From positions 1-44,796 of the IMG/VR virus record IMGVR_UViG_3300025886_001605: a stretch of 44,796 nucleotides of DNA. One strand, written 5' to 3'. The stretch is from a virus. Shown here piece by piece: positions 1 to 44,796 of the stretch. Position 1 is the first letter of the stretch; every line of letters begins with the position of its first letter. The notes under the pieces were generated by a model, which ran no database searches, was not told the DNA's origin, and was given only the letters and a program-made list of their open reading frames with translations. A program made the translations under genes and the position numbers.

Positions 1-205
1 GGTAGTCCTCGATGGCCGATTGGTACCTTCGGCGCACCGTCGCTTCGTCGACCGGTTGCCCGTCTTTCGTTTCCCTCGACAGGCCAGCAGCTATCGCAGC
101 GAAGGTCGCCCCGACCATCCGCCCGCGTAACACCGCCGCCTTCTGCTCGGCAACTTCATGCTCGGTGAATCTCTTCGGGTTTCGTTTCTTGCCTGCGATG
201 TTCAG
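1..205 (-). CDS. Helix-turn-helix protein, 3' end cut by left edge
   Basis: An open minus-strand frame enters from about position 205 and runs off the left edge, giving about 68 visible residues. It is basic at the N terminus (GKKRNPKRF), followed by a helix and the motif ATFAAIAAGLS...VDEATVRRRY, which looks like a helix-turn-helix of the kind found in phage small terminase subunits and other DNA-binding proteins. The start is odd. An in-frame stop lies just upstream, no ATG/GTG/TTG precedes the conserved-looking part, and the best candidate is a CTG at 205-203, placed behind an AGGAAG ribosome-binding sequence. It follows the CmoA-like gene after a 25-base gap. Small terminase is possible but unproven; a regulator is equally possible. 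Confidence 0.5.
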   Translation of the reverse strand, partial: MNIAGKKRNPKRFTEHEVAEQKAAVLRGRMVGATFAAIAAGLSRETKDGQPVDEATVRRRYQSAIEDY

Positions 206-230
206 TCACTTCCTGTCCGTTAGTTAGTGC

Positions 231-920
231 TTATGGCAGGGCGATCCATGCGGCGAAGTTCATCCATCGCCAGAAGCAGTCGACTGATTGATATCCGCAG
301 TCTTTGAGCAGGGTTTCGTTCCCTGCTGCGGTGAGGGGTACGAGTTGGCCTTCGAGCGAGTGTCGCTTGGTGTCGATTTGTTCTTGGGTGTAGCCGTGTG
401 ATCGTTTCATTCTGTAGTAGAGATCAACCATTTTCTGGTCGATTTGGTGTCCTCGGCCGAGTACTTTCTCGACGAGGATGAGTGGCCCGTTTGTTCGTTC
501 TCGTATTGAGCCGATGATCTGTTGGCGGTACTCGATGGGTGTGAATTGCAGGGTTAGTACGGCGAGGGTGACGTCGACTCTTTGGTCTGGGATGCCGTTG
601 CGGAGATCCCAGCGGAGGATGGTGACGTTTGAGTCGTGTTTGAATCGGTCTGCGGCGCTTTGTCGCATCGGTTCCGATATTTCGAGACCTACGGCGGTGC
701 AGTCTGGTCTTCGGGCTATTACGGCTGCTAGTGCGCCGCCTCTAGAGCATCCGGCGTCGAGGACAACACCTCCGTTTGGTAGGAACTCGCAGGCGATGTC
801 GGAAACAGCGGCCCGCATTGTTTTGAACTCTGGTATCGACCTGGCCAGCATGTCGTCGAACACGGCCGTCACAGTCTCGTCGAACTCCCATTTGCCTACG
901 GGCATCGTTTGGTCACTCAT
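231..920 (-). CDS. CmoA-like carboxy-SAM synthase
   Basis: This 229-residue class I SAM-dependent enzyme resembles CmoA (E. coli CmoA is 247 residues), which makes carboxy-S-adenosylmethionine (Cx-SAM) from SAM and prephenate. Features seen: N-terminal WEFDETVTAVFDDM (CmoA has WTFDERVAEVFPDM), SAM loop LDAGCSRGG (residues 54-62), acidic end of beta-2 at E80, TLQF (123-126), VEK (150-152) and TKRHSLE (184-190). R186 aligns with E. coli R199, which I recall as contacting the Cx-SAM carboxylate. In bacteria CmoA serves tRNA uridine-34 modification with CmoB. No CmoB is visible here, but a C5-cytosine DNA methyltransferase is in the same operon, so Cx-SAM supply for DNA modification is the inferred role. 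The start overlaps the inositol synthase stop by 8 bases. An ordinary methyltransferase remains possible. Confidence 0.8.
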   Translation of the reverse strand: MSDQTMPVGKWEFDETVTAVFDDMLARSIPEFKTMRAAVSDIACEFLPNGGVVLDAGCSRGGALAAVIARRPDCTAVGLEISEPMRQSAADRFKHDSNVTILRWDLRNGIPDQRVDVTLAVLTLQFTPIEYRQQIIGSIRERTNGPLILVEKVLGRGHQIDQKMVDLYYRMKRSHGYTQEQIDTKRHSLEGQLVPLTAAGNETLLKDCGYQSVDCFWRWMNFAAWIALP

Positions 921-1974
921 CTGACAAGAAGGCTACGGCTGCGCGCTTCGCCCCGAGATCGTCGTTTGTGTGGTTCTGGGGTGCTTTCATCAGGAACCCA
1001 GACGGCGCGTCGAGAACTCCACCGATGCCACGGTTCTTGGCCACTGCTAGGTAACGGATTCCGTCAACCACGATGCCAGCAGAGTTCGGGGAGTCGATGA
1101 CCTCCAATTTGAGATCCACCGACATCGGCGACCCGGCAAACCCGACCATGTCCAGGTTGATGAAAGCGATCTTGGTGTCATCGAGATGGTCGACATAATC
1201 GGACGGGCCGATATGGACTTTGTCTACTGGGTACACGTCGGTCACCGAAGTGGTCTTCGAGATCCTCTTGTCTGTGAGTCTCGATTGGTCCAGCATGTTT
1301 CGGAAATCTGCGTTGCCTCCGACGTTCAACTGGTAGGTGGATTCCAAGTGGACGCCACGCTCGGCGCAAATACGTACCAGCGACCTGTGCAAGATCGTCG
1401 CTCCATATTGCGACTTGATGTCATCACCGATCAACGGGACGTTCAGAAGGGCGAACCGTTCGGCGATAGTGGCGTTGCGTGCGATCTCGACTGGTATGCA
1501 GTTCAGGAAAGCCACACCGGCTTCTGCGGCTGCGAGAGCGTACAGTTCCGATGCCAGCGTCGACCCCACTGGCAGGTAATTCACCAACACGTCGAGGTTC
1601 TGCATTCGCAGCTCATGTGCGATGTCTTCGACAGACGCCGTCATGTCGTCCGTGGTTTCGACAATCGAAGTCGACGCAAGCCCGTCTAGCCGTGGAGACG
1701 GCATCACTGGCCCTGGGAAGTTCAGCGGCTTCGCCAATCGTCGTTCATTGAACTCTGCTGCCTCTCCGATCGTCAAACCAACCTTACGAACATCGACATC
1801 GAACGCCATCACAACATCGATGTCACCTATCTTGTATCCGTCGATGTCCGGGGACAACAGGCCCTTCGTCTCCCCGGGGTTCTCGGCGTACCACTGGATG
1901 CCTTCCAATAACGCAGCGGCACAGTTTCCTACCCCAACCAAGCCGGTTCGGATCTTACGATTTCCATTGCTCAT
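913..1974 (-). CDS. myo-Inositol-1-phosphate synthase
   Basis: A 353-residue protein of normal length for actinobacterial MIPS. The enzyme converts glucose-6-phosphate to inositol-3-phosphate through NAD-linked keto intermediates. Motifs seen: nucleotide-binding GLVGVGNCAA (11-20), VNYLPVGS (131-138), GDDIKSQ (183-189), LNVGGN (216-221), RISKT (238-241), HIGPSD (254-259) and LKLEVIDSPNSAG (288-300). Lysines 187, 240 and 289 lie in the family's conserved blocks, so it appears intact. The ATG at 1974 overlaps the TAA of the upstream aminotransferase (TAATG); a longer frame to 2013 exists but runs into that gene. In the host, inositol feeds phosphatidylinositol and mycothiol. Within this operon it may instead supply a keto- or amino-cyclitol for DNA decoration, which is inference. 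Confidence 0.9.
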   Translation of the reverse strand: MSNGNRKIRTGLVGVGNCAAALLEGIQWYAENPGETKGLLSPDIDGYKIGDIDVVMAFDVDVRKVGLTIGEAAEFNERRLAKPLNFPGPVMPSPRLDGLASTSIVETTDDMTASVEDIAHELRMQNLDVLVNYLPVGSTLASELYALAAAEAGVAFLNCIPVEIARNATIAERFALLNVPLIGDDIKSQYGATILHRSLVRICAERGVHLESTYQLNVGGNADFRNMLDQSRLTDKRISKTTSVTDVYPVDKVHIGPSDYVDHLDDTKIAFINLDMVGFAGSPMSVDLKLEVIDSPNSAGIVVDGIRYLAVAKNRGIGGVLDAPSGFLMKAPQNHTNDDLGAKRAAVAFLSDE

Positions 1975-2945
1975 TATTTGCCTTTCAAGAAGCCAGGCAG
2001 AGTGCCCGACCAAGGAGTATGGGTTCTGTCGCCGATCACGAAAGTAGACTCGTGGAACTGGCGGGCGCCGACCAGAGGTCTCGTCACGTAATCAGAGAAC
2101 AACGGATGGTCTTCCAATGGAGCGACCGTGGTGGGTGTGGTTGGTCCCGCCCATCGATCCCGTAGCCCTATCGGCAGACGTATCTTGTGCCATGCGACTG
2201 TCGAGCCAGACGGGACTTCAGGCAGTCCCAGCTCGATAGAGATGATGCTACGCGACCTGTCCGCCTCTATTGACCGTCCACGAACGAAAGGCAGGTCAGC
2301 GAGTCCGGTCATTGCGCACAGTTCAGGTATCTTCCCGTTCATACCTCGCACGTTCGAGGTGCGATATCCACCCGCGGGTTTGTAGTCCGTTTCCCCGAAC
2401 CTCATGGCGGCCCTCGCCACATGTGCGATATCTCGGCTGGGTGTCGAGATCATCCCGCCTTCGCCGCACGACCACTTCTTGGATTCGTTCCCGGAGAAGA
2501 TCGCCACATCCACATATTCGGAACAAAGACCGGCCGAACCCAAAGACGGTGCAGCATCTTCGACGATCCAAGCATCAGGGAACAATTCGTTGATGCGTTC
2601 GTAGTTGGCTACCCGACCGTCAAGGTCGATGGCCACTATCGCTTTTGGGTCGTCGACCGGGACAGTGTCCGGGTCGATCAGCCCCCAGACAGGATCGACA
2701 TCAGCGAATACGGGCTGCGCCCCGACCATCAACACAGCTAAAGCCGCCGCCTGGAAGCCGTACCCTGGCACTACCACTTCGTCACCCGGGCCGATCCCGC
2801 AACCGACAAAAGCACCGAACAGCGCTGTTGTTCCTGACGAACAAGCCACCGTCGATTGCAGTGGCAACGCATCACCGTGAGACGTCAGGAACGAACCGAA
2901 CTCCTGTTCCAAAGAAACAGCGTATGGGCCTTCTGTCAGCTTCAT
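1974..2945 (-). CDS. DegT/DnrJ/EryC1-family PLP aminotransferase
   Basis: A 323-residue fold-type I aminotransferase, somewhat short for the family (commonly about 370-400). N-terminal SGTTALFGAFVGCGIGPGDEVVVP-type segment (residues 37-60), VEDAAPSLGS (128-137, with D130 the expected pyridine-nitrogen partner) and GNESKKWSCGEGGM (152-165), where K156 is at the position of the PLP-binding lysine. The usual Gln after EDAA is Pro here. The family aminates keto-sugars and keto-cyclitols, for example scyllo-inosose in aminoglycoside pathways. The ATG at 2945 lies one base after the synthetase stop; the upstream in-frame extension to 2981 falls inside that gene. Being next to an inositol synthase suggests an inosose-type substrate. 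The amino donor cannot be read from the sequence. Confidence 0.85.
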   Translation of the reverse strand: MKLTEGPYAVSLEQEFGSFLTSHGDALPLQSTVACSSGTTALFGAFVGCGIGPGDEVVVPGYGFQAAALAVLMVGAQPVFADVDPVWGLIDPDTVPVDDPKAIVAIDLDGRVANYERINELFPDAWIVEDAAPSLGSAGLCSEYVDVAIFSGNESKKWSCGEGGMISTPSRDIAHVARAAMRFGETDYKPAGGYRTSNVRGMNGKIPELCAMTGLADLPFVRGRSIEADRSRSIISIELGLPEVPSGSTVAWHKIRLPIGLRDRWAGPTTPTTVAPLEDHPLFSDYVTRPLVGARQFHESTFVIGDRTHTPWSGTLPGFLKGK

Positions 2946-2946
2946 T

Positions 2947-3786
2947 TCAAACCTTCCCAGCGAACATATCGTTGTACACACCTACGACAGATTTCAGTCC
3001 GCGAGTATTGAACTCGGGGTCGACCAACAGTAGGTCATGCCACTCTCTGATGCCTGAGTTTACTTGCAGCGGCGAGTTCCGACGCCAGAACCCAGGGGTC
3101 GACCAGAACTCGGGGAACGCTCGAACTGCGATCCCTTTCTGCTTCGGTCCGTCTGGTCCGCGGTTCAATTCTGAGAAGTCCAGACCCAACGCATAGTCCC
3201 GTAGTGGCTCGTCAGAATAAGGCTCTTCGAGCGTGACGCCAAGATCGCGAGCAACCCCGTGCATGTGCCCAGTACCACAATCTGTGTACCGGTCTTCGAG
3301 CTTCGACCGTCTGTACTCGCGCGCAACCTCCTCGCCTTGTTGTGACACGAGAATTGCCACACGCTTATCGTCCAAACAAACTGCACCAGTACCGATCATC
3401 GCACGATCGAAGCCGAGAGATGTAAGCCGCTCGGCGATATGCATTATGGGTTGGGCGCACTGTATGGACGCCTTCTTTGCGGTCTGTCTGATATCCATGA
3501 TCCTGCGGATGTCGGCGACCAGGGCAGTCTTTGACCTGTCCAAGTTGACTATCTCTGCGTCGAGGTCGTACCGATCGGCCATCCGTATCGCCATCTTGGC
3601 ATCGTCGTGGAGTCGACCACCGATAGTGAATGTCACGCATAGAGGTTGCCCTCCCAACTCCATTTGGGCTGCGAGCAAGGTCGCAGAGTCGACCCCGCCC
3701 GAAAGCAGGTTCGGGATGTTCTCCATCTCTCCCTCCTGGATGACAGCCATCAGTCGGCGCTTCCATTCCTTGGCCACTTCATCCAT
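2947..3786 (-). CDS. AsnB-type ATP-pyrophosphatase (amide synthetase) without glutaminase domain
   Basis: A 279-residue protein with a PP-loop SGGVDS at residues 29-34, the ATP-pyrophosphatase signature of asparagine synthetase B and relatives. Only the C-terminal, synthetase-like half of AsnB is represented. There is no N-terminal class II glutaminase domain with its catalytic Cys, so nitrogen from glutamine is not made in cis. Such enzymes adenylate a carboxylate and pass it to an amine. Further recognisable blocks are IGTGAVCLDDKR (131-142) and a Trp/Arg-rich C-terminal region. It overlaps the methyltransferase stop by 8 bases. Inferred role: adenylation and amidation of a carboxyl group, possibly the carboxymethyl group on DNA. 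QueC-like 7-deazaguanine chemistry is less likely because no Cys zinc motif is present. Confidence 0.75.
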   Translation of the reverse strand: MDEVAKEWKRRLMAVIQEGEMENIPNLLSGGVDSATLLAAQMELGGQPLCVTFTIGGRLHDDAKMAIRMADRYDLDAEIVNLDRSKTALVADIRRIMDIRQTAKKASIQCAQPIMHIAERLTSLGFDRAMIGTGAVCLDDKRVAILVSQQGEEVAREYRRSKLEDRYTDCGTGHMHGVARDLGVTLEEPYSDEPLRDYALGLDFSELNRGPDGPKQKGIAVRAFPEFWSTPGFWRRNSPLQVNSGIREWHDLLLVDPEFNTRGLKSVVGVYNDMFAGKV

Positions 3787-4837
3787 TGGGTTGTCCTTTC
3801 AAGGCTTCGATGATCGACTCGCCGACGGCTTTGTACATCGGAGGCGCGACTGCGCGTCCTAGTCGTTCCCATCTTTGGCTGAAGTTACCAGTGAGGGCGA
3901 AGTCGTCGGGGAATCCGCATAGCCGACGGACTTCACCAAGCGTGATACGTCGGTTCTCGTAGGGGGGCAGCACCCAGTTGTTGGTTTGTAGGATTGTGGG
4001 TGCCGGTTCGCCGGGTGCGAGCCTGTAGTGCGAGAAGAAAGAGCCGGTGCCGACAACCGCTTGGCCTGATTCGCCGGGTTTAGCTTTCGACATGACCCGT
4101 GCGAGTTTCGAGTCGGCGGACCAGGGTGGCAGAGGGTCGTCATTAACGGGCGTAGGCTGCTTGGTAGCGTCGGCCCAGGTGTAGACATAGTCGAATGGCT
4201 TAGGGGCTACGAGAACTGCTTGAAGGTCGTCTCGGACGCCATGTATGACTAGGCGCACTCTTCGTTGCGGGACTCCGAGTCTAGAGCAGTCGAGCCGCCA
4301 GACTCCGACCCGGTAACCGATAGCACGGAGCCTGAGAACGATCTCCTTGAGATAACCCTTAGCGACTCCCATCGTCATGCCATCGACGTTCTCTGCGATG
4401 AAGGTCTTTGGTTGGATCTCGTCGACTAATCGGACGAACTCGAAGAACAAGTCATCGACCCTCTGGGAGGTCTCGGAGTACGACTTGACCTTGCCCCATC
4501 CTGCTTCGCGTTTCCCTGACATGGAGAACGAAGCACAAGGCGGCGAACCTTCGAACACGTCGAGTTCACCGACGCCGAGACCGACAGCGTCGAGGATCTC
4601 GCTGCCTGTCACTTGTCTGATGTCTCGGCGGTCGACTTGAATGCCGGGATTGTTTAGCTCGTACACGTCGGCGGCTGCGTCGATGAACTCTGATGCCCAG
4701 ATCACTTCGATGCCTGACCATGCCAATCCGAGCGAAGCGCCACCCGCGCCGGAGAACGTCGACACGGCCTTGAGGCCAGATGTCTTCTCACCCGCTTTGA
4801 TATCACTTACAGACGGGATCTGATAGGGCGGTTTCAT
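3779..4837 (-). CDS. C5-cytosine DNA methyltransferase with Arg in motif X (putative carboxymethyltransferase)
   Basis: A 352-residue protein with the full set of C5-cytosine methyltransferase motifs: I (STFSGAGG, 26-33), II (ASEF, 48-51), IV with the catalytic Cys (GSPPCASFS, C101), VI (IAENVDG, 147-153), VIII (QRRVR, 191-195), a short target-recognition region around 200-290, IX (RRITLGEVRRLCGFP) and X. Motif X normally reads GN(A/S)V. Here it is LGRAVAPP, so R328 replaces the conserved Asn that lies beside the SAM methyl group. An engineered CpG methyltransferase (M.MpeI N374K, as I recall) gained Cx-SAM activity by a basic residue at what I believe is this site. The ATG at 4837 overlaps the ParB-like stop (TGATG); a longer frame to 4858 is disfavoured. 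The target sequence cannot be predicted. Confidence 0.92.
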   Translation of the reverse strand: MKPPYQIPSVSDIKAGEKTSGLKAVSTFSGAGGASLGLAWSGIEVIWASEFIDAAADVYELNNPGIQVDRRDIRQVTGSEILDAVGLGVGELDVFEGSPPCASFSMSGKREAGWGKVKSYSETSQRVDDLFFEFVRLVDEIQPKTFIAENVDGMTMGVAKGYLKEIVLRLRAIGYRVGVWRLDCSRLGVPQRRVRLVIHGVRDDLQAVLVAPKPFDYVYTWADATKQPTPVNDDPLPPWSADSKLARVMSKAKPGESGQAVVGTGSFFSHYRLAPGEPAPTILQTNNWVLPPYENRRITLGEVRRLCGFPDDFALTGNFSQRWERLGRAVAPPMYKAVGESIIEALKGQPNG

Positions 4838-5364
4838 CAGTCGAACTCGAACCCACACTTAGGGCATTGGTGTTCAAGATCGAGCGAGTCGACATCGAAC
4901 TCGTCAAAACCCTCCGGTGCACTCCCAGAGTCGTAACCGGTACCAAGAAGCCGCTCGATGTCGATATCCGAGTATCCGGTCACGTCGACCAACTCGGCAG
5001 GCAAAGAACTAAGCAGCTCGACGAGCAAAGACTCGTCATAGAGTCCCAGCTCGCCGATCCTGTTGTCGGCGAGTGCGAAGGCTTGCGCTTGCTTCATTGT
5101 GAGGTCGTCGGCAGACACCGCGGCAATGTGTGTCCACCCTAATCCTGCGACAGCTTCGAGCTGATGATTGCCTGCCACTACAACTTTTTTCCCTCGGCGT
5201 GTTTGGTACACGACAGGCTTGCGTTGCCCGAACTCTTTGTATGACTTAGCGACAGCGTGAACGTCGCCGAGCCGAGGGTTGCTGGGTAGCCGGTGAAGTT
5301 CAGCGATCGGTGTCATCAGTGTTTCAAGACCGGGTGCGATCTTGTGGATCTTCTTATCTGCCAT
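4837..5364 (-). CDS. ParB/Srx-fold nuclease-like protein with C-terminal CPKCG
   Basis: A 175-residue protein. Residues about 15-105 form a ParB-like domain: IAELHRLPSNPR, then VAKSYKEFGQRKPVV, VVVAGNHQLEAVAGLGW and ADNRIGELG. This arrangement is typical of phage and prophage ParB-like proteins encoded beside DNA methyltransferases. The acidic C terminus ends in CPKCGFEFD, a single CxxC that could bind metal only as a dimer. It is the first gene of the putative modification operon and is translationally coupled to the C5 methyltransferase (TGATG). Whether it nicks DNA, binds a nucleotide or guides the methyltransferase cannot be told. The ribosome-binding sequence CAGGAA lies upstream of the ATG. 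Confidence 0.8.
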   Translation of the reverse strand: MADKKIHKIAPGLETLMTPIAELHRLPSNPRLGDVHAVAKSYKEFGQRKPVVYQTRRGKKVVVAGNHQLEAVAGLGWTHIAAVSADDLTMKQAQAFALADNRIGELGLYDESLLVELLSSLPAELVDVTGYSDIDIERLLGTGYDSGSAPEGFDEFDVDSLDLEHQCPKCGFEFD

Positions 5365-5376
5365 TTCGGGTTCCTG

Positions 5377-5847
5377 TCATTGCTGTTGATGGAAGGTGAT
5401 TACTCCGTCGCCTTCGACGTAGTCGCCGGATTCTCGGTCGGCTCGGATCTGTTTAGCGCGTTGGTCTTTCAGGTATCGGCTGATCATCTCTTGCAGGTGC
5501 ATGAAGCGAAGGTCGAGCGTCGAGCAGGTGTCGAGCAGGAAGTCTTGCAGGTCTGGTGGTAGCAGCGCCGATTGCACCCGCCGATGGTAGGCCCACGGGA
5601 CATCTCGCCGACGGTGCGGTTCGAAGCTGGCGGCGATCTCGCGGACTTCGGCGGTCTCTCGGGGTTCGAGTAGCGGCGACGACCAATGCAGGTCGTTGAT
5701 GGCGTCGGGTGACGGAGCGGCGTTGAGTAGGTCGCCCATCCACCATTGCGAGAGTGCCCAGACCTTCGCGATCGTCGCGGCCTGGCGGTGCCAGTCTTCG
5801 TCGTCGACGAAGGCGGCGTTCGGCCCGTCCGGTAGGTCGACGTTCAT
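5377..5847 (-). CDS. Unknown protein, 156 aa
   Basis: Not recognised. The ATG at 5847 overlaps the WhiB stop (ATGA). The protein is mostly helical in appearance with an aromatic stretch (VWALSQWWMGDLL, residues 29-41), a basic middle (PHRRRDVPWAYHRR) and a helical segment from 98 to 138 (LLDTCSTLDLRFMHLQEMISRYLKDQRAKQ in part). It ends in a glutamine run (HQQQ). No signal peptide or catalytic motif is seen. A longer frame up to 6354 exists but overlaps the WhiB gene and is Arg/Pro-rich, as expected for a shadow. It sits between a WhiB regulator and the putative DNA modification operon. Confidence 0.7.
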   Translation of the reverse strand: MNVDLPDGPNAAFVDDEDWHRQAATIAKVWALSQWWMGDLLNAAPSPDAINDLHWSSPLLEPRETAEVREIAASFEPHRRRDVPWAYHRRVQSALLPPDLQDFLLDTCSTLDLRFMHLQEMISRYLKDQRAKQIRADRESGDYVEGDGVITFHQQQ

Positions 5848-6377
5848 GCGGTCATCGCTTCGACGTGAGCGCAGGCTCGGCAGCGGTCGATCTGGTGGGG
5901 TTCGCAGCGTTCGTCGTCGAGCACGATCACGACCGGCGTGTCGTCTGGTTTGTGTTGTTTGTTCTTGCGGGTGCGCCATGCTGCGGCGTGGCAGCAGCCT
6001 CGGCATCGGCATCCCTTGCCGTGAGTCGACGTGTAGCCGTGGCGTGCGCCGCGACTGTTCGAGGAGATCGGGGACCGGCCAGGGTTCAGGATCTCGGTCA
6101 CCTTCACGCAGTAGTGACACGAGCAGCCTGCCCGGTAGGTGTCGCATCCATGCCTGGCCTGGCGTCGTCGGAGTTCCTTGCGCATGTTCTCGCGGGTGCC
6201 GCCCCAGAGGCCGATCGCCTGTTCGTTTGTGTATCCGGTGGCGAGGTCGATGCACTTCGCTCGGACGACGCACGCCGCGCAGTATTTGGCGGCGACCGGG
6301 TCTGGTCCGGTGGTGTCGTCGCCGATCCAGAGCGTCGGGTCTTTCCCGCGGCAAGCCGCGTACTTCATCCAGTGCAA
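5844..6377 (-). CDS. WhiB-family [4Fe-4S] regulator with Cys-rich C-terminal extension
   Basis: A 177-residue protein. Its N-terminal 65 residues carry the WhiB signature: C9, C33, C36 and C42 (C-Xn-CxxC-x5-C) and the turn GLWGG at 56-60, followed by basic residues. WhiB proteins bind a 4Fe-4S cluster and act with the primary sigma factor. Phage copies are known to interfere with host WhiB regulation. The extra C-terminal part (about 75-177) has several more Cys pairs (CSCHYC, CRCRGCC, CRAC) and may bind another metal. Start: TTG at 6377 has a GGGG ribosome-binding sequence six bases upstream; ATG at 6368 is the alternative. The GGGG lies in a possible hairpin at 6384-6401. Confidence 0.88.
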   Translation of the reverse strand: MHWMKYAACRGKDPTLWIGDDTTGPDPVAAKYCAACVVRAKCIDLATGYTNEQAIGLWGGTRENMRKELRRRQARHGCDTYRAGCSCHYCVKVTEILNPGRSPISSNSRGARHGYTSTHGKGCRCRGCCHAAAWRTRKNKQHKPDDTPVVIVLDDERCEPHQIDRCRACAHVEAMTA

Positions 6378-6383
6378 GGCGTG

Positions 6384-6401
6384 CCCCGTTCGTAGTCGGG
6401 G
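6384..6401 (-). promoter_or_regulatory. Short hairpin covering the WhiB ribosome-binding site
   Basis: On the minus strand CCCCG at 6401-6397 can pair with CGGGG at 6388-6384 across an 8-base loop. The second arm contains the GGGG that serves as the ribosome-binding sequence for the TTG start at 6377. A five-pair stem is small, so translational control is only a suggestion. Confidence 0.3.
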
Positions 6402-6431
6402 TTGATGCTAGTCGATCGCGTCCCAGACGCG

Positions 6432-6466
6432 CAGGAACCCGCGGTATGAGTGGCCGCGGGTTCCTG
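6432..6466. terminator. Strong hairpin in the 6378-6560 gap
   Basis: A perfect 13-base-pair inverted repeat (AGGAACCCGCGG and its complement, extended by one C-G pair) with a 9-base loop. It lies downstream of the secreted-protein gene and upstream of the WhiB gene in the minus direction. No U-run follows on either strand, so it may be a Rho-aided terminator, an mRNA-stabilising element or part of a small RNA. The rest of the 183-base gap holds a copy of the late-promoter motif in opposite orientation (6414-6424). Confidence 0.6.
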
Positions 6467-6560
6467 GGTTGGATTGCCGGTCAGGCAAAGGGAATACCTG
6501 CCCGGCCACTAGTTCCGACTCTTTGGAGCCTCTTGGTAGAGAAGCCGGAACGAGTCCCTG

Positions 6561-7061
6561 TCAGCCCGTGAACGCTGGCTGAGGTGCTGGGATGGTATCG
6601 GGTGCGGGTCCGGGATCCGGTGTCGGTGTTGCTTTGGGTGCGCAGACGATCCGGCCGTCGGTGTCGACGACGCATTCGGAGTCGGCCGGGACGATCACGA
6701 TCACCTGTTCGGGGGTCACGGGTTCGGCGTCGGCCTGGCAGTGCGTGAATGTCGGATAGACCACGCACGACACGCCGTTGCCTCGGGTGAAGGTCACCGG
6801 GGTGCACAGGGTCTGTTCGAAGCCGAAGTTCACGCAGCCGACGTCGAGTCCGCCGTATGTTGTGAACCAGTCGGCCATGCCGTCGCCTGGCAGCAAGTCG
6901 ACCATATAGATCGTGCGGTCGAGGTCGCAGACTCCGGCGATGGCTTCGTTGTAGGTGCAGGTGTGGTCAACGACGACGACATCCTGAGCGTTGGCAGTGC
7001 CGCCGATGAACACGACCGAGGCGAGCATTGCTGCCGCTGCGAGGATATTGCGATATTTCAT
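6561..7061 (-). CDS. Secreted Cys-rich protein of unknown function
   Basis: A 166-residue protein with a clear Sec signal peptide: positive start (MKYR), hydrophobic core (residues 5-20) and a cleavage-like ANAQ-D site near residue 26. The mature part is acidic and has about eight Cys residues in loose pairs (CTYNEAIAGVC, CVNFGFEQTLC, CVVYPTFTHC, CVVDTDGRIVC), suggesting disulfides outside the cell. It ends in a Pro-rich tail (TPTPDPGPAPD). The start is ATG at 7061, linked by ATGA to the 22-codon ORF upstream. A surface or superinfection-exclusion role is possible but there is no direct evidence. Confidence 0.75.
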   Translation of the reverse strand: MKYRNILAAAAMLASVVFIGGTANAQDVVVVDHTCTYNEAIAGVCDLDRTIYMVDLLPGDGMADWFTTYGGLDVGCVNFGFEQTLCTPVTFTRGNGVSCVVYPTFTHCQADAEPVTPEQVIVIVPADSECVVDTDGRIVCAPKATPTPDPGPAPDTIPAPQPAFTG

Positions 7062-7126
7062 TGTGTTGCTCCGATTGGTTTAGGTGCCCTGACACCGTAG
7101 CGGTCAGGCAGTGTTTGTGTCTTCAT
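7058..7126 (-). CDS. 22-residue coupled micro-ORF
   Basis: An ATG at 7126 overlaps the stop of the membrane-protein gene (ATGA), and the TGA at 7058-7060 overlaps the ATG of the secreted-protein gene (again ATGA). The 22-residue product (MKTQTLPDRYGVRAPKP, then IGATQ) has no known motif. Coupling on both sides suggests it is translated, perhaps only to carry ribosomes between neighbours. It is too short to judge by composition. Confidence 0.4.
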   Translation of the reverse strand: MKTQTLPDRYGVRAPKPIGATQ

Positions 7127-7314
7127 TTCAGTCTTCCCGCTCCGAATACACCGGCCAGGATGGCACCGGAGAAGGTGATCGGCCAGGCGAGGAAGAACAA
7201 GACGACGCCGATCCTCGCGAGCCTGGTTCTCGGCCGGTTCGATGTTTGGTCGAGCATCGCCGTCGCTATGACGATGGCCCCGACGGTCCAGATCCAAATC
7301 AGCACGTAGATCAC
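7123..7314 (-). CDS. Small membrane protein with two transmembrane segments
   Basis: A 63-residue protein starting at GTG 7314, which overlaps the upstream stop (GTGA). Two hydrophobic stretches (IYVLIWIWTVGAIVIATAML, about residues 2-21, and IGVVLFFLAWPITFSGAILA, about 36-55) are separated by a basic loop (NRPRTRLAR). The basic loop between the helices predicts both termini on the same side. The size and topology fit a holin or a superinfection-exclusion protein, but it is far from the lysis genes, so no function is assigned. A longer Arg-rich upstream frame to 7461 is a shadow. Confidence 0.65.
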   Translation of the reverse strand: MIYVLIWIWTVGAIVIATAMLDQTSNRPRTRLARIGVVLFFLAWPITFSGAILAGVFGAGRLK

Positions 7315-7598
7315 GCGTCGACACCGTTCTCGATCAGCATCATGGCGAGCACGACGGCGATCGAGTCGCCCGGTCCCCAGGCCAGGATCGGCGACTCGTC
7401 GAGGAGTTCGCCCATCGCTTCGACGTACGCGAACACCATGTCGCGGAGTTCGTCCGGCCATGTCGTCTCGCCTGCTGCGATGCCGTTAACGGCTTCGTTC
7501 GTGACGCCTTCCCAGATAGCCATCTCGCCGGGATCATCCGACGCCTTGACCATGCAATCGACCCAGCCCCGCAGCTCGTCGATCTCGTGGTGATTCAT
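7311..7598 (-). CDS. Unknown acidic protein, 95 aa
   Basis: Not recognised. Acidic, probably helical protein (MNHHEIDELRGWVDCM at the N terminus, VLAMMLIENGVDA at the C terminus). The ATG at 7598 overlaps the HNH-gene stop (ATGA), and its own stop overlaps the next start (GTGA). It is preceded by AGAAGGA as ribosome-binding sequence. No signal peptide or metal motif. Confidence 0.65.
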   Translation of the reverse strand: MNHHEIDELRGWVDCMVKASDDPGEMAIWEGVTNEAVNGIAAGETTWPDELRDMVFAYVEAMGELLDESPILAWGPGDSIAVVLAMMLIENGVDA

Positions 7599-7978
7599 TG
7601 CAAAAATCCTTCTTGTCGTCCGAGGTCGATGCCGATGCCGTGCCACGGGTCGTCGCTGCCCTCGGATAGTAGACCCAGCACCCTGGCGAGCCTGCCGTTC
7701 GAGTGAATGTTTTGGTGGCATCCGCCAGCGCCGAGGCCGGTGCCGCCGTTGTAAACCCAGATCATGTTCGCCGGGTCGTAGGTGCCGCCTTGCCTGCCGG
7801 GGTTTACCCGGTGTGCGACGAACGCTTCGTCGAGGTCGCTGCCAGGGCAGTCGTCGACGTGGAGGCCGTCGGCCTGGCAACGGCCACGCGCATTTCGCCG
7901 CGTGGCCGTTCGTGCCTCGGCGGTCCCTGTCGACCGTTGCCTCGGCGGCTTCGATGTCTTGAACCTTGGGGTGATCAC
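7595..7978 (-). CDS. HNH endonuclease-like protein
   Basis: A 127-residue protein starting at GTG 7978 (GTGA overlap with the WhiB stop). It resembles small phage HNH proteins: RCQADGLHVDDCPG (C34, C44), then AHRVNPGRQGG with H56, DPANMIWVYN and CHQNIHSNGR. The H...N...H spacing and the paired Cys fit an HNH finger, although one Cys of the usual two CxxC pairs is unclear. The N-terminal 30 residues are basic. HNH proteins near terminase often help packaging, but here the gene is among early genes, so homing or general nuclease activity is as likely. Confidence 0.7.
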   Translation of the reverse strand: MITPRFKTSKPPRQRSTGTAEARTATRRNARGRCQADGLHVDDCPGSDLDEAFVAHRVNPGRQGGTYDPANMIWVYNGGTGLGAGGCHQNIHSNGRLARVLGLLSEGSDDPWHGIGIDLGRQEGFLQ

Positions 7979-8217
7979 GCTGCCGTGTTTCGTTTCAGCT
8001 TGCCGTTCGAGTTTGGCTTGCGTCGTTCACGGTGCGAGGTTCCACCCCAGATGCCCTGAATCCACGTCTCTCGTCTTGCGTGAGCTTCGCAGGGTTCGGC
8101 TACCGGGCAGCGTTGGCAGGCGATTAGAGCCTCCCTCGCCCTGACGCCCTTTGCAGGGAAGAACAACGCCGTCGACATGCCCTTGCAGGCTGCTCGATCT
8201 TGCCATTCCAGATTCAT
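7975..8217 (-). CDS. WhiB-family [4Fe-4S] regulator (second copy)
   Basis: An 80-residue compact WhiB protein with four cluster cysteines C11, C34, C37 and C43, the GIWGGTSHRER turn and a Lys/Arg-rich C terminus (RRKPNSNGKLKR). It is more canonical than the copy at 5844-6377 and lacks that gene's Cys-rich extension, so the two are not a recent duplication. It is coupled to genes on both sides by ATGA/GTGA overlaps. Role: probably redirects host or phage transcription through the primary sigma factor. Confidence 0.9.
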   Translation of the reverse strand: MNLEWQDRAACKGMSTALFFPAKGVRAREALIACQRCPVAEPCEAHARRETWIQGIWGGTSHRERRKPNSNGKLKRNTAA

Positions 8218-8396
8218 GTGAGTTCCTCGAAGTCTCGAAGTCGAAGCTCTGCGTCCTGGGCGAACTCGACGATGGCGTCGAGCTGCTTCGCCTGGATCGT
8301 TACCGGTCCCGCCGGATGGGCTTCAACGAGAAGGACCATAGCGTTCATGATCTCGGCCCGAGGATATTTCGATCCTGGCCCGTTCGGGTATTTCAT
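8214..8396 (-). CDS. Unknown protein, 60 aa
   Basis: Not recognised. The ATG at 8396 overlaps the upstream stop (ATGA), and the TGA overlaps the WhiB start. N-terminal MKYPNGPGSKYPRAE, then a hydrophobic helix (MNAMVLLVEAHPAG) and a second helix rich in Glu/Asp. The longer frame to 8780 is a shadow of the adjacent gene. Confidence 0.55.
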   Translation of the reverse strand: MKYPNGPGSKYPRAEIMNAMVLLVEAHPAGPVTIQAKQLDAIVEFAQDAELRLRDFEELT

Positions 8397-9289
8397 GCTT
8401 CGGTGTCGATGTATCGGCAGGCCGGGAAGGTCTTCGTTGAGCCTGGTTTCCACCATGACATGCGCTCCCGTGTGGCCTGATCGGTCCAGAGGTTCCAGCA
8501 GATAATCGCGTCGGCGAGCTTCAGGTTCTTGAGTGGCATCGTTCCCTTGTCTGCGGTCTGGCGGAACATGCGATCCCGAAGCCACCAAGCACCGGAGTGA
8601 TACAACGTGTCGCCGGTGGCGACCTCGTGCCAGAACTCCGAGGCGTCGAACTCTTGCACGTCCCGGAGTGTGAGGAAGGAGAGCACGCCGTGCACCCGGC
8701 CGTTCGGACGAAGTCCTGCTGCGCCCATCTCTCGAACGAGGCGGCAGGCTTCGATCACCTGGGGGTTCTCGTCGACCCATTCGATCAGCTCGTGCCGTGT
8801 CGGGTCTGGTCGCCCGTGGATCATCGTCGAGACCTGAGCGCCTCGGTCGTATGCGAAGCCGCCTCGGGCGATCGCTCCGGTCATTGCATAGTCGTGCACG
8901 CCGTGACTCTTGAGGAAGTCCGAGACTGACCGGGTTTTGCCCTGGTCCATCTCGGCGAACATGCGTTCGGCTTCTTCGGGTTCAACGATCATGATCGTGA
9001 ACGGTTGCGGAGCGCCCGACGCGACGGTCGCCGACATCCGGTGCTGACCGTTCACTAGCGCACAGTTCGTGTCGACGACGATCTGATCGTTCGAGTGATG
9101 CCACCGGCCCGCCCTCATATCGACGGCGAGTTTCTTCGCGTGATTCGGGCTGAAGCTGCGCTGATAGGTCGGGACACCTGCCAGGAGCTGAGCCGCCTGA
9201 TCGGGGGTGATCATCTGCCTGCCTTCGATGAGCTTGACACCGTCGCGGGTGTGCCTCGTCTGCTGGCCCTGGGTAGATGCAAATTTCAT
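8393..9289 (-). CDS. ParB-like NGQHR-motif protein
   Basis: A 298-residue protein with the block ALVNGQHRMSATVASG at residues 77-92, the conserved core of a phage family related to ParB/DGQHR domains. Upstream lies TYQRSFSPNHAKKLAVDMRAGRW-type sequence, split between residues 41 and 63, as in ParB-like modules where the protein reads a flank and then NGQHR. The rest is helical and rich in Trp. The start is ATG at 9289 with the repeated leader AAGGACA upstream. It could be a nuclease or nucleotide-binding regulator. It is not close in sequence to the ParB-like gene at 4837-5364. Confidence 0.65.
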   Translation of the reverse strand: MKFASTQGQQTRHTRDGVKLIEGRQMITPDQAAQLLAGVPTYQRSFSPNHAKKLAVDMRAGRWHHSNDQIVVDTNCALVNGQHRMSATVASGAPQPFTIMIVEPEEAERMFAEMDQGKTRSVSDFLKSHGVHDYAMTGAIARGGFAYDRGAQVSTMIHGRPDPTRHELIEWVDENPQVIEACRLVREMGAAGLRPNGRVHGVLSFLTLRDVQEFDASEFWHEVATGDTLYHSGAWWLRDRMFRQTADKGTMPLKNLKLADAIICWNLWTDQATRERMSWWKPGSTKTFPACRYIDTEA

Positions 9290-9459
9290 TTCTTGTCCTT
9301 AATGGTTGGGGTTACTGCGGCGAGGATCGCCGAGATCTGGTGGTCGGTGAGCCGACCGGGTTCGGCCGGTGGCCGGAGGGTGTCGAGCCAGTCTGCGAGC
9401 TTGAATGCTGCGAGGCTCGATGCGCCGAGCGCTGCGAGCGTGATGTACGTGCCGATCAT
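9286..9459 (-). CDS. Short protein with N-terminal hydrophobic segment, 57 aa
   Basis: A short frame between two called genes: ATG at 9459 overlaps the upstream stop (ATGA), and TGA at 9286-9288 overlaps the next ATG (ATGA). The product starts MIGTYITLAALGASSLAAF, a plausible single membrane helix, then a soluble part (LADWLDTLRPPAEPGRLTD...) ending in KDKK. Perfect coupling on both ends and the absence of any other gene in this interval support it. Function unknown. Confidence 0.6.
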   Translation of the reverse strand: MIGTYITLAALGASSLAAFKLADWLDTLRPPAEPGRLTDHQISAILAAVTPTIKDKK

Positions 9460-9788
9460 GCTGCGTCGAGTCGCTTCAGGGTGGCCCGTGCTGAGAGCAC
9501 GAGTGCTCGGTAGTCCTGCCAGAACTCCGACGCCGAGTCCAGCCCGTAGTGCCTGGCGTCGGAGCGGAGGTCGGCGAAGGCTTCACGGTCGAGAGAGACT
9601 CGGTAGGTCTTCGAGAGTGTCTTGATGATCCTGCCGGTCGAGCCGCAGCCTCGGTCGGTGTGGTCGTCGTAGAAAGCGTGCGGCAAGTCGATGGTGATCC
9701 GGCCGGTCGAACCGGTGCCGTCGCAATATCGGCAGTCGCTGCGGTCGAGGTGCCCGTCGGGAGCGCAGGCCGAGCATTCGGAGATCAT
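9456..9788 (-). CDS. Zinc-finger protein with DnaJ-like CxxC repeat
   Basis: A 110-residue protein starting at ATG 9788, overlapping the upstream stop (ATGA). It begins MISECSACAPDGHLDRSDC, then RYCDGTGSTGRI: two CxxC pairs around a GxG turn, as in a single DnaJ-type zinc knuckle. The remainder is helical (SLDREAFADLRSDARHYG) with no catalytic motif. Two other small genes in this region carry similar knuckles (10725-10883, 12465-12881). Function unknown. Confidence 0.65.
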   Translation of the reverse strand: MISECSACAPDGHLDRSDCRYCDGTGSTGRITIDLPHAFYDDHTDRGCGSTGRIIKTLSKTYRVSLDREAFADLRSDARHYGLDSASEFWQDYRALVLSARATLKRLDAA

Positions 9789-9949
9789 GCCTTGCCGATC
9801 TCGATCACGCGATGCTTGTTCCCGGTGAACCGTTCGGCACAAGCTTTCATTGCTTTCTCGGCGGCTTCACGAGTCGGGAACGAACTAGATTCGAACTCGT
9901 CGACCCAACCATTGAGATGTTGGGCGAAGTACTGAACTTGAAACTTCAT
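9785..9949 (-). CDS. Unknown protein, 54 aa
   Basis: Not recognised. Starts MKFQVQYFAQHLNGWVDEF, then a helix with Lys/Glu (REAAEKAMKACAERF) and a basic end. It looks like a small alpha/beta protein that could bind nucleic acid or protein. Start choice: ATG at 9949 has an AGAAAGACA leader resembling the repeated leader of neighbouring genes; an earlier ATG at 9979 overlaps the upstream TAA (TAATG) and would add 10 residues. Confidence 0.6.
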   Translation of the reverse strand: MKFQVQYFAQHLNGWVDEFESSSFPTREAAEKAMKACAERFTGNKHRVIEIGKA

Positions 9950-9978
9950 GATGTTGTCTTTCTTGGTTGGGTTGGTCA

Positions 9979-10194
9979 TTATGGGAGCGCCTCGAAGCTC
10001 GTAGCGCCTGCCGCCTTCGCTGCTGCCTTCGCTGCTGCCTTCGCCTCGGTGAATGATCCGTTGAATTCGAACCATGATCGGGGGTCGTCGTTGCCGTTGA
10101 AGCTGAACAGCCAGAGGCCGTTGCCCTTCGGCTTGCGGAGGTGAGAGTTCTCGAATTGGCGACTGCTGAATCGGGGTGCGGTGCGGGTGCTCAT
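9979..10194 (-). CDS. Unknown small basic protein, 71 aa
   Basis: Not recognised. Starts MSTRTAPRFSSRQFENSHLR and has WLFSFNGNDDPRSWFEFNG in the middle, then an Ala/Lys repeat (AKAAAKAAAKAAG) encoded by a short direct DNA repeat, CTGCCTTCG, near 10010-10045. The ATG at 10194 has the repeated leader CAACCAACGAAGGACACACC-type sequence upstream. Confidence 0.55.
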   Translation of the reverse strand: MSTRTAPRFSSRQFENSHLRKPKGNGLWLFSFNGNDDPRSWFEFNGSFTEAKAAAKAAAKAAGATSFEALP

Positions 10195-10223
10195 GGTGTG
10201 TCCTTCGTTGGTTGAGGTGTCGT

Positions 10224-10262
10224 GCGCCGCCAGGAATCGAACCCGGATGAACCGTTCGGCGC
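10224..10262 (-). repeat. tRNA minihelix-like element (acceptor stem plus T-arm only)
   Basis: On the minus strand, between two genes, GCGCCG (10262-10257) pairs with CGGCGC (10229-10224). Inside lies a T-arm: CCGGG, loop TTCGATT (a perfect TTCRANY loop), CCTGG. The acceptor-like stem joins the T-stem directly on the 3' side. On the 5' side ten bases (AACGGTTCAT) replace the D and anticodon arms. No full tRNA can be drawn because the sequence 5' of it codes for the C terminus of the next gene. It could be a tRNA mimic, a relic, or the tRNA-derived core of a phage attachment site. Confidence 0.5.
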
Positions 10263-10268
10263 TGGTGA

Positions 10269-10670
10269 TCAGAACAGTTCAGACATTAGCGACTCGATCA
10301 GAGCCTCTTCTCGTTCTTCGGCCATCTGGCTCGGTGAGCCGTACGTGAAGTAGTGGTGACCGTTCTCGCACTCCCAACCGTCGGCGACGTCTGTGACTGC
10401 TGCTCCGCAGGTGACAGATTTCCAGCAGTCGGCTTCGGACGTTGGTTCTGGGTGGCCTGAAGGAACTTCGAGCTGCCAAGTACACGAGGTCGAGTGACCA
10501 GCTTCGGTGAGCAGACCTGCTTCACGTTGTTCCCGGACGAGGCGACGGCGAAGTCGTTTCTCGGCTTGGTTCGCGGTGCGGAGCGCTGCTTCTGCTTGAC
10601 GTTGCGCACGTTGTGCTTCGACGAGTTCGGCGGTGAGTGCTTCGATGTTTGCTGTGGTTGTTGTTTCCAT
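10269..10670 (-). CDS. Unknown early protein with coiled coil, 133 aa
   Basis: First gene behind early promoter C, probably translated from a leaderless mRNA. Residues 1-50 are a Glu/Arg/Ala-rich coiled coil (LTAELVEAQRAQRQAEAALR). The middle contains several Cys/His (CTWQLEVPSG, CWKSVTCGAAV, CENGHHYFTYG), which may bind metal. The layout (N-terminal coiled coil followed by a Cys/His region) recalls the early gene at 36172-36987, which has a near-identical promoter. Function unknown. Confidence 0.7.
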   Translation of the reverse strand: METTTTANIEALTAELVEAQRAQRQAEAALRTANQAEKRLRRRLVREQREAGLLTEAGHSTSCTWQLEVPSGHPEPTSEADCWKSVTCGAAVTDVADGWECENGHHYFTYGSPSQMAEEREEALIESLMSELF

Positions 10671-10676
10671 GTAGTC

Positions 10677-10711
10677 ACCTTAGCGCGTTACCAACGGCTT
10701 GACGCGTTACT
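10677..10711 (-). promoter_or_regulatory. Early promoter C (leaderless, twin GTAACGCG repeats)
   Basis: Reading on the minus strand: AGTAACGCG, 10 bases, GGTAACGCG (repeat starts 19 bases apart), C, TAAGGT at -12 to -7, six bases, ATG at 10670. TAAGGT fits the actinobacterial TANNNT -10 box, and its distance from the ATG places the transcript start on the A of the start codon. Confidence 0.75.
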
Positions 10712-10724
10712 TCTCGAAATTTCT

Positions 10725-10883
10725 TCACAATCGCCCAACGATCACCCGGCCGAAGCCGACGCACTCATCGCAAACCCTGTCCCGCTGACCGCCTGTGCCG
10801 TCGCAGGTCGGGCACGCCCTGAAGATGAGCCGAGGTCGTTTCGCCGGTGGTTCGTACTTCGACGGAGGACCGCAGAACGTCAT
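10725..10883 (-). CDS. Small DnaJ-type zinc-knuckle protein, 52 aa
   Basis: ATG at 10883 overlaps the methyltransferase stop (ATGA). The product contains CPTCDGTGGQRDRVCDECVG with FGR after it: a complete CxxCxGTG...CxxCxGxG zinc knuckle as in DnaJ. The N terminus is basic and Pro-rich (PPSKYEPPAKRPRL). It lacks a J domain, so it is not a chaperone in the usual sense. Small proteins like this are common in actinophage early regions. Confidence 0.65.
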   Translation of the reverse strand: MTFCGPPSKYEPPAKRPRLIFRACPTCDGTGGQRDRVCDECVGFGRVIVGRL

Positions 10884-11491
10884 CGCAGCACCAGCAACTG
10901 CGAAGCGTTCGAGCGGGCGTGGACCTGCCGTCGACCCGAAGGCTGCGGTCGGGCGTTGCCCTGGATCAGGTGAAACATGTCGGCGACCCGAAGGCCGAGG
11001 ATCGTGGCGACCTCGTGGACGTGCACGCTCTGCCAGACCTTGCGGCCCGAGCAGACTTGGTCCTGGCACTTCACGAGGATCGAGCCGCCAGGCTTCACGC
11101 ACCCGGCAGCGAACTGAATGCCCGAGCTGATGAGAGCGAGCACCTCGTTCGGCGAGGTGTACTCGGTGAGACCGAAGCGGTCATCGAAGCTCGTGTCGAC
11201 GAGCGCCGTGCGCCCATCTCGCCGACCCGACATCCGATACGGAGGATCGAAGACGACCGAATCGAACGCGTCGACCCAGTGCTCCGGGACCGTGCTCGTC
11301 ACGTCGAAGCTCCAGTCGGCCTTAGCCTCGTCGAGGTCGTTGGTCTCCAGATCCCGAGGCCGGTGGTCGGTCCAGAACTTGCCTTCGCCGAAGGTGAGGT
11401 CGAGCACCCGGCCGTCGAGGTATCCGAGCTTGGCGACGTCTGCGATTAGCTCGGCGTTCGTGCGCCATGCGCCGTAACTGAGAACTGTCAT
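10880..11491 (-). CDS. DPPY-motif DNA methyltransferase (N6/N4 type)
   Basis: A 203-residue Rossmann methyltransferase. Motif I LDLTFGEGKFW (residues 30-40), then an acidic end (LETNDLD), catalytic motif IV VFDPPYRMSG and a C-terminal PGGSILVKCQDQ strand typical of amino-methyltransferases. It is shorter than many DNA methyltransferases and has no obvious target-recognition domain. The start is ATG 11491 with the repeated AAGGACACACC leader. It would methylate adenine N6 or cytosine N4 and protect phage DNA. It is separate from the C5 system at the left end. Confidence 0.75.
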   Translation of the reverse strand: MTVLSYGAWRTNAELIADVAKLGYLDGRVLDLTFGEGKFWTDHRPRDLETNDLDEAKADWSFDVTSTVPEHWVDAFDSVVFDPPYRMSGRRDGRTALVDTSFDDRFGLTEYTSPNEVLALISSGIQFAAGCVKPGGSILVKCQDQVCSGRKVWQSVHVHEVATILGLRVADMFHLIQGNARPQPSGRRQVHARSNASQLLVLR

Positions 11492-11757
11492 GGTGTGTCC
11501 TTGCTTGTTGGTTGGGTTCGGTCGTTCAGGCTGCTGCTGCCTCCCTGGCGGAGCACGACGATCGTCGCCAGCCTGGTTGCCATCGATGGCTCGATGCGCC
11601 GCACGGTCGGCCACAGCGCCTGCCAGACGGTGTCGTTCCGCACTGCGTCGGCGAGCCGGTCGCCACTCCAGTCTGGGCGAAGCTGTTCGAGCTTCGACGC
11701 CAGACCGAAGGCGAGCCGGTGTCGCGCCTTCTCGTGGGCAGGGTGGATCTCGGTCAT
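11488..11757 (-). CDS. Unknown protein, 89 aa
   Basis: Not recognised. Helical, basic N-terminal half (HPAHEKARHRLAFGLASKLE) and WSGDRLADAVRNDTVWQALW in the middle. Coupled to the downstream methyltransferase (ATGA) and to the upstream gene (ATGA at 11757). No motif assigned. Confidence 0.6.
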   Translation of the reverse strand: MTEIHPAHEKARHRLAFGLASKLEQLRPDWSGDRLADAVRNDTVWQALWPTVRRIEPSMATRLATIVVLRQGGSSSLNDRTQPTSKDTP

Positions 11758-12065
11758 CGGATCTCCTCACCCTGGCCGACGTGTTCGATCAGCTCGAAGA
11801 TGCCGTCGCCGTTGTTCTCGTCGAGGATGAACTGCATCAGCGCGGGTCCCTCGGCGAAGCTCACGGATACCCAGGGACCGAACTCGTCGCGGCCTGCGTA
11901 GGTCTCGAAGCCTTCGTCCTGGGCGAACCTGCGTCCTTGCAGGGTGAGCACTCGATCCCAAATGTCGCACTCGGCGAGAATCTCGGCGAGTGCTTCGACC
12001 GCCTTCGCTCGTGCGATCGACCGGTTCCACTTGTGTTCTGCTGGCATGAATCCAGTGGTGATCAT
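11754..12065 (-). CDS. Unknown protein, 103 aa
   Basis: Not recognised. Starts MITTGFMPAEHKWNRSIAR, then a helix (KAVEALAEILAECDIWDRV), a strand-rich part (GPWVSVSFAEGPALMQF) and an acidic end. The leader upstream of ATG 12065 has the repeated CAACCAACGAAGGACA sequence. Confidence 0.6.
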   Translation of the reverse strand: MITTGFMPAEHKWNRSIARAKAVEALAEILAECDIWDRVLTLQGRRFAQDEGFETYAGRDEFGPWVSVSFAEGPALMQFILDENNGDGIFELIEHVGQGEEIR

Positions 12066-12098
12066 TGTCTTGTCCTTCGTTGGTTGGGGTGGTTGAAA

Positions 12099-12401
12099 TT
12101 AGATTGCGAGGCCGAGTTCATCGGCCAATTCTTTGATCCGGCGAATCACGATGGCGATAAACTCGTCTGATTCGTATTCAATGTCGCCGTACCCGCCTTC
12201 CATGATGTCCAAGTAAGCGTCTTCCTCCTGGCAGGAGAGTCGCCCCCAAGCTTCGACGTTGCATTCATTGGCCTCATATTCCAAGTAGGCGTCTTCTGAG
12301 AGTCGCTTCCAAGCTTCGGTGTTGGTTTGTGTGCTGGCGCTATATCCGGCATCTACGGTTGCTACTAGGGCTTCGAGTTGGTCTTTCGGGGTTTCGCTCA
12401 T
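12099..12401 (-). CDS. Acidic early protein with internal duplication, 100 aa
   Basis: First gene behind early promoter D. Strongly acidic. Two segments repeat: TEAWKRLSEDAYLEYE (28-43) and VEAWGRLSCQEEDAYLD (49-65), an internal tandem duplication also visible in the DNA. The C-terminal part (FIAIVIRRIKELADELG) is helical. Small acidic early proteins often bind host enzymes or mimic DNA, but no function can be assigned. Confidence 0.65.
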   Translation of the reverse strand: MSETPKDQLEALVATVDAGYSASTQTNTEAWKRLSEDAYLEYEANECNVEAWGRLSCQEEDAYLDIMEGGYGDIEYESDEFIAIVIRRIKELADELGLAI

Positions 12402-12407
12402 GAAGAC

Positions 12408-12442
12408 ACCATAGCGCGTTACTAACGGGTTGGCGCGTTACT
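12408..12442 (-). promoter_or_regulatory. Early promoter D (leaderless, twin GTAACGCG repeats)
   Basis: Minus strand: AGTAACGCG, 10 bases, AGTAACGCG (19-base repeat period), C, TATGGT at -12 to -7, six bases, ATG at 12401. It differs from promoter C in a few positions between the repeats but keeps the repeat period and the -10 spacing. Confidence 0.75.
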
Positions 12443-12464
12443 TCGTGAAATATCTGAGAATTGT

Positions 12465-12881
12465 TCAAGCGCTTCGCCATTCGTCGAGATCACTGCGGCC
12501 CGTCATCTCGCCGGAAGTCCACCGGTCGTGCTGCTCGACGCGACACATCGGGCACGGATGGACCGCACCGTTCTGGCCTTCGACTTCGAGCCAGCCGGTG
12601 TCCCGGCATCGAGCGCAGCGCTTGTCGCCAGCCGGGGTCGCCGAGTTCCACTTCCTCGACTCGGCCGAGAGCAGTTCACGGTAGACCTTCATGAACTCGG
12701 ACCAGTGAGGCCAGAACGGGGTCGAGTCGCCGAGCTGGTCGAGCGCCCGGTCGGCCCGTTCTGCTTCTCGCATCTTGCCGAGGTTGCGAACCCAGATCGA
12801 CATCGAAGCTTCGTCGACATCTGCGTTCGGCCAGATCATCGCCATCTTGGCGAGGTGCCGTGCGACCTGCTCGTCGTTCAT
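12465..12881 (-). CDS. Possible helicase loader-like protein with zinc knuckle
   Basis: A 138-residue protein. The N-terminal 75 residues are helical (HLAKMAMIWPNADVDEASM, then WVRNLGKMREAERADRAL) and resemble the G39P-type helicase loader/inhibitor layout, including the closing FWPHWSEFMKVYREL. The C-terminal half has CARCRDTGWLEVEG and CPMCR, two CxxC pairs. It directly follows the replication initiator candidate with an ATGA overlap, which fits a loader. The family assignment is weak. Confidence 0.5.
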   Translation of the reverse strand: MNDEQVARHLAKMAMIWPNADVDEASMSIWVRNLGKMREAERADRALDQLGDSTPFWPHWSEFMKVYRELLSAESRKWNSATPAGDKRCARCRDTGWLEVEGQNGAVHPCPMCRVEQHDRWTSGEMTGRSDLDEWRSA

Positions 12882-13765
12882 CGGTTCAGTTCATTCACGC
12901 TCGGCTGGTCGAGTTCGGAGGATCGTCGTCGGGCGTCGGCTTGGACCTTGGCGATCATCGCCAGATTGTTCTCGATGTTGGTCTGCTTCTTGCCCTTCGG
13001 CTTCGGAGCCTGGATCGCCTCGACCTCGGCGAGGGTCATGCCGTCGAAGTTGTCGAAGTCGCGGTGAGCGAGGTACCGCTCGGCATGTTTCGGGAACTCG
13101 TTATCGCAGTGGTACATGGCGACGTGTTGGTGAGCGGCTCGCCGGTCTGCCGCCGAGAGCTTCGACCACTGCTTCGCTGCGTTCCACTTCGAGCCGACGT
13201 GCCTCGGCCGAGCAGAGCCGATCCGGTAGTCACGCCAGAACGCATCGAAGGCTTCGGTGTACTTCGTCGCAACACTCGGAGACGCCAGGACCAGATCCGT
13301 CGGCGTTTCGTCAGAAACGTCAAAGGGGTTTGACCTTTCGTCTTCTTCACCTTGGTCTTCTTTAGGGATAGTCTTCTTATGCGGTGCTGTTTCGCGCTCT
13401 CGCGTTTCGCGCTCTCGCGTTTCGCGTCCTCGCGAAACGGCATCACGGTCGAACACCCGTTCGCATTGAGGTGTGTCGTGCACGATGTACGTCGTCGCAG
13501 CGAAGTCGCCGCCCTCGCTTCGAGTCTGACTTCGCTCGACGAAGCCATGCTCGATGAGCAGCTTCATCGATGAGTTCACCGTTCGAGTGCCGACGCCGAG
13601 CGCCTTAGCGATCCTAGCTTCACTGGTCTGCCAGCCCTCGTCGTGGCTGAGCAGATACACGAGCACCTGGCCAGGTCCGAGCTTGCCGAAGTCGTAGCGT
13701 GCCGTATCGTTGGGAACCCGTGTGAATGGGTCGGCCGACCGGGTGCCGATAGTTATCTTCGTCAT
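12878..13765 (-). CDS. Winged-helix replication initiator-like protein
   Basis: A 295-residue protein. Residues about 20-95 form a helix-turn-helix of the replication-organiser type (GPGQVLVYLLSHDEGWQT, EARIAKALGVGTRTVNSSMKLL). A low-complexity linker RGRETRERETRERETAP at about 112-128 is encoded by a tandem DNA repeat near 13390-13435. The C-terminal part (from 160) is helical and Lys-rich. The ATG at 13765 has a strong AGGAGG ribosome-binding sequence. The loader-like gene follows with ATGA overlap. Probable role: binds the phage origin and recruits helicase; no origin repeats were identified. Confidence 0.6.
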   Translation of the reverse strand: MTKITIGTRSADPFTRVPNDTARYDFGKLGPGQVLVYLLSHDEGWQTSEARIAKALGVGTRTVNSSMKLLIEHGFVERSQTRSEGGDFAATTYIVHDTPQCERVFDRDAVSRGRETRERETRERETAPHKKTIPKEDQGEEDERSNPFDVSDETPTDLVLASPSVATKYTEAFDAFWRDYRIGSARPRHVGSKWNAAKQWSKLSAADRRAAHQHVAMYHCDNEFPKHAERYLAHRDFDNFDGMTLAEVEAIQAPKPKGKKQTNIENNLAMIAKVQADARRRSSELDQPSVNELNR

Positions 13766-13895
13766 GTTGGTGCCGCCTCCTGGCGACCGTTTGTTGTTCG
13801 CTGATGTCCGTGGTTGGGTGCGGAGTGTTACCCTAGCGGATGCCGCCGGGGTGCTTCATGTTCGCCTCGGTCGCCTGGTCCTTTGGTTGGGTCCA

Positions 13896-13933
13896 AGTGA
13901 AGCCACCGCCCGTATCAGGTCGGTGGCTTCACT
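13896..13933. terminator. Hairpin in the 13766-14039 gap
   Basis: A perfect 13-base-pair stem (AGTGAAGCCACCG with its complement) and a 12-base loop. It lies between the SSB gene and the replication initiator, so for minus-strand transcription it would end or attenuate the recombination/SSB operon. No U-run follows. The remainder of the 274-base gap holds a second hairpin (13979-14007) and, on the minus strand near 13835, a TAGGGT that could be a -10 box for the initiator gene. Confidence 0.55.
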
Positions 13934-13978
13934 ATTTCCCACCAGAGGCTCTCAGATCGTTTCTAAGGCTTCGAAGCC

Positions 13979-14007
13979 GCCGAGCAGGGTAATTCCCCGG
14001 ACTCGGC
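13979..14007. other. Second hairpin downstream of SSB
   Basis: Minus strand GCCGAG pairs with CTCGGC (six pairs), with an inner GGGG...CCC pairing around AATTA. Immediately 3' on the minus strand lies the palindrome GGCTTCGAAGCC (13963-13974). Together with the 13896-13933 stem this makes a structured 3' region after SSB, either a terminator array or a small RNA. Confidence 0.4.
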
Positions 14008-14039
14008 AGCAACGAAGCTCTAGAAGCTACCTGTCGGCT

Positions 14040-14462
14040 CTAGAACGGCTCACCGGCCAGAACCTCGGTCAGAGGTTTCGGATTTGAGCCGCCATCATTC
14101 CCGGTGCGCTCGTTCCGGCTGACCTCGACCGAAGCCCACCGAAGCGAAGGGCTGACTTCGTCGGCGATGATCTCCACCTTCGACCGCTTCTCGCCCTCCT
14201 TCGATTCCCAGGTGCGATAGCTGAGTCGGCCGGTGACGACCACCCGATCGCCTCGACCCAGACTTGACGAAACGTTCTCGCCGAGCGTGTCCCAGCAGGT
14301 CACGTCGAAGTAGTTCGCCTCTTCGGTCTCGACGCCGTTCCGGTCCTTCGACTTCTTGTTCCATGCGACGCCGATCTCTGCGACCGCCGAGCCGTTCGGC
14401 AGGAACTTCAGCTCTGGATCTCGCGTGAGGTTGCCGACGATTGTGATTGTGTTTCCGAACAT
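14040..14462 (-). CDS. ssb: Single-stranded DNA-binding protein
   Basis: A 140-residue OB-fold SSB. N-terminal MFGNTITIVGNLTRDPELKF, GSAVAEIGVAWN, ANYFDVTCWDTLGENV, GDRVVVTGRLSYRTWESKEG and KVEIIADEVSPSLRWA follow the bacterial SSB order through residue about 108. The C-terminal tail is short and ends GEPF, keeping the terminal Pro-Phe used to recruit partners, though with fewer acids than cellular SSB. The start is ATG 14462; the longer frame to 14603 lies inside the upstream gene. It protects ssDNA in replication and acts with the ERF/YqaJ pair upstream. Confidence 0.93.
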   Translation of the reverse strand: MFGNTITIVGNLTRDPELKFLPNGSAVAEIGVAWNKKSKDRNGVETEEANYFDVTCWDTLGENVSSSLGRGDRVVVTGRLSYRTWESKEGEKRSKVEIIADEVSPSLRWASVEVSRNERTGNDGGSNPKPLTEVLAGEPF

Positions 14463-14466
14463 GTTT

Positions 14467-14802
14467 CTAGTTTCCTGTCTTTTGTGATTGTTTGATTGTG
14501 TGCCACACGGCGACGGGTCGCCCGTGTGCTTCCCGTCGAGTCGTCTTGATATATCGGCCGGTAGGGCGGCACAAACCGGCTGCTTTGGCAGTCCGCATGA
14601 CACCGCCCATCGCCCTAGGTTCGTGAGTCGTTATATCTTCGTGTTGGATCTCCATGCACTCCCAAAGTACGTCGGTAGTGAATTCGATATCGACCGTGGC
14701 AAGGTCTTCGATCAGGGCCATGACGGTCTTCGTCCATACAGGGTTGGCGTTGACCCGGACTCTTTCGATCGCTTCATCAGTCACTTCATCGTTTGTGGTC
14801 AT
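14467..14802 (-). CDS. Unknown protein, possible winged helix, 111 aa
   Basis: Not firmly recognised. The ATG at 14802 overlaps the ERF stop (ATGA). Begins MTTNDEVTDEAIERVRVNAN; the middle (VWTKTVMALIEDLATVDIEF, then TTDVLWECMEIQ) and the C-terminal GGVMRTAKAAGLCRPTGRYI followed by basic residues resemble a small winged-helix domain. It lies between ERF and SSB, so a role in recombination or replication is likely. Confidence 0.6.
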   Translation of the reverse strand: MTTNDEVTDEAIERVRVNANPVWTKTVMALIEDLATVDIEFTTDVLWECMEIQHEDITTHEPRAMGGVMRTAKAAGLCRPTGRYIKTTRREAHGRPVAVWHTIKQSQKTGN

Positions 14803-15440
14803 CCCAGCTCCTCGATGATCTGCTCGATCAGCATCGTCGCCACGCCGAGATTGCGAACCAGAATGGCTCGCGGGTCGCCCACTTGAGCCATCCACTTCGT
14901 CTTCGCTTCGGCCCGCTCGTCGTCGTCTTCGATGCCGAGGAACATGTCACGGAGTTGGGCGACCTGCCCTGCCGAGATGACCGGCTCGGCATCCGGGATC
15001 GCCGTCGCTTCGTTGTCCATAGTCGGATCCATCGTCGGGATACACAAGAGCTGCGCGACCGCCGACTTGTATCCGTAGCTCATGGCCTTGCCCGGTCCCT
15101 TGTCGCCGTTATCAGCGCCGATGGCGAAAGTCCGCACCGGTCGAGGCAGAGTCGAGCCGTCAGGCCCCACGACGTCGTACTCGATGTGCATGCGAGTCTC
15201 GGTCCAGCCGTTACGGCCAGCCATCGGCACGATCTCGCACGACATGACGTGCGGGACGAGGATCAGGCCGTGCTCGTGCATCGCCGGAGCGATCCCGTTG
15301 ATCAGCCCGTCGATGCCCCTGTACCGGTAGCTCGGTCCTCCGCCCGACGTCTTGTCGTCCTTGCCGACCGCCCGGATGTCGCGCATCACAGCGGCGACCG
15401 CCTCCGCCGCTGACTTCAGTTTCGTTTCTTCATTGCTCAT
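14799..15440 (-). CDS. ERF-family single-strand annealing protein
   Basis: A 213-residue protein of the ERF superfamily (phage P22 Erf relatives). Signature blocks are SYRYRGIDGLINGIAPAMHE (residues 37-56), a strand region (HGLILVPHVMSC) and KAMSYGYKSAVAQLLCIPT (118-136). The C-terminal part is acidic and helical, as usual in ERF proteins. It anneals complementary single strands. The upstream YqaJ exonuclease overlaps by ATGA, making the usual exonuclease-annealase pair. Confidence 0.9.
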   Translation of the reverse strand: MSNEETKLKSAAEAVAAVMRDIRAVGKDDKTSGGGPSYRYRGIDGLINGIAPAMHEHGLILVPHVMSCEIVPMAGRNGWTETRMHIEYDVVGPDGSTLPRPVRTFAIGADNGDKGPGKAMSYGYKSAVAQLLCIPTMDPTMDNEATAIPDAEPVISAGQVAQLRDMFLGIEDDDERAEAKTKWMAQVGDPRAILVRNLGVATMLIEQIIEELG

Positions 15441-16435
15441 GTGGTTCTCCTTGGCTGGTAGTGCAGGCCGGTCGATTTGACGGCCATCGCTGCTTCATAT
15501 TCGTCGGGTCGTTCCGCCTTGAACGCCTTCGAGTCGAAGGTCGGCGTGGCGTAACGTTCCCGAAGATCGGGGTCGACGAGATCGGGATCGAACCGCCGGG
15601 TCTGTTTCCATGAGACGACCTTGCGGCCATCGACCAGACCAGCGTCTGCGCCCTGGAGCGCCTTAGCGATGATCGCATCGTACTCGGCGATCTGAGACTC
15701 GGCGGACTTGATCACCCTCTTCATGTCGTCGCGGTCGTGCCACGCCTTCTCGGCTTCGCCGGTGAGGGTGATCTCGACGCCAGGTGCCTCGACTCGTGTC
15801 GCAGCGAACTCGGCGAACGCCTTCGGGTGCGCCGGGTCGACGTCGGGTGGAGTAAGGGCGACGACGTGCCGCCAGAACTCTTCGAGCCGCAGCTCGGTGT
15901 CCTTCGTGTCTGCTTCGTCGAGCATCACCTCGACCACCCTGATGTCGTTCCCGCCGACCAGGCCGACGAGCCAGCCTCCTACCGCACCGATCACCGACGC
16001 GTTGTGCTTCACCTGGGCGATGTAGCCGTTCGGACCTGAGATGCCGTCGACCCATTCGGCCGCGGCGTACTCGCCGACGTTCTTCGCTTCGAGGACCATC
16101 AGACCTCGGGGGTCGCCGGTCACGATCGCGTCGGGTGATGCTGCCAGGAACGGGATCGACTCGTGCCGCCAGGTCGCCGAGGTTGCCTCGACGTTCAGGC
16201 TCGGGTTGTTATCGGCGAACCATTGAATGATTGATGCTTCGAGCCGTGTGCCCCAGTCGGTGAATCGGTTGCCGACGAACTCGCCGCCTCCGCCGATCTT
16301 CTTCCGCCAGACATCGGCGGGCGTGTCGTATTTCGAGATGCCGAGGATGCCTGCGACGTCAGAGCCGCCGATGAACTCGCGGCGAATCGTCGTGTCGGTC
16401 TTCCAGTTCGACCAGCGCCCGTCGGGTGCCCTCAT
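15437..16435 (-). CDS. YqaJ-type phage recombination exonuclease
   Basis: A 332-residue lambda Exo-like nuclease. Motifs: FIGGSDVAGILGISKYDTP (residues 21-39), DVWRKKIG, an acidic SPDAIVTGD (about 94-102) and the nuclease core LMVLEAKNVGEYAAAEW (about 106-122), which supplies the expected D...ExK residues. The C-terminal half is a helical arm. The ATG at 16435 overlaps the upstream stop (ATGA); the longer frame to 16501 is within that gene. It resects double-strand ends for the ERF protein. Confidence 0.88.
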   Translation of the reverse strand: MRAPDGRWSNWKTDTTIRREFIGGSDVAGILGISKYDTPADVWRKKIGGGGEFVGNRFTDWGTRLEASIIQWFADNNPSLNVEATSATWRHESIPFLAASPDAIVTGDPRGLMVLEAKNVGEYAAAEWVDGISGPNGYIAQVKHNASVIGAVGGWLVGLVGGNDIRVVEVMLDEADTKDTELRLEEFWRHVVALTPPDVDPAHPKAFAEFAATRVEAPGVEITLTGEAEKAWHDRDDMKRVIKSAESQIAEYDAIIAKALQGADAGLVDGRKVVSWKQTRRFDPDLVDPDLRERYATPTFDSKAFKAERPDEYEAAMAVKSTGLHYQPRRTT

Positions 16436-16617
16436 TTCTCGACCTCGACTCGTGCAGCCTTGCGGCGAGCCTTGAACGCCCGCTGTCGTTCGGCGTTCCA
16501 CTCACGCGCAGCAGTGCGGCAGGCTTCGTCCATGTCGGCGAGGCCGTGCCCTTGCCGTCGGTGCCAGCCGACCGCCTGTCTTGTTCCGCATTCTGGTTTC
16601 GGTTTGAAGTTGCTCAT
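16432..16617 (-). CDS. Small basic early protein, degenerate zinc-finger type, 61 aa
   Basis: First gene of the recombination operon behind early promoter E. Contains PECGTRQAVGWHRRQGHGL and then DEACRTAAREWNAERQR with a Lys/Arg-rich C terminus. This resembles short actinophage proteins of the form CGT...H.R.GE.xC..C..A, but most of the second Cys pair is missing, so metal binding is doubtful. The ATG is at 16617. Confidence 0.6.
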   Translation of the reverse strand: MSNFKPKPECGTRQAVGWHRRQGHGLADMDEACRTAAREWNAERQRAFKARRKAARVEVEK

Positions 16618-16626
16618 AGAACCGAG

Positions 16627-16657
16627 AGTATAACGCGGTCTGATCGTGTCGCGTTAC
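16627..16657 (-). promoter_or_regulatory. Early promoter E (variant)
   Basis: Minus strand: AAGTAACGCG, then GACACGATCAGAC, then CGCGTT running into TATACT (16632-16627), followed nine bases later by ATG 16617. One full GTAACGCG repeat is present; the second is replaced by a CGCGTTA that overlaps the -10. TATACT is a better -10 match than in the other early promoters. This variant drives the recombination/SSB operon. Confidence 0.6.
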
Positions 16658-16707
16658 TTATCGGCCAACTGTTTGTTCTCGCCGCTTGATCCGGTCTTAT
16701 TTCTTCT

Positions 16708-17121
16708 TCACTTATTGCCGTTGTTCATGATCCGGTCGGTCATGCGCTCCACGGAACGCTCGATCCTTTCGATCGCCGCATTCTCAATGATCACATGTTC
16801 AGCGAAAGACCTGTCCAAGGCTTTCACCTCGACAGAGAAGGATTTGATTTCGGCAGCAAGATCTGAGTGCTGCGTGGACATGAACGCCTGGATTCCATCT
16901 ATTGATCTACGAATCATTTCTTCCGATTCCTTAGCCGAGTTCACGGAAACCAGTTGAGCATCGCCGCCGTCGCCGTTCTCGTGGGTCAATGCTTCCCGCA
17001 GCCAGTTGACGAATGATCTCTTGCCCCAACGTTGAACCGCAAGGAACGCAAGGAAGATCGGAATCACTAGAACGACTACGGTTTCGCCTACGTCCTTCGA
17101 ATGACTTATGAACTGGCTCAC
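16708..17121 (-). CDS. Membrane-anchored coiled-coil protein of the lysis module
   Basis: A 137-residue protein. The GTG at 17121 overlaps the endolysin stop (GTGA); an earlier GTG at 17133 is possible. One N-terminal transmembrane helix (TVVVLVIPIFLAFLAVQ, about residues 14-30) is followed by a basic turn and a long coiled coil (about 55-130, for example SIDGIQAFMSTQHSDLAAE). Similar proteins occur after endolysins in actinophages. It could be a second holin, a spanin-like protein or a lysis regulator; no lipobox is seen. Confidence 0.65.
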   Translation of the reverse strand: MSQFISHSKDVGETVVVLVIPIFLAFLAVQRWGKRSFVNWLREALTHENGDGGDAQLVSVNSAKESEEMIRRSIDGIQAFMSTQHSDLAAEIKSFSVEVKALDRSFAEHVIIENAAIERIERSVERMTDRIMNNGNK

Positions 17122-17717
17122 CTGTAGAACCACCTGGCTGCTGCGTGACGAACGTCAACGTGTATCACGTCCTGGCCAGGTCTCGAACGAGCCAACATGC
17201 CGACACCGTTGAACCCGGCTGCACGAGCTTCGGCTTCGGTGATCGGCCGTTTCGTCAGCGCCCGATCGACATCGACGGCTTTGCCGTAGAGATGTTGTGA
17301 TCGACTGGCACCGCCGATCCTCTTATTGTGAACGGGGTCTCGATACGCTGACAGAATATAGATCGGCGACCCGATCGTCTTTCGAAGATATTCGAGCGAG
17401 AGCACAAGTTGCCGATCGACCTTGAGAACCTCGTTCGACAAAGTCACTCGACGTTCACCCTTCGTGATGAATTCTTTCATCTTGAAGTTAGCCGACAACC
17501 TGAACCCGTGATCTTTCGAATCGTTCATTGCCCGACAGGTGAGCGGGCCAGGTATACCGTCGACTTTCAACGGTTCCGATTCGTACAACCCGCGGCAATA
17601 CGCGCCCTGAAACGTCTTCACGAACCGTCGAGTCGTAAAGTTCAACCGGCCAGTCTTACGAAGCGGCACCCCGGCTTCGTTCGCGAATACTTGAGCGAAC
17701 TTCGCCCCGGTGCTCAC
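17118..17717 (-). CDS. Endolysin, M15 peptidase
   Basis: A 199-residue protein, starting at GTG 17717 (GTGA overlap with the holin gene). N-terminal half: peptidoglycan-binding-like region (VKTFQGAYCRGLYESEPLKV, then DGIPGPLTCRAM, about 33-64). C-terminal half: peptidase M15 domain with YILSAYRDPVHNKRIGG and the zinc ligands H142 and D149 (SQHLYGKAVDVD) and H186 (VIHVDVR). It would cleave D-Ala-containing peptide cross-links. No signal peptide, so export relies on the holin. Confidence 0.88.
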   Translation of the reverse strand: MSTGAKFAQVFANEAGVPLRKTGRLNFTTRRFVKTFQGAYCRGLYESEPLKVDGIPGPLTCRAMNDSKDHGFRLSANFKMKEFITKGERRVTLSNEVLKVDRQLVLSLEYLRKTIGSPIYILSAYRDPVHNKRIGGASRSQHLYGKAVDVDRALTKRPITEAEARAAGFNGVGMLARSRPGQDVIHVDVRHAAARWFYR

Positions 17718-17953
17718 TGGCCGATCTCGCCGACGGGTTCAGCCGACAGTTCAGCGATCGAACTAGCAGACCAGACGCCTTGACGCATAACGACAGCCGC
17801 AGCGGCTGTCACGAAGGCGATCACGCCCGTCAAAGTCGTGAAGTCGGCAGCGGTCAACATCGGGATAAGTATCGAGAGCACGGCAATCAAGCCGTTACCA
17901 AACACGATGATCTCGTTCTTCGGATCAGTAAAATTGGGGAACCATTCGTTCAT
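17714..17953 (-). CDS. Holin candidate
   Basis: A 79-residue protein with two hydrophobic segments (EIIVFGNGLIAVLSILIPML, about 14-33, and TLTGVIAFVTAAAAVVM, about 40-56), a short charged N terminus and an acidic C-terminal tail. It lies immediately before the endolysin and is coupled to it. It follows late promoter 17960-17998 and is probably leaderless. Together these suit a class II-type holin. Confidence 0.75.
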   Translation of the reverse strand: MNEWFPNFTDPKNEIIVFGNGLIAVLSILIPMLTAADFTTLTGVIAFVTAAAAVVMRQGVWSASSIAELSAEPVGEIGQ

Positions 17954-17959
17954 AGTGCC

Positions 17960-17998
17960 CAGGCTTTCATCTTTCGTCGCCTTCTTTGGGACGCGATC
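17960..17998 (-). promoter_or_regulatory. Late promoter, lysis genes
   Basis: Minus strand GATCGCGTCCC (17998-17988) ends 34 bases before ATG 17953. AAGCCT lies at about -13 to -8, a YANNNT-like -10. It overlaps the stop of the large fibre gene. Confidence 0.6.
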
Positions 17999-20900
17999 AA
18001 GTCACCATCATGAGCTGAGCGCCGACCGCCAGCCTCGTCGAAGTCATCTCACCGGTGATCGCATTGACGCCGATATTCGGTGGCACGGATTCCCACGATG
18101 CGACCCCGGCGACGAAACCTGCACCGACGACCGACGCCGACACTGTTGCGCTCGTTCCCGGCCAGGTGATATCGAACGCATCCGACACTGCGGCCACGTC
18201 GACAGCGACCGAAGCGCCGGTCCACGCCACACCGCCAGGGTCGAACGCGCCACCGGCCGAGATCTCGACCGTGATCGCCAGGCCAGCCCAGATCGTGACG
18301 CCTGGGTCCAGGGTGCCCGACACCGGAGCGGCATCGACGGTAGCGCTCCTGCCAGCCCAGATGGTGACGCCGGGATCGAGAACGCCCAAGACCGGCGTGA
18401 TCGAAACAGAAGCAGTGTTCCCGGTCCACGCCACACCGCCAGGGTCGAACGCTCCACCGGCGAACGGTTCGACCGACACCTGAGCCGAGGTGCCCGCCCA
18501 GGTTGAGACGCCAGCCGTGAACGAGTCCGAGGCCGGTTCGGCATTGACGGTCGCCGTCGCACCTGCCCAGTTGACAGCCCCGGCGATGAACGAACCCGAG
18601 ACCGGCGCAACATCCCCGACCTGGCTAACACCCGAACCAACCCAGGTCACACCGCCTGGTGCGAACGACCCGGTGGCCGGTGCAGCGTCAACCGAGGAAG
18701 GTGCGGCTACCCAGGTGGCCCCGCCAGCGGTGAACGATCCGGCGACCGGTGTGATGTCGACGCTCGCAGCGTTGCCGACCCAGGTTGAGACGCCAGCCGT
18801 GAACGAGTCCGAGGCCGGTTCGGCGTCGACCGTCGTGCCGGTTGCGGTCCAAGTTGCAGCGCCAGGTTCAAACAAGCCCGAGACCGGTGTGACCGAAGTG
18901 CTTGTCGTCGCCCCGTCCCAGGTGACAGCACCGGCGTCAAAAGAACCGGTGACCGGGACGGCATCAACCGTGCCAGGACCGCCGACCCAGGTAACACCGA
19001 CCGCTGTAAATGATCCGGTGACCGGTGCGGCATCGACCGTGGAACCCGTGCCAGCCCAGACCGCAGCCCCAGCAGTGAACGATCCCGAGACCGGTGTCGC
19101 GTCGACCGTCGTGCCCGCGGCGGTCCAAGTCGTAACGCCAGCCGTGAACGAACCCGAGACCGGCGCAATTGAGACCGAGTTCGCTAGAGCCGAGACCCCG
19201 AACAAGCGGATCTCGCCCGATTGCCAGCGGGCCGTGCCCTTAAGAGTCGGGAAAACGATCAGATAATGATCGGCGGTGGTCGTGTTAGAGAACCCGACCG
19301 TCGCTGAATTGGCGTCGGACAACGTCCCGGCAAGCTGCCTGGATGTCGGCAGCGTGATCGCCCCAGACGCTAATAACGTCCAATCGGCGAACGCCCACGG
19401 GCTGGCACCTAACGTGCCGGTTTTGCCCCAGACTTCAAACGATGCCGGGTCACGCTTTGGCTCATCATTGGCGGTCCATAGCTTGATCGAAGTAGCGATG
19501 GTGCCCGAAGCGGAAGGTGAAACAACCACGCCCGACCCTGGGCCATAACTGTTTAAATGTTTGTTGCCATCGTCGTCAATCGCGAAGCTGGGAGCTTCGC
19601 CCGCTGGCCATTCGTTGGTCCCGATAACGATGCCACCTTGGACACCTTCGACGAACGAACCAGCGCCGAGGTCAGCACCACCGGTGATCGTGTCGCCAGG
19701 AACGAAGAGGCTTGCTGGGGAGACCGTGCCGCCCCAGGTCTGATCTGTGCCGAACAAACCCGAGACCGGAGAAACCGACACCGAAGCAACCGAACGCGCC
19801 CAGAAACCGGGAACTTCAATACTCGCCAAGTTGAGCACTTGCACGCCGAGGAAATGCCGAGACGCCGACGCATAGATTCCCATGTCGGCCTGTGTCGCCG
19901 AAGACGGGTCGTTCACCTGAAACTTGAGCACCGAACCGGCGTCAAGTTCCGAGAGCATCCCCGACGCGTAGTGCGCTTGCCAAGTGTCGGCCGTTGATTG
20001 CTGACCGCGCGAGTAGGCACCAGCAGTCCCTAAGGCCTGATCAACCGCGTCGACCTGCCACCTTGACCAAGGCGTCTTGCGATCGCCACTGCCGTTGACG
20101 TCGCGGTCCCATCGGTGCCAGCCGATCGCCAAGATCGGAACGGTCCCCGCCGAGTCGTTCACGATCGAGTCGGTACCGATCGAGAACGTACCGTCGCCGT
20201 CGGCCCTGAACGTCGCCGAAAGAGGCGTATCATCCCATGTCGTCAGACCGGCGAGAGCCGTAGTGAGCGAGTCGGTCGCCCCGTTGTCGCCATGAATCCA
20301 CTCGGCCGAATCCGGCAAACGAACGACCTGAAGATAGGCGTCGGTGAGAGTGCCCGGTTGTGGCGTCGTTGACTCTTGTTCGGTCGTCGCTTCAAGCTTC
20401 AAGATCTCGGCGGTTCCACCGGTCTCGTGCAGATAAACCCCGGCGATCGGTGGCCCTTCGGCTTCGTTTGTGCCGCGGTCGTAGCCCGAGCCAGACTGCA
20501 CGTTCACCCCGCCGATGCTCAACCGGACGACATGAGTCTTTCGATCGGTCGAAGTCGAGTAGTTCTCGATCACCGCCCCATAGGCCACCAGATATTTCGT
20601 GTTCGCCGCCAGGGTGACATCGCCACCAGTGCCCGAATATAGGCCGTCGTCGTCCTGGGTCTCGGTGTCGAAGGTGACTTGCGTCCAAGTGCCAGAAGAG
20701 TCGAGCCAGGGCCGAGTCGTGTTGATCTGACTCTGACCGATACCGGTCTGGTCGACGATCCGGCGAATATACGTGAGACCCAGATCGGGCAACTTCAGAA
20801 GCTGAAGAGAACCACCGACACCTGCCCGGGTCTCATATTCCCCGGCGGCTTCGGTCGTGCCAATCGTGCCAGGATTTCGGAGTTCGACAGTGTCGCTAAC

Positions 20901-21233
20901 CGAGAGATCTAGAACCGACGCCCCGAAAGCCGCGCCTTCGCGCGCCCCGCTTTGGTTCCGTATATAGCGGTGCGTCGCCCGGAACGGGTCGATATCGACA
21001 CCGTTCACGCGTGGCACCAGGGTTCCCGCAGCACGCGTCGAAGCCGTGTCGACTTGCCCGAGGTCGATCATGCAAAGATACAGACCGCTTTCGGTCGCGG
21101 TGAACTGAGACGACGACCAAGTTCCCGTGTCGGCGTGAACCGCAGTGTCGAGATCGAGCGTCGAAGGGGTGGTGTTAGATACCGCCGTTCTGGCCGCGAC
21201 ATGGTTTCTGACGAAACGATCACCGACAGCCAT
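17997..21233 (-). CDS. Large tail fibre protein with C-terminal repeat array
   Basis: A 1078-residue protein. The N-terminal third looks like stacked beta-rich receptor-binding or fibre domains: MAVGDRFVRNHVAARTAV, then ESGLYLCMIDLGQVDT, two or three related blocks ending in GGSLQLLKLPD and AYLQVVRLPD, similar to phage C1q-like fibre heads. The middle has F5/8-like features (NKHLNSYGPGSGVVVSPSA, LFGVSALAN). From about residue 680 follow about 16 repeats of 22-23 residues with the pattern VDAxPVSGSFTAGxxTWxG, then a short tail. No signal peptide or catalytic motif. It is probably at the tip of the tail; the repeats could form an extended stalk or bind the cell surface. Confidence 0.8.
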   Translation of the reverse strand: MAVGDRFVRNHVAARTAVSNTTPSTLDLDTAVHADTGTWSSSQFTATESGLYLCMIDLGQVDTASTRAAGTLVPRVNGVDIDPFRATHRYIRNQSGAREGAAFGASVLDLSVSDTVELRNPGTIGTTEAAGEYETRAGVGGSLQLLKLPDLGLTYIRRIVDQTGIGQSQINTTRPWLDSSGTWTQVTFDTETQDDDGLYSGTGGDVTLAANTKYLVAYGAVIENYSTSTDRKTHVVRLSIGGVNVQSGSGYDRGTNEAEGPPIAGVYLHETGGTAEILKLEATTEQESTTPQPGTLTDAYLQVVRLPDSAEWIHGDNGATDSLTTALAGLTTWDDTPLSATFRADGDGTFSIGTDSIVNDSAGTVPILAIGWHRWDRDVNGSGDRKTPWSRWQVDAVDQALGTAGAYSRGQQSTADTWQAHYASGMLSELDAGSVLKFQVNDPSSATQADMGIYASASRHFLGVQVLNLASIEVPGFWARSVASVSVSPVSGLFGTDQTWGGTVSPASLFVPGDTITGGADLGAGSFVEGVQGGIVIGTNEWPAGEAPSFAIDDDGNKHLNSYGPGSGVVVSPSASGTIATSIKLWTANDEPKRDPASFEVWGKTGTLGASPWAFADWTLLASGAITLPTSRQLAGTLSDANSATVGFSNTTTADHYLIVFPTLKGTARWQSGEIRLFGVSALANSVSIAPVSGSFTAGVTTWTAAGTTVDATPVSGSFTAGAAVWAGTGSTVDAAPVTGSFTAVGVTWVGGPGTVDAVPVTGSFDAGAVTWDGATTSTSVTPVSGLFEPGAATWTATGTTVDAEPASDSFTAGVSTWVGNAASVDITPVAGSFTAGGATWVAAPSSVDAAPATGSFAPGGVTWVGSGVSQVGDVAPVSGSFIAGAVNWAGATATVNAEPASDSFTAGVSTWAGTSAQVSVEPFAGGAFDPGGVAWTGNTASVSITPVLGVLDPGVTIWAGRSATVDAAPVSGTLDPGVTIWAGLAITVEISAGGAFDPGGVAWTGASVAVDVAAVSDAFDITWPGTSATVSASVVGAGFVAGVASWESVPPNIGVNAITGEMTSTRLAVGAQLMMVT
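18090..19180 (-). repeat. About 16 tandem 22-23-residue coding repeats
   Basis: In-frame imperfect tandem repeat, unit about 66-69 bases. Conserved protein core: A-PVSGSFTAG--TW-G, with variants ASDSFTAGVSTW, GGAFDPGGVAW and VLDPGVTIWAG. Some neighbouring units are nearly identical (the TW units at 18480-18540 and 18780-18840), indicating recent duplication or exchange. The array produces long mirror ORFs on the plus strand that are not genes. Confidence 0.8.
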
Positions 21234-21254
21234 CGGTCCTGCCCTTCAGGTTGT

Positions 21255-21686
21255 TTAAGGTTGCGAGATCACAACGTTGAATCGTGGCAACGTGACATCG
21301 CCGCCGTTCGTCACCAGCGGCGAAGTCGGTTCATCGACATAGATGAGTTCGGCGGCAGCGTCAGAAGCGTTGTACACGTAATGAGCGACACAAGTCCAAG
21401 TCTCACCGACACCGACCGCCGAGATCGTCGGCGCTGTCGCCGTCCAATCAACCTGATCGGTACCGTCATCTTCGACCGCAGCGACACCCGCGAGATCTTG
21501 TCTCGCATAGCTGGTTGCTGCCGCTTCGACCAGCGCCGAAGCGATCACGTCAGACAGAAAATTCCAGTCACGAATTGTTGCCGCCGCTGGCACAGTGCCA
21601 GTGAATACTGCCGTGCGAATGTCGAGCGCCGATGCATCGTTAGTCGAGAGCACCTGAAGCCCCCGGTTTGTCATTGTTGCTGCCAT
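21255..21686 (-). CDS. Putative tail protein, 143 aa
   Basis: Starts MAATMTNRGLQVLSTNDAS with an AAGGACA ribosome-binding sequence. Contains FTGTVPAAATIRDWNFLSD and GETWTCVAHYVYNASDAAAE and ends in FNVVISQP. This beta-rich pattern is common among phage minor tail or fibre-associated proteins in the gene order tail tip - fibre. The exact role is unknown. Confidence 0.65.
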   Translation of the reverse strand: MAATMTNRGLQVLSTNDASALDIRTAVFTGTVPAAATIRDWNFLSDVIASALVEAAATSYARQDLAGVAAVEDDGTDQVDWTATAPTISAVGVGETWTCVAHYVYNASDAAAELIYVDEPTSPLVTNGGDVTLPRFNVVISQP

Positions 21687-21706
21687 GAGCTTGTCCTTCT
21701 CTAAAG

Positions 21707-22216
21707 TTAGATCTTCGTGATTGTGACCATGACCGAGAGACCCTCTGCCGGTGTCGCATGGATGGCGTCGCGGTCGATGTAGAACAGGTCGCCCGCCTCG
21801 ATATCGGCGTTGCCAGCATCGACGACCCCGTCGCCGATTGTGAACTCGCCAGAGCCGAGAGTGACCGGTGTCGAAAGAACATCGACAGCCGCACCTGATC
21901 GAACCCGGCGGACTTGAATGTCCATCGTGCCGGTCACCCCAGGTGTGAACACTGAGACTTGGACATCGGTCACGAGGTAGGTCGTCATCCATGCCGGAGC
22001 AGCGAAGCCCGCGAGGCCGTCGCCGAGCACGCAAGCATCTGCTGATTCGAAGACGATCCACCCGAACGACTTGGTGGCGTCGATATCACCCGACGGGCCT
22101 TGAGACCCGGTCACCCCGGCGGTGACCACGACCGACGCGGTCGCGCCAGCAGTGACATCGGTTCCTTCACCGAACACCGCGGTCGTGCCGCCACCCATCA
22201 CGACATCAGTGCTCAT
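21707..22216 (-). CDS. Putative tail-tip protein with collagen-like patch, 169 aa
   Basis: The ATG at 22216 overlaps the upstream stop (ATGA). Residues about 25-40 read GVTGSQGPSGDI, a single collagen-like GXY patch often found at phage fibre trimer interfaces. The rest is beta-rich (WIVFESADACVLGDG, DIQVRRVRSGAAVDV). The longer frame to 22294 is a shadow in the upstream gene. Confidence 0.6.
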   Translation of the reverse strand: MSTDVVMGGGTTAVFGEGTDVTAGATASVVVTAGVTGSQGPSGDIDATKSFGWIVFESADACVLGDGLAGFAAPAWMTTYLVTDVQVSVFTPGVTGTMDIQVRRVRSGAAVDVLSTPVTLGSGEFTIGDGVVDAGNADIEAGDLFYIDRDAIHATPAEGLSVMVTITKI

Positions 22217-22563
22217 GCGATCGCCGGGTCGACATAGACCTTGAACTTGCCAGCGAAGAGCGTCTCGTTCGAGTCGCCTCGCTTGAGATCCCACTCGTGT
22301 TTCGTGCCGACGATCACCCCGGCGAGATCGAGCGCAGTCGCCGAGATCGTGAACACGCCGAGCGAGTCATGCGTGACCGTGAGCGCCACCGACGCCGAAC
22401 CATCAGAGGGATCAATGACCCCGGTCAACGCCCAAGTCGACACGTCGATCAGCACCTGATCAGAGTCGCGGAACGTATACGTGTTCCTGAAGTCGTCGCC
22501 GTCGCGAATCAAGAAGTCCTGAACGACAGGCCGGAGGTCTGTCGTGATCGGGTCAGTCGCCAT
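22213..22563 (-). CDS. BppU-like N-terminal domain tail protein, 116 aa
   Basis: Short beta-sandwich-like protein: FLIRDGDDFRNTYTFRDSD, then WALTGVIDPSDGSAS, a D-rich strand region and WDLKRGDSNETLFAGKF, which resembles the N-terminal baseplate-docking domain of BppU-type proteins. The ATG at 22563 is leaderless behind a late promoter. It probably links fibres to the tail tip. Confidence 0.6.
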   Translation of the reverse strand: MATDPITTDLRPVVQDFLIRDGDDFRNTYTFRDSDQVLIDVSTWALTGVIDPSDGSASVALTVTHDSLGVFTISATALDLAGVIVGTKHEWDLKRGDSNETLFAGKFKVYVDPAIA

Positions 22564-22569
22564 ATGACT

Positions 22570-22606
22570 ATCAGATCACAACGCACGCATTTGAGCGGGA
22601 CGCGAT
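22570..22606 (-). promoter_or_regulatory. Late promoter, tail-tip genes
   Basis: Minus strand ATCGCGTCCC (22606-22597) ends 33 bases before ATG 22563. TCTGAT occupies -12 to -7, a weaker -10 than at other sites. Confidence 0.55.
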
Positions 22607-22625
22607 GGCCTGTAGCAACCGCCAT

Positions 22626-22913
22626 TTAGTTCAGGGCATCAGCAAGAAGAGCGTCAAGAATCATGTCTTTCAGCCTTCCTGTAGCACCGGATGAAACCTT
22701 CGCCAATGAGGCCATGTCAAGTTCGGAATGTATAAGCCAAAGGACAGCGGAACTTAAATCGGCTGAATGTCCGGCCGGAATCGTTATCGATGCTTGCCCA
22801 TCAGGAAGAAGAACTAAAGTTCCCAAGTTCTCAATGTTTAAACCACTAGCAGGAAGTGAAACGGCGATATCCGTCCACTCTTCCACGCTGCGGATCATGT
22901 GCGGCGAAGTCAT
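22626..22913 (-). CDS. Unknown tail-module protein, 95 aa
   Basis: Not recognised. MTSPHMIRSVEEWTDIAV, a beta-rich middle (LVLLPDGQASITIPAGH) and a helical C terminus (LKDMILDALLADALN). The ATG at 22913 overlaps the upstream stop (ATGA). Like its two upstream neighbours it is visibly less GC-rich than the rest of the window. Confidence 0.6.
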   Translation of the reverse strand: MTSPHMIRSVEEWTDIAVSLPASGLNIENLGTLVLLPDGQASITIPAGHSADLSSAVLWLIHSELDMASLAKVSSGATGRLKDMILDALLADALN

Positions 22914-23293
22914 GAACCGGTGACGAGCAGCTCAGCTTCGATATGCGCTATCTCAACCAAGTGCATCTGTTTCTCGGCTTCAAGACTCGCCTGCCGATTC
23001 CAAACAAGTTGTTCCACAGTCGCAGGCAATTCCGAACCTTGTTCTGTCGGGTTACTCGCTGGGATGCTAATGAAATTGAACTGGTTACCTTCAGTCTCAC
23101 TGATCAACAGAACTAAATCGTGCCAGGCCAGCAGGCCGAGCAGCCTCCCGTCCGAATAGATTGCGGCAAAGTTACCCGTGACTACTTGCTCTTTGCTCTT
23201 GTGTAATGGCGCGATTGTGATCTCTCTTGAGTTGTCAGAGAAAGCGTCACGGAATGTTTGAAGCGGTATAGACTTTGCGGTTCTGTTGTCCAT
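22910..23293 (-). CDS. Unknown protein in low-GC fibre module, 127 aa
   Basis: Not recognised. MDNRTAKSIPLQTFRDAF, then EITIAPLHKSKEQVVTGNF, a hydrophobic strand (LGLLAWHDLVLLISE) and a C-terminal helix (SLEAEKQMHLVEIAHIEAE). It may be a fibre assembly factor or capping protein, judged only by its place after the YadA-like fibre gene. The size and the C-terminal coiled coil suit a tail fibre chaperone. Confidence 0.6.
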   Translation of the reverse strand: MDNRTAKSIPLQTFRDAFSDNSREITIAPLHKSKEQVVTGNFAAIYSDGRLLGLLAWHDLVLLISETEGNQFNFISIPASNPTEQGSELPATVEQLVWNRQASLEAEKQMHLVEIAHIEAELLVTGS

Positions 23294-23309
23294 GAATACC
23301 TACCCTACT

Positions 23310-24653
23310 TTACGGAGCAGCTCGAAGGGTTCTGTTCGTCCCGTTCAGATACACTGCGCCGGATGGCAACCCTGTCGATGACGTAGGTAAATTGCCGACG
23401 AACAAATAGTCGCCGAAGATATGAAAATCGTTGGTGTGCAACGTATCTGGCCTGGCGCTTGTTTGGCCATCGCATGCAATTAGCGCAGACCTGTTATGAT
23501 AGACGGTAGCATTCCTGCTTCCAGCAATGAAGCCACACTTGTTACCGGTTATCTCCGACGTCTGGCTAGCAATGATTACGGCACGGGTGGTACTAGATCC
23601 GCTGATCTCGTTGTCATCGCCTCCGATGATCGCCGATAGTTTTGTGTCTCCGCCGACTCCGTTGATTATGTTGCGTTGACCCGCAAACATTCCTGACATC
23701 GCGCTGCTGTCCATCTCATGGCTCTGGCCACCAACAATTACCGAACTCTCTGAGCCTGTCATGTCGGAACCGACCCCGGGACCTCCGGTCCCCACCATTG
23801 CGGAAAACTTGGAGTCTTCCATCGTATTTTCGCCGCCAGCTACGATCGCATTCCAGCCCCAGATATTTGTGCCTATGACGTTTGTGTGCCCGGCCAAGAT
23901 CCCAGAATTCGCGCAACGCATCACGTTTTGCGAACCTCCGATAATGGTGGAAAACTGTATCGTTCCGCCGAAGCTCAAAGAATCAATCAGTGAGGTCCAC
24001 GATGAGAAGATACCGGCTTGATACCCGCCTTGTATCGCGTTGTTGTATCCCCCGACAATCGTCGAGGACCGGGTGAACTGCATCGTGTTTCCGTTAACAA
24101 GCGCGCCACTAGCCTCCAAGCCTCCACCCAGGATCGTGGAACCCGGTGCTGCGTAAAGGGTGTTGTCCAAGCCGCCGACGCTCACAGAATCTTGCGAAGC
24201 GTGAACAGTGTTGGATTCACCAGCAACCACCGAGGCGCTGGGCGAAGACGAAACAGTATTCAGTGTGCCGCCAATGACGGTTGAGTTATCGGAGGATGAC
24301 GTGATCGAGTTTGAAGTCCCAGCAACCATCGTTGCGTCGGCTGAATCCTCGATCAGGTTCAATTCGCCGCCCAATAAATCAGAACCTGGCGCGTTAATCA
24401 ACTGGTGGTACCCTCCGCCGATCCGGCCGAGCACGTAAGGGTTCCCGCGGTGCGGCGCATAGATAACAACGTCGCCGATCTGAGGTGTGTAGTCCTCGGC
24501 GTGAGTGCAGCGGAGCGGCCCGTCCCGCAGCTCGACGACCCTCGTCAAGTAGTCGTACGCGACGACGACGCCGGTTCTGAAGCTCGGGCGATACGTGTTC
24601 TCACTCGACTGCTGAGCCACCACCGACGCCAAAATGAACCCTGATGAAACCAT
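23310..24653 (-). CDS. Tail fibre with YadA-like beta-roll repeats
   Basis: A 447-residue protein. The ATG at 24653 overlaps the upstream TAA (TAATG). N-terminal 90 residues: beta domain resembling minor tail proteins (RTGVVVAYDYLTRVVELRDG, YVLGRIGGGYHQ). From about residue 95 to 400 it is built of short repeats such as SVSVGGLDNTLYA, TVIGGTLNTVSSS and STIVGGYNNAIQG, with the I/V-GG-x-N pattern every 14 or so residues, as in the left-handed beta-roll head of YadA-type trimeric adhesins. The C terminus resembles a fibre tip. Composition is less GC-rich than surroundings, suggesting acquisition. Probable receptor-binding fibre. Confidence 0.75.
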   Translation of the reverse strand: MVSSGFILASVVAQQSSENTYRPSFRTGVVVAYDYLTRVVELRDGPLRCTHAEDYTPQIGDVVIYAPHRGNPYVLGRIGGGYHQLINAPGSDLLGGELNLIEDSADATMVAGTSNSITSSSDNSTVIGGTLNTVSSSPSASVVAGESNTVHASQDSVSVGGLDNTLYAAPGSTILGGGLEASGALVNGNTMQFTRSSTIVGGYNNAIQGGYQAGIFSSWTSLIDSLSFGGTIQFSTIIGGSQNVMRCANSGILAGHTNVIGTNIWGWNAIVAGGENTMEDSKFSAMVGTGGPGVGSDMTGSESSVIVGGQSHEMDSSAMSGMFAGQRNIINGVGGDTKLSAIIGGDDNEISGSSTTRAVIIASQTSEITGNKCGFIAGSRNATVYHNRSALIACDGQTSARPDTLHTNDFHIFGDYLFVGNLPTSSTGLPSGAVYLNGTNRTLRAAP

Positions 24654-25822
24654 TATTCTGCCACCCTCTGAGCTTTGAAAGAAGTCGTCACGTTGACGCC
24701 ACCGGCTTCGTAATCCCACGATGCTTCGATGATCCGAAACAGCGAGTCGATGCCTCGAAGGTCAGACCGGATCCAGCCGACGTCGCCGACGTCGAGTAGC
24801 CGAGCCTTTGAGGTCGTGAACCTGATGTACTCCGGCGGGTCGAAGAGATCCGCCAGTGCTTCGAGCGCCATGTCTAGCTCGCTCTCGATCGCCCCGGTCA
24901 GGTTGAACTCTGCCGAGGTCGGCGCAGTCCATGTCGAGTGTTCAGGATCTCGCGAGTCTGCGAAGGCAGGCGACACCGTGCCGGGTCGAGCCATCCACGT
25001 AGACCCTGAAGAGTCGCCCTCGGCTGCGACCGCCACGTCGGTCGACACGACCGCCCCTAGAGGCGTGAACGTGTCCTCGATCGGTTCGACATCGGTCATC
25101 GTCGAGTCGTCGAAGGTGAAGCGTGAGGCGATCAGGGATCGGTTCAGCGGATACAAAATCGTGAACTGCCCGAACCGGTCGAACATCGGTTGACCACCGT
25201 ACATCGCGACCGTGGTCAGGACCGCACTCCACCACGTCCAGCCCTGCTCGAAGCTCTGAGCGAAGGCTGGCTGCTCGACCTGGGTCGACAGTTTACGCGG
25301 CGTCGAGTCGCCGTTCACCAGCAGGTTCTGGTCTGCCTGCGAGGTGAGCCAGTACGCGGCGTCGGCGGCGGTCCACCGGCCAGCGTCGGCTTCGGGGTAG
25401 AGGTCGATCAGTGCCGGGATGCGCGAGTTCGAAAGCAGCGATTCGATCCCGACCATTGTCGCCTGAACGATCTGCTCTTCGGTGGCGCTGAAGTCTGCGA
25501 CACCCAGCGTGCCGATCGGGATGCGAACCTGATCGGCTCCGGCGGTGCCGAGCAAATAGAACCGGACGCGGTTCTGGCTTCGCAGCGTGAACCAGTCGGC
25601 GTGCACGCCGTCGCCGATCCTGAACTCCGCCGAGCCGGACCACTGCCCGGTGCCACCGAACACACCGAGCGACACGCTGCCAGCCTTGCGCAGGGTCATC
25701 GAGTTCGGGCAGGCGCACCAAGTCCCGGCGAGTAGCTGCCCATCGTTAGCGACGAGTTCAGCTATCACCGTCAGCCCGTCGAGGTCGTCGAGGTCGGCCG
25801 ACGATCTGGTCAGTAGGCCCAC
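24653..25822 (-). CDS. Minor tail protein, 389 aa
   Basis: GTG start at 25822, overlapping the preceding gene by 13 bases. It contains GLTVIAELVANDGQLLAGT, WCACPNSMTLRKAGSVSLG, a DWFTLRSQNRVRFYLLG strand region and C-terminal DVGWIRSDLRGIDSLFRII. This fits the DUF5047-like or tail-tip minor proteins following the distal tail protein in siphoviruses of Actinobacteria. Function in detail unknown; structural. Confidence 0.7.
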   Translation of the reverse strand: MGLLTRSSADLDDLDGLTVIAELVANDGQLLAGTWCACPNSMTLRKAGSVSLGVFGGTGQWSGSAEFRIGDGVHADWFTLRSQNRVRFYLLGTAGADQVRIPIGTLGVADFSATEEQIVQATMVGIESLLSNSRIPALIDLYPEADAGRWTAADAAYWLTSQADQNLLVNGDSTPRKLSTQVEQPAFAQSFEQGWTWWSAVLTTVAMYGGQPMFDRFGQFTILYPLNRSLIASRFTFDDSTMTDVEPIEDTFTPLGAVVSTDVAVAAEGDSSGSTWMARPGTVSPAFADSRDPEHSTWTAPTSAEFNLTGAIESELDMALEALADLFDPPEYIRFTTSKARLLDVGDVGWIRSDLRGIDSLFRIIEASWDYEAGGVNVTTSFKAQRVAE

Positions 25823-27387
25823 TGGGAATCCTTCACGAATCGTACGGTCATCTGCGTGACGAAAGCGGTCTGGGCCAGGGCACCGAAGCTGCCCCGATCA
25901 AGGCCCGTTTCGAGAACTGGCACCTGCCTCGACGAGATCTCACCGATCGGCTGGACCCATTCGCGTTCGCCGTGTGGACCTCGCAGCAGGATCTGATTCG
26001 ATTCGAGCGCAGCAGCCAGAGCAGACTCGTCGTCGGTCGAGGTCAGCGTGAACAGGATCGTATAGGTCGGGTCGGTAATCTCACCGGGCACGAGCTGAGA
26101 CGAACCGTCGGCGCGGTAGGTCAGACCGACGGTCGACTTCTTCCGCACCGACACTTCTCTAGCCGGGATCTCGATCTCTGCGCTGCCAGCATTCATGACC
26201 CAGGTCGTCGCCGCCACCGAGATCGTCGCCGATGTCTTGAACGCAGCGACCGCACCCGAGTCGAATGCGCTCGTGGCGACGGCTGCTTCGCCGTCGGTCA
26301 GCGCGTAACCGGGACCGCCGTCGAGAACCTTCGCCCCGTGCCAGGCCCGATACGTGAGCGTCGTGTTCAGCGGAGGCCGGTCGATGTAACCGACGATCGC
26401 AGTGGAGTCGAAGCTGCCGGTCACAACCTGCTGCCAGGTGGCCCCAGAATCGCCCGTACGCTCGACAGACGACGAAGCCGACGAGTAGTCCACCTGAACT
26501 CCGTAAGTCCCGGAGGCGACGACTGTGAACGTCGCAGCGTTCGCTGCTGAACCCATCACCAGAGTGGCCGAGTCGATGTCCTGAACCTGCACCTGCCCGA
26601 ACCGCTCGAACAGCGCCGTCGCCTCGAACAGATAGGTCGACCCAGGGTGAAGGATGCGGTTCGCCCTAAACCGGAGCACGCCATCCTCTGGCGGGTGCAT
26701 GTGAGATTCGGTCGTCCCGGCAGTCTGATCGGTGAGCTGAACATGCAACGCCCGAGCCGGATGCCAGTCGATGCCGGTCGGATCTCTAAACGGATGAATG
26801 TCGATGCCCGGATCCCACTCTGCACCCGTTCGCAGCCAGTCCGCATCTCGGGTCGGAGGGACACCGGTTCTAGCGACCAGAGCCAGGAACCCGAGATCGG
26901 GACCGCCACCAAGATCGGCCGCGTCCGTCGCAATGTTCTCGACGCTAATCCGCACCCGCAGCGTGAGCGGCCCACCGTAGGTGTCCTCGGTGTAGTCGAT
27001 CGAATCGCCGTGAGTGTCGAACGACATCCGAGGCAGGAAGAACTCGGTCTGCGTGCCGTCGGTGTAACGGTGCGTTAGCCTTCGAGGCTGGACCTCGTGC
27101 ACCGAACCGTCAGTCGCATCGATCCGCATGAACTCGAACTGCCATCGGTTCGTGATGTCGGTCGCCGAGGAACCTTCGAGCGAGAACCATGCGACACCGG
27201 CAGGCAGAGCCACCGACGCCTCGAACCACTCGACACCGTCGGTCAGACCTCCGGCCGTGTTCGTCGCCTTAGGAATCAGCACCGAGGCCAGGCCGTCGAG
27301 GGTGACACCGACCGCTGAAACTCCGCCCGAGGTGACGTTCGTCGAGGTCGCCGAGACCACCAGTGGATAGGTCGTGTAAGTCGTCAT
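25810..27387 (-). CDS. Minor tail protein (distal tail region), 525 aa
   Basis: The ATG at 27387 overlaps the tape measure stop (ATGA). Beta-rich: VTLDGLASVLIPKATN, GGPLTLRVRISVENIATD, FRANRILHPGSTYLFEATAL and C-terminal SFGALAQTAFVTQMTVRF. Its place straight after the tape measure gene points to the distal tail or baseplate hub. No enzymatic motif seen. Confidence 0.75.
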   Translation of the reverse strand: MTTYTTYPLVVSATSTNVTSGGVSAVGVTLDGLASVLIPKATNTAGGLTDGVEWFEASVALPAGVAWFSLEGSSATDITNRWQFEFMRIDATDGSVHEVQPRRLTHRYTDGTQTEFFLPRMSFDTHGDSIDYTEDTYGGPLTLRVRISVENIATDAADLGGGPDLGFLALVARTGVPPTRDADWLRTGAEWDPGIDIHPFRDPTGIDWHPARALHVQLTDQTAGTTESHMHPPEDGVLRFRANRILHPGSTYLFEATALFERFGQVQVQDIDSATLVMGSAANAATFTVVASGTYGVQVDYSSASSSVERTGDSGATWQQVVTGSFDSTAIVGYIDRPPLNTTLTYRAWHGAKVLDGGPGYALTDGEAAVATSAFDSGAVAAFKTSATISVAATTWVMNAGSAEIEIPAREVSVRKKSTVGLTYRADGSSQLVPGEITDPTYTILFTLTSTDDESALAAALESNQILLRGPHGEREWVQPIGEISSRQVPVLETGLDRGSFGALAQTAFVTQMTVRFVKDSQWAY

Positions 27388-30300
27388 CGTGTAGTAGTCC
27401 CTCGGAATGTGTTCACTAGCTTCTGCTCGAACCGTTCAAGCTCTCTGCCGATCATCATCGCAGTTTCCTGAGAGTCGCCTGCACCCTGGATCGTGACCGC
27501 ACCGGTCTCTATGTTCAGAGCCACCGACGGCCCGGTGCCTCCACTTCCTTCGCCGAGTCCGGCAAGCATCGCCCGGCTGAGCACGAACTCGCCGGTCTGG
27601 AGTACCGCTGGCACTTCGTCTTGAGCGAGGCCCGGCCACGACTGCGCCCCACTATTGGTTACGATGCCGCCATCGTGAAGAATGCCGCCATAGAGGGTCG
27701 TGCAATATCCCCCAGCGTCGTAGTAGCCCTCGGGGCAATTCAGAACGCCACCGGTCGACGTCCAGTTGTTCCCGGCGACTTGTCCGCCAGAGCTACCGGT
27801 TCCGCCAAAGACCCCGCCCGTGTTCGTGTTGGAACCGCCTGTCGAGGTAGGCACGACACCGATGCCGAGCGCCCAGGCGTCGAGCTGCCGCTGAAGATCC
27901 GCCTGTGCCGAAGCGTGAATGAACGGGTCAATCGATAAGCCACGTTCTCGGGTCAGATATAGGATCGACGAGTTCGCAGCGTTGTAAGACGTTTGGTTCA
28001 CCTCGGGTTTCACCGGAGGCTTGCGAGGCTTCGACACTTCTTGCAGAGCCGTTTCGACGATCCCGAACGACCCGGCGTCAGCGATCGCGAACACGTTGAA
28101 CGGATAAGTCTCGTTGCTGAACTCGTTCCGTAGCACCTCATCGAAGTTCGTGTTCGAGATCGAAGCCGTGATGTAGATCAGCCACTCTTGAAGCGCTTCA
28201 GCGTCCATCGCTGCGGTCGCCTCACCAATTGCTATCGCCAGCGGTGACCAGTCGCCCGTCAGCTCTGCCTCGGCGACCAGGCGATCGTACTCTTCGACCC
28301 CGAGAAGCGAGATGCCGATGACCCTCTGAGCGTTGGCATTGTCGGCATCCAGCAGCGCCGACACCTCGGTCGACCCGTACTGAGTGACTAGAGCCAGCAG
28401 CGCAGCGCTATCGGCTGCTGCCTTCTCGGTCTCGGCGATGAAGATCGTTTTGAACTCGTCGCCGACCAAGCCGTAGGTTGCGATCAGTTCGTCGATCGCC
28501 TCGCCGGTCAGGCCAGACTGTTCGAGTGTCTCTTGAAGCGCTGCCACACGGTCTCGTTCGAACGCGTTGACCTCTTCGAGCGACGCGCCGTTCGCAATCA
28601 TGGCGAGCGTCTGCTCACGGATCGCCGTCGCAGCATCGCGTGAGCCAGACACGAAAGCGGTCTGCTCTTGATTCGTCGCGTCGTATTCGGTGTTGAACAC
28701 TTGAAAGGTTTCATTCAGATCAGCGAACTCGCCGATCGTCTTCAGGATCGCAGCGTCGAGATCCTGCTGCGTGCCATACATCCCATCGAGCATCGACTTG
28801 AACCTCGACCCCGCCTCGCGTGCACCATCGAACGATTCGGTCTGCACGGTCAGCGAGTCGATCAGATCGTTACCGGCACGCTCGGCCCGCATAGTCGCTT
28901 CTTCTAGTGCCTTCTCCGCCTCGGCGACCTCTGCCGATGACAGTGTCACGTTGTCCATTTCGTCGGCGGTGATGCCCAGAGTCAGCGCCAGCGCATCGTT
29001 CTCACGATCGACCTCGGCGGCACCAGACGCCACGTACTCGTACTGCTTAGCCATGTTCGACAGTGCGACTTCTTGATAGTTCAGAGCGCCGGTCGCCTTC
29101 GCCGCAGCGATCGCCGCCGTCGCCTGATCACCGGTCCACTTGCCCTGCTCGACTCCCAGGTTCAAGTATTCGAAAGCGAGCTTGTTCGCAGCGGCAGCGC
29201 CGTCTTCCGCAGCCTCGGCGGTCTTCTGCATCGCCCGACCCAGGTCCAGCGTGTTGATTTCGATCCCGGCCCGATGCGCAGACTTCAGCGCCTCGACGAA
29301 CCGTTCCATCTGCTCGGCATTGGCAGAGCCGTCGCCGACCGCCATGATGTCTTCGAGCGTGGCACCGAAGCCGACCAGCGAGTCGATGAGATCGAGCTGC
29401 CCGAGACCCTCCATCGTAGCGATCCACGCTTGCCCCTCCGGCGACACGTTTGCGAACGCTTCGCTCTGAGCGTCGAGCGCATCCGTGTTCGTGTCGAGGA
29501 TCCCCGAGAAGTCGGTTACCAGGCCCTGAGCTTCGGCCAGGACTTCCGAGTACTCGGTCGCCCGTTCCTTCGCCTCCTTCGCTTCCTTGCGCCACTTCAT
29601 GAAAGCGACCGCCGCCGCTCCGAGACCCACACCGACGAGGAGTCCGGCAGGACCAAGCGCCGCCATGCCACCGGCCAGAGTCTTGAACCCTGACGCCATC
29701 GGCCCGATCTGCTGACCTGCCTTCATCGTGGCGAACGCCGTCGACACCTTGCCCAGCGCCAGCAGCACCGGACCAGCAGCGGCAGTGATGCCGAGCAGCC
29801 CGCCGAGGAACTTCTTCAGAGGCTCGGGCATTCCAGAAACGAAACCGACCACCGCAGACACTGCGCCCGAAACTTTCTCGGCGACCGTCGTCAGGATCGG
29901 AACGGTCACCGTCGAGAACTCGATCGCAGCGATCTTCAGGTCGTTCATTGCAGCGTCGTACTTGAACGAGTCGGTCTCGGCTGCGGCAGCGAACACCTCG
30001 GCGGCAACGCCCGCACCGTCGGCGACCGCACCGAACGTCCCGGCGATCGTCTCGTTCGACGAAGCCAGGATAGCGTTCGCAGCCAGGATCGCTTCGGACG
30101 ACCCGAGAAGCTTGTTGAAGGACTCGGTATCGCCCGCTGCTTCTTGCATCAGTCGGAGCGCACCGACGAAACCTTCGGGACCGGCAGCGACCTCGCGGAC
30201 GTCGCCCATCGTCAAGCCGACGTCCTTGAGGATCTTCACCGCTTCACCCGACGGAGCAGCGAGAACCTTCATCGCCGCGGCTGTCTGGGTGATCGAGATG

Positions 30301-31175
30301 TTCGCGTTACCGTTCGCCCTGGTCAGCAAAGCGACCGAACCGCCGACGTCGTCGATCGAGATTCCCAACTGAGCGGCGATCGGCAATACCTTGCCAAGGC
30401 CACCAGCCAACTGAGACGACTCGAAGTTGCCAGCACGAGCGGTCGAGGCGAGGAAGTCTGCCGCCTTCGCAGCATCGACACCCGACGCGCCGTACTGGTC
30501 GAGCACACTCGTCAGCGCCTGTGCGATCGTCCCGGCTTCGCCCATACCGCCAGCAGCCAGCTCGGCCGACACGCCCAGAGCCTCGGTCGCAGTCGCACCA
30601 CGAAGGCCCGCCGACTGAAGTGTGAACATCGCCTTCGCCAGATCCTGCGGAGCCTGCGCCGTGCGGCCCGCCAGGCCGAGCGTCTCCTGCTTCATCGCCA
30701 TGACTTCTTCTTTTGCGATGCCGACCAGGCCGGTGATCTTCGAGAACTCGCGGTCGTAGGACATGCCCAGCTTCGCCGTCCCGACGATCGCCGCCGTCGC
30801 AGCCGCGGACATCGCAAGCATCGACTTGCCCATGCCCTGAAGCGACTCGCCTGCGGTCTTCGACTGAGCGCCGGTCTGCTTCGCCTGCTTGCCAGCCTTC
30901 TCGACCTTGCCGCCCATGTCCTTCGCGTTCGCGCCGGTCTTGCCTGCTTCGGTGCCGAGGCCCTTGGTTTGCCCGCCAGCGGTGCCAGCAGCCTCGCCCA
31001 TACTCTTCGCCTTAGCGCCGGTCTTCTCCGCGTCCTCGCCGAGGCCCTTCGTCGACTTTGACGCTTCGCCCTGCTTCGCCGTCAGCGCTTCGGTGTCCCC
31101 CGCAGCGACGCCCATGTTCTTCGAGTAGTTCCCGACGTCAGCCGTCAGGGTGTAAGAAAGGTTGTAGTCAGCCAC
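27384..31175 (-). CDS. Tape measure protein
   Basis: A 1263-residue protein starting at GTG 31175. N-terminal region (about 30-105): degenerate Gly/Ala/Lys repeats (TKGLGTEAGKTGANAKDMGG). About 115-330: PhageMin_Tail-type (TP901-1 family) domain, with YDREFSKITGLVGIAKEE and DVGGSVALLTRANGNANIS. About 430-530: hydrophobic segments (VSGAVSAVVGFVSG, GLLVGVGLGAAAVAFM). Then long helical regions. The C terminus has DEVPAVLQTGEFVLSRAML, the usual closing motif of this family. It sets tail length; by the common rule of about 1.5 angstrom per residue the tail would be roughly 190 nm. No lytic domain was identified. Confidence 0.93.
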   Translation of the reverse strand: MADYNLSYTLTADVGNYSKNMGVAAGDTEALTAKQGEASKSTKGLGEDAEKTGAKAKSMGEAAGTAGGQTKGLGTEAGKTGANAKDMGGKVEKAGKQAKQTGAQSKTAGESLQGMGKSMLAMSAAATAAIVGTAKLGMSYDREFSKITGLVGIAKEEVMAMKQETLGLAGRTAQAPQDLAKAMFTLQSAGLRGATATEALGVSAELAAGGMGEAGTIAQALTSVLDQYGASGVDAAKAADFLASTARAGNFESSQLAGGLGKVLPIAAQLGISIDDVGGSVALLTRANGNANISITQTAAAMKVLAAPSGEAVKILKDVGLTMGDVREVAAGPEGFVGALRLMQEAAGDTESFNKLLGSSEAILAANAILASSNETIAGTFGAVADGAGVAAEVFAAAAETDSFKYDAAMNDLKIAAIEFSTVTVPILTTVAEKVSGAVSAVVGFVSGMPEPLKKFLGGLLGITAAAGPVLLALGKVSTAFATMKAGQQIGPMASGFKTLAGGMAALGPAGLLVGVGLGAAAVAFMKWRKEAKEAKERATEYSEVLAEAQGLVTDFSGILDTNTDALDAQSEAFANVSPEGQAWIATMEGLGQLDLIDSLVGFGATLEDIMAVGDGSANAEQMERFVEALKSAHRAGIEINTLDLGRAMQKTAEAAEDGAAAANKLAFEYLNLGVEQGKWTGDQATAAIAAAKATGALNYQEVALSNMAKQYEYVASGAAEVDRENDALALTLGITADEMDNVTLSSAEVAEAEKALEEATMRAERAGNDLIDSLTVQTESFDGAREAGSRFKSMLDGMYGTQQDLDAAILKTIGEFADLNETFQVFNTEYDATNQEQTAFVSGSRDAATAIREQTLAMIANGASLEEVNAFERDRVAALQETLEQSGLTGEAIDELIATYGLVGDEFKTIFIAETEKAAADSAALLALVTQYGSTEVSALLDADNANAQRVIGISLLGVEEYDRLVAEAELTGDWSPLAIAIGEATAAMDAEALQEWLIYITASISNTNFDEVLRNEFSNETYPFNVFAIADAGSFGIVETALQEVSKPRKPPVKPEVNQTSYNAANSSILYLTRERGLSIDPFIHASAQADLQRQLDAWALGIGVVPTSTGGSNTNTGGVFGGTGSSGGQVAGNNWTSTGGVLNCPEGYYDAGGYCTTLYGGILHDGGIVTNSGAQSWPGLAQDEVPAVLQTGEFVLSRAMLAGLGEGSGGTGPSVALNIETGAVTIQGAGDSQETAMMIGRELERFEQKLVNTFRGTTTR

Positions 31176-31181
31176 GCCCTA

Positions 31182-31218
31182 AGGGTGTCAGCCCTCGCCG
31201 TTGGGGTCGGGACGCGAC
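31182..31218 (-). promoter_or_regulatory. Late promoter, tape measure
   Basis: Minus strand GTCGCGTCCC (31218-31209) ends 33 bases before GTG 31175. CACCCT lies at -12 to -7. It lies inside the last codons of the downstream tail chaperone frame, so the promoter and coding sequence overlap. Confidence 0.55.
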
Positions 31219-31519
31219 CAGCCGAAATGAAACCGCTTGCGATCCGACTCCGTCATGTTCTCGCGTGCCTCAGCCAGGATCAGACAACCCTCACACTCGC
31301 GCAGGTCCAGCTCCATCGGCGCAGGGATCGCGAGCCGACCGTCGTCGTCGTACCAGTCGGCCGTGCGCGTACCGCAGACGTGCACCGCTGCGTCATGCAC
31401 CATCTTCGCCAGGATCTTCGCCCGCTCGATGTCGGGCCAGCCCAGGAATTCATCATGGCGAAGCCCTACCCGAAGGCAGAAGTCCATCTCAAGATTGAAC
31501 CCTAGATCGGCCCTTAACC
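31188..31519 (-). CDS. Tail assembly chaperone, frameshifted second part (gpT-like)
   Basis: Open in the -1 frame relative to the gpG-like gene. It has no convincing start of its own near the junction. Read through the slip site it begins NRLRADLGFNLEMDFCLRVG, then LRHDEFLGWPDIERAKILAKM, as expected for the T part of lambda-type gpG-T. The C-terminal part carries several Cys (CGTRTADWYDD, RECEGCLILAEARENM) and ends with basic residues. It makes a low-abundance G-T fusion that helps assemble the tail around the tape measure. An isolated start at ATG 31487 is possible but less likely. Confidence 0.8.
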
Positions 31520-32080
31520 GTTTCCCAGATCACCGATCAACATCTGGGTCGTAGTCGCGTCAGCCTCGCGTGCACGCCAGAACATTCGCACCTTGTCGTT
31601 CTGCGTCCAGGCTTCAGAGGCGAACAGAACCTTGATCTCGTCGAACGTCAACGGTGGCGAGATCTCGGTCTCGCCAGGCTTCACGATGCCCGTCATCGTC
31701 GCAGCGAGTAGCACCTGCGGGAACGTCTCCGGGTTCGTCGTCAGCCGCGTGTCGTTTCCGTTCTCGGCCCGGTGCTCGGCCTGCTGCTTCGCCGTAGGCG
31801 GATGCTTCGCTTCGAGCTGCTCGATCGCCTGAGATCCGACCGACTCGAAGACGAACTCCCAGACCTCGATCGTGTCGACGAACTCGTCGACCTCGGCGGT
31901 CTTCTCGGCGATCTTGTCGGTCCACCCTGCGTCGCGTCTGATCGTCTGCTTCAGCTCGCCGAGTTCATCGCGCAGCTCCGCCAGGCGAGCCGCCTGGTTC
32001 GGGTCTGCTGCCATCTTGATCGAGGTGCGGCGTCGAGGTCGCTTCAGCAGCTCGGAGAGAACAGATTCTTGATCGGCCAT
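31514..32080 (-). CDS. Tail assembly chaperone, first part (gpG-like)
   Basis: A 188-residue helical protein. ATG 32080 (the frame to 32122 includes the shared intergenic part). LSELLKRPRRRTSIKMAAD at the N terminus, a coiled coil in the middle (RLAELRDELGELKQTIRRD) and GTVKPGETE/PLTFDEIKVLFAS-type sequence near the end are typical of siphovirus tail chaperones upstream of the tape measure. It ends at TAA 31514 after GGGAAAC, where a fraction of ribosomes should shift into the next frame. Confidence 0.82.
   Translation of the reverse strand: MADQESVLSELLKRPRRRTSIKMAADPNQAARLAELRDELGELKQTIRRDAGWTDKIAEKTAEVDEFVDTIEVWEFVFESVGSQAIEQLEAKHPPTAKQQAEHRAENGNDTRLTTNPETFPQVLLAATMTGIVKPGETEISPPLTFDEIKVLFASEAWTQNDKVRMFWRAREADATTTQMLIGDLGNG
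31520..31526 (-). promoter_or_regulatory. Programmed -1 frameshift slip site GGGAAAC
   Basis: On the minus strand the in-frame codons read CTG GGA AAC GGT TAA, so the heptamer G GGA AAC is in the exact X XXY YYZ phase. Slippage by -1 gives GGG AAA and continues CGG TTA AGG GCC, keeping the second frame open to 31188. The stop is only one codon past the slip site, which favours the shift. Position, phase and gene order match tail chaperones of many siphoviruses. Confidence 0.85.
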
Positions 32081-32141
32081 GTCGGGTCGTCTTTCGTTGT
32101 CAGTCGTGCCACCGGTCAGCATGCAACCCGACAGGTGGTGC

Positions 32142-32158
32142 GAAGGCAGTGTGCCTTC
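32142..32158. terminator. Short hairpin between tail tube and chaperone genes
   Basis: GAAGGCA and TGCCTTC form a perfect 7-pair stem with a 3-base loop in the gap after the tail tube genes. No U-run. Likely an attenuator or mRNA 3'-end stabiliser that keeps tube protein mRNA more abundant than chaperone mRNA. Confidence 0.45.
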
Positions 32159-32186
32159 ATCGCATCATGATGGCACGACCAACGAC

Positions 32187-32660
32187 CTATGCGGCGAATA
32201 TTCCGCGAGTCGGTGCCGCCCTGGACACGGTGACCGTGTACGACGAGGCGACGTTCGAGCCGTCCATGTCGTGGTCTCGGAGTGCGACGGTGATCGGGTG
32301 CATGATGTACTCGTTCGTCGCAGCGGTGCCCGACTGCCCGAAGACCAGATAGCCCTCGGTCCCGGCAGGCAACGCGGTCCAGATCGGGCGGGTCACGTCG
32401 TCCCAATAGAACCGGAGCGTTCCGGTGCCGTAGGTTATTTCGCCGACGATGTTGCCGGTCTCGGTGCTGATGTAATCGGGCACGTTGATCGTCGAGACCG
32501 AAGGCTCGAAGCCAGCGTGCTCGAACAGTGCCTCGCCGCCCTTGATGCCGAGCAGCGAGGTTCCCGCCGTGATCTCGGTCTGGGTGATCGCCGCAGGTGC
32601 AGCGGGTGCCGAAGATAGGAACGTGACGGCAACGTTCCCCTTGAGTGTTTCTCTTGCCAT
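32187..32660 (-). CDS. Major tail tube protein, copy 2
   Basis: A 157-residue protein, about 80 percent identical by eye to copy 1. Shared blocks: MARETLKGNVAVTFL, SLLGIKGGEA, NVPDYISTETGNIVGEITY and ALRDHDMDGSNVASSYTVT. The size and gene position suit a siphovirus tail tube subunit. Differences cluster near residues 15-30 and about 88-120, probably surface loops. Its own ribosome-binding sequence AGAAGGA precedes ATG 32660. Confidence 0.8.
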   Translation of the reverse strand: MARETLKGNVAVTFLSSAPAAPAAITQTEITAGTSLLGIKGGEALFEHAGFEPSVSTINVPDYISTETGNIVGEITYGTGTLRFYWDDVTRPIWTALPAGTEGYLVFGQSGTAATNEYIMHPITVALRDHDMDGSNVASSYTVTVSRAAPTRGIFAA

Positions 32661-32674
32661 GATCTGATCCTTCT

Positions 32675-33154
32675 TTAAGCGGCGAACGTGCCACGGGTCG
32701 GAGCGGCCCTAGACACGGTCACGGTGTAAGACGATGCGACGTTGCTGCCGTCCATGTCGTGATCTCGCAGCGCCACCGAGATCGGGTGCACGATGTACTC
32801 GTTCCCGACCGCCTCGCCGGACTGCCCGAAGACGACGAAGCCCTCGGTCCCTGATGGCAGAAGATCCCAGATCGGCCGGGTCACGTCATCCCAATAGAAC
32901 CGCATCATGCCGGTGCCGTACGTGATCTCACCGACGATGTTGCCGGTCTCGGTCGAAATGTAGTCGGGCACGTTGATCGTCGACACGGAAGGCTCGAAGC
33001 CTGAGTGCTCGAACATCGCTTCGCCGCCCTTGATGCCGAGCAGCGAAGCGCCTACCCCGATCTCGGCGGCAGTGATCGCAGTCATCGACGCTGGTTCCTG
33101 CGCAGTGGTCAGGAACGTAACGGCGACGTTCCCCTTGAGTGTCTCTCTTGCCAT
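32675..33154 (-). CDS. Major tail tube protein, copy 1
   Basis: A 159-residue protein with the same fold signature as its downstream neighbour; strong ribosome-binding sequence CGAAGGA. Only 14 bases separate the two copies. Tandem tube genes let the phage build a mixed or alternative tube. The conserved DWDDV-like patch is FYWDDVTRPIW (about 84-94). It lies downstream of late promoter 33332-33369. Confidence 0.82.
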   Translation of the reverse strand: MARETLKGNVAVTFLTTAQEPASMTAITAAEIGVGASLLGIKGGEAMFEHSGFEPSVSTINVPDYISTETGNIVGEITYGTGMMRFYWDDVTRPIWDLLPSGTEGFVVFGQSGEAVGNEYIVHPISVALRDHDMDGSNVASSYTVTVSRAAPTRGTFAA

Positions 33155-33157
33155 GAC

Positions 33158-33325
33158 CTAATCCTTCGAGGTTGTGTCTTCGGCCGGGTCGGCCTTCTTA
33201 CGTTTCGACTTCGCCGCGGCGACCGTGAACCCGAGCGCCGCCTGGCGTTCGAGAACCTCTGCAAACGGGAACGCCTGTTTCGTGCGTCCGTCGGGGTGAT
33301 AGAGCGTGATCGTCTTCTGCGGCAT
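33158..33325 (-). CDS. Unknown small basic protein before tail tube genes, 55 aa
   Basis: Starts MPQKTITLYHPDGRTKQAF at ATG 33325, immediately leaderless behind a late promoter; the frame's extension to 33376 runs through the promoter and is rejected. C-terminal Lys-rich tail (AAAKSKRKKADPAED). Small proteins here are typical of actinophage tail operons, function unknown. Confidence 0.6.
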   Translation of the reverse strand: MPQKTITLYHPDGRTKQAFPFAEVLERQAALGFTVAAAKSKRKKADPAEDTTSKD

Positions 33326-33331
33326 CTTCAG

Positions 33332-33369
33332 AGCTTGCCACCGAAGCGGGCCGACCCTGGGACGCGATC
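33332..33369 (-). promoter_or_regulatory. Late promoter, tail tube operon
   Basis: Minus strand GATCGCGTCCC (33369-33359) ends 33 bases before ATG 33325. CAAGCT lies at -12 to -7. It drives the most abundantly needed tail genes. Confidence 0.6.
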
Positions 33370-33372
33370 GGA

Positions 33373-33798
33373 TCACGGCGTCGGAGCGACCGCGCAGAGC
33401 CAGAGGAACCGCTGCGCCACCGAGAACACTCGGCCCTCTTGAATGTCGTCGTTCGCTCTGACATCGAAGACTCTGCCGATGACGGTCAGCGTTTCCCCCG
33501 AAGCGGTCAGCGCAGACGCCACTGGCGACACGAGCATCGCCTCGGACACGGCGTCAGCAGCCAGGTCTCGTAGCTGCCTAGTCGTCGCCCCCGTCGTGAC
33601 TTGGATGACCGTCTCGAACATGCCGTCGTCGTCGATGAACCCTGGATCGTTTCGGATCTCAGAGATGTTGTAGACGATATGAAACGGGTAGGCCGGAGTC
33701 CCGGCCGGTGCTTCGCCGTCGCCGACACCGCCAGCGTGAGCGGCGAGTTCCGAGGTGAGATGCGAGACCGCCAGCGCGGTCGCTGTTGCGAAGCTCAC
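33373..33798 (-). CDS. Tail terminator-like protein, 141 aa
   Basis: GTG 33798 overlaps the upstream stop (GTGA). Contains SFATATALAVSHLTSELAA, YPFHIVYNISEIRNDPGF and MFETVIQVTTGATTRQLRD with C-terminal FSVAQRFLWLCAVAP. Size and place between the gp10-like/neck genes and the tail tube fit a tail terminator. The longer frame to 34209 is a shadow. Confidence 0.65.
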   Translation of the reverse strand: MSFATATALAVSHLTSELAAHAGGVGDGEAPAGTPAYPFHIVYNISEIRNDPGFIDDDGMFETVIQVTTGATTRQLRDLAADAVSEAMLVSPVASALTASGETLTVIGRVFDVRANDDIQEGRVFSVAQRFLWLCAVAPTP

Positions 33799-34319
33799 GG
33801 CGCGACAATCGCGTCGCGGACGAACGCTGCCGAGGGTGAGAGCCTGACCGTGTAGGTCGCCGCTGCGTTCGAGGGCGACCAGTCCTTGATCGCCCCACGA
33901 GTGAACACGGGTGCCCAGTCGCACCGGGCACCTTCGGAGTCGGTCGCCGTGGCGTACGGGACGTCTTGTAAGAAGTAGACCCAGCCGGAGATCGTCGACC
34001 CGGTCTCGGTGAACAGGAGTTGCACTTCGTCGGTGAGATCCTTCGACGCGTACAGCCGGAGGTCCATCGGTCCCGAGGTCCGAGACTCCAGAACCTGATG
34101 CTGATATTCGGCCCCCGTGTTCGGGATCACCAGAGACGACTCGCCCTGGCGGAAAGTGTCGACCGCCACGAGTCTCGGCGTGAGATCGATGACTCCGACC
34201 GATCCCCACGAGACGTCGGCGACGTCGAGCGTCGTGTGTACCGTCGACCGCCAGAGCACGCGGGTGTTACCGCGGCGAGTGAACAGGTCGAGGCTTCGAG
34301 TCGAGACGGTGATCGGCAT
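33795..34319 (-). CDS. Putative neck or tail protein, 174 aa
   Basis: Starts MPITVSTRSLDLFTRRGNT. Beta-rich with SWGSVGVIDLTPRLVAVDTF and GWVYFLQDVPYATA. Gene order (gp10-like, this, tail terminator, tube) suggests a neck or tail-completion protein. No closer family recognised. The ATG follows the previous stop (TGATG-type overlap). Confidence 0.6.
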   Translation of the reverse strand: MPITVSTRSLDLFTRRGNTRVLWRSTVHTTLDVADVSWGSVGVIDLTPRLVAVDTFRQGESSLVIPNTGAEYQHQVLESRTSGPMDLRLYASKDLTDEVQLLFTETGSTISGWVYFLQDVPYATATDSEGARCDWAPVFTRGAIKDWSPSNAAATYTVRLSPSAAFVRDAIVAP

Positions 34320-34741
34320 CAGATGCCACCCTTCAGAAATTGCGCTTGCTTGCCCATGCCTTCGACGAGCATCTTTCGGAGCTTCGGCCCGACGACCTGA
34401 GCGGCAGGCCCGATCGACGGGTACGGGTATGCCGTGCGATACACGCGGCCAGCGCGGTCGGTGCCGACGAAGCCGAACTCAAGTCGCATCGCCTGCGGTG
34501 AATTGTTGCCGACGACCGCTCCGACCTTTCCCTGCCCACCAAGGAGCATCGACAGAGTCCACGATCGGCGGAAGTCACCCGATCTTTCGATCGGACCAGG
34601 TCGCCCCGACGAGTTCGCCATCGTCAGCCGTTGCAGCTCTGAGGCACCCTCGAAGACGATCTGCCTGGCCTTCGCCTCTGCCTCGCTCGCTGCCCTGCGT
34701 AGCAGCGCTGCGCCTTCCTCTGGGGTGAGGTTGATCGGCAT
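34319..34741 (-). CDS. HK97 gp10-like tail completion protein
   Basis: A 140-residue protein: GAALLRRAASEAEAKARQI, SGRPGPIERSGDFRRSW, QAMRLEFGFVGTDRAGRVY and RTAYPYPSIGPAAQV, then PKLRKMLVEGMGKQ. The RSGxFRRSW and ExGxxGxDxxGRxY blocks are typical of HK97 gp10-type head-tail completion proteins. The ATG at 34741 overlaps the upstream TAA. Confidence 0.75.
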   Translation of the reverse strand: MPINLTPEEGAALLRRAASEAEAKARQIVFEGASELQRLTMANSSGRPGPIERSGDFRRSWTLSMLLGGQGKVGAVVGNNSPQAMRLEFGFVGTDRAGRVYRTAYPYPSIGPAAQVVGPKLRKMLVEGMGKQAQFLKGGI

Positions 34742-35154
34742 TAGGGTTCCCGTTCTTCGAGGTCGGCGAAGACTTCACGCACCGTCGACATCGACGTGCG
34801 ACTCCCGATCACGAGCGGCCCGACCAGGCCGACGAGTTCCGGGAACAACGATGCCCCGGTGACGGTGACACGGTCGCCGGTTTGAATGCCGGTCGCCCCG
34901 ATCGGCAAGGTGATCCGCATAGTCGACACGGCGAGCCGGATGCCGATCCGTGCGAGTTCCTCGCTGCGAGCCATCGACGGCGAGTTGAACTGGCACTGCC
35001 CGGAGTAGATCGTCGAGGTCGTCGGCGGGTCTTCTGCCAGGGTGATCGGGTCGAAGGTGCCCGACTCGGTGAGTCGTTCGATCGTGCAGGTGTCGGCGAG
35101 CAGGTTGGCTTCGATCCGGTTCGCTGCGGCAGCTAGGCGCGTGGTGAGACTCAC
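34741..35154 (-). CDS. Head-tail stopper-like protein (DUF6093-like), 137 aa
   Basis: The leaderless GTG at 35154, behind late promoter 35161-35198, is preferred; the frame opens up to 35244 through promoter elements. VSLTTRLAAAANRIEANLL, then CTIERLTESGTFDPITL, YSGQCQFNSPSMARSEEL and VTGASLFPELVGL. The C...DP...Y.G.C.. layout matches actinophage neck proteins annotated as DUF6093. Confidence 0.7.
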   Translation of the reverse strand: MSLTTRLAAAANRIEANLLADTCTIERLTESGTFDPITLAEDPPTTSTIYSGQCQFNSPSMARSEELARIGIRLAVSTMRITLPIGATGIQTGDRVTVTGASLFPELVGLVGPLVIGSRTSMSTVREVFADLEEREP

Positions 35155-35160
35155 CGCTTC

Positions 35161-35198
35161 AGCCTGCCAGGTGATGCCCGCCGGGTCGGGACGCGATC
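35161..35198 (-). promoter_or_regulatory. Late promoter, neck and tail genes
   Basis: Minus strand GATCGCGTCCC (35198-35188) ends 33 bases before GTG 35154. CAGGCT lies at -12 to -7. It restarts late transcription left of the plus-strand island. Confidence 0.6.
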
Positions 35199-35231
35199 CG
35201 GTCGTCGTGATAATTTCGAGAAAGTTCGCCC

Positions 35232-35266
35232 GGTAACGCGTCAAGTCGTTGGTAACGCGCTAAGGT
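35232..35266 (+). promoter_or_regulatory. Early promoter A of the plus-strand island
   Basis: Plus strand GGTAACGCG (35232-35240) and GGTAACGCG (35251-35259), period 19, then C, TAAGGT at -12 to -7, GTACTC and ATG 35273. It diverges from late promoter 35161-35198. Confidence 0.8.
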
Positions 35267-35272
35267 GTACTC

Positions 35273-35551
35273 ATGAACGAAAAAGCAACCACCGAAACCA
35301 CCTACCGCTGGACCGCAATCCACAAGTGCACGATGCGGCTCGCTAACGGCTCGAAGGTAATCACCTTCGACGCTCTCGACTCCGGCACCCGCTGGGAAAC
35401 GAGCGTGACGCTCACCGTCGACATCGACGCCGAGATCAACACGTTCAAGATGATCTGCGGCGAGTACATCTCAGATCATCACGCTCACGACATGTTCGAC
35501 GACACCCTCGCCGGTGCATGTATCCGTGCCTACGTCGAGGTCGCAGCATGA
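35273..35551 (+). CDS. Unknown early protein of inverted island, 92 aa
   Basis: First gene behind promoter A; leaderless. MNEKATTETTYRWTAIHKC, LANGSKVITFDALDSGTRW, ICGEYISDHHAHDMFDD. It looks like a small beta protein with a Cys/His cluster; no family recognised. Its TGA overlaps the next ATG. Confidence 0.65.
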   Translation: MNEKATTETTYRWTAIHKCTMRLANGSKVITFDALDSGTRWETSVTLTVDIDAEINTFKMICGEYISDHHAHDMFDDTLAGACIRAYVEVAA

Positions 35552-35739
35552 GCGAGAAAGCAACACTCACCGCTCAGCTCGCAGACCTCGTCAGCTCATA
35601 CCAGCAGGCCTGCATCAACCCTCGGGCGAGTCGTCGACTCGCTGGCATCTCGAAGAAGATCACCGCAACCAAAGCACGCCTCGCCGAGATCGCCGCATTC
35701 GAAGCGGCAGTCGAAGCAGCAATGATGGAGGAATCATGA
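35548..35739 (+). CDS. Unknown helical protein of inverted island, 63 aa
   Basis: Starts MSEKATLTAQLADLVSSYQ at ATG 35548 (ATGA coupling); helical, basic middle (SRRLAGISKKITATKARL) and acidic end (FEAAVEAAMMEES). The product is 63 residues. No motif recognised. The stop overlaps the next ATG (ATGA). Confidence 0.6.
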   Translation: MSEKATLTAQLADLVSSYQQACINPRASRRLAGISKKITATKARLAEIAAFEAAVEAAMMEES

Positions 35740-36113
35740 AACTAGAACCACTCGCAGCTATCACCGGCAGGACCGAACTCGCCGAAGGCCAGATCACCTT
35801 CCGCAAGGCTCACGACTTCGGGATGACGATCCTCCCGGAGTTCGTTCGGGACTCGATGCTCGACGAGAGCAACGCACTCACCGACGCCGGATGGCGCATG
35901 TGCGAGACTCATGGCCTCGGAACCCGCTACTGGGTCCGGCTCACCGGCAAGGCCAAGTGGCTCGCAGCGTACGCCACGCACGTCGCACAGGTCGAGTATG
36001 CCGAGGTGACGACCGAGGTCGTGCCCTACGGCGACACCTTCTCGATCGTCGCCGGTCTCGGCGAGGCTGACGGTCGAGGTTGGGTGCGGGTCGACACGAT
36101 GTCGCACAAATAA
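35736..36113 (+). CDS. Unknown protein of inverted island, 125 aa
   Basis: ATG 35736 is preceded by a ribosome-binding sequence GGAGGAA and coupled to the gene before (ATGA). MKLEPLAAITGRTELAEGQ, DFGMTILPEFVRDSMLDES, GTRYWVRLTGKAKWLAAYA and VVPYGDTFSIVAGLG. Well-mixed composition; unknown family. Confidence 0.65.
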   Translation: MKLEPLAAITGRTELAEGQITFRKAHDFGMTILPEFVRDSMLDESNALTDAGWRMCETHGLGTRYWVRLTGKAKWLAAYATHVAQVEYAEVTTEVVPYGDTFSIVAGLGEADGRGWVRVDTMSHK

Positions 36114-36130
36114 TTTCAGATATTTCACCC

Positions 36131-36165
36131 GGTAACGCGTCAAGGCTGAGGTAACGCGCTAAGGT
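36131..36165 (+). promoter_or_regulatory. Early promoter B of the plus-strand island
   Basis: Plus strand GGTAACGCG (36131-36139), 10 bases, GGTAACGCG (36150-36158), C, TAAGGT (36160-36165), GTCTAC, ATG 36172. Bases upstream (ATAATTTCAGATATTTCACC) also resemble those upstream of promoter A and D. Confidence 0.8.
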
Positions 36166-36171
36166 GTCTAC

Positions 36172-36987
36172 ATGAACAACAACACAACAACCACCCGCCC
36201 AGCAGTCGCAGCCCACATCGACGGCCAGATCCTCGAAGCACAAGCAGTCGTCGCCGCCGCCGAGCGTGCCCTGCGCATCGCCCAGGAACACGCCGACCGC
36301 CAGGCAGCGAAGTACGACGGCTGGAGCCGGTTCTTCCTCGTACGCAACAACAACGGCCACATTCACCGGAGCCTGAACTGCTCGACCTGCTTCATCACCA
36401 CGCAGTACTCGTGGATCACCGAGCTGTCGGGCAAGACCGAAGCCGAAGCGGTCGCCGAGCTTGGCGAGATCCTCTGCTCGGTCTGCTTCCCGAGCGCACC
36501 GGTCGAATGGACCAACGGGATCAGCAACGAAGCGAAGGCAGCGAAGGCCGACGCAGCGGAGCGTGCAGCCGAACGGGCGATCGCCCAGCAGCTCAAGGCC
36601 GAGCGCAAGGCACAGGCCGAAGCGAAGGCAGCGGAGGCAGCGACCGAAGCGCAGGCAGCACTCGCTGCCGGGACCGTGAAGCTGAACCCGACGATCGCCA
36701 AGCTGGTCGCAGCTCACCAAGACGTCGAAGTCGGCGACTTCAAGTCCTCGCCATACCGAGACGACAAAGACAAGTTCATAGTCGATGTCTTCTTCCAGGG
36801 CAAGCTGGTCTGCACGGTAACTCAGAAGGCCGACGGCAAGGTCATCGCAGCCGGTCGCATGCGGTTCAATCCAGGCGGTGGCGGTCAGTCACAGCACGGC
36901 AAGACCAACGACGTCAAGGCTTGGGTCGCTGAGCAGGTCGAAGACCTTCCGGGCAAGAGCAACCTCGACCACGCTGCCAACATATAG
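36172..36987 (+). CDS. Early protein with SxxCFPSAPVEW motif, 271 aa
   Basis: Leaderless behind promoter B. Residues 1-50: Ala/Glu coiled coil. 55-125: NGHIHRSLNCSTCFITTQ, then ITELSGKTEAEAVAELGEI and LCSVCFPSAPVEWTNG, a Cys/His arrangement I recognise from many actinophage early proteins of unknown function (H-C-C / C-C). 125-170: Ala/Lys/Glu helix. C-terminal: a strand-rich domain (DKFIVDVFFQGKLVCTVTQ, RMRFNPGGGGQSQHGKT). Possible zinc-binding nucleic-acid protein. It is followed by a terminator. Confidence 0.75.
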   Translation: MNNNTTTTRPAVAAHIDGQILEAQAVVAAAERALRIAQEHADRQAAKYDGWSRFFLVRNNNGHIHRSLNCSTCFITTQYSWITELSGKTEAEAVAELGEILCSVCFPSAPVEWTNGISNEAKAAKADAAERAAERAIAQQLKAERKAQAEAKAAEAATEAQAALAAGTVKLNPTIAKLVAAHQDVEVGDFKSSPYRDDKDKFIVDVFFQGKLVCTVTQKADGKVIAAGRMRFNPGGGGQSQHGKTNDVKAWVAEQVEDLPGKSNLDHAANI

Positions 36988-36998
36988 CGGCAGGGAGC

Positions 36999-37037
36999 GA
37001 GACCCTCGGCCCTCGGGTCGGGGGTCTCATCTCGTTT
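36999..37037 (+). terminator. Rho-independent-like terminator ending the plus-strand island
   Basis: GAGACCC (36999-37005) and GGGTCTC (37022-37028) pair, with further G-C pairing inside, followed by ATCTCGTTTT. It ends just after the stop of the 271-residue gene. It would keep island transcription from running into the head genes. Confidence 0.7.
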
Positions 37038-37073
37038 TACAGCAGAGGCCCCTAGCATCCGCTCTAAGCTCGA

Positions 37074-37262
37074 TCAGCCAGACTTGGCGACTCTCGCCCG
37101 CTCCGCCTTCGCACGCTTGTTGTATGCGATCGCAGCCGCCAGGATCTGATCCTGGCGTTCGTCGTCGTCCTCGATGAGCAGCGTTGCCCGGTCATCGCCG
37201 TCGATGTAGGTCGGTGCGTTGAGAAACCATCGACGCGCTCGCAGCGCTTCATCTCGTGTCAT
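37074..37262 (-). CDS. Unknown small head-region protein, 62 aa
   Basis: ATG 37262. MTRDEALRARRWFLNAPTY, then IDGDDRATLLIEDDDERQD and a basic helical end (IAYNKRAKAERARVAKSG). Last gene of the head segment before the inverted island. No family recognised; the longer Arg-rich frame to 37481 is a shadow. Confidence 0.6.
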   Translation of the reverse strand: MTRDEALRARRWFLNAPTYIDGDDRATLLIEDDDERQDQILAAAIAYNKRAKAERARVAKSG

Positions 37263-37279
37263 ACCCGGATTGTATCCGA

Positions 37280-39583
37280 TCAGAAGTCGTCGAGCTGATC
37301 GAGCCGAGCGTTCACCGCTGCCGCCCTCGCTGCCGCCTCGACGAGCGCCTCGTCGACCGTCTCTTCGATCAGGTTGCCAGCCTCGTCGACCATGTTCGCC
37401 CGCACCGCGATATGTCGAAGCCGTTCGTACGACCCGACCGGGTCGTCGATGTCGAGATCGAACGGAACGAGTTCTTCCCACCGGCCGAGCCAGAGCGCAG
37501 GCCGCGATCCTGGCGCGTACACGTCGCCGTCGAGGAACCCGTCGATCGCATCGATGACTTCCTGATTCGCTCGCATCGACGTCAGCTCCGCGGCGTATTC
37601 CTCCGGCGTCATCTGGAACGGTCGAGGCGACGAGGTCTTCGCCTGGAAGATACCGCCAGCCTGGGCGACGAGCTGATCCTGCTCCGCTGCCGCCAGCTTC
37701 GCCGCTGCCAGGTTCCGCTGCGCCAGGTTCTCGGCCTTGCGGAACTCGGCCAGATCTTTCACCTGCCGCTCGCGTGCCGCTATCTGCTCCGCCGTCGGAG
37801 GCGGGAACTTCGGCAACCTCGGCACCGAGCCGACCGCACCGGTCTCGCCGATGATCTCCGACACCGGCAGACCCAGCTCTCGCAGGCCGTTCACGGTCGG
37901 CGAGTCGAAGCCGTCGAACACCTCGTCGGCGTTCACGAAGCGGGTCGCCCTGCCCTGGGCGATGTCGGTCGCACCGTCGACCTTGCGAACCTCGGTCAGC
38001 CAGAGGTCGACGCCCTCATCGGTCGTGATCTTCGTGTTCCCGGTGAAGTCCCAGGCGTTGCCGATCTGGTCGGGGTTCGTCCTGGCATCTTCAGCGAACC
38101 ACTTCCGACGCATCGCCTGCCGCTCGGCGTCTGGCAGCGCGTCGTACCACTCCCACTCGGCCTGATCTCGGACCATGCGAGATCTGCCGGTCGCCAGGTC
38201 GGTCTGTCGTCGCAGAGGCGGAGGGATCGACAGTTCGCGCACCGGCATGTCGTCGTATGTCTTCGACGCGATCTGCTTCGCGTCCGACCGCAGGCCCGAC
38301 CGAATAGCGTCGACGCGGCGGTCGGCGTTCAGGAACTCATCTGGCGAGATCTCCCAAGCTGCGAGCAGGTCGCCGAGTTCATCCTGAACCCTGGCACGCT
38401 CGGCGAACTTCGAAGCGATCGCAGCCTTGCGAGCTTCTTCGATCTTCGCCGCTTCGCGCTTCGCCTGCTCGATCGGGTCGACCGGTGGCTTCTTCGCTGG
38501 CGGCTTCTTCGCTGCCGGAGGCTTCGACGCTGCCGGTGGCTTCGCAGCAGATGGCGCTAATTTGGCCTGAGACGGCGGCTTGGCCTTCACCCCAGGGTTA
38601 GCCCTCACCGCAGGCTTAGCCTTCGGAGGCTTCACCGGAGGGCGCTTGTACGTGGTCTGAGCTGCCGTGCGAGGATCAGACCGGCCGAGTTGCGGTGTCG
38701 GCTTGTCTGCTACGAAGAGATCGGTCGGGTTCGAGGTCGCCGTCGGTTGCGTCGGGTCGAGCACACCGATCGAGTCGACGCCCAGGTCGGGCCGAGCAGC
38801 GGCAGACCGCACGCAGTTCGGGTGGCTGATCGGGTGCCGCAGCGCAGTCTCTCTCGACACGATCATGCCATTCGCCTTCTGAGGGTCATCGTGCGAAGTC
38901 AGCCCGCAGTCGGAGCCGTCGAAGAACTCATATGCGACGACCCCGAACTCGTCGCCGGTGGTGATGACACCCTGGTTGTATGCCTTCGCCGTGTCCGTAC
39001 GGAAGAGCATCTCGGCGTAGGTGTCGATCGTGCGAACCGATCCGTCGGCGTACGTGATCGCCGAGATCGGCATCGGTGCCCCGGTCGCCGACACCGCCTT
39101 CGGTGCGAGCTGCTTGAACCGGCGGGCGAGACCGGCAGCGTTTTCGCCTTCGAGCGATCCCTGGATCGTGATCTGCTTCGTAGCATCACGCACCCAGCGT
39201 TTCGCGTCCTCTTCCATGTAGGTGGTCGCGAGTAGCACCTTGTCGAACGTCGATTGAGCGAGCACCTGCATCGCCGTCCGGCCGATCTCTGTCCATACGT
39301 ACTCGGCTGCACCGGCAGCCACCGCCGTCGACGTCGCCCCGGTCGCATACACGGTCGGCAGCACCTCGGTCAGAAACACGCCCGACTGTTTCTTCAGCTC
39401 GGCCGTCTCACGAGACACCGTCTCGATCAGAGCGCGCAGGCGACGCGCCCGATACTGGGCGCGAGGCTCGGCGATGATCTCGGCGTACTCGTCCCGCAGC
39501 CGCGCCTCGGAGTCGGCGAACAGTCCGATCAGCTTGTCCGGTGCCGTCATCGCCACCGTGTGATTCGGATACGCGTCGGCCAT
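37280..39583 (-). CDS. MuF-type minor head protein with long C-terminal extension
   Basis: A 767-residue protein. Residues about 1-265 match phage minor capsid (MuF/SPP1 gp7-like) proteins: helical N-terminal region, RFKQLAPKAVSATGAPMPI, then DSDCGLTSHDDPQKANGM-like metal-ligand region and LRHPISHPNCVRSAAARPD. A Lys/Pro/Ala-rich linker at about 310-365 (KPPAASKPPAAKKPPAKKP) precedes a second part (about 365-767) with charged helices and an unrecognised domain (TGNTKITTDEGVDLWLTEV...TRFVNADEVFDGFD, VSEIIGETGAVGSV). Extensions of MuF proteins often carry toxin or enzyme domains injected with DNA. The start overlaps the upstream TAA. Confidence 0.82.
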   Translation of the reverse strand: MADAYPNHTVAMTAPDKLIGLFADSEARLRDEYAEIIAEPRAQYRARRLRALIETVSRETAELKKQSGVFLTEVLPTVYATGATSTAVAAGAAEYVWTEIGRTAMQVLAQSTFDKVLLATTYMEEDAKRWVRDATKQITIQGSLEGENAAGLARRFKQLAPKAVSATGAPMPISAITYADGSVRTIDTYAEMLFRTDTAKAYNQGVITTGDEFGVVAYEFFDGSDCGLTSHDDPQKANGMIVSRETALRHPISHPNCVRSAAARPDLGVDSIGVLDPTQPTATSNPTDLFVADKPTPQLGRSDPRTAAQTTYKRPPVKPPKAKPAVRANPGVKAKPPSQAKLAPSAAKPPAASKPPAAKKPPAKKPPVDPIEQAKREAAKIEEARKAAIASKFAERARVQDELGDLLAAWEISPDEFLNADRRVDAIRSGLRSDAKQIASKTYDDMPVRELSIPPPLRRQTDLATGRSRMVRDQAEWEWYDALPDAERQAMRRKWFAEDARTNPDQIGNAWDFTGNTKITTDEGVDLWLTEVRKVDGATDIAQGRATRFVNADEVFDGFDSPTVNGLRELGLPVSEIIGETGAVGSVPRLPKFPPPTAEQIAARERQVKDLAEFRKAENLAQRNLAAAKLAAAEQDQLVAQAGGIFQAKTSSPRPFQMTPEEYAAELTSMRANQEVIDAIDGFLDGDVYAPGSRPALWLGRWEELVPFDLDIDDPVGSYERLRHIAVRANMVDEAGNLIEETVDEALVEAAARAAAVNARLDQLDDF

Positions 39584-39936
39584 TAGCCGAAGAGTCGATC
39601 CCGATCACTACGACCGATGTCGACCGGGACGACGACCGGGTGCCCAGGGTTCGCCAGCTCTGCGCCGTCGAAGTCCTCGGCCTGGACCGCGCCCTCGGCG
39701 TCGGAGATCAGATCGGCGAGCGCATCGAGCGTCTTGCCCCACGACTCTGAATAGTCGGGACCGTTCCACTGCGCCGGGTCTTGCAGCAGGTTCGCCCGAC
39801 GGCGACGAAGGAACACGAGCGCAGTCTTGACCGCCGTGCCCTCGATGTCGTAGCGATCAGAGATCTGCTCGTCGGTCGGATCGGTGTCACCGACCCAGTC
39901 GCGGACCTCGTCGAGTTCTGCGTCAGTGATCGCCAT
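39583..39936 (-). CDS. Head-tail adaptor-like protein, 117 aa
   Basis: MAITDAELDEVRDWVGDTD, DEQISDRYDIEGTAVKTAL, FLRRRRANLLQDPAQW, DSEGAVQAEDFDGAE-like end and VVVPVDIGRSDRDRLFG. Helical with a C-terminal strand, similar in size and order to gp6-like connector proteins after the major capsid gene. Confidence 0.65.
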   Translation of the reverse strand: MAITDAELDEVRDWVGDTDPTDEQISDRYDIEGTAVKTALVFLRRRRANLLQDPAQWNGPDYSESWGKTLDALADLISDAEGAVQAEDFDGAELANPGHPVVVPVDIGRSDRDRLFG

Positions 39937-39939
39937 GAC

Positions 39940-40254
39940 CTACTCCTTGGCGGACTGAGCCGCCTTCATCGCTGCCTGCTCGGCTGCTGCCGTCAGGTCT
40001 GCTTGCTTCGCCGCTGCCGCCTTGCGCTTCTTATCGGTGAGCGCCGCCTTCTTCTTCGCCACCACCGCGGCGGTCTTCGCTGCCTTCGCAGCCTGAGCGA
40101 TCTCGTCGCTGTCATCCGGGACCGGCTCGGAGCCGATCACGTTCGGGTTATCGATGAGCGCCGCGATCTCGTCGGGCACCTCGCCGGGACCGTAGGCGCG
40201 ACCGTCGATCTCGCCAGGTTGCCGCACCAGAACTCGCTTCGTTAGCCACGCCAT
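39940..40254 (-). CDS. Lys/Ala-rich head protein, 104 aa
   Basis: MAWLTKRVLVRQPGEIDGR, then DEIAALIDNPNVIGSEPV and a long Ala/Lys helix (VVAKKKAALTDKKRKAAA). It has a small beta head and a basic tail, as in several phage head-tail proteins encoded after the capsid. Role unknown. Confidence 0.6.
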   Translation of the reverse strand: MAWLTKRVLVRQPGEIDGRAYGPGEVPDEIAALIDNPNVIGSEPVPDDSDEIAQAAKAAKTAAVVAKKKAALTDKKRKAAAAKQADLTAAAEQAAMKAAQSAKE

Positions 40255-40291
40255 GAGAACTCACTTCGTCCGTACTGAGGAGGATAGGTGC

Positions 40292-40315
40292 CGCCCGAAA
40301 GTACGGGTTCGGGCG
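40292..40315. terminator. Hairpin downstream of major capsid gene
   Basis: CGCCCGAA pairs with TTCGGGCG across an 8-base loop between the capsid stop and the next gene. Probably reduces read-through or stabilises capsid mRNA. No U-run. Confidence 0.5.
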
Positions 40316-40337
40316 ACACCGATCACAGTCTAGATGT

Positions 40338-41351
40338 CTAGAGGCACTCGAAGCGGAACGTGGCGTTCGGGTTGCCGAGCACGGGAACGCTCCAAGTGGT
40401 CGCCATCGTGGCGATGCTCACAGGGTTGCGGGTCTGCCAGCTATCGGCGACGATGCCAGGCTGCTCCGCAGGTGACAGGCCGAGAGCCTGAGCTTCGGCC
40501 GATACACCGTGAACGGTGTTACCGATCGACACGCCAGCAGGAGGCAGCAGTAGAGCCACGTCAGCGCCGATTACACGGCGAGTTCCTGAGCTGGTGATGT
40601 AAGCCTCGTCGTTGATAACGAACGGCGGGAGATCCTCGTTCTGGAGCAGCGTATTAACTGCCTCGAACGAAGCCCGTGGAGTCGACACTGCGAGCGGCGA
40701 CATAGTTGCGCTCAGCACCTCGGTCGTCTGCCGGAACGCATTCACGACTGCACGCGAGCAGACGATTGCGCCTGGCATGTAGCCGTTCGTGTCATTGTAG
40801 GTGTCGACGATCGTGTAGAGATCCGACAGCGCCAAAGCAGCGACGTTCGACCACAGGGTTCCAGCGGTCACGTCGTGAGCAGCAGTGCGACCCCAATCGA
40901 TGGTGGCAGCGAGGCCACCTTCGGCGAGAACAACCTGACCGGTTTCGAGGGTTTCACCTCGGGCAAGGTTGATTCGACGAGAGCACGCTTGCACGCGATC
41001 GCCGACGTCGGAGGTCGCCTGAGCCAGGAGAAGCTCGCCAGGATTCGCACGGGTTCGAATGATGTCGAACTCCTTCATGATCCCGACCTCTGTCATCGCC
41101 GGGATCTGCCCGGTGACGGTGGTCGAACCGAACTGCGAGTCGGCGATCTTGCCTTCGACGTTCGGTGCGCGGTACTCGGCGACCGTGACGGTCGCAGTGG
41201 TCACCTGATTCACCGCGAAGGTGATGTCGGGAACCTGACGATCAGGCAACCAAGCGCGGAGCGCCTGCGTGCCCTGGTCTGCCTCAAGCGCTGCACGGGC
41301 GTACCCGGTGAGCGTCTGAGGATCGATGGCTTCATATAGGTCTTGCAGCAT
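40338..41351 (-). CDS. Major capsid protein (lambda E-like)
   Basis: A 337-residue protein of the major capsid protein E family (lambda E 341). MLQDLYEAIDPQTLTGYAR, PDITFAVNQVTTATVTVAEY, FGSTTVTGQIPAMTEVGIMK, TRANPGELLLAQATSDVGDR and C-terminal RNPVSIATMATTWSVPVLG are typical of the family's P-domain and E-loop blocks. It follows a scaffold-like and a decoration gene, the lambda order. No maturation protease is visible here. Confidence 0.9.
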   Translation of the reverse strand: MLQDLYEAIDPQTLTGYARAALEADQGTQALRAWLPDRQVPDITFAVNQVTTATVTVAEYRAPNVEGKIADSQFGSTTVTGQIPAMTEVGIMKEFDIIRTRANPGELLLAQATSDVGDRVQACSRRINLARGETLETGQVVLAEGGLAATIDWGRTAAHDVTAGTLWSNVAALALSDLYTIVDTYNDTNGYMPGAIVCSRAVVNAFRQTTEVLSATMSPLAVSTPRASFEAVNTLLQNEDLPPFVINDEAYITSSGTRRVIGADVALLLPPAGVSIGNTVHGVSAEAQALGLSPAEQPGIVADSWQTRNPVSIATMATTWSVPVLGNPNATFRFECL

Positions 41352-41411
41352 GGCCGCGACTCGCTTTCAGTTATCCGGCCAGGCCGGGAGACAATGGATG
41401 AATGAGGGTGA

Positions 41412-41804
41412 TCACTCGAAGGTGATCGTTGGCATCTCGGCCTTGCCAGCAGCGTCGATGACGACCGGCAGGTTCGCTTCGATCAAAGCGCAATGCGTGA
41501 GGCGTGAGCCGTGAACGATCGAGGTCGCCGAGGTGACCGGGACGTCTTCGCCCAGGACGCCGACAAGAGTCTCGGTGCCGTCGGCGTTGCCGTTGTCGTA
41601 CTTAGCATATGTGCCGGTGGCGGTCACCTTGCCGAGCGGGAATCCGACCGGCAGGTAGCCAGGGAAAGCGCCGCCGACATCGGCGACGACGAGGTCGGCC
41701 GCGTCGATGGTGACGGTGTATGACGGCTTCGTCATGCCGACTTCACTGGCGAAGATATTGGTGATCGTGCCGGTGGTGCTGGTGGATGTAATCGTGAGGT
41801 CCAT
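41412..41804 (-). CDS. Head decoration protein
   Basis: A 130-residue beta-rich protein with AAAGGGG ribosome-binding sequence. MDLTITSTSTTGTITNIFA, VTIDAADLVVADVGGAFPG, KVTATGTYAKYDNGNADGT, and C-terminal AEMPTITFE. Size and place before the capsid gene match lambda D-type trimeric decoration proteins. Confidence 0.72.
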   Translation of the reverse strand: MDLTITSTSTTGTITNIFASEVGMTKPSYTVTIDAADLVVADVGGAFPGYLPVGFPLGKVTATGTYAKYDNGNADGTETLVGVLGEDVPVTSATSIVHGSRLTHCALIEANLPVVIDAAGKAEMPTITFE

Positions 41805-41826
41805 CGCTGGCCCCTTTCAATGTTGA

Positions 41827-42429
41827 CTAGTTGTTTACGAGGTGAGGGTTCGCCGCTGCGAACAGTGCAGCGCCTTCGGACATCTTGGTCTGACCGGCCG
41901 GAGGTTTCGGCATGTCAGGATGGGAGTTGACGATCGGAGCCGCAGCGGGTGCACCTGCGACGGGAGGCTCGTCGGCCGGTGCGAACAACGGCCCGAGCTT
42001 GCCCTTCAGAACCTCGATCGCAGCTTCGATCACGCTGCCATCGGCACCGTCGGGAACCATCACCGACGGAGCCAGAGCCTTCGCCCCGGCAGGGTTCACG
42101 CCAGCCTCGACCAGGGCGTCGACGATCGTCGACTGCTTGCGCATCGAGTTCGCTTCGGCTTCGGCAGCGGAGGCACGAGCCTCGGCTTCGACCCTGGCAG
42201 CGGTCGCCTTCTCGATCTCGGTCTGCGCTTCGGTCGCCGCCTTCTGCGAAGCCTTCAGCGCACGAGCTGCTTCCTTCGGATCTCCGCCAAGCTCGGCGAT
42301 CATCGCCGCCCTGGTCGCGTCCGTTGCTTCTTTCGCTGCCTTCACAGTCGCTTCAGCGGTGGCCTTCTCGACCGCGGCGATTCGCTTCGCCTCGATGTCT
42401 GCAAGTTGTTCGGCGGTGTATTCCATCAT
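41827..42429 (-). CDS. Scaffold-like protein
   Basis: A 200-residue helical protein. ATG 42429 follows an AGGAAAG ribosome-binding sequence; ATG 42426 and GTG 42459 are alternatives. Residues 1-115 form an Ala/Glu/Lys coiled coil (TAEQLADIEAKRIAAVEKA), then a small folded part (VDALVEAGVNPAGAKALAP) and a Pro-rich linker with C-terminal GAALFAAANPHLV. This is the layout of scaffolding proteins. Confidence 0.75.
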   Translation of the reverse strand: MMEYTAEQLADIEAKRIAAVEKATAEATVKAAKEATDATRAAMIAELGGDPKEAARALKASQKAATEAQTEIEKATAARVEAEARASAAEAEANSMRKQSTIVDALVEAGVNPAGAKALAPSVMVPDGADGSVIEAAIEVLKGKLGPLFAPADEPPVAGAPAAAPIVNSHPDMPKPPAGQTKMSEGAALFAAANPHLVNN

Positions 42430-42461
42430 GTGTCTTTCCTGTCGGGAGAGTTGACACACTG

Positions 42462-42498
42462 ATCATGGCGCACCTAAGACGGGACCCTGGGACGCGAC
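42462..42498 (-). promoter_or_regulatory. Late promoter-like site before scaffold and capsid genes
   Basis: Minus strand GTCGCGTCCC (42498-42489). Placing a start 33 bases downstream gives a TSS near 42455 and CATGAT at -12 to -7; the ATG 42429 would then have a 26-base leader with an AGGAAAG ribosome-binding sequence, unlike the leaderless sites. Confidence 0.5.
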
Positions 42499-42502
42499 CG
42501 GT

Positions 42503-44257
42503 TCAGCCGCCGTCGAGCGTGACGTTCGGCAGGTCCGTTCCAGGCAGGCCAGGCAGCGCAGGACCGGCCAGGCCGAGATACTCCGCAGCCGCCGAAGCGC
42601 CGACCGCAGACGACAGATCGTCGGCACCGTCGAAGTCCTCGCCGACGATCCGTGCGAGTTCCTCGTCGGCGTCGTCGATCGGGATGCCAGCTTGCACGAG
42701 CATCTTCACGGCGGTCTGCCTGGACACGACACCGGCCGAGAGTAGCTGCGCTGCGAGGTTGGCTTCGGCGTGGACATCGGTCGGGACCGCTGGCCCGAAG
42801 TGAATGTTCACCGGGACCGTCGCCCCGGCATCGAGTGCTCCGCCGACCTGCGAGATCCGCTGCGCCAGCTTGAAGAAGAGCTGATACTTCGACGCTCGCA
42901 CGAGTCGCATCATGTCGATCATCTGCTCGAACGGCGTCATCTCTAGCTTGATGCGGTAGCCGGACGCCTGCGAGGTCGCCGTGACCCGGCCCATGACCGT
43001 CGGCCCGACTCTGGAGTTCGTGCCGAGCCTGGCGTTCAACCGTTGCTCGTAGTCGAGCAGCGGGTTCAAATTCGCAGACACGTCGATCTTGTGAGGCTTC
43101 GCGCCTGGCGGCAGAGGCCAGATCGCACCGGCCTTCACCGAGTATCCGGCAGGCAGGTTGCCGCCCTCGATCGCGAACATCGGCGTCGCAGCCAGAGCCG
43201 CCGCCGCGGCCATGTCTTTGTCGAATGCTGCGATGTCATCGAAGAGCTGGGTCACGAGAGCGAACATCGACCGGCCGTAGTGAAACGTCGTCGACGGCGT
43301 GTTCGGAATGTGGATCACCGGAATGAAGTTGAAGCCTAGATCGGTCTTCGCCTGGATCGTGGTCGCTTTCGTCGGGTCGAGGGTCATCCAGTCGCCGCCC
43401 GCCCCGATCGGCCAGCGCTTCTTCGTGATGTAGCAGGTCTGATCGGTGTCTTCGCCCCAGGGCATCGAGCGGGTGAGCACGTTGCCAGCATCGTCGACGA
43501 TGTCGCCGAGTTCGTACGTGACCCGGTGCAGGAACTCCGAGTCGCCGTTCGGCCCTGGTTCTTCCCAGGCGAGATGGACTTTGGTCGGGAACTCGCGGGC
43601 GTCGGTCTCGATGACCGGGAAGTATGAGTCGCAAGGGTAGACCGTGACCGACGTCCGGTTCGTTCTGGTGTTCCAGCCGAGGACGATCACGCCGTCGCCG
43701 AGCGGCACGGCGAACTCTCGCTCGGCCTCCCAGATCTTCGCTCTGACGTTCTCGGCTCGAACCCAGCCGTCGAGCCAGGTCTGCGCCTTCGTGCCTGCCC
43801 TCCAGGCCGTGAGAGCCGCCTCGTAGCCGTCGACCGATTCGTCGGCGGTGAGATCCCACTGCTCCTGATTCAGGGTCGCCAGCTTCACCGCTGCCGGTGG
43901 TGATCCCTCGGCGGCGTCGCCGGGTCGATCTCCGAGCACCGGTTCGGCAGGTTCTTCGCCAGCGCCCTCGCACATGAACGCCAGTTCCTCGGAGAGCAGA
44001 CCGTCGACGACGAGATCGTTCAGGGTCGCCGGGTCGCCGTACTGGCGGTGCTCGTAGTCTGGCGTGTCGATGTTCTTCCCGGCCGTGTTGTTCTTGAACC
44101 CGGTGTATATCCGATATGCGATGAGTCGTCTCTGCTCGTTCGGTGGCACCCATTGACCATGAACGCCGAGCGCCGTGATCGAGGCCATAGCGGTCTTGTA
44201 GTTGAGCGGTGCCCACTGGTCTTCGGGCATCGACTGGCGCGTGAGGTCTGACGGCAT
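42503..44257 (-). CDS. Portal protein
   Basis: A 584-residue phage portal. N-terminal RRLIAYRIYTGFKNNTAGK, clamp/wing segments with GDGVIVLGWNTRTNRTSVT and WMTLDPTKATTIQAKTDL, then FIPVIHIPNTPSTTFHYGRS, and the central GRVTATSQASGYRIKLEMT followed by FEQMIDMMRLVRASKYQ. A helical C-terminal domain ends LGLAGPALPGLPGTD. The ATG at 44257 is leaderless behind a late promoter. It forms the dodecameric DNA channel. Confidence 0.92.
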   Translation of the reverse strand: MPSDLTRQSMPEDQWAPLNYKTAMASITALGVHGQWVPPNEQRRLIAYRIYTGFKNNTAGKNIDTPDYEHRQYGDPATLNDLVVDGLLSEELAFMCEGAGEEPAEPVLGDRPGDAAEGSPPAAVKLATLNQEQWDLTADESVDGYEAALTAWRAGTKAQTWLDGWVRAENVRAKIWEAEREFAVPLGDGVIVLGWNTRTNRTSVTVYPCDSYFPVIETDAREFPTKVHLAWEEPGPNGDSEFLHRVTYELGDIVDDAGNVLTRSMPWGEDTDQTCYITKKRWPIGAGGDWMTLDPTKATTIQAKTDLGFNFIPVIHIPNTPSTTFHYGRSMFALVTQLFDDIAAFDKDMAAAAALAATPMFAIEGGNLPAGYSVKAGAIWPLPPGAKPHKIDVSANLNPLLDYEQRLNARLGTNSRVGPTVMGRVTATSQASGYRIKLEMTPFEQMIDMMRLVRASKYQLFFKLAQRISQVGGALDAGATVPVNIHFGPAVPTDVHAEANLAAQLLSAGVVSRQTAVKMLVQAGIPIDDADEELARIVGEDFDGADDLSSAVGASAAAEYLGLAGPALPGLPGTDLPNVTLDGG

Positions 44258-44263
44258 ACGGCC

Positions 44264-44300
44264 AGGCTAACGCCTGCGACCGCATCGAGCCGGGACGCGA
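44264..44300 (-). promoter_or_regulatory. Late promoter, portal
   Basis: Minus strand TCGCGTCCC (44300-44292) ends 34 bases before ATG 44257. TAGCCT at -12 to -7 is the best TANNNT match of the late sites. Confidence 0.65.
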
Positions 44301-44302
44301 CG

Positions 44303-44348
44303 ACGACCCCGGCAGCGTGCGCCTATTGGCTGCGCCGACCGGGGTCGT
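44303..44348. terminator. Hairpin between transglycosylase and portal genes
   Basis: ACGACCCCGG pairs with CCGGGGTCGT (10 pairs), and CAGC/GCTG can pair inside. On the minus strand it follows the transglycosylase gene and directly precedes the late promoter of the portal gene. No U-run. The 161-base gap holds only this hairpin and the promoter. Confidence 0.55.
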
Positions 44349-44418
44349 GTCCTTTGGAGGTGCCGCCCTGCACGGGACGACTGAGCCGACGAGGAAATGA
44401 GCCGACCCGAACCCGACC

Positions 44419-44796
44419 CTACATCACGAGGGCAGCGCCGCCTCCACCCGAGGATCTGGTCGGAACCTCGAAGACCTCGAAGACCGGCGTCGGCTCCGGC
44501 GTCGACAGGGTGGTTCGACGTTGCGGTGCCACCCTGTCGGCCGGGTCCCATGCTACCGAGATCGGCCCGGTGCCGTCGCCGTAGCGGTAGCCGCAGATCC
44601 AGTGAGAGATACCGCCACCGGGCATCGTGCGCAGGTGCTCGGCCATCGCCCACTGATCAGCGACCGACGCATCCTTCGCCCTGGTCCCGACGAGATCCCA
44701 CCGGCCAGCGTGCTCGGCGGTCCAGTCCCACGAGGTGTCGAGGAACTGCCACAGGCCCGAGGCCGTCGAGTTCGGGTTCTCGATGTTGGCGACACC
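44419..44796 (-). CDS. Transglycosylase/RPF-like domain protein, 5' end cut by right edge
   Basis: The minus frame is open from the right edge to TAG-type stop at 44419; 125 residues are visible. It reads GVANIENPNSTASGLWQFL, DTSWDWTAEHAGRWDLVG, KDASVADQWAMAEHL and HWICGYRYGDGTGP, the pattern of lysozyme-like transglycosylase or resuscitation-promoting-factor domains (N-P-S-GLWQF...DA...Q...A). The catalytic Glu would lie before the visible part. It ends in Gly-rich residues. It could be a virion-associated lysin or a second endolysin. Confidence 0.75.
   Translation of the reverse strand, partial: GVANIENPNSTASGLWQFLDTSWDWTAEHAGRWDLVGTRAKDASVADQWAMAEHLRTMPGGGISHWICGYRYGDGTGPISVAWDPADRVAPQRRTTLSTPEPTPVFEVFEVPTRSSGGGGAALVM

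Follow-up and report, generated by a model that had tools for sequence, protein, structure and literature searches.

A virus operon that combines carboxymethylcytosine-type DNA modification genes with a candidate amine-supply pair, DegT and MIPS

Why would a virus keep a DegT-type aminotransferase and an inositol-phosphate synthase (MIPS) among genes that appear to carboxymethylate cytosine? The window, the whole 44,796-nt stretch of viral DNA analysed here, raises this question at one end, where six coupled genes on the minus strand (231-5364) follow one another in the order ParB-like protein, C5-methyltransferase, AsnB-fold ligase, DegT, MIPS and CmoA. The initial annotation had called six tightly coupled genes; all six open reading frames were recovered at that place and on that strand, with family matches:

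4837-5364, minus strand: ParB-like protein of 175 aa, first gene of the operon (PHROG 620/723)
3779-4837, minus strand: predicted CmoX-like DNA cytosine C5-carboxymethyltransferase (PF00145; PDB 8yf3)
2947-3786, minus strand: predicted CmoY-like ATP-dependent amide ligase, a stand-alone AsnB-fold synthetase domain (PF00733, fold, SGGVDS PP-loop)
1974-2945, minus strand: DegT/DnrJ/EryC1/StrS PLP aminotransferase (PF01041; alignment with the DegT proteins of loci L143 and L192, described below)
913-1974, minus strand: inositol-phosphate synthase, MIPS (PF01658, TIGR03450; PDB 1gr0)
231-920, minus strand: CmoA-like carboxy-SAM synthase, last gene of the operon (TIGR00740; PDB 1im8, 4gek)

With ATG starts assumed at 4837, 3786, 2945, 1974 and 920, neighboring genes overlap by 1-8 nt or are separated by a 1-nt gap. 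The CmoX, DegT and MIPS reading frames open at GTG 4858, GTG 2981 and TTG 2013, and their likely starts are the ATG at 4837, the ATG at 2945 (with GGGAAGG upstream) and the ATG at 1974, which overlaps the DegT stop. The GC content of the operon is 56.8%, compared with 61.9% for the rest of the window, where none of 343 windows of equal length was as low; the earlier impression that the operon is less GC-rich was thus borne out. In a sister contig, 99.98% identical, cmoA is the final gene ahead of ORFs that were named by eye as terminase-like. The ParB-like protein matched PHROG 620 (E 3e-33) and gave no match in a Pfam scan; of the 12 other CmoX-bearing loci compared, 11 have ParB-like matches, the exception being L017, the locus of SpCmoY.

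A pathway with the same core has been published. CmoA, CmoX and CmoY of Synechococcus phage S-B43 yield 5-carboxymethylcytosine and a glycine amide (Yang et al., December 2025; PMC12783734). The statement in the initial annotation that no natural phage pathway using Cx-SAM on DNA had been described is therefore outdated, and the core pathway can no longer be put forward as unknown.

The window CmoA matched TIGR00740 with E 4e-39 and 134.7 bits, under the model's cut-off of 193.3; as a control, the proven SpCmoA of S-B43 scored 115.6 bits, lower than the window protein and also below the cut-off. In alignment, R186 of the window protein falls where E. coli CmoA has Arg199. The methyltransferase matched PF00145 (E 4e-49), and its closest PDB match was SpCmoX (8yf3, E 2e-55). 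It carries SPPC, with C108, and an arginine in motif X (R335, in LGRAV) that aligned to the SpCmoX Arg and to the motif X Asn of HhaI. The published account gives the SpCmoX residue as Arg350, the equivalent of HhaI Asn304, and reports that the enzyme bearing it takes Cx-SAM only (PMC12783734). Co-occurrence of CmoA with C5-methyltransferases, which had been suggested as a check, was found for the Arg-bearing enzymes: among 167 distinct CmoX-like rows, from which the window's own copies were left out, cmoA lies no more than 8 kb away in 135 of 139 rows with Arg vs 1 of 28 rows with another residue, and that single row (L256) has Gly at the Arg column.

The 279-aa ligase is of the Asn_synthase/QueC PP-loop type (PF00733, E 2e-9) and lacks a glutaminase domain. 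Its AlphaFold2 model (pLDDT 88.8) has AsnB 1ct9 as top Foldseek match, and an iterative HMM search started from the window ligase also gathers SpCmoY. The site is remodelled, with Q109, GTGAVCLDDK and NSPLQVNSG; the near-invariant ligase residues altered are E109Q, S139D, K140D and H237N, with an uncertain alignment in the loop. The window ligase groups with those of L143, a divergent viral contig, and L192, a contig from a genome bin, in a single clade whose site is remodelled (SH-aLRT 100). Q109 of this clade replaces a Glu that is kept in 29/29 stand-alone ligases (one of which, L043, is a cut amidotransferase-type protein) and in 14/14 amidotransferase-type ligases, loci fetched by a Glu-bearing pattern having been left out of both counts. 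The loss of this near-invariant Glu by the window ligase is a point against the reading proposed below. Within the sequence stretch examined, DegT lies less than 6 kb from the window ligase and from both other Q109 ligases, and from 0 of 101 other ligases. Because the three ligases form one clade, this link counts as one evolutionary event.

A search for further members of the clade in viral contigs gave only the sister contig and L143. Among 396 genomes from the phylum of L192's bin, a full-length ligase match was found in that bin alone; the other 42 genomes with a match had short or weak PP-loop matches (best E 6e-8). In phages, no listed match to either the window ligase (40 of 56 records listed) or the L192 ligase (6 of 34) exceeds 27% identity, and plasmids gave zero ligase matches at E 1e-8.

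The two genes between the ligase and cmoA are the candidates for supplying an amine. MIPS matched PF01658 (E 2e-29) and TIGR03450 (E 8e-94; 314.6 bits, under the 638 cut-off), and is nearer to inositol-3-phosphate synthase 1gr0 (E 5e-84) than to 6k96, a five-membered-cyclitol-phosphate synthase (E 6e-60). It retains DSPNSAG together with K249, K253, K281 and K343, presumably the catalytic lysines. DegT matched PF01041 (E 2e-34) and retains the PLP Lys of NESK and an EDA motif. Alignment with L143 and L192 showed it to be some 20-28 N-terminal residues shorter than its relatives, and AlphaFold2 gave a poor model of it (pLDDT 53.9) from three sequences; the short N-terminus and the poor model make reduced function of this protein possible. 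Among its PDB matches, aminotransferases for sugars and for inososes score about equally. Since DegT is a broad family with near-equal PDB matches, its sequence does not fix the substrate. Reading the amine from DegT similarity was rejected: glutamine--scyllo-inositol transaminase, the top PDB match of the L143 protein, is one of many near-equal names, and the top match of the L192 protein differs from it.

We compared the arrangement of these genes across loci. Of 82 MIPS loci from phages, two have the order CmoX-CmoY-DegT-MIPS-CmoA: that of the window's sister and that of L143, where MIPS is 45% identical. The third locus, L192, has ParB-CmoX-CmoY-DegT on a contig that ends inside DegT, and no MIPS was found on that contig or in a search of its genome bin, which was run without a positive control. 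Of 242 candidate ORFs inside CmoX operons, 20 were scanned with Pfam and showed no amine-supply family; in two Erwinia phages and PaBG (10 proteins), the sole amine-supply candidates were a DUF1611 protein and an alanine-racemase-like protein. An exchange of the ligase-DegT-MIPS block against CmoA and CmoX was considered and rejected: FastTree did not group the CmoX or the CmoA of these loci, yet AU tests did not reject either as a clade (p 0.735 for CmoX and 0.64 for CmoA). That failure to reject also counts against the earlier suggestion of a mobile cassette, which the lower GC content weakly favors.

We conclude that the locus is probably a variant CmoA-CmoX-CmoY operon, in which 5-carboxymethylcytosine would be capped by an aminocyclitol amide and the amine would come from the operon's own DegT and MIPS. 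The DNA itself shows the gene set, its coupling, the signature residues, its recurrence across divergent loci and a ligase clade linked to it; what the enzymes catalyze in this phage, which amine is used and where the keto cyclitol comes from are inferred. CmoA would convert SAM and prephenate to carboxy-SAM, with which CmoX would carboxymethylate the cytosines of phage DNA at C5. CmoY would adenylate the carboxylate with ATP and join it to the amine. MIPS would provide a cyclitol (phosphate), whose keto form DegT would aminate to give an aminocyclitol, for example an inosamine. The resulting 5-(N-cyclityl-carbamoylmethyl)cytosine would present a bulky polyol as a cap in the major groove and may shield phage DNA from nucleases. 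In the records of the window, its sister and L143, which may be incomplete, neither PF00459 (phosphatase) nor PF01408 (GFO/IDH dehydrogenase) gave a match; the keto cyclitol would then have to come from the host or from an intercepted MIPS intermediate.

Three other readings compete with this proposal. At its base, the methyltransferase might use SAM for ordinary cytosine methylation while CmoA serves tRNA modification, as the bacterial enzyme does (PMC12783734), and the full-length match to the C5-methyltransferase family agrees with that. The motif X Arg, its near-perfect link to cmoA and the exclusive use of Cx-SAM by the Arg-bearing SpCmoX (PMC12783734) argue in the other direction, and 5-methylcytosine would give the operon's amide ligase nothing to act on; we consider plain methylation highly improbable. 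Granting the core, CmoY may join glycine or another amino acid, with DegT and MIPS serving an unrelated purpose, for example glycans of the phage or its host, or inositol lipids. Glycine is the substrate of SpCmoY (PMC12783734), and in some CmoX records DegT is far off (in S-B43, DegT lies at 93,977 and CmoX at 148,586). In the window, DegT and MIPS sit between CmoY and CmoA with 1-8-nt junctions, and the DegT-linked ligase clade combines site changes unseen together in the other ligases examined, so we judge such a division of labor improbable.

A somewhat better candidate, still unlikely, keeps the S-B43-like core and changes only what is ligated: either DegT makes a different amine, an amino sugar or an amino acid, or MIPS makes a different cyclitol, for example one with a five-membered ring. 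An unreadable DegT substrate, the secondary MIPS match to 6k96 and phage records lacking both dehydrogenase and phosphatase families leave room for it. It is opposed by gene order, since both lineages whose contig reaches that far have MIPS between DegT and CmoA, and, for the five-membered ring, by the greater similarity to 1gr0. The route sketched in the initial annotation thus keeps its Cx-SAM, carboxymethyl and amide core, shown in S-B43 (PMC12783734) and matched here in signature residues; its aminocyclitol supply is favored by comparison, through recurrence in divergent loci, a ligase clade of its own and a link of phage MIPS to hypermodification elsewhere, and we infer the amine itself.

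That last link comes from phage MIPS genes outside the Cmo operons. Of 80 such loci, 42 (in clusters, 33 of 56) have an ADDT-like (amino acid:DNA transferase) gene within 2.5 kb of MIPS, compared with 0 of 170 non-MIPS loci; PF18724 was found in 7 of 8 ADDT-like proteins scanned with Pfam. TET/JBP-like genes occur at 13 of the 80 loci, and 38 lack an ADDT-like gene. DegT, CmoA and CmoY were near MIPS in 0/80, and a distant C5-methyltransferase in 16/80. The absence of DegT is expected if it serves only to aminate the cyclitol for an amide bond. We tentatively propose that cyclitols decorate phage DNA more widely, as an amino-inositol amide on 5-carboxymethylcytosine here and as hydroxyl-linked inositol, fed by MIPS to ADDT-type or TET-based pathways, in many other phages. 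If true, phages would draw on inositol as a general building block for hypermodifying their DNA and attach it by at least two unrelated chemistries. The operon also suggests that phage MIPS genes likely serve DNA hypermodification and not general metabolism.

The novel part of the window is the DegT-MIPS pair, the carboxymethylcytosine core being already published. The literature gave no report of carboxymethylcytosine capped with a sugar-like amine, and the main text of PMC12783734 has zero mentions of inositol, cyclitol, DegT or aminotransferase. The window shares with the S-B43 system, as described in that paper, a Cx-SAM synthase, a C5-carboxymethyltransferase with the motif X Arg and a stand-alone AMP-forming amide ligase, and ParBc genes on many contigs there are paralleled by the ParB-like gene here. 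In contrast to the window, neither DegT nor MIPS is annotated closer than 6 kb to CmoX in S-B43, whose record contains no MIPS and whose ligase, 24% identical to the window's, lacks the Q109/GTGAV/NSPxQVNSG signature. The hygromycin A pathway likewise uses MIPS and an aminotransferase for an amino-inositol (MIPS Hyg18, phosphatase Hyg25, dehydrogenase Hyg17 and aminotransferase Hyg8, most steps being proposed; PMC10949010). It needs the phosphatase and dehydrogenase whose families are both missing from the phage records, and the acceptor in the window would be DNA. In TET/JBP and ADDT loci, such as that of Caulobacter phage Cr30, MIPS also stands within a DNA hypermodification gene group, as it does here. 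The chemistry of those systems uses a hydroxymethyl handle. The S-B43 authors left amines other than glycine open (PMC12783734); set beside that system, the window offers a concrete candidate amine with its own biosynthetic genes and a recognizable ligase clade, which makes the question testable.

Six genes make up the operon, and matches in Pfam, NCBIfam and PHROGs, by which families were assigned, bore out the identities given to them in the initial annotation. The viral record that forms the window is 44,796 bases long. Its layout, and a regulator gene upstream, are as follows.

231-5364, minus strand: six-gene operon, in the order ParB-like protein, C5-cytosine methyltransferase (MTase), ligase, DegT aminotransferase, inositol-phosphate synthase (MIPS) and CmoA (ORF inspection)
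4837, 3786, 2945, 1974 and 920, minus strand: likely ATG starts of the later five genes (start-site inspection)
5844-6377, upstream of the operon: WhiB-like regulator gene (PF02467)

With these starts, every neighbouring pair overlaps by 1-8 nt or is separated by 1 nt. The low GC content noted initially was also real (56.8% vs 61.9% in the remaining window); 0 of 343 equal-length windows of the remaining sequence were as low. Across the operon, a sister contig (IMGVR_UViG_3300009497_000010) shares 99.98% identity with the window, and it extends beyond the window's left end; ORFs named by eye as terminase-like (small and large subunit) directly follow its cmoA. The WhiB-like gene suggests that the phage host is an actinobacterium.

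The core chemistry is already described. According to the main text of PMC12783734 (Yang et al., Nature Communications, December 2025), in Synechococcus phage S-B43 Cx-SAM (carboxy-SAM) is made by CmoA, C5 of cytosine is carboxymethylated by CmoX, which accepts Cx-SAM as its sole donor, and glycine is the amine joined by CmoY; Arg350 of CmoX occupies the position of HhaI Asn304. The core route proposed initially thus stands as chemistry but not as a novelty, since the CmoA-CmoX-CmoY system had been published. The S-B43 CmoX structure 8yf3 is the top PDB match of the window MTase (E 2e-55), whose R335 aligns with the S-B43 Arg at the HhaI Asn position. The window CmoA outscores the proven S-B43 enzyme on the same profile model, and in the window CmoY the SGGVDS loop is intact and the predicted fold resembles that of AsnB (pLDDT 88.8). 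The first three steps (Cx-SAM synthesis, carboxymethylation and amide formation) very likely occur in this phage; we predict cytosine carboxymethylation by its enzymes with high confidence, and amide formation by its ligase is a well-grounded expectation.

Among 98 CmoX-like ORFs in the first loci, 91 combined the motif X Arg with a nearby cmoA and 2 had Arg without cmoA; Asn or Asp stood there in the remaining 5, and 4 of those lacked a nearby cmoA. The initial annotation had suggested looking for such co-occurrence; when the set was widened to 167 distinct CmoX-like rows, 135 of 139 Arg rows had cmoA no more than 8 kb away, vs 1 of 28 others. The four Arg rows lacking cmoA come from short stretches (6.1 to 10.6 kb), and their cmoA may therefore lie outside the examined sequence. 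In locus L012 (2251-3696), a close CmoX relative has a motif X Asn (GNSV); a ParB-like gene is present, cmoA is absent from the vicinity, and the locus is a natural negative control for this rule.

The new element relative to the published system is the DegT and MIPS pair. A term search of the main text of PMC12783734 found no mention of either, and literature searches in the text of open-licence PubMed Central papers turned up neither cyclitols on phage DNA nor DegT or MIPS together with CmoX. With window proteins as queries, the first surveys showed neither gene near CmoX at any of the 90 further loci that bear CmoX. Across 50 whole records behind the loci, DegT matched in 4, and MIPS in 1 (the sister); the S-B43 DegT lies >50 kb from CmoX. 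A phage MIPS search (82 loci) recovered the order CmoX-CmoY-DegT-MIPS-CmoA in two, the sister and L143, and a third locus, L192, carries part of it.

L143: IMGVR_UViG_3300028840_004217, 92,049 bases; CmoX-CmoY-DegT-MIPS-CmoA (phage MIPS search)
L192: 6,075-base contig binned as Microbacterium; ParB-CmoX-CmoY-DegT, the contig end falling inside DegT

Identities between L143 and the window are 55% for CmoX (223 residues), 51% for CmoY, 34% for DegT, 45% for MIPS and 48% for CmoA. Between MIPS and CmoA, L143 has a weak uracil-DNA-glycosylase-superfamily match (9103-9621; PF03167, E 2e-4, below cut-off). A search of L192's genome bin, run without a positive control, found no MIPS.

The CmoY ligases of L143 and L192 group with that of the window in a single clade (FastTree 0.993, n=101; SH-aLRT 100, n=40). 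All three share Q109, where Glu stands in 29/29 stand-alone and 14/14 amidotransferase-type ligases whose loci had been retrieved without a Glu-bearing search pattern, as well as further changes in a loop and a C-terminal motif. T133 of the window CmoY presumably takes the place of the AsnB loop Glu, or beta-lactam synthetase Tyr, at the amine site. In 103 further distinct CmoY-like ORFs, DegT lay within 6 kb of both with Q109 and of 0 of 101 others; 91 of these 101 are beside CmoX, and downstream of 82 of the 91 the sequence runs on for 2.5 kb or more. Because the Q109 ligases are a single clade, the association with DegT counts as one evolutionary event. AU tests rejected the clade of these loci neither for CmoX nor for CmoA, so the trees of these two proteins do not distinguish separate movement of the ligase-DegT-MIPS block from movement together with them.

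MIPS also appears to take part in DNA hypermodification in other phages, judging from its gene neighbourhoods. Among 80 MIPS loci without Cmo genes, an amino acid:DNA transferase (ADDT)-like gene lay within 2.5 kb in 42.

MIPS loci with an ADDT-like neighbour: 42 loci, L002 to L185; for example L179, 4087-9227, and L014, 2703-9176

The neighbour was on the same strand in 41 of the 42 and overlapping or within 100 nt in 22; after clustering of MIPS at 90% identity, 33 of 56 clusters had one. PF18724 (amino acid:DNA transferase) was confirmed by Pfam in 7 of 8 scanned (L179, L002, L014, L117, L132, L145 and L165; not L111). ADDT-like genes occurred in 0 of 170 non-MIPS loci, a set that excludes bacterial-genome loci and includes some overlapping ones. 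TET/JBP-like genes were present in 13 of the 80 (Pfam-confirmed in L179 and L014), a distant C5-MTase in 16 and DegT in none. From this frequent proximity to ADDT-like, and sometimes TET/JBP, genes, many phages, Caulobacter phage Cr30 included, may carry inositol on their DNA bases. The absence of DegT would fit a division of labour in which inositol itself may serve for a hydroxyl link, and an aminotransferase is needed for an amide link.

Other gene sets were seen near MIPS or the Cmo genes. In Stenotrophomonas phage Mendera (L013, 7092-12618), the neighbours of MIPS include a QueC-like protein and one of 403 aa that matches no Pfam family; GTP cyclohydrolase and QueE-like genes are also annotated nearby, and the set suggests yet another base-modification context. 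In Erwinia phage pEa_SNUABM_23 (L106, 4992-10492), CmoA and CmoY are separated by genes for a DUF1611 protein, an alanine-racemase-like protein and a 420-aa product without family assignment, whereas in pEa_SNUABM_5 CmoY comes directly after CmoA; the intervening genes look like another amine-supply set for CmoY. Large ORFs between CmoX and CmoA in L009, L010 and L204 (no Pfam match in 8 scanned) are possible further tailoring enzymes.

In the scheme that we propose, CmoA would make Cx-SAM and CmoX would place a carboxymethyl group on cytosine C5; MIPS would convert glucose 6-phosphate to a cyclitol phosphate, DegT would aminate the keto form of the cyclitol, and CmoY would couple this amine to the DNA-borne carboxylate after its activation. 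We consider the scheme as a whole moderately probable. A precedent for it is the hygromycin A route which, as outlined in PMC10949010 with the majority of steps proposed only, leads to an inosamine through MIPS and an aminotransferase, with a phosphatase and a dehydrogenase in between. The families of these two intermediate enzymes were found in none of the window, sister and L143 records, and in this the phage operon differs; the corresponding steps would be supplied by the host, or else DegT would take a keto intermediate of the MIPS reaction. Common to both systems is the pairing of MIPS with an aminotransferase (PMC10949010).
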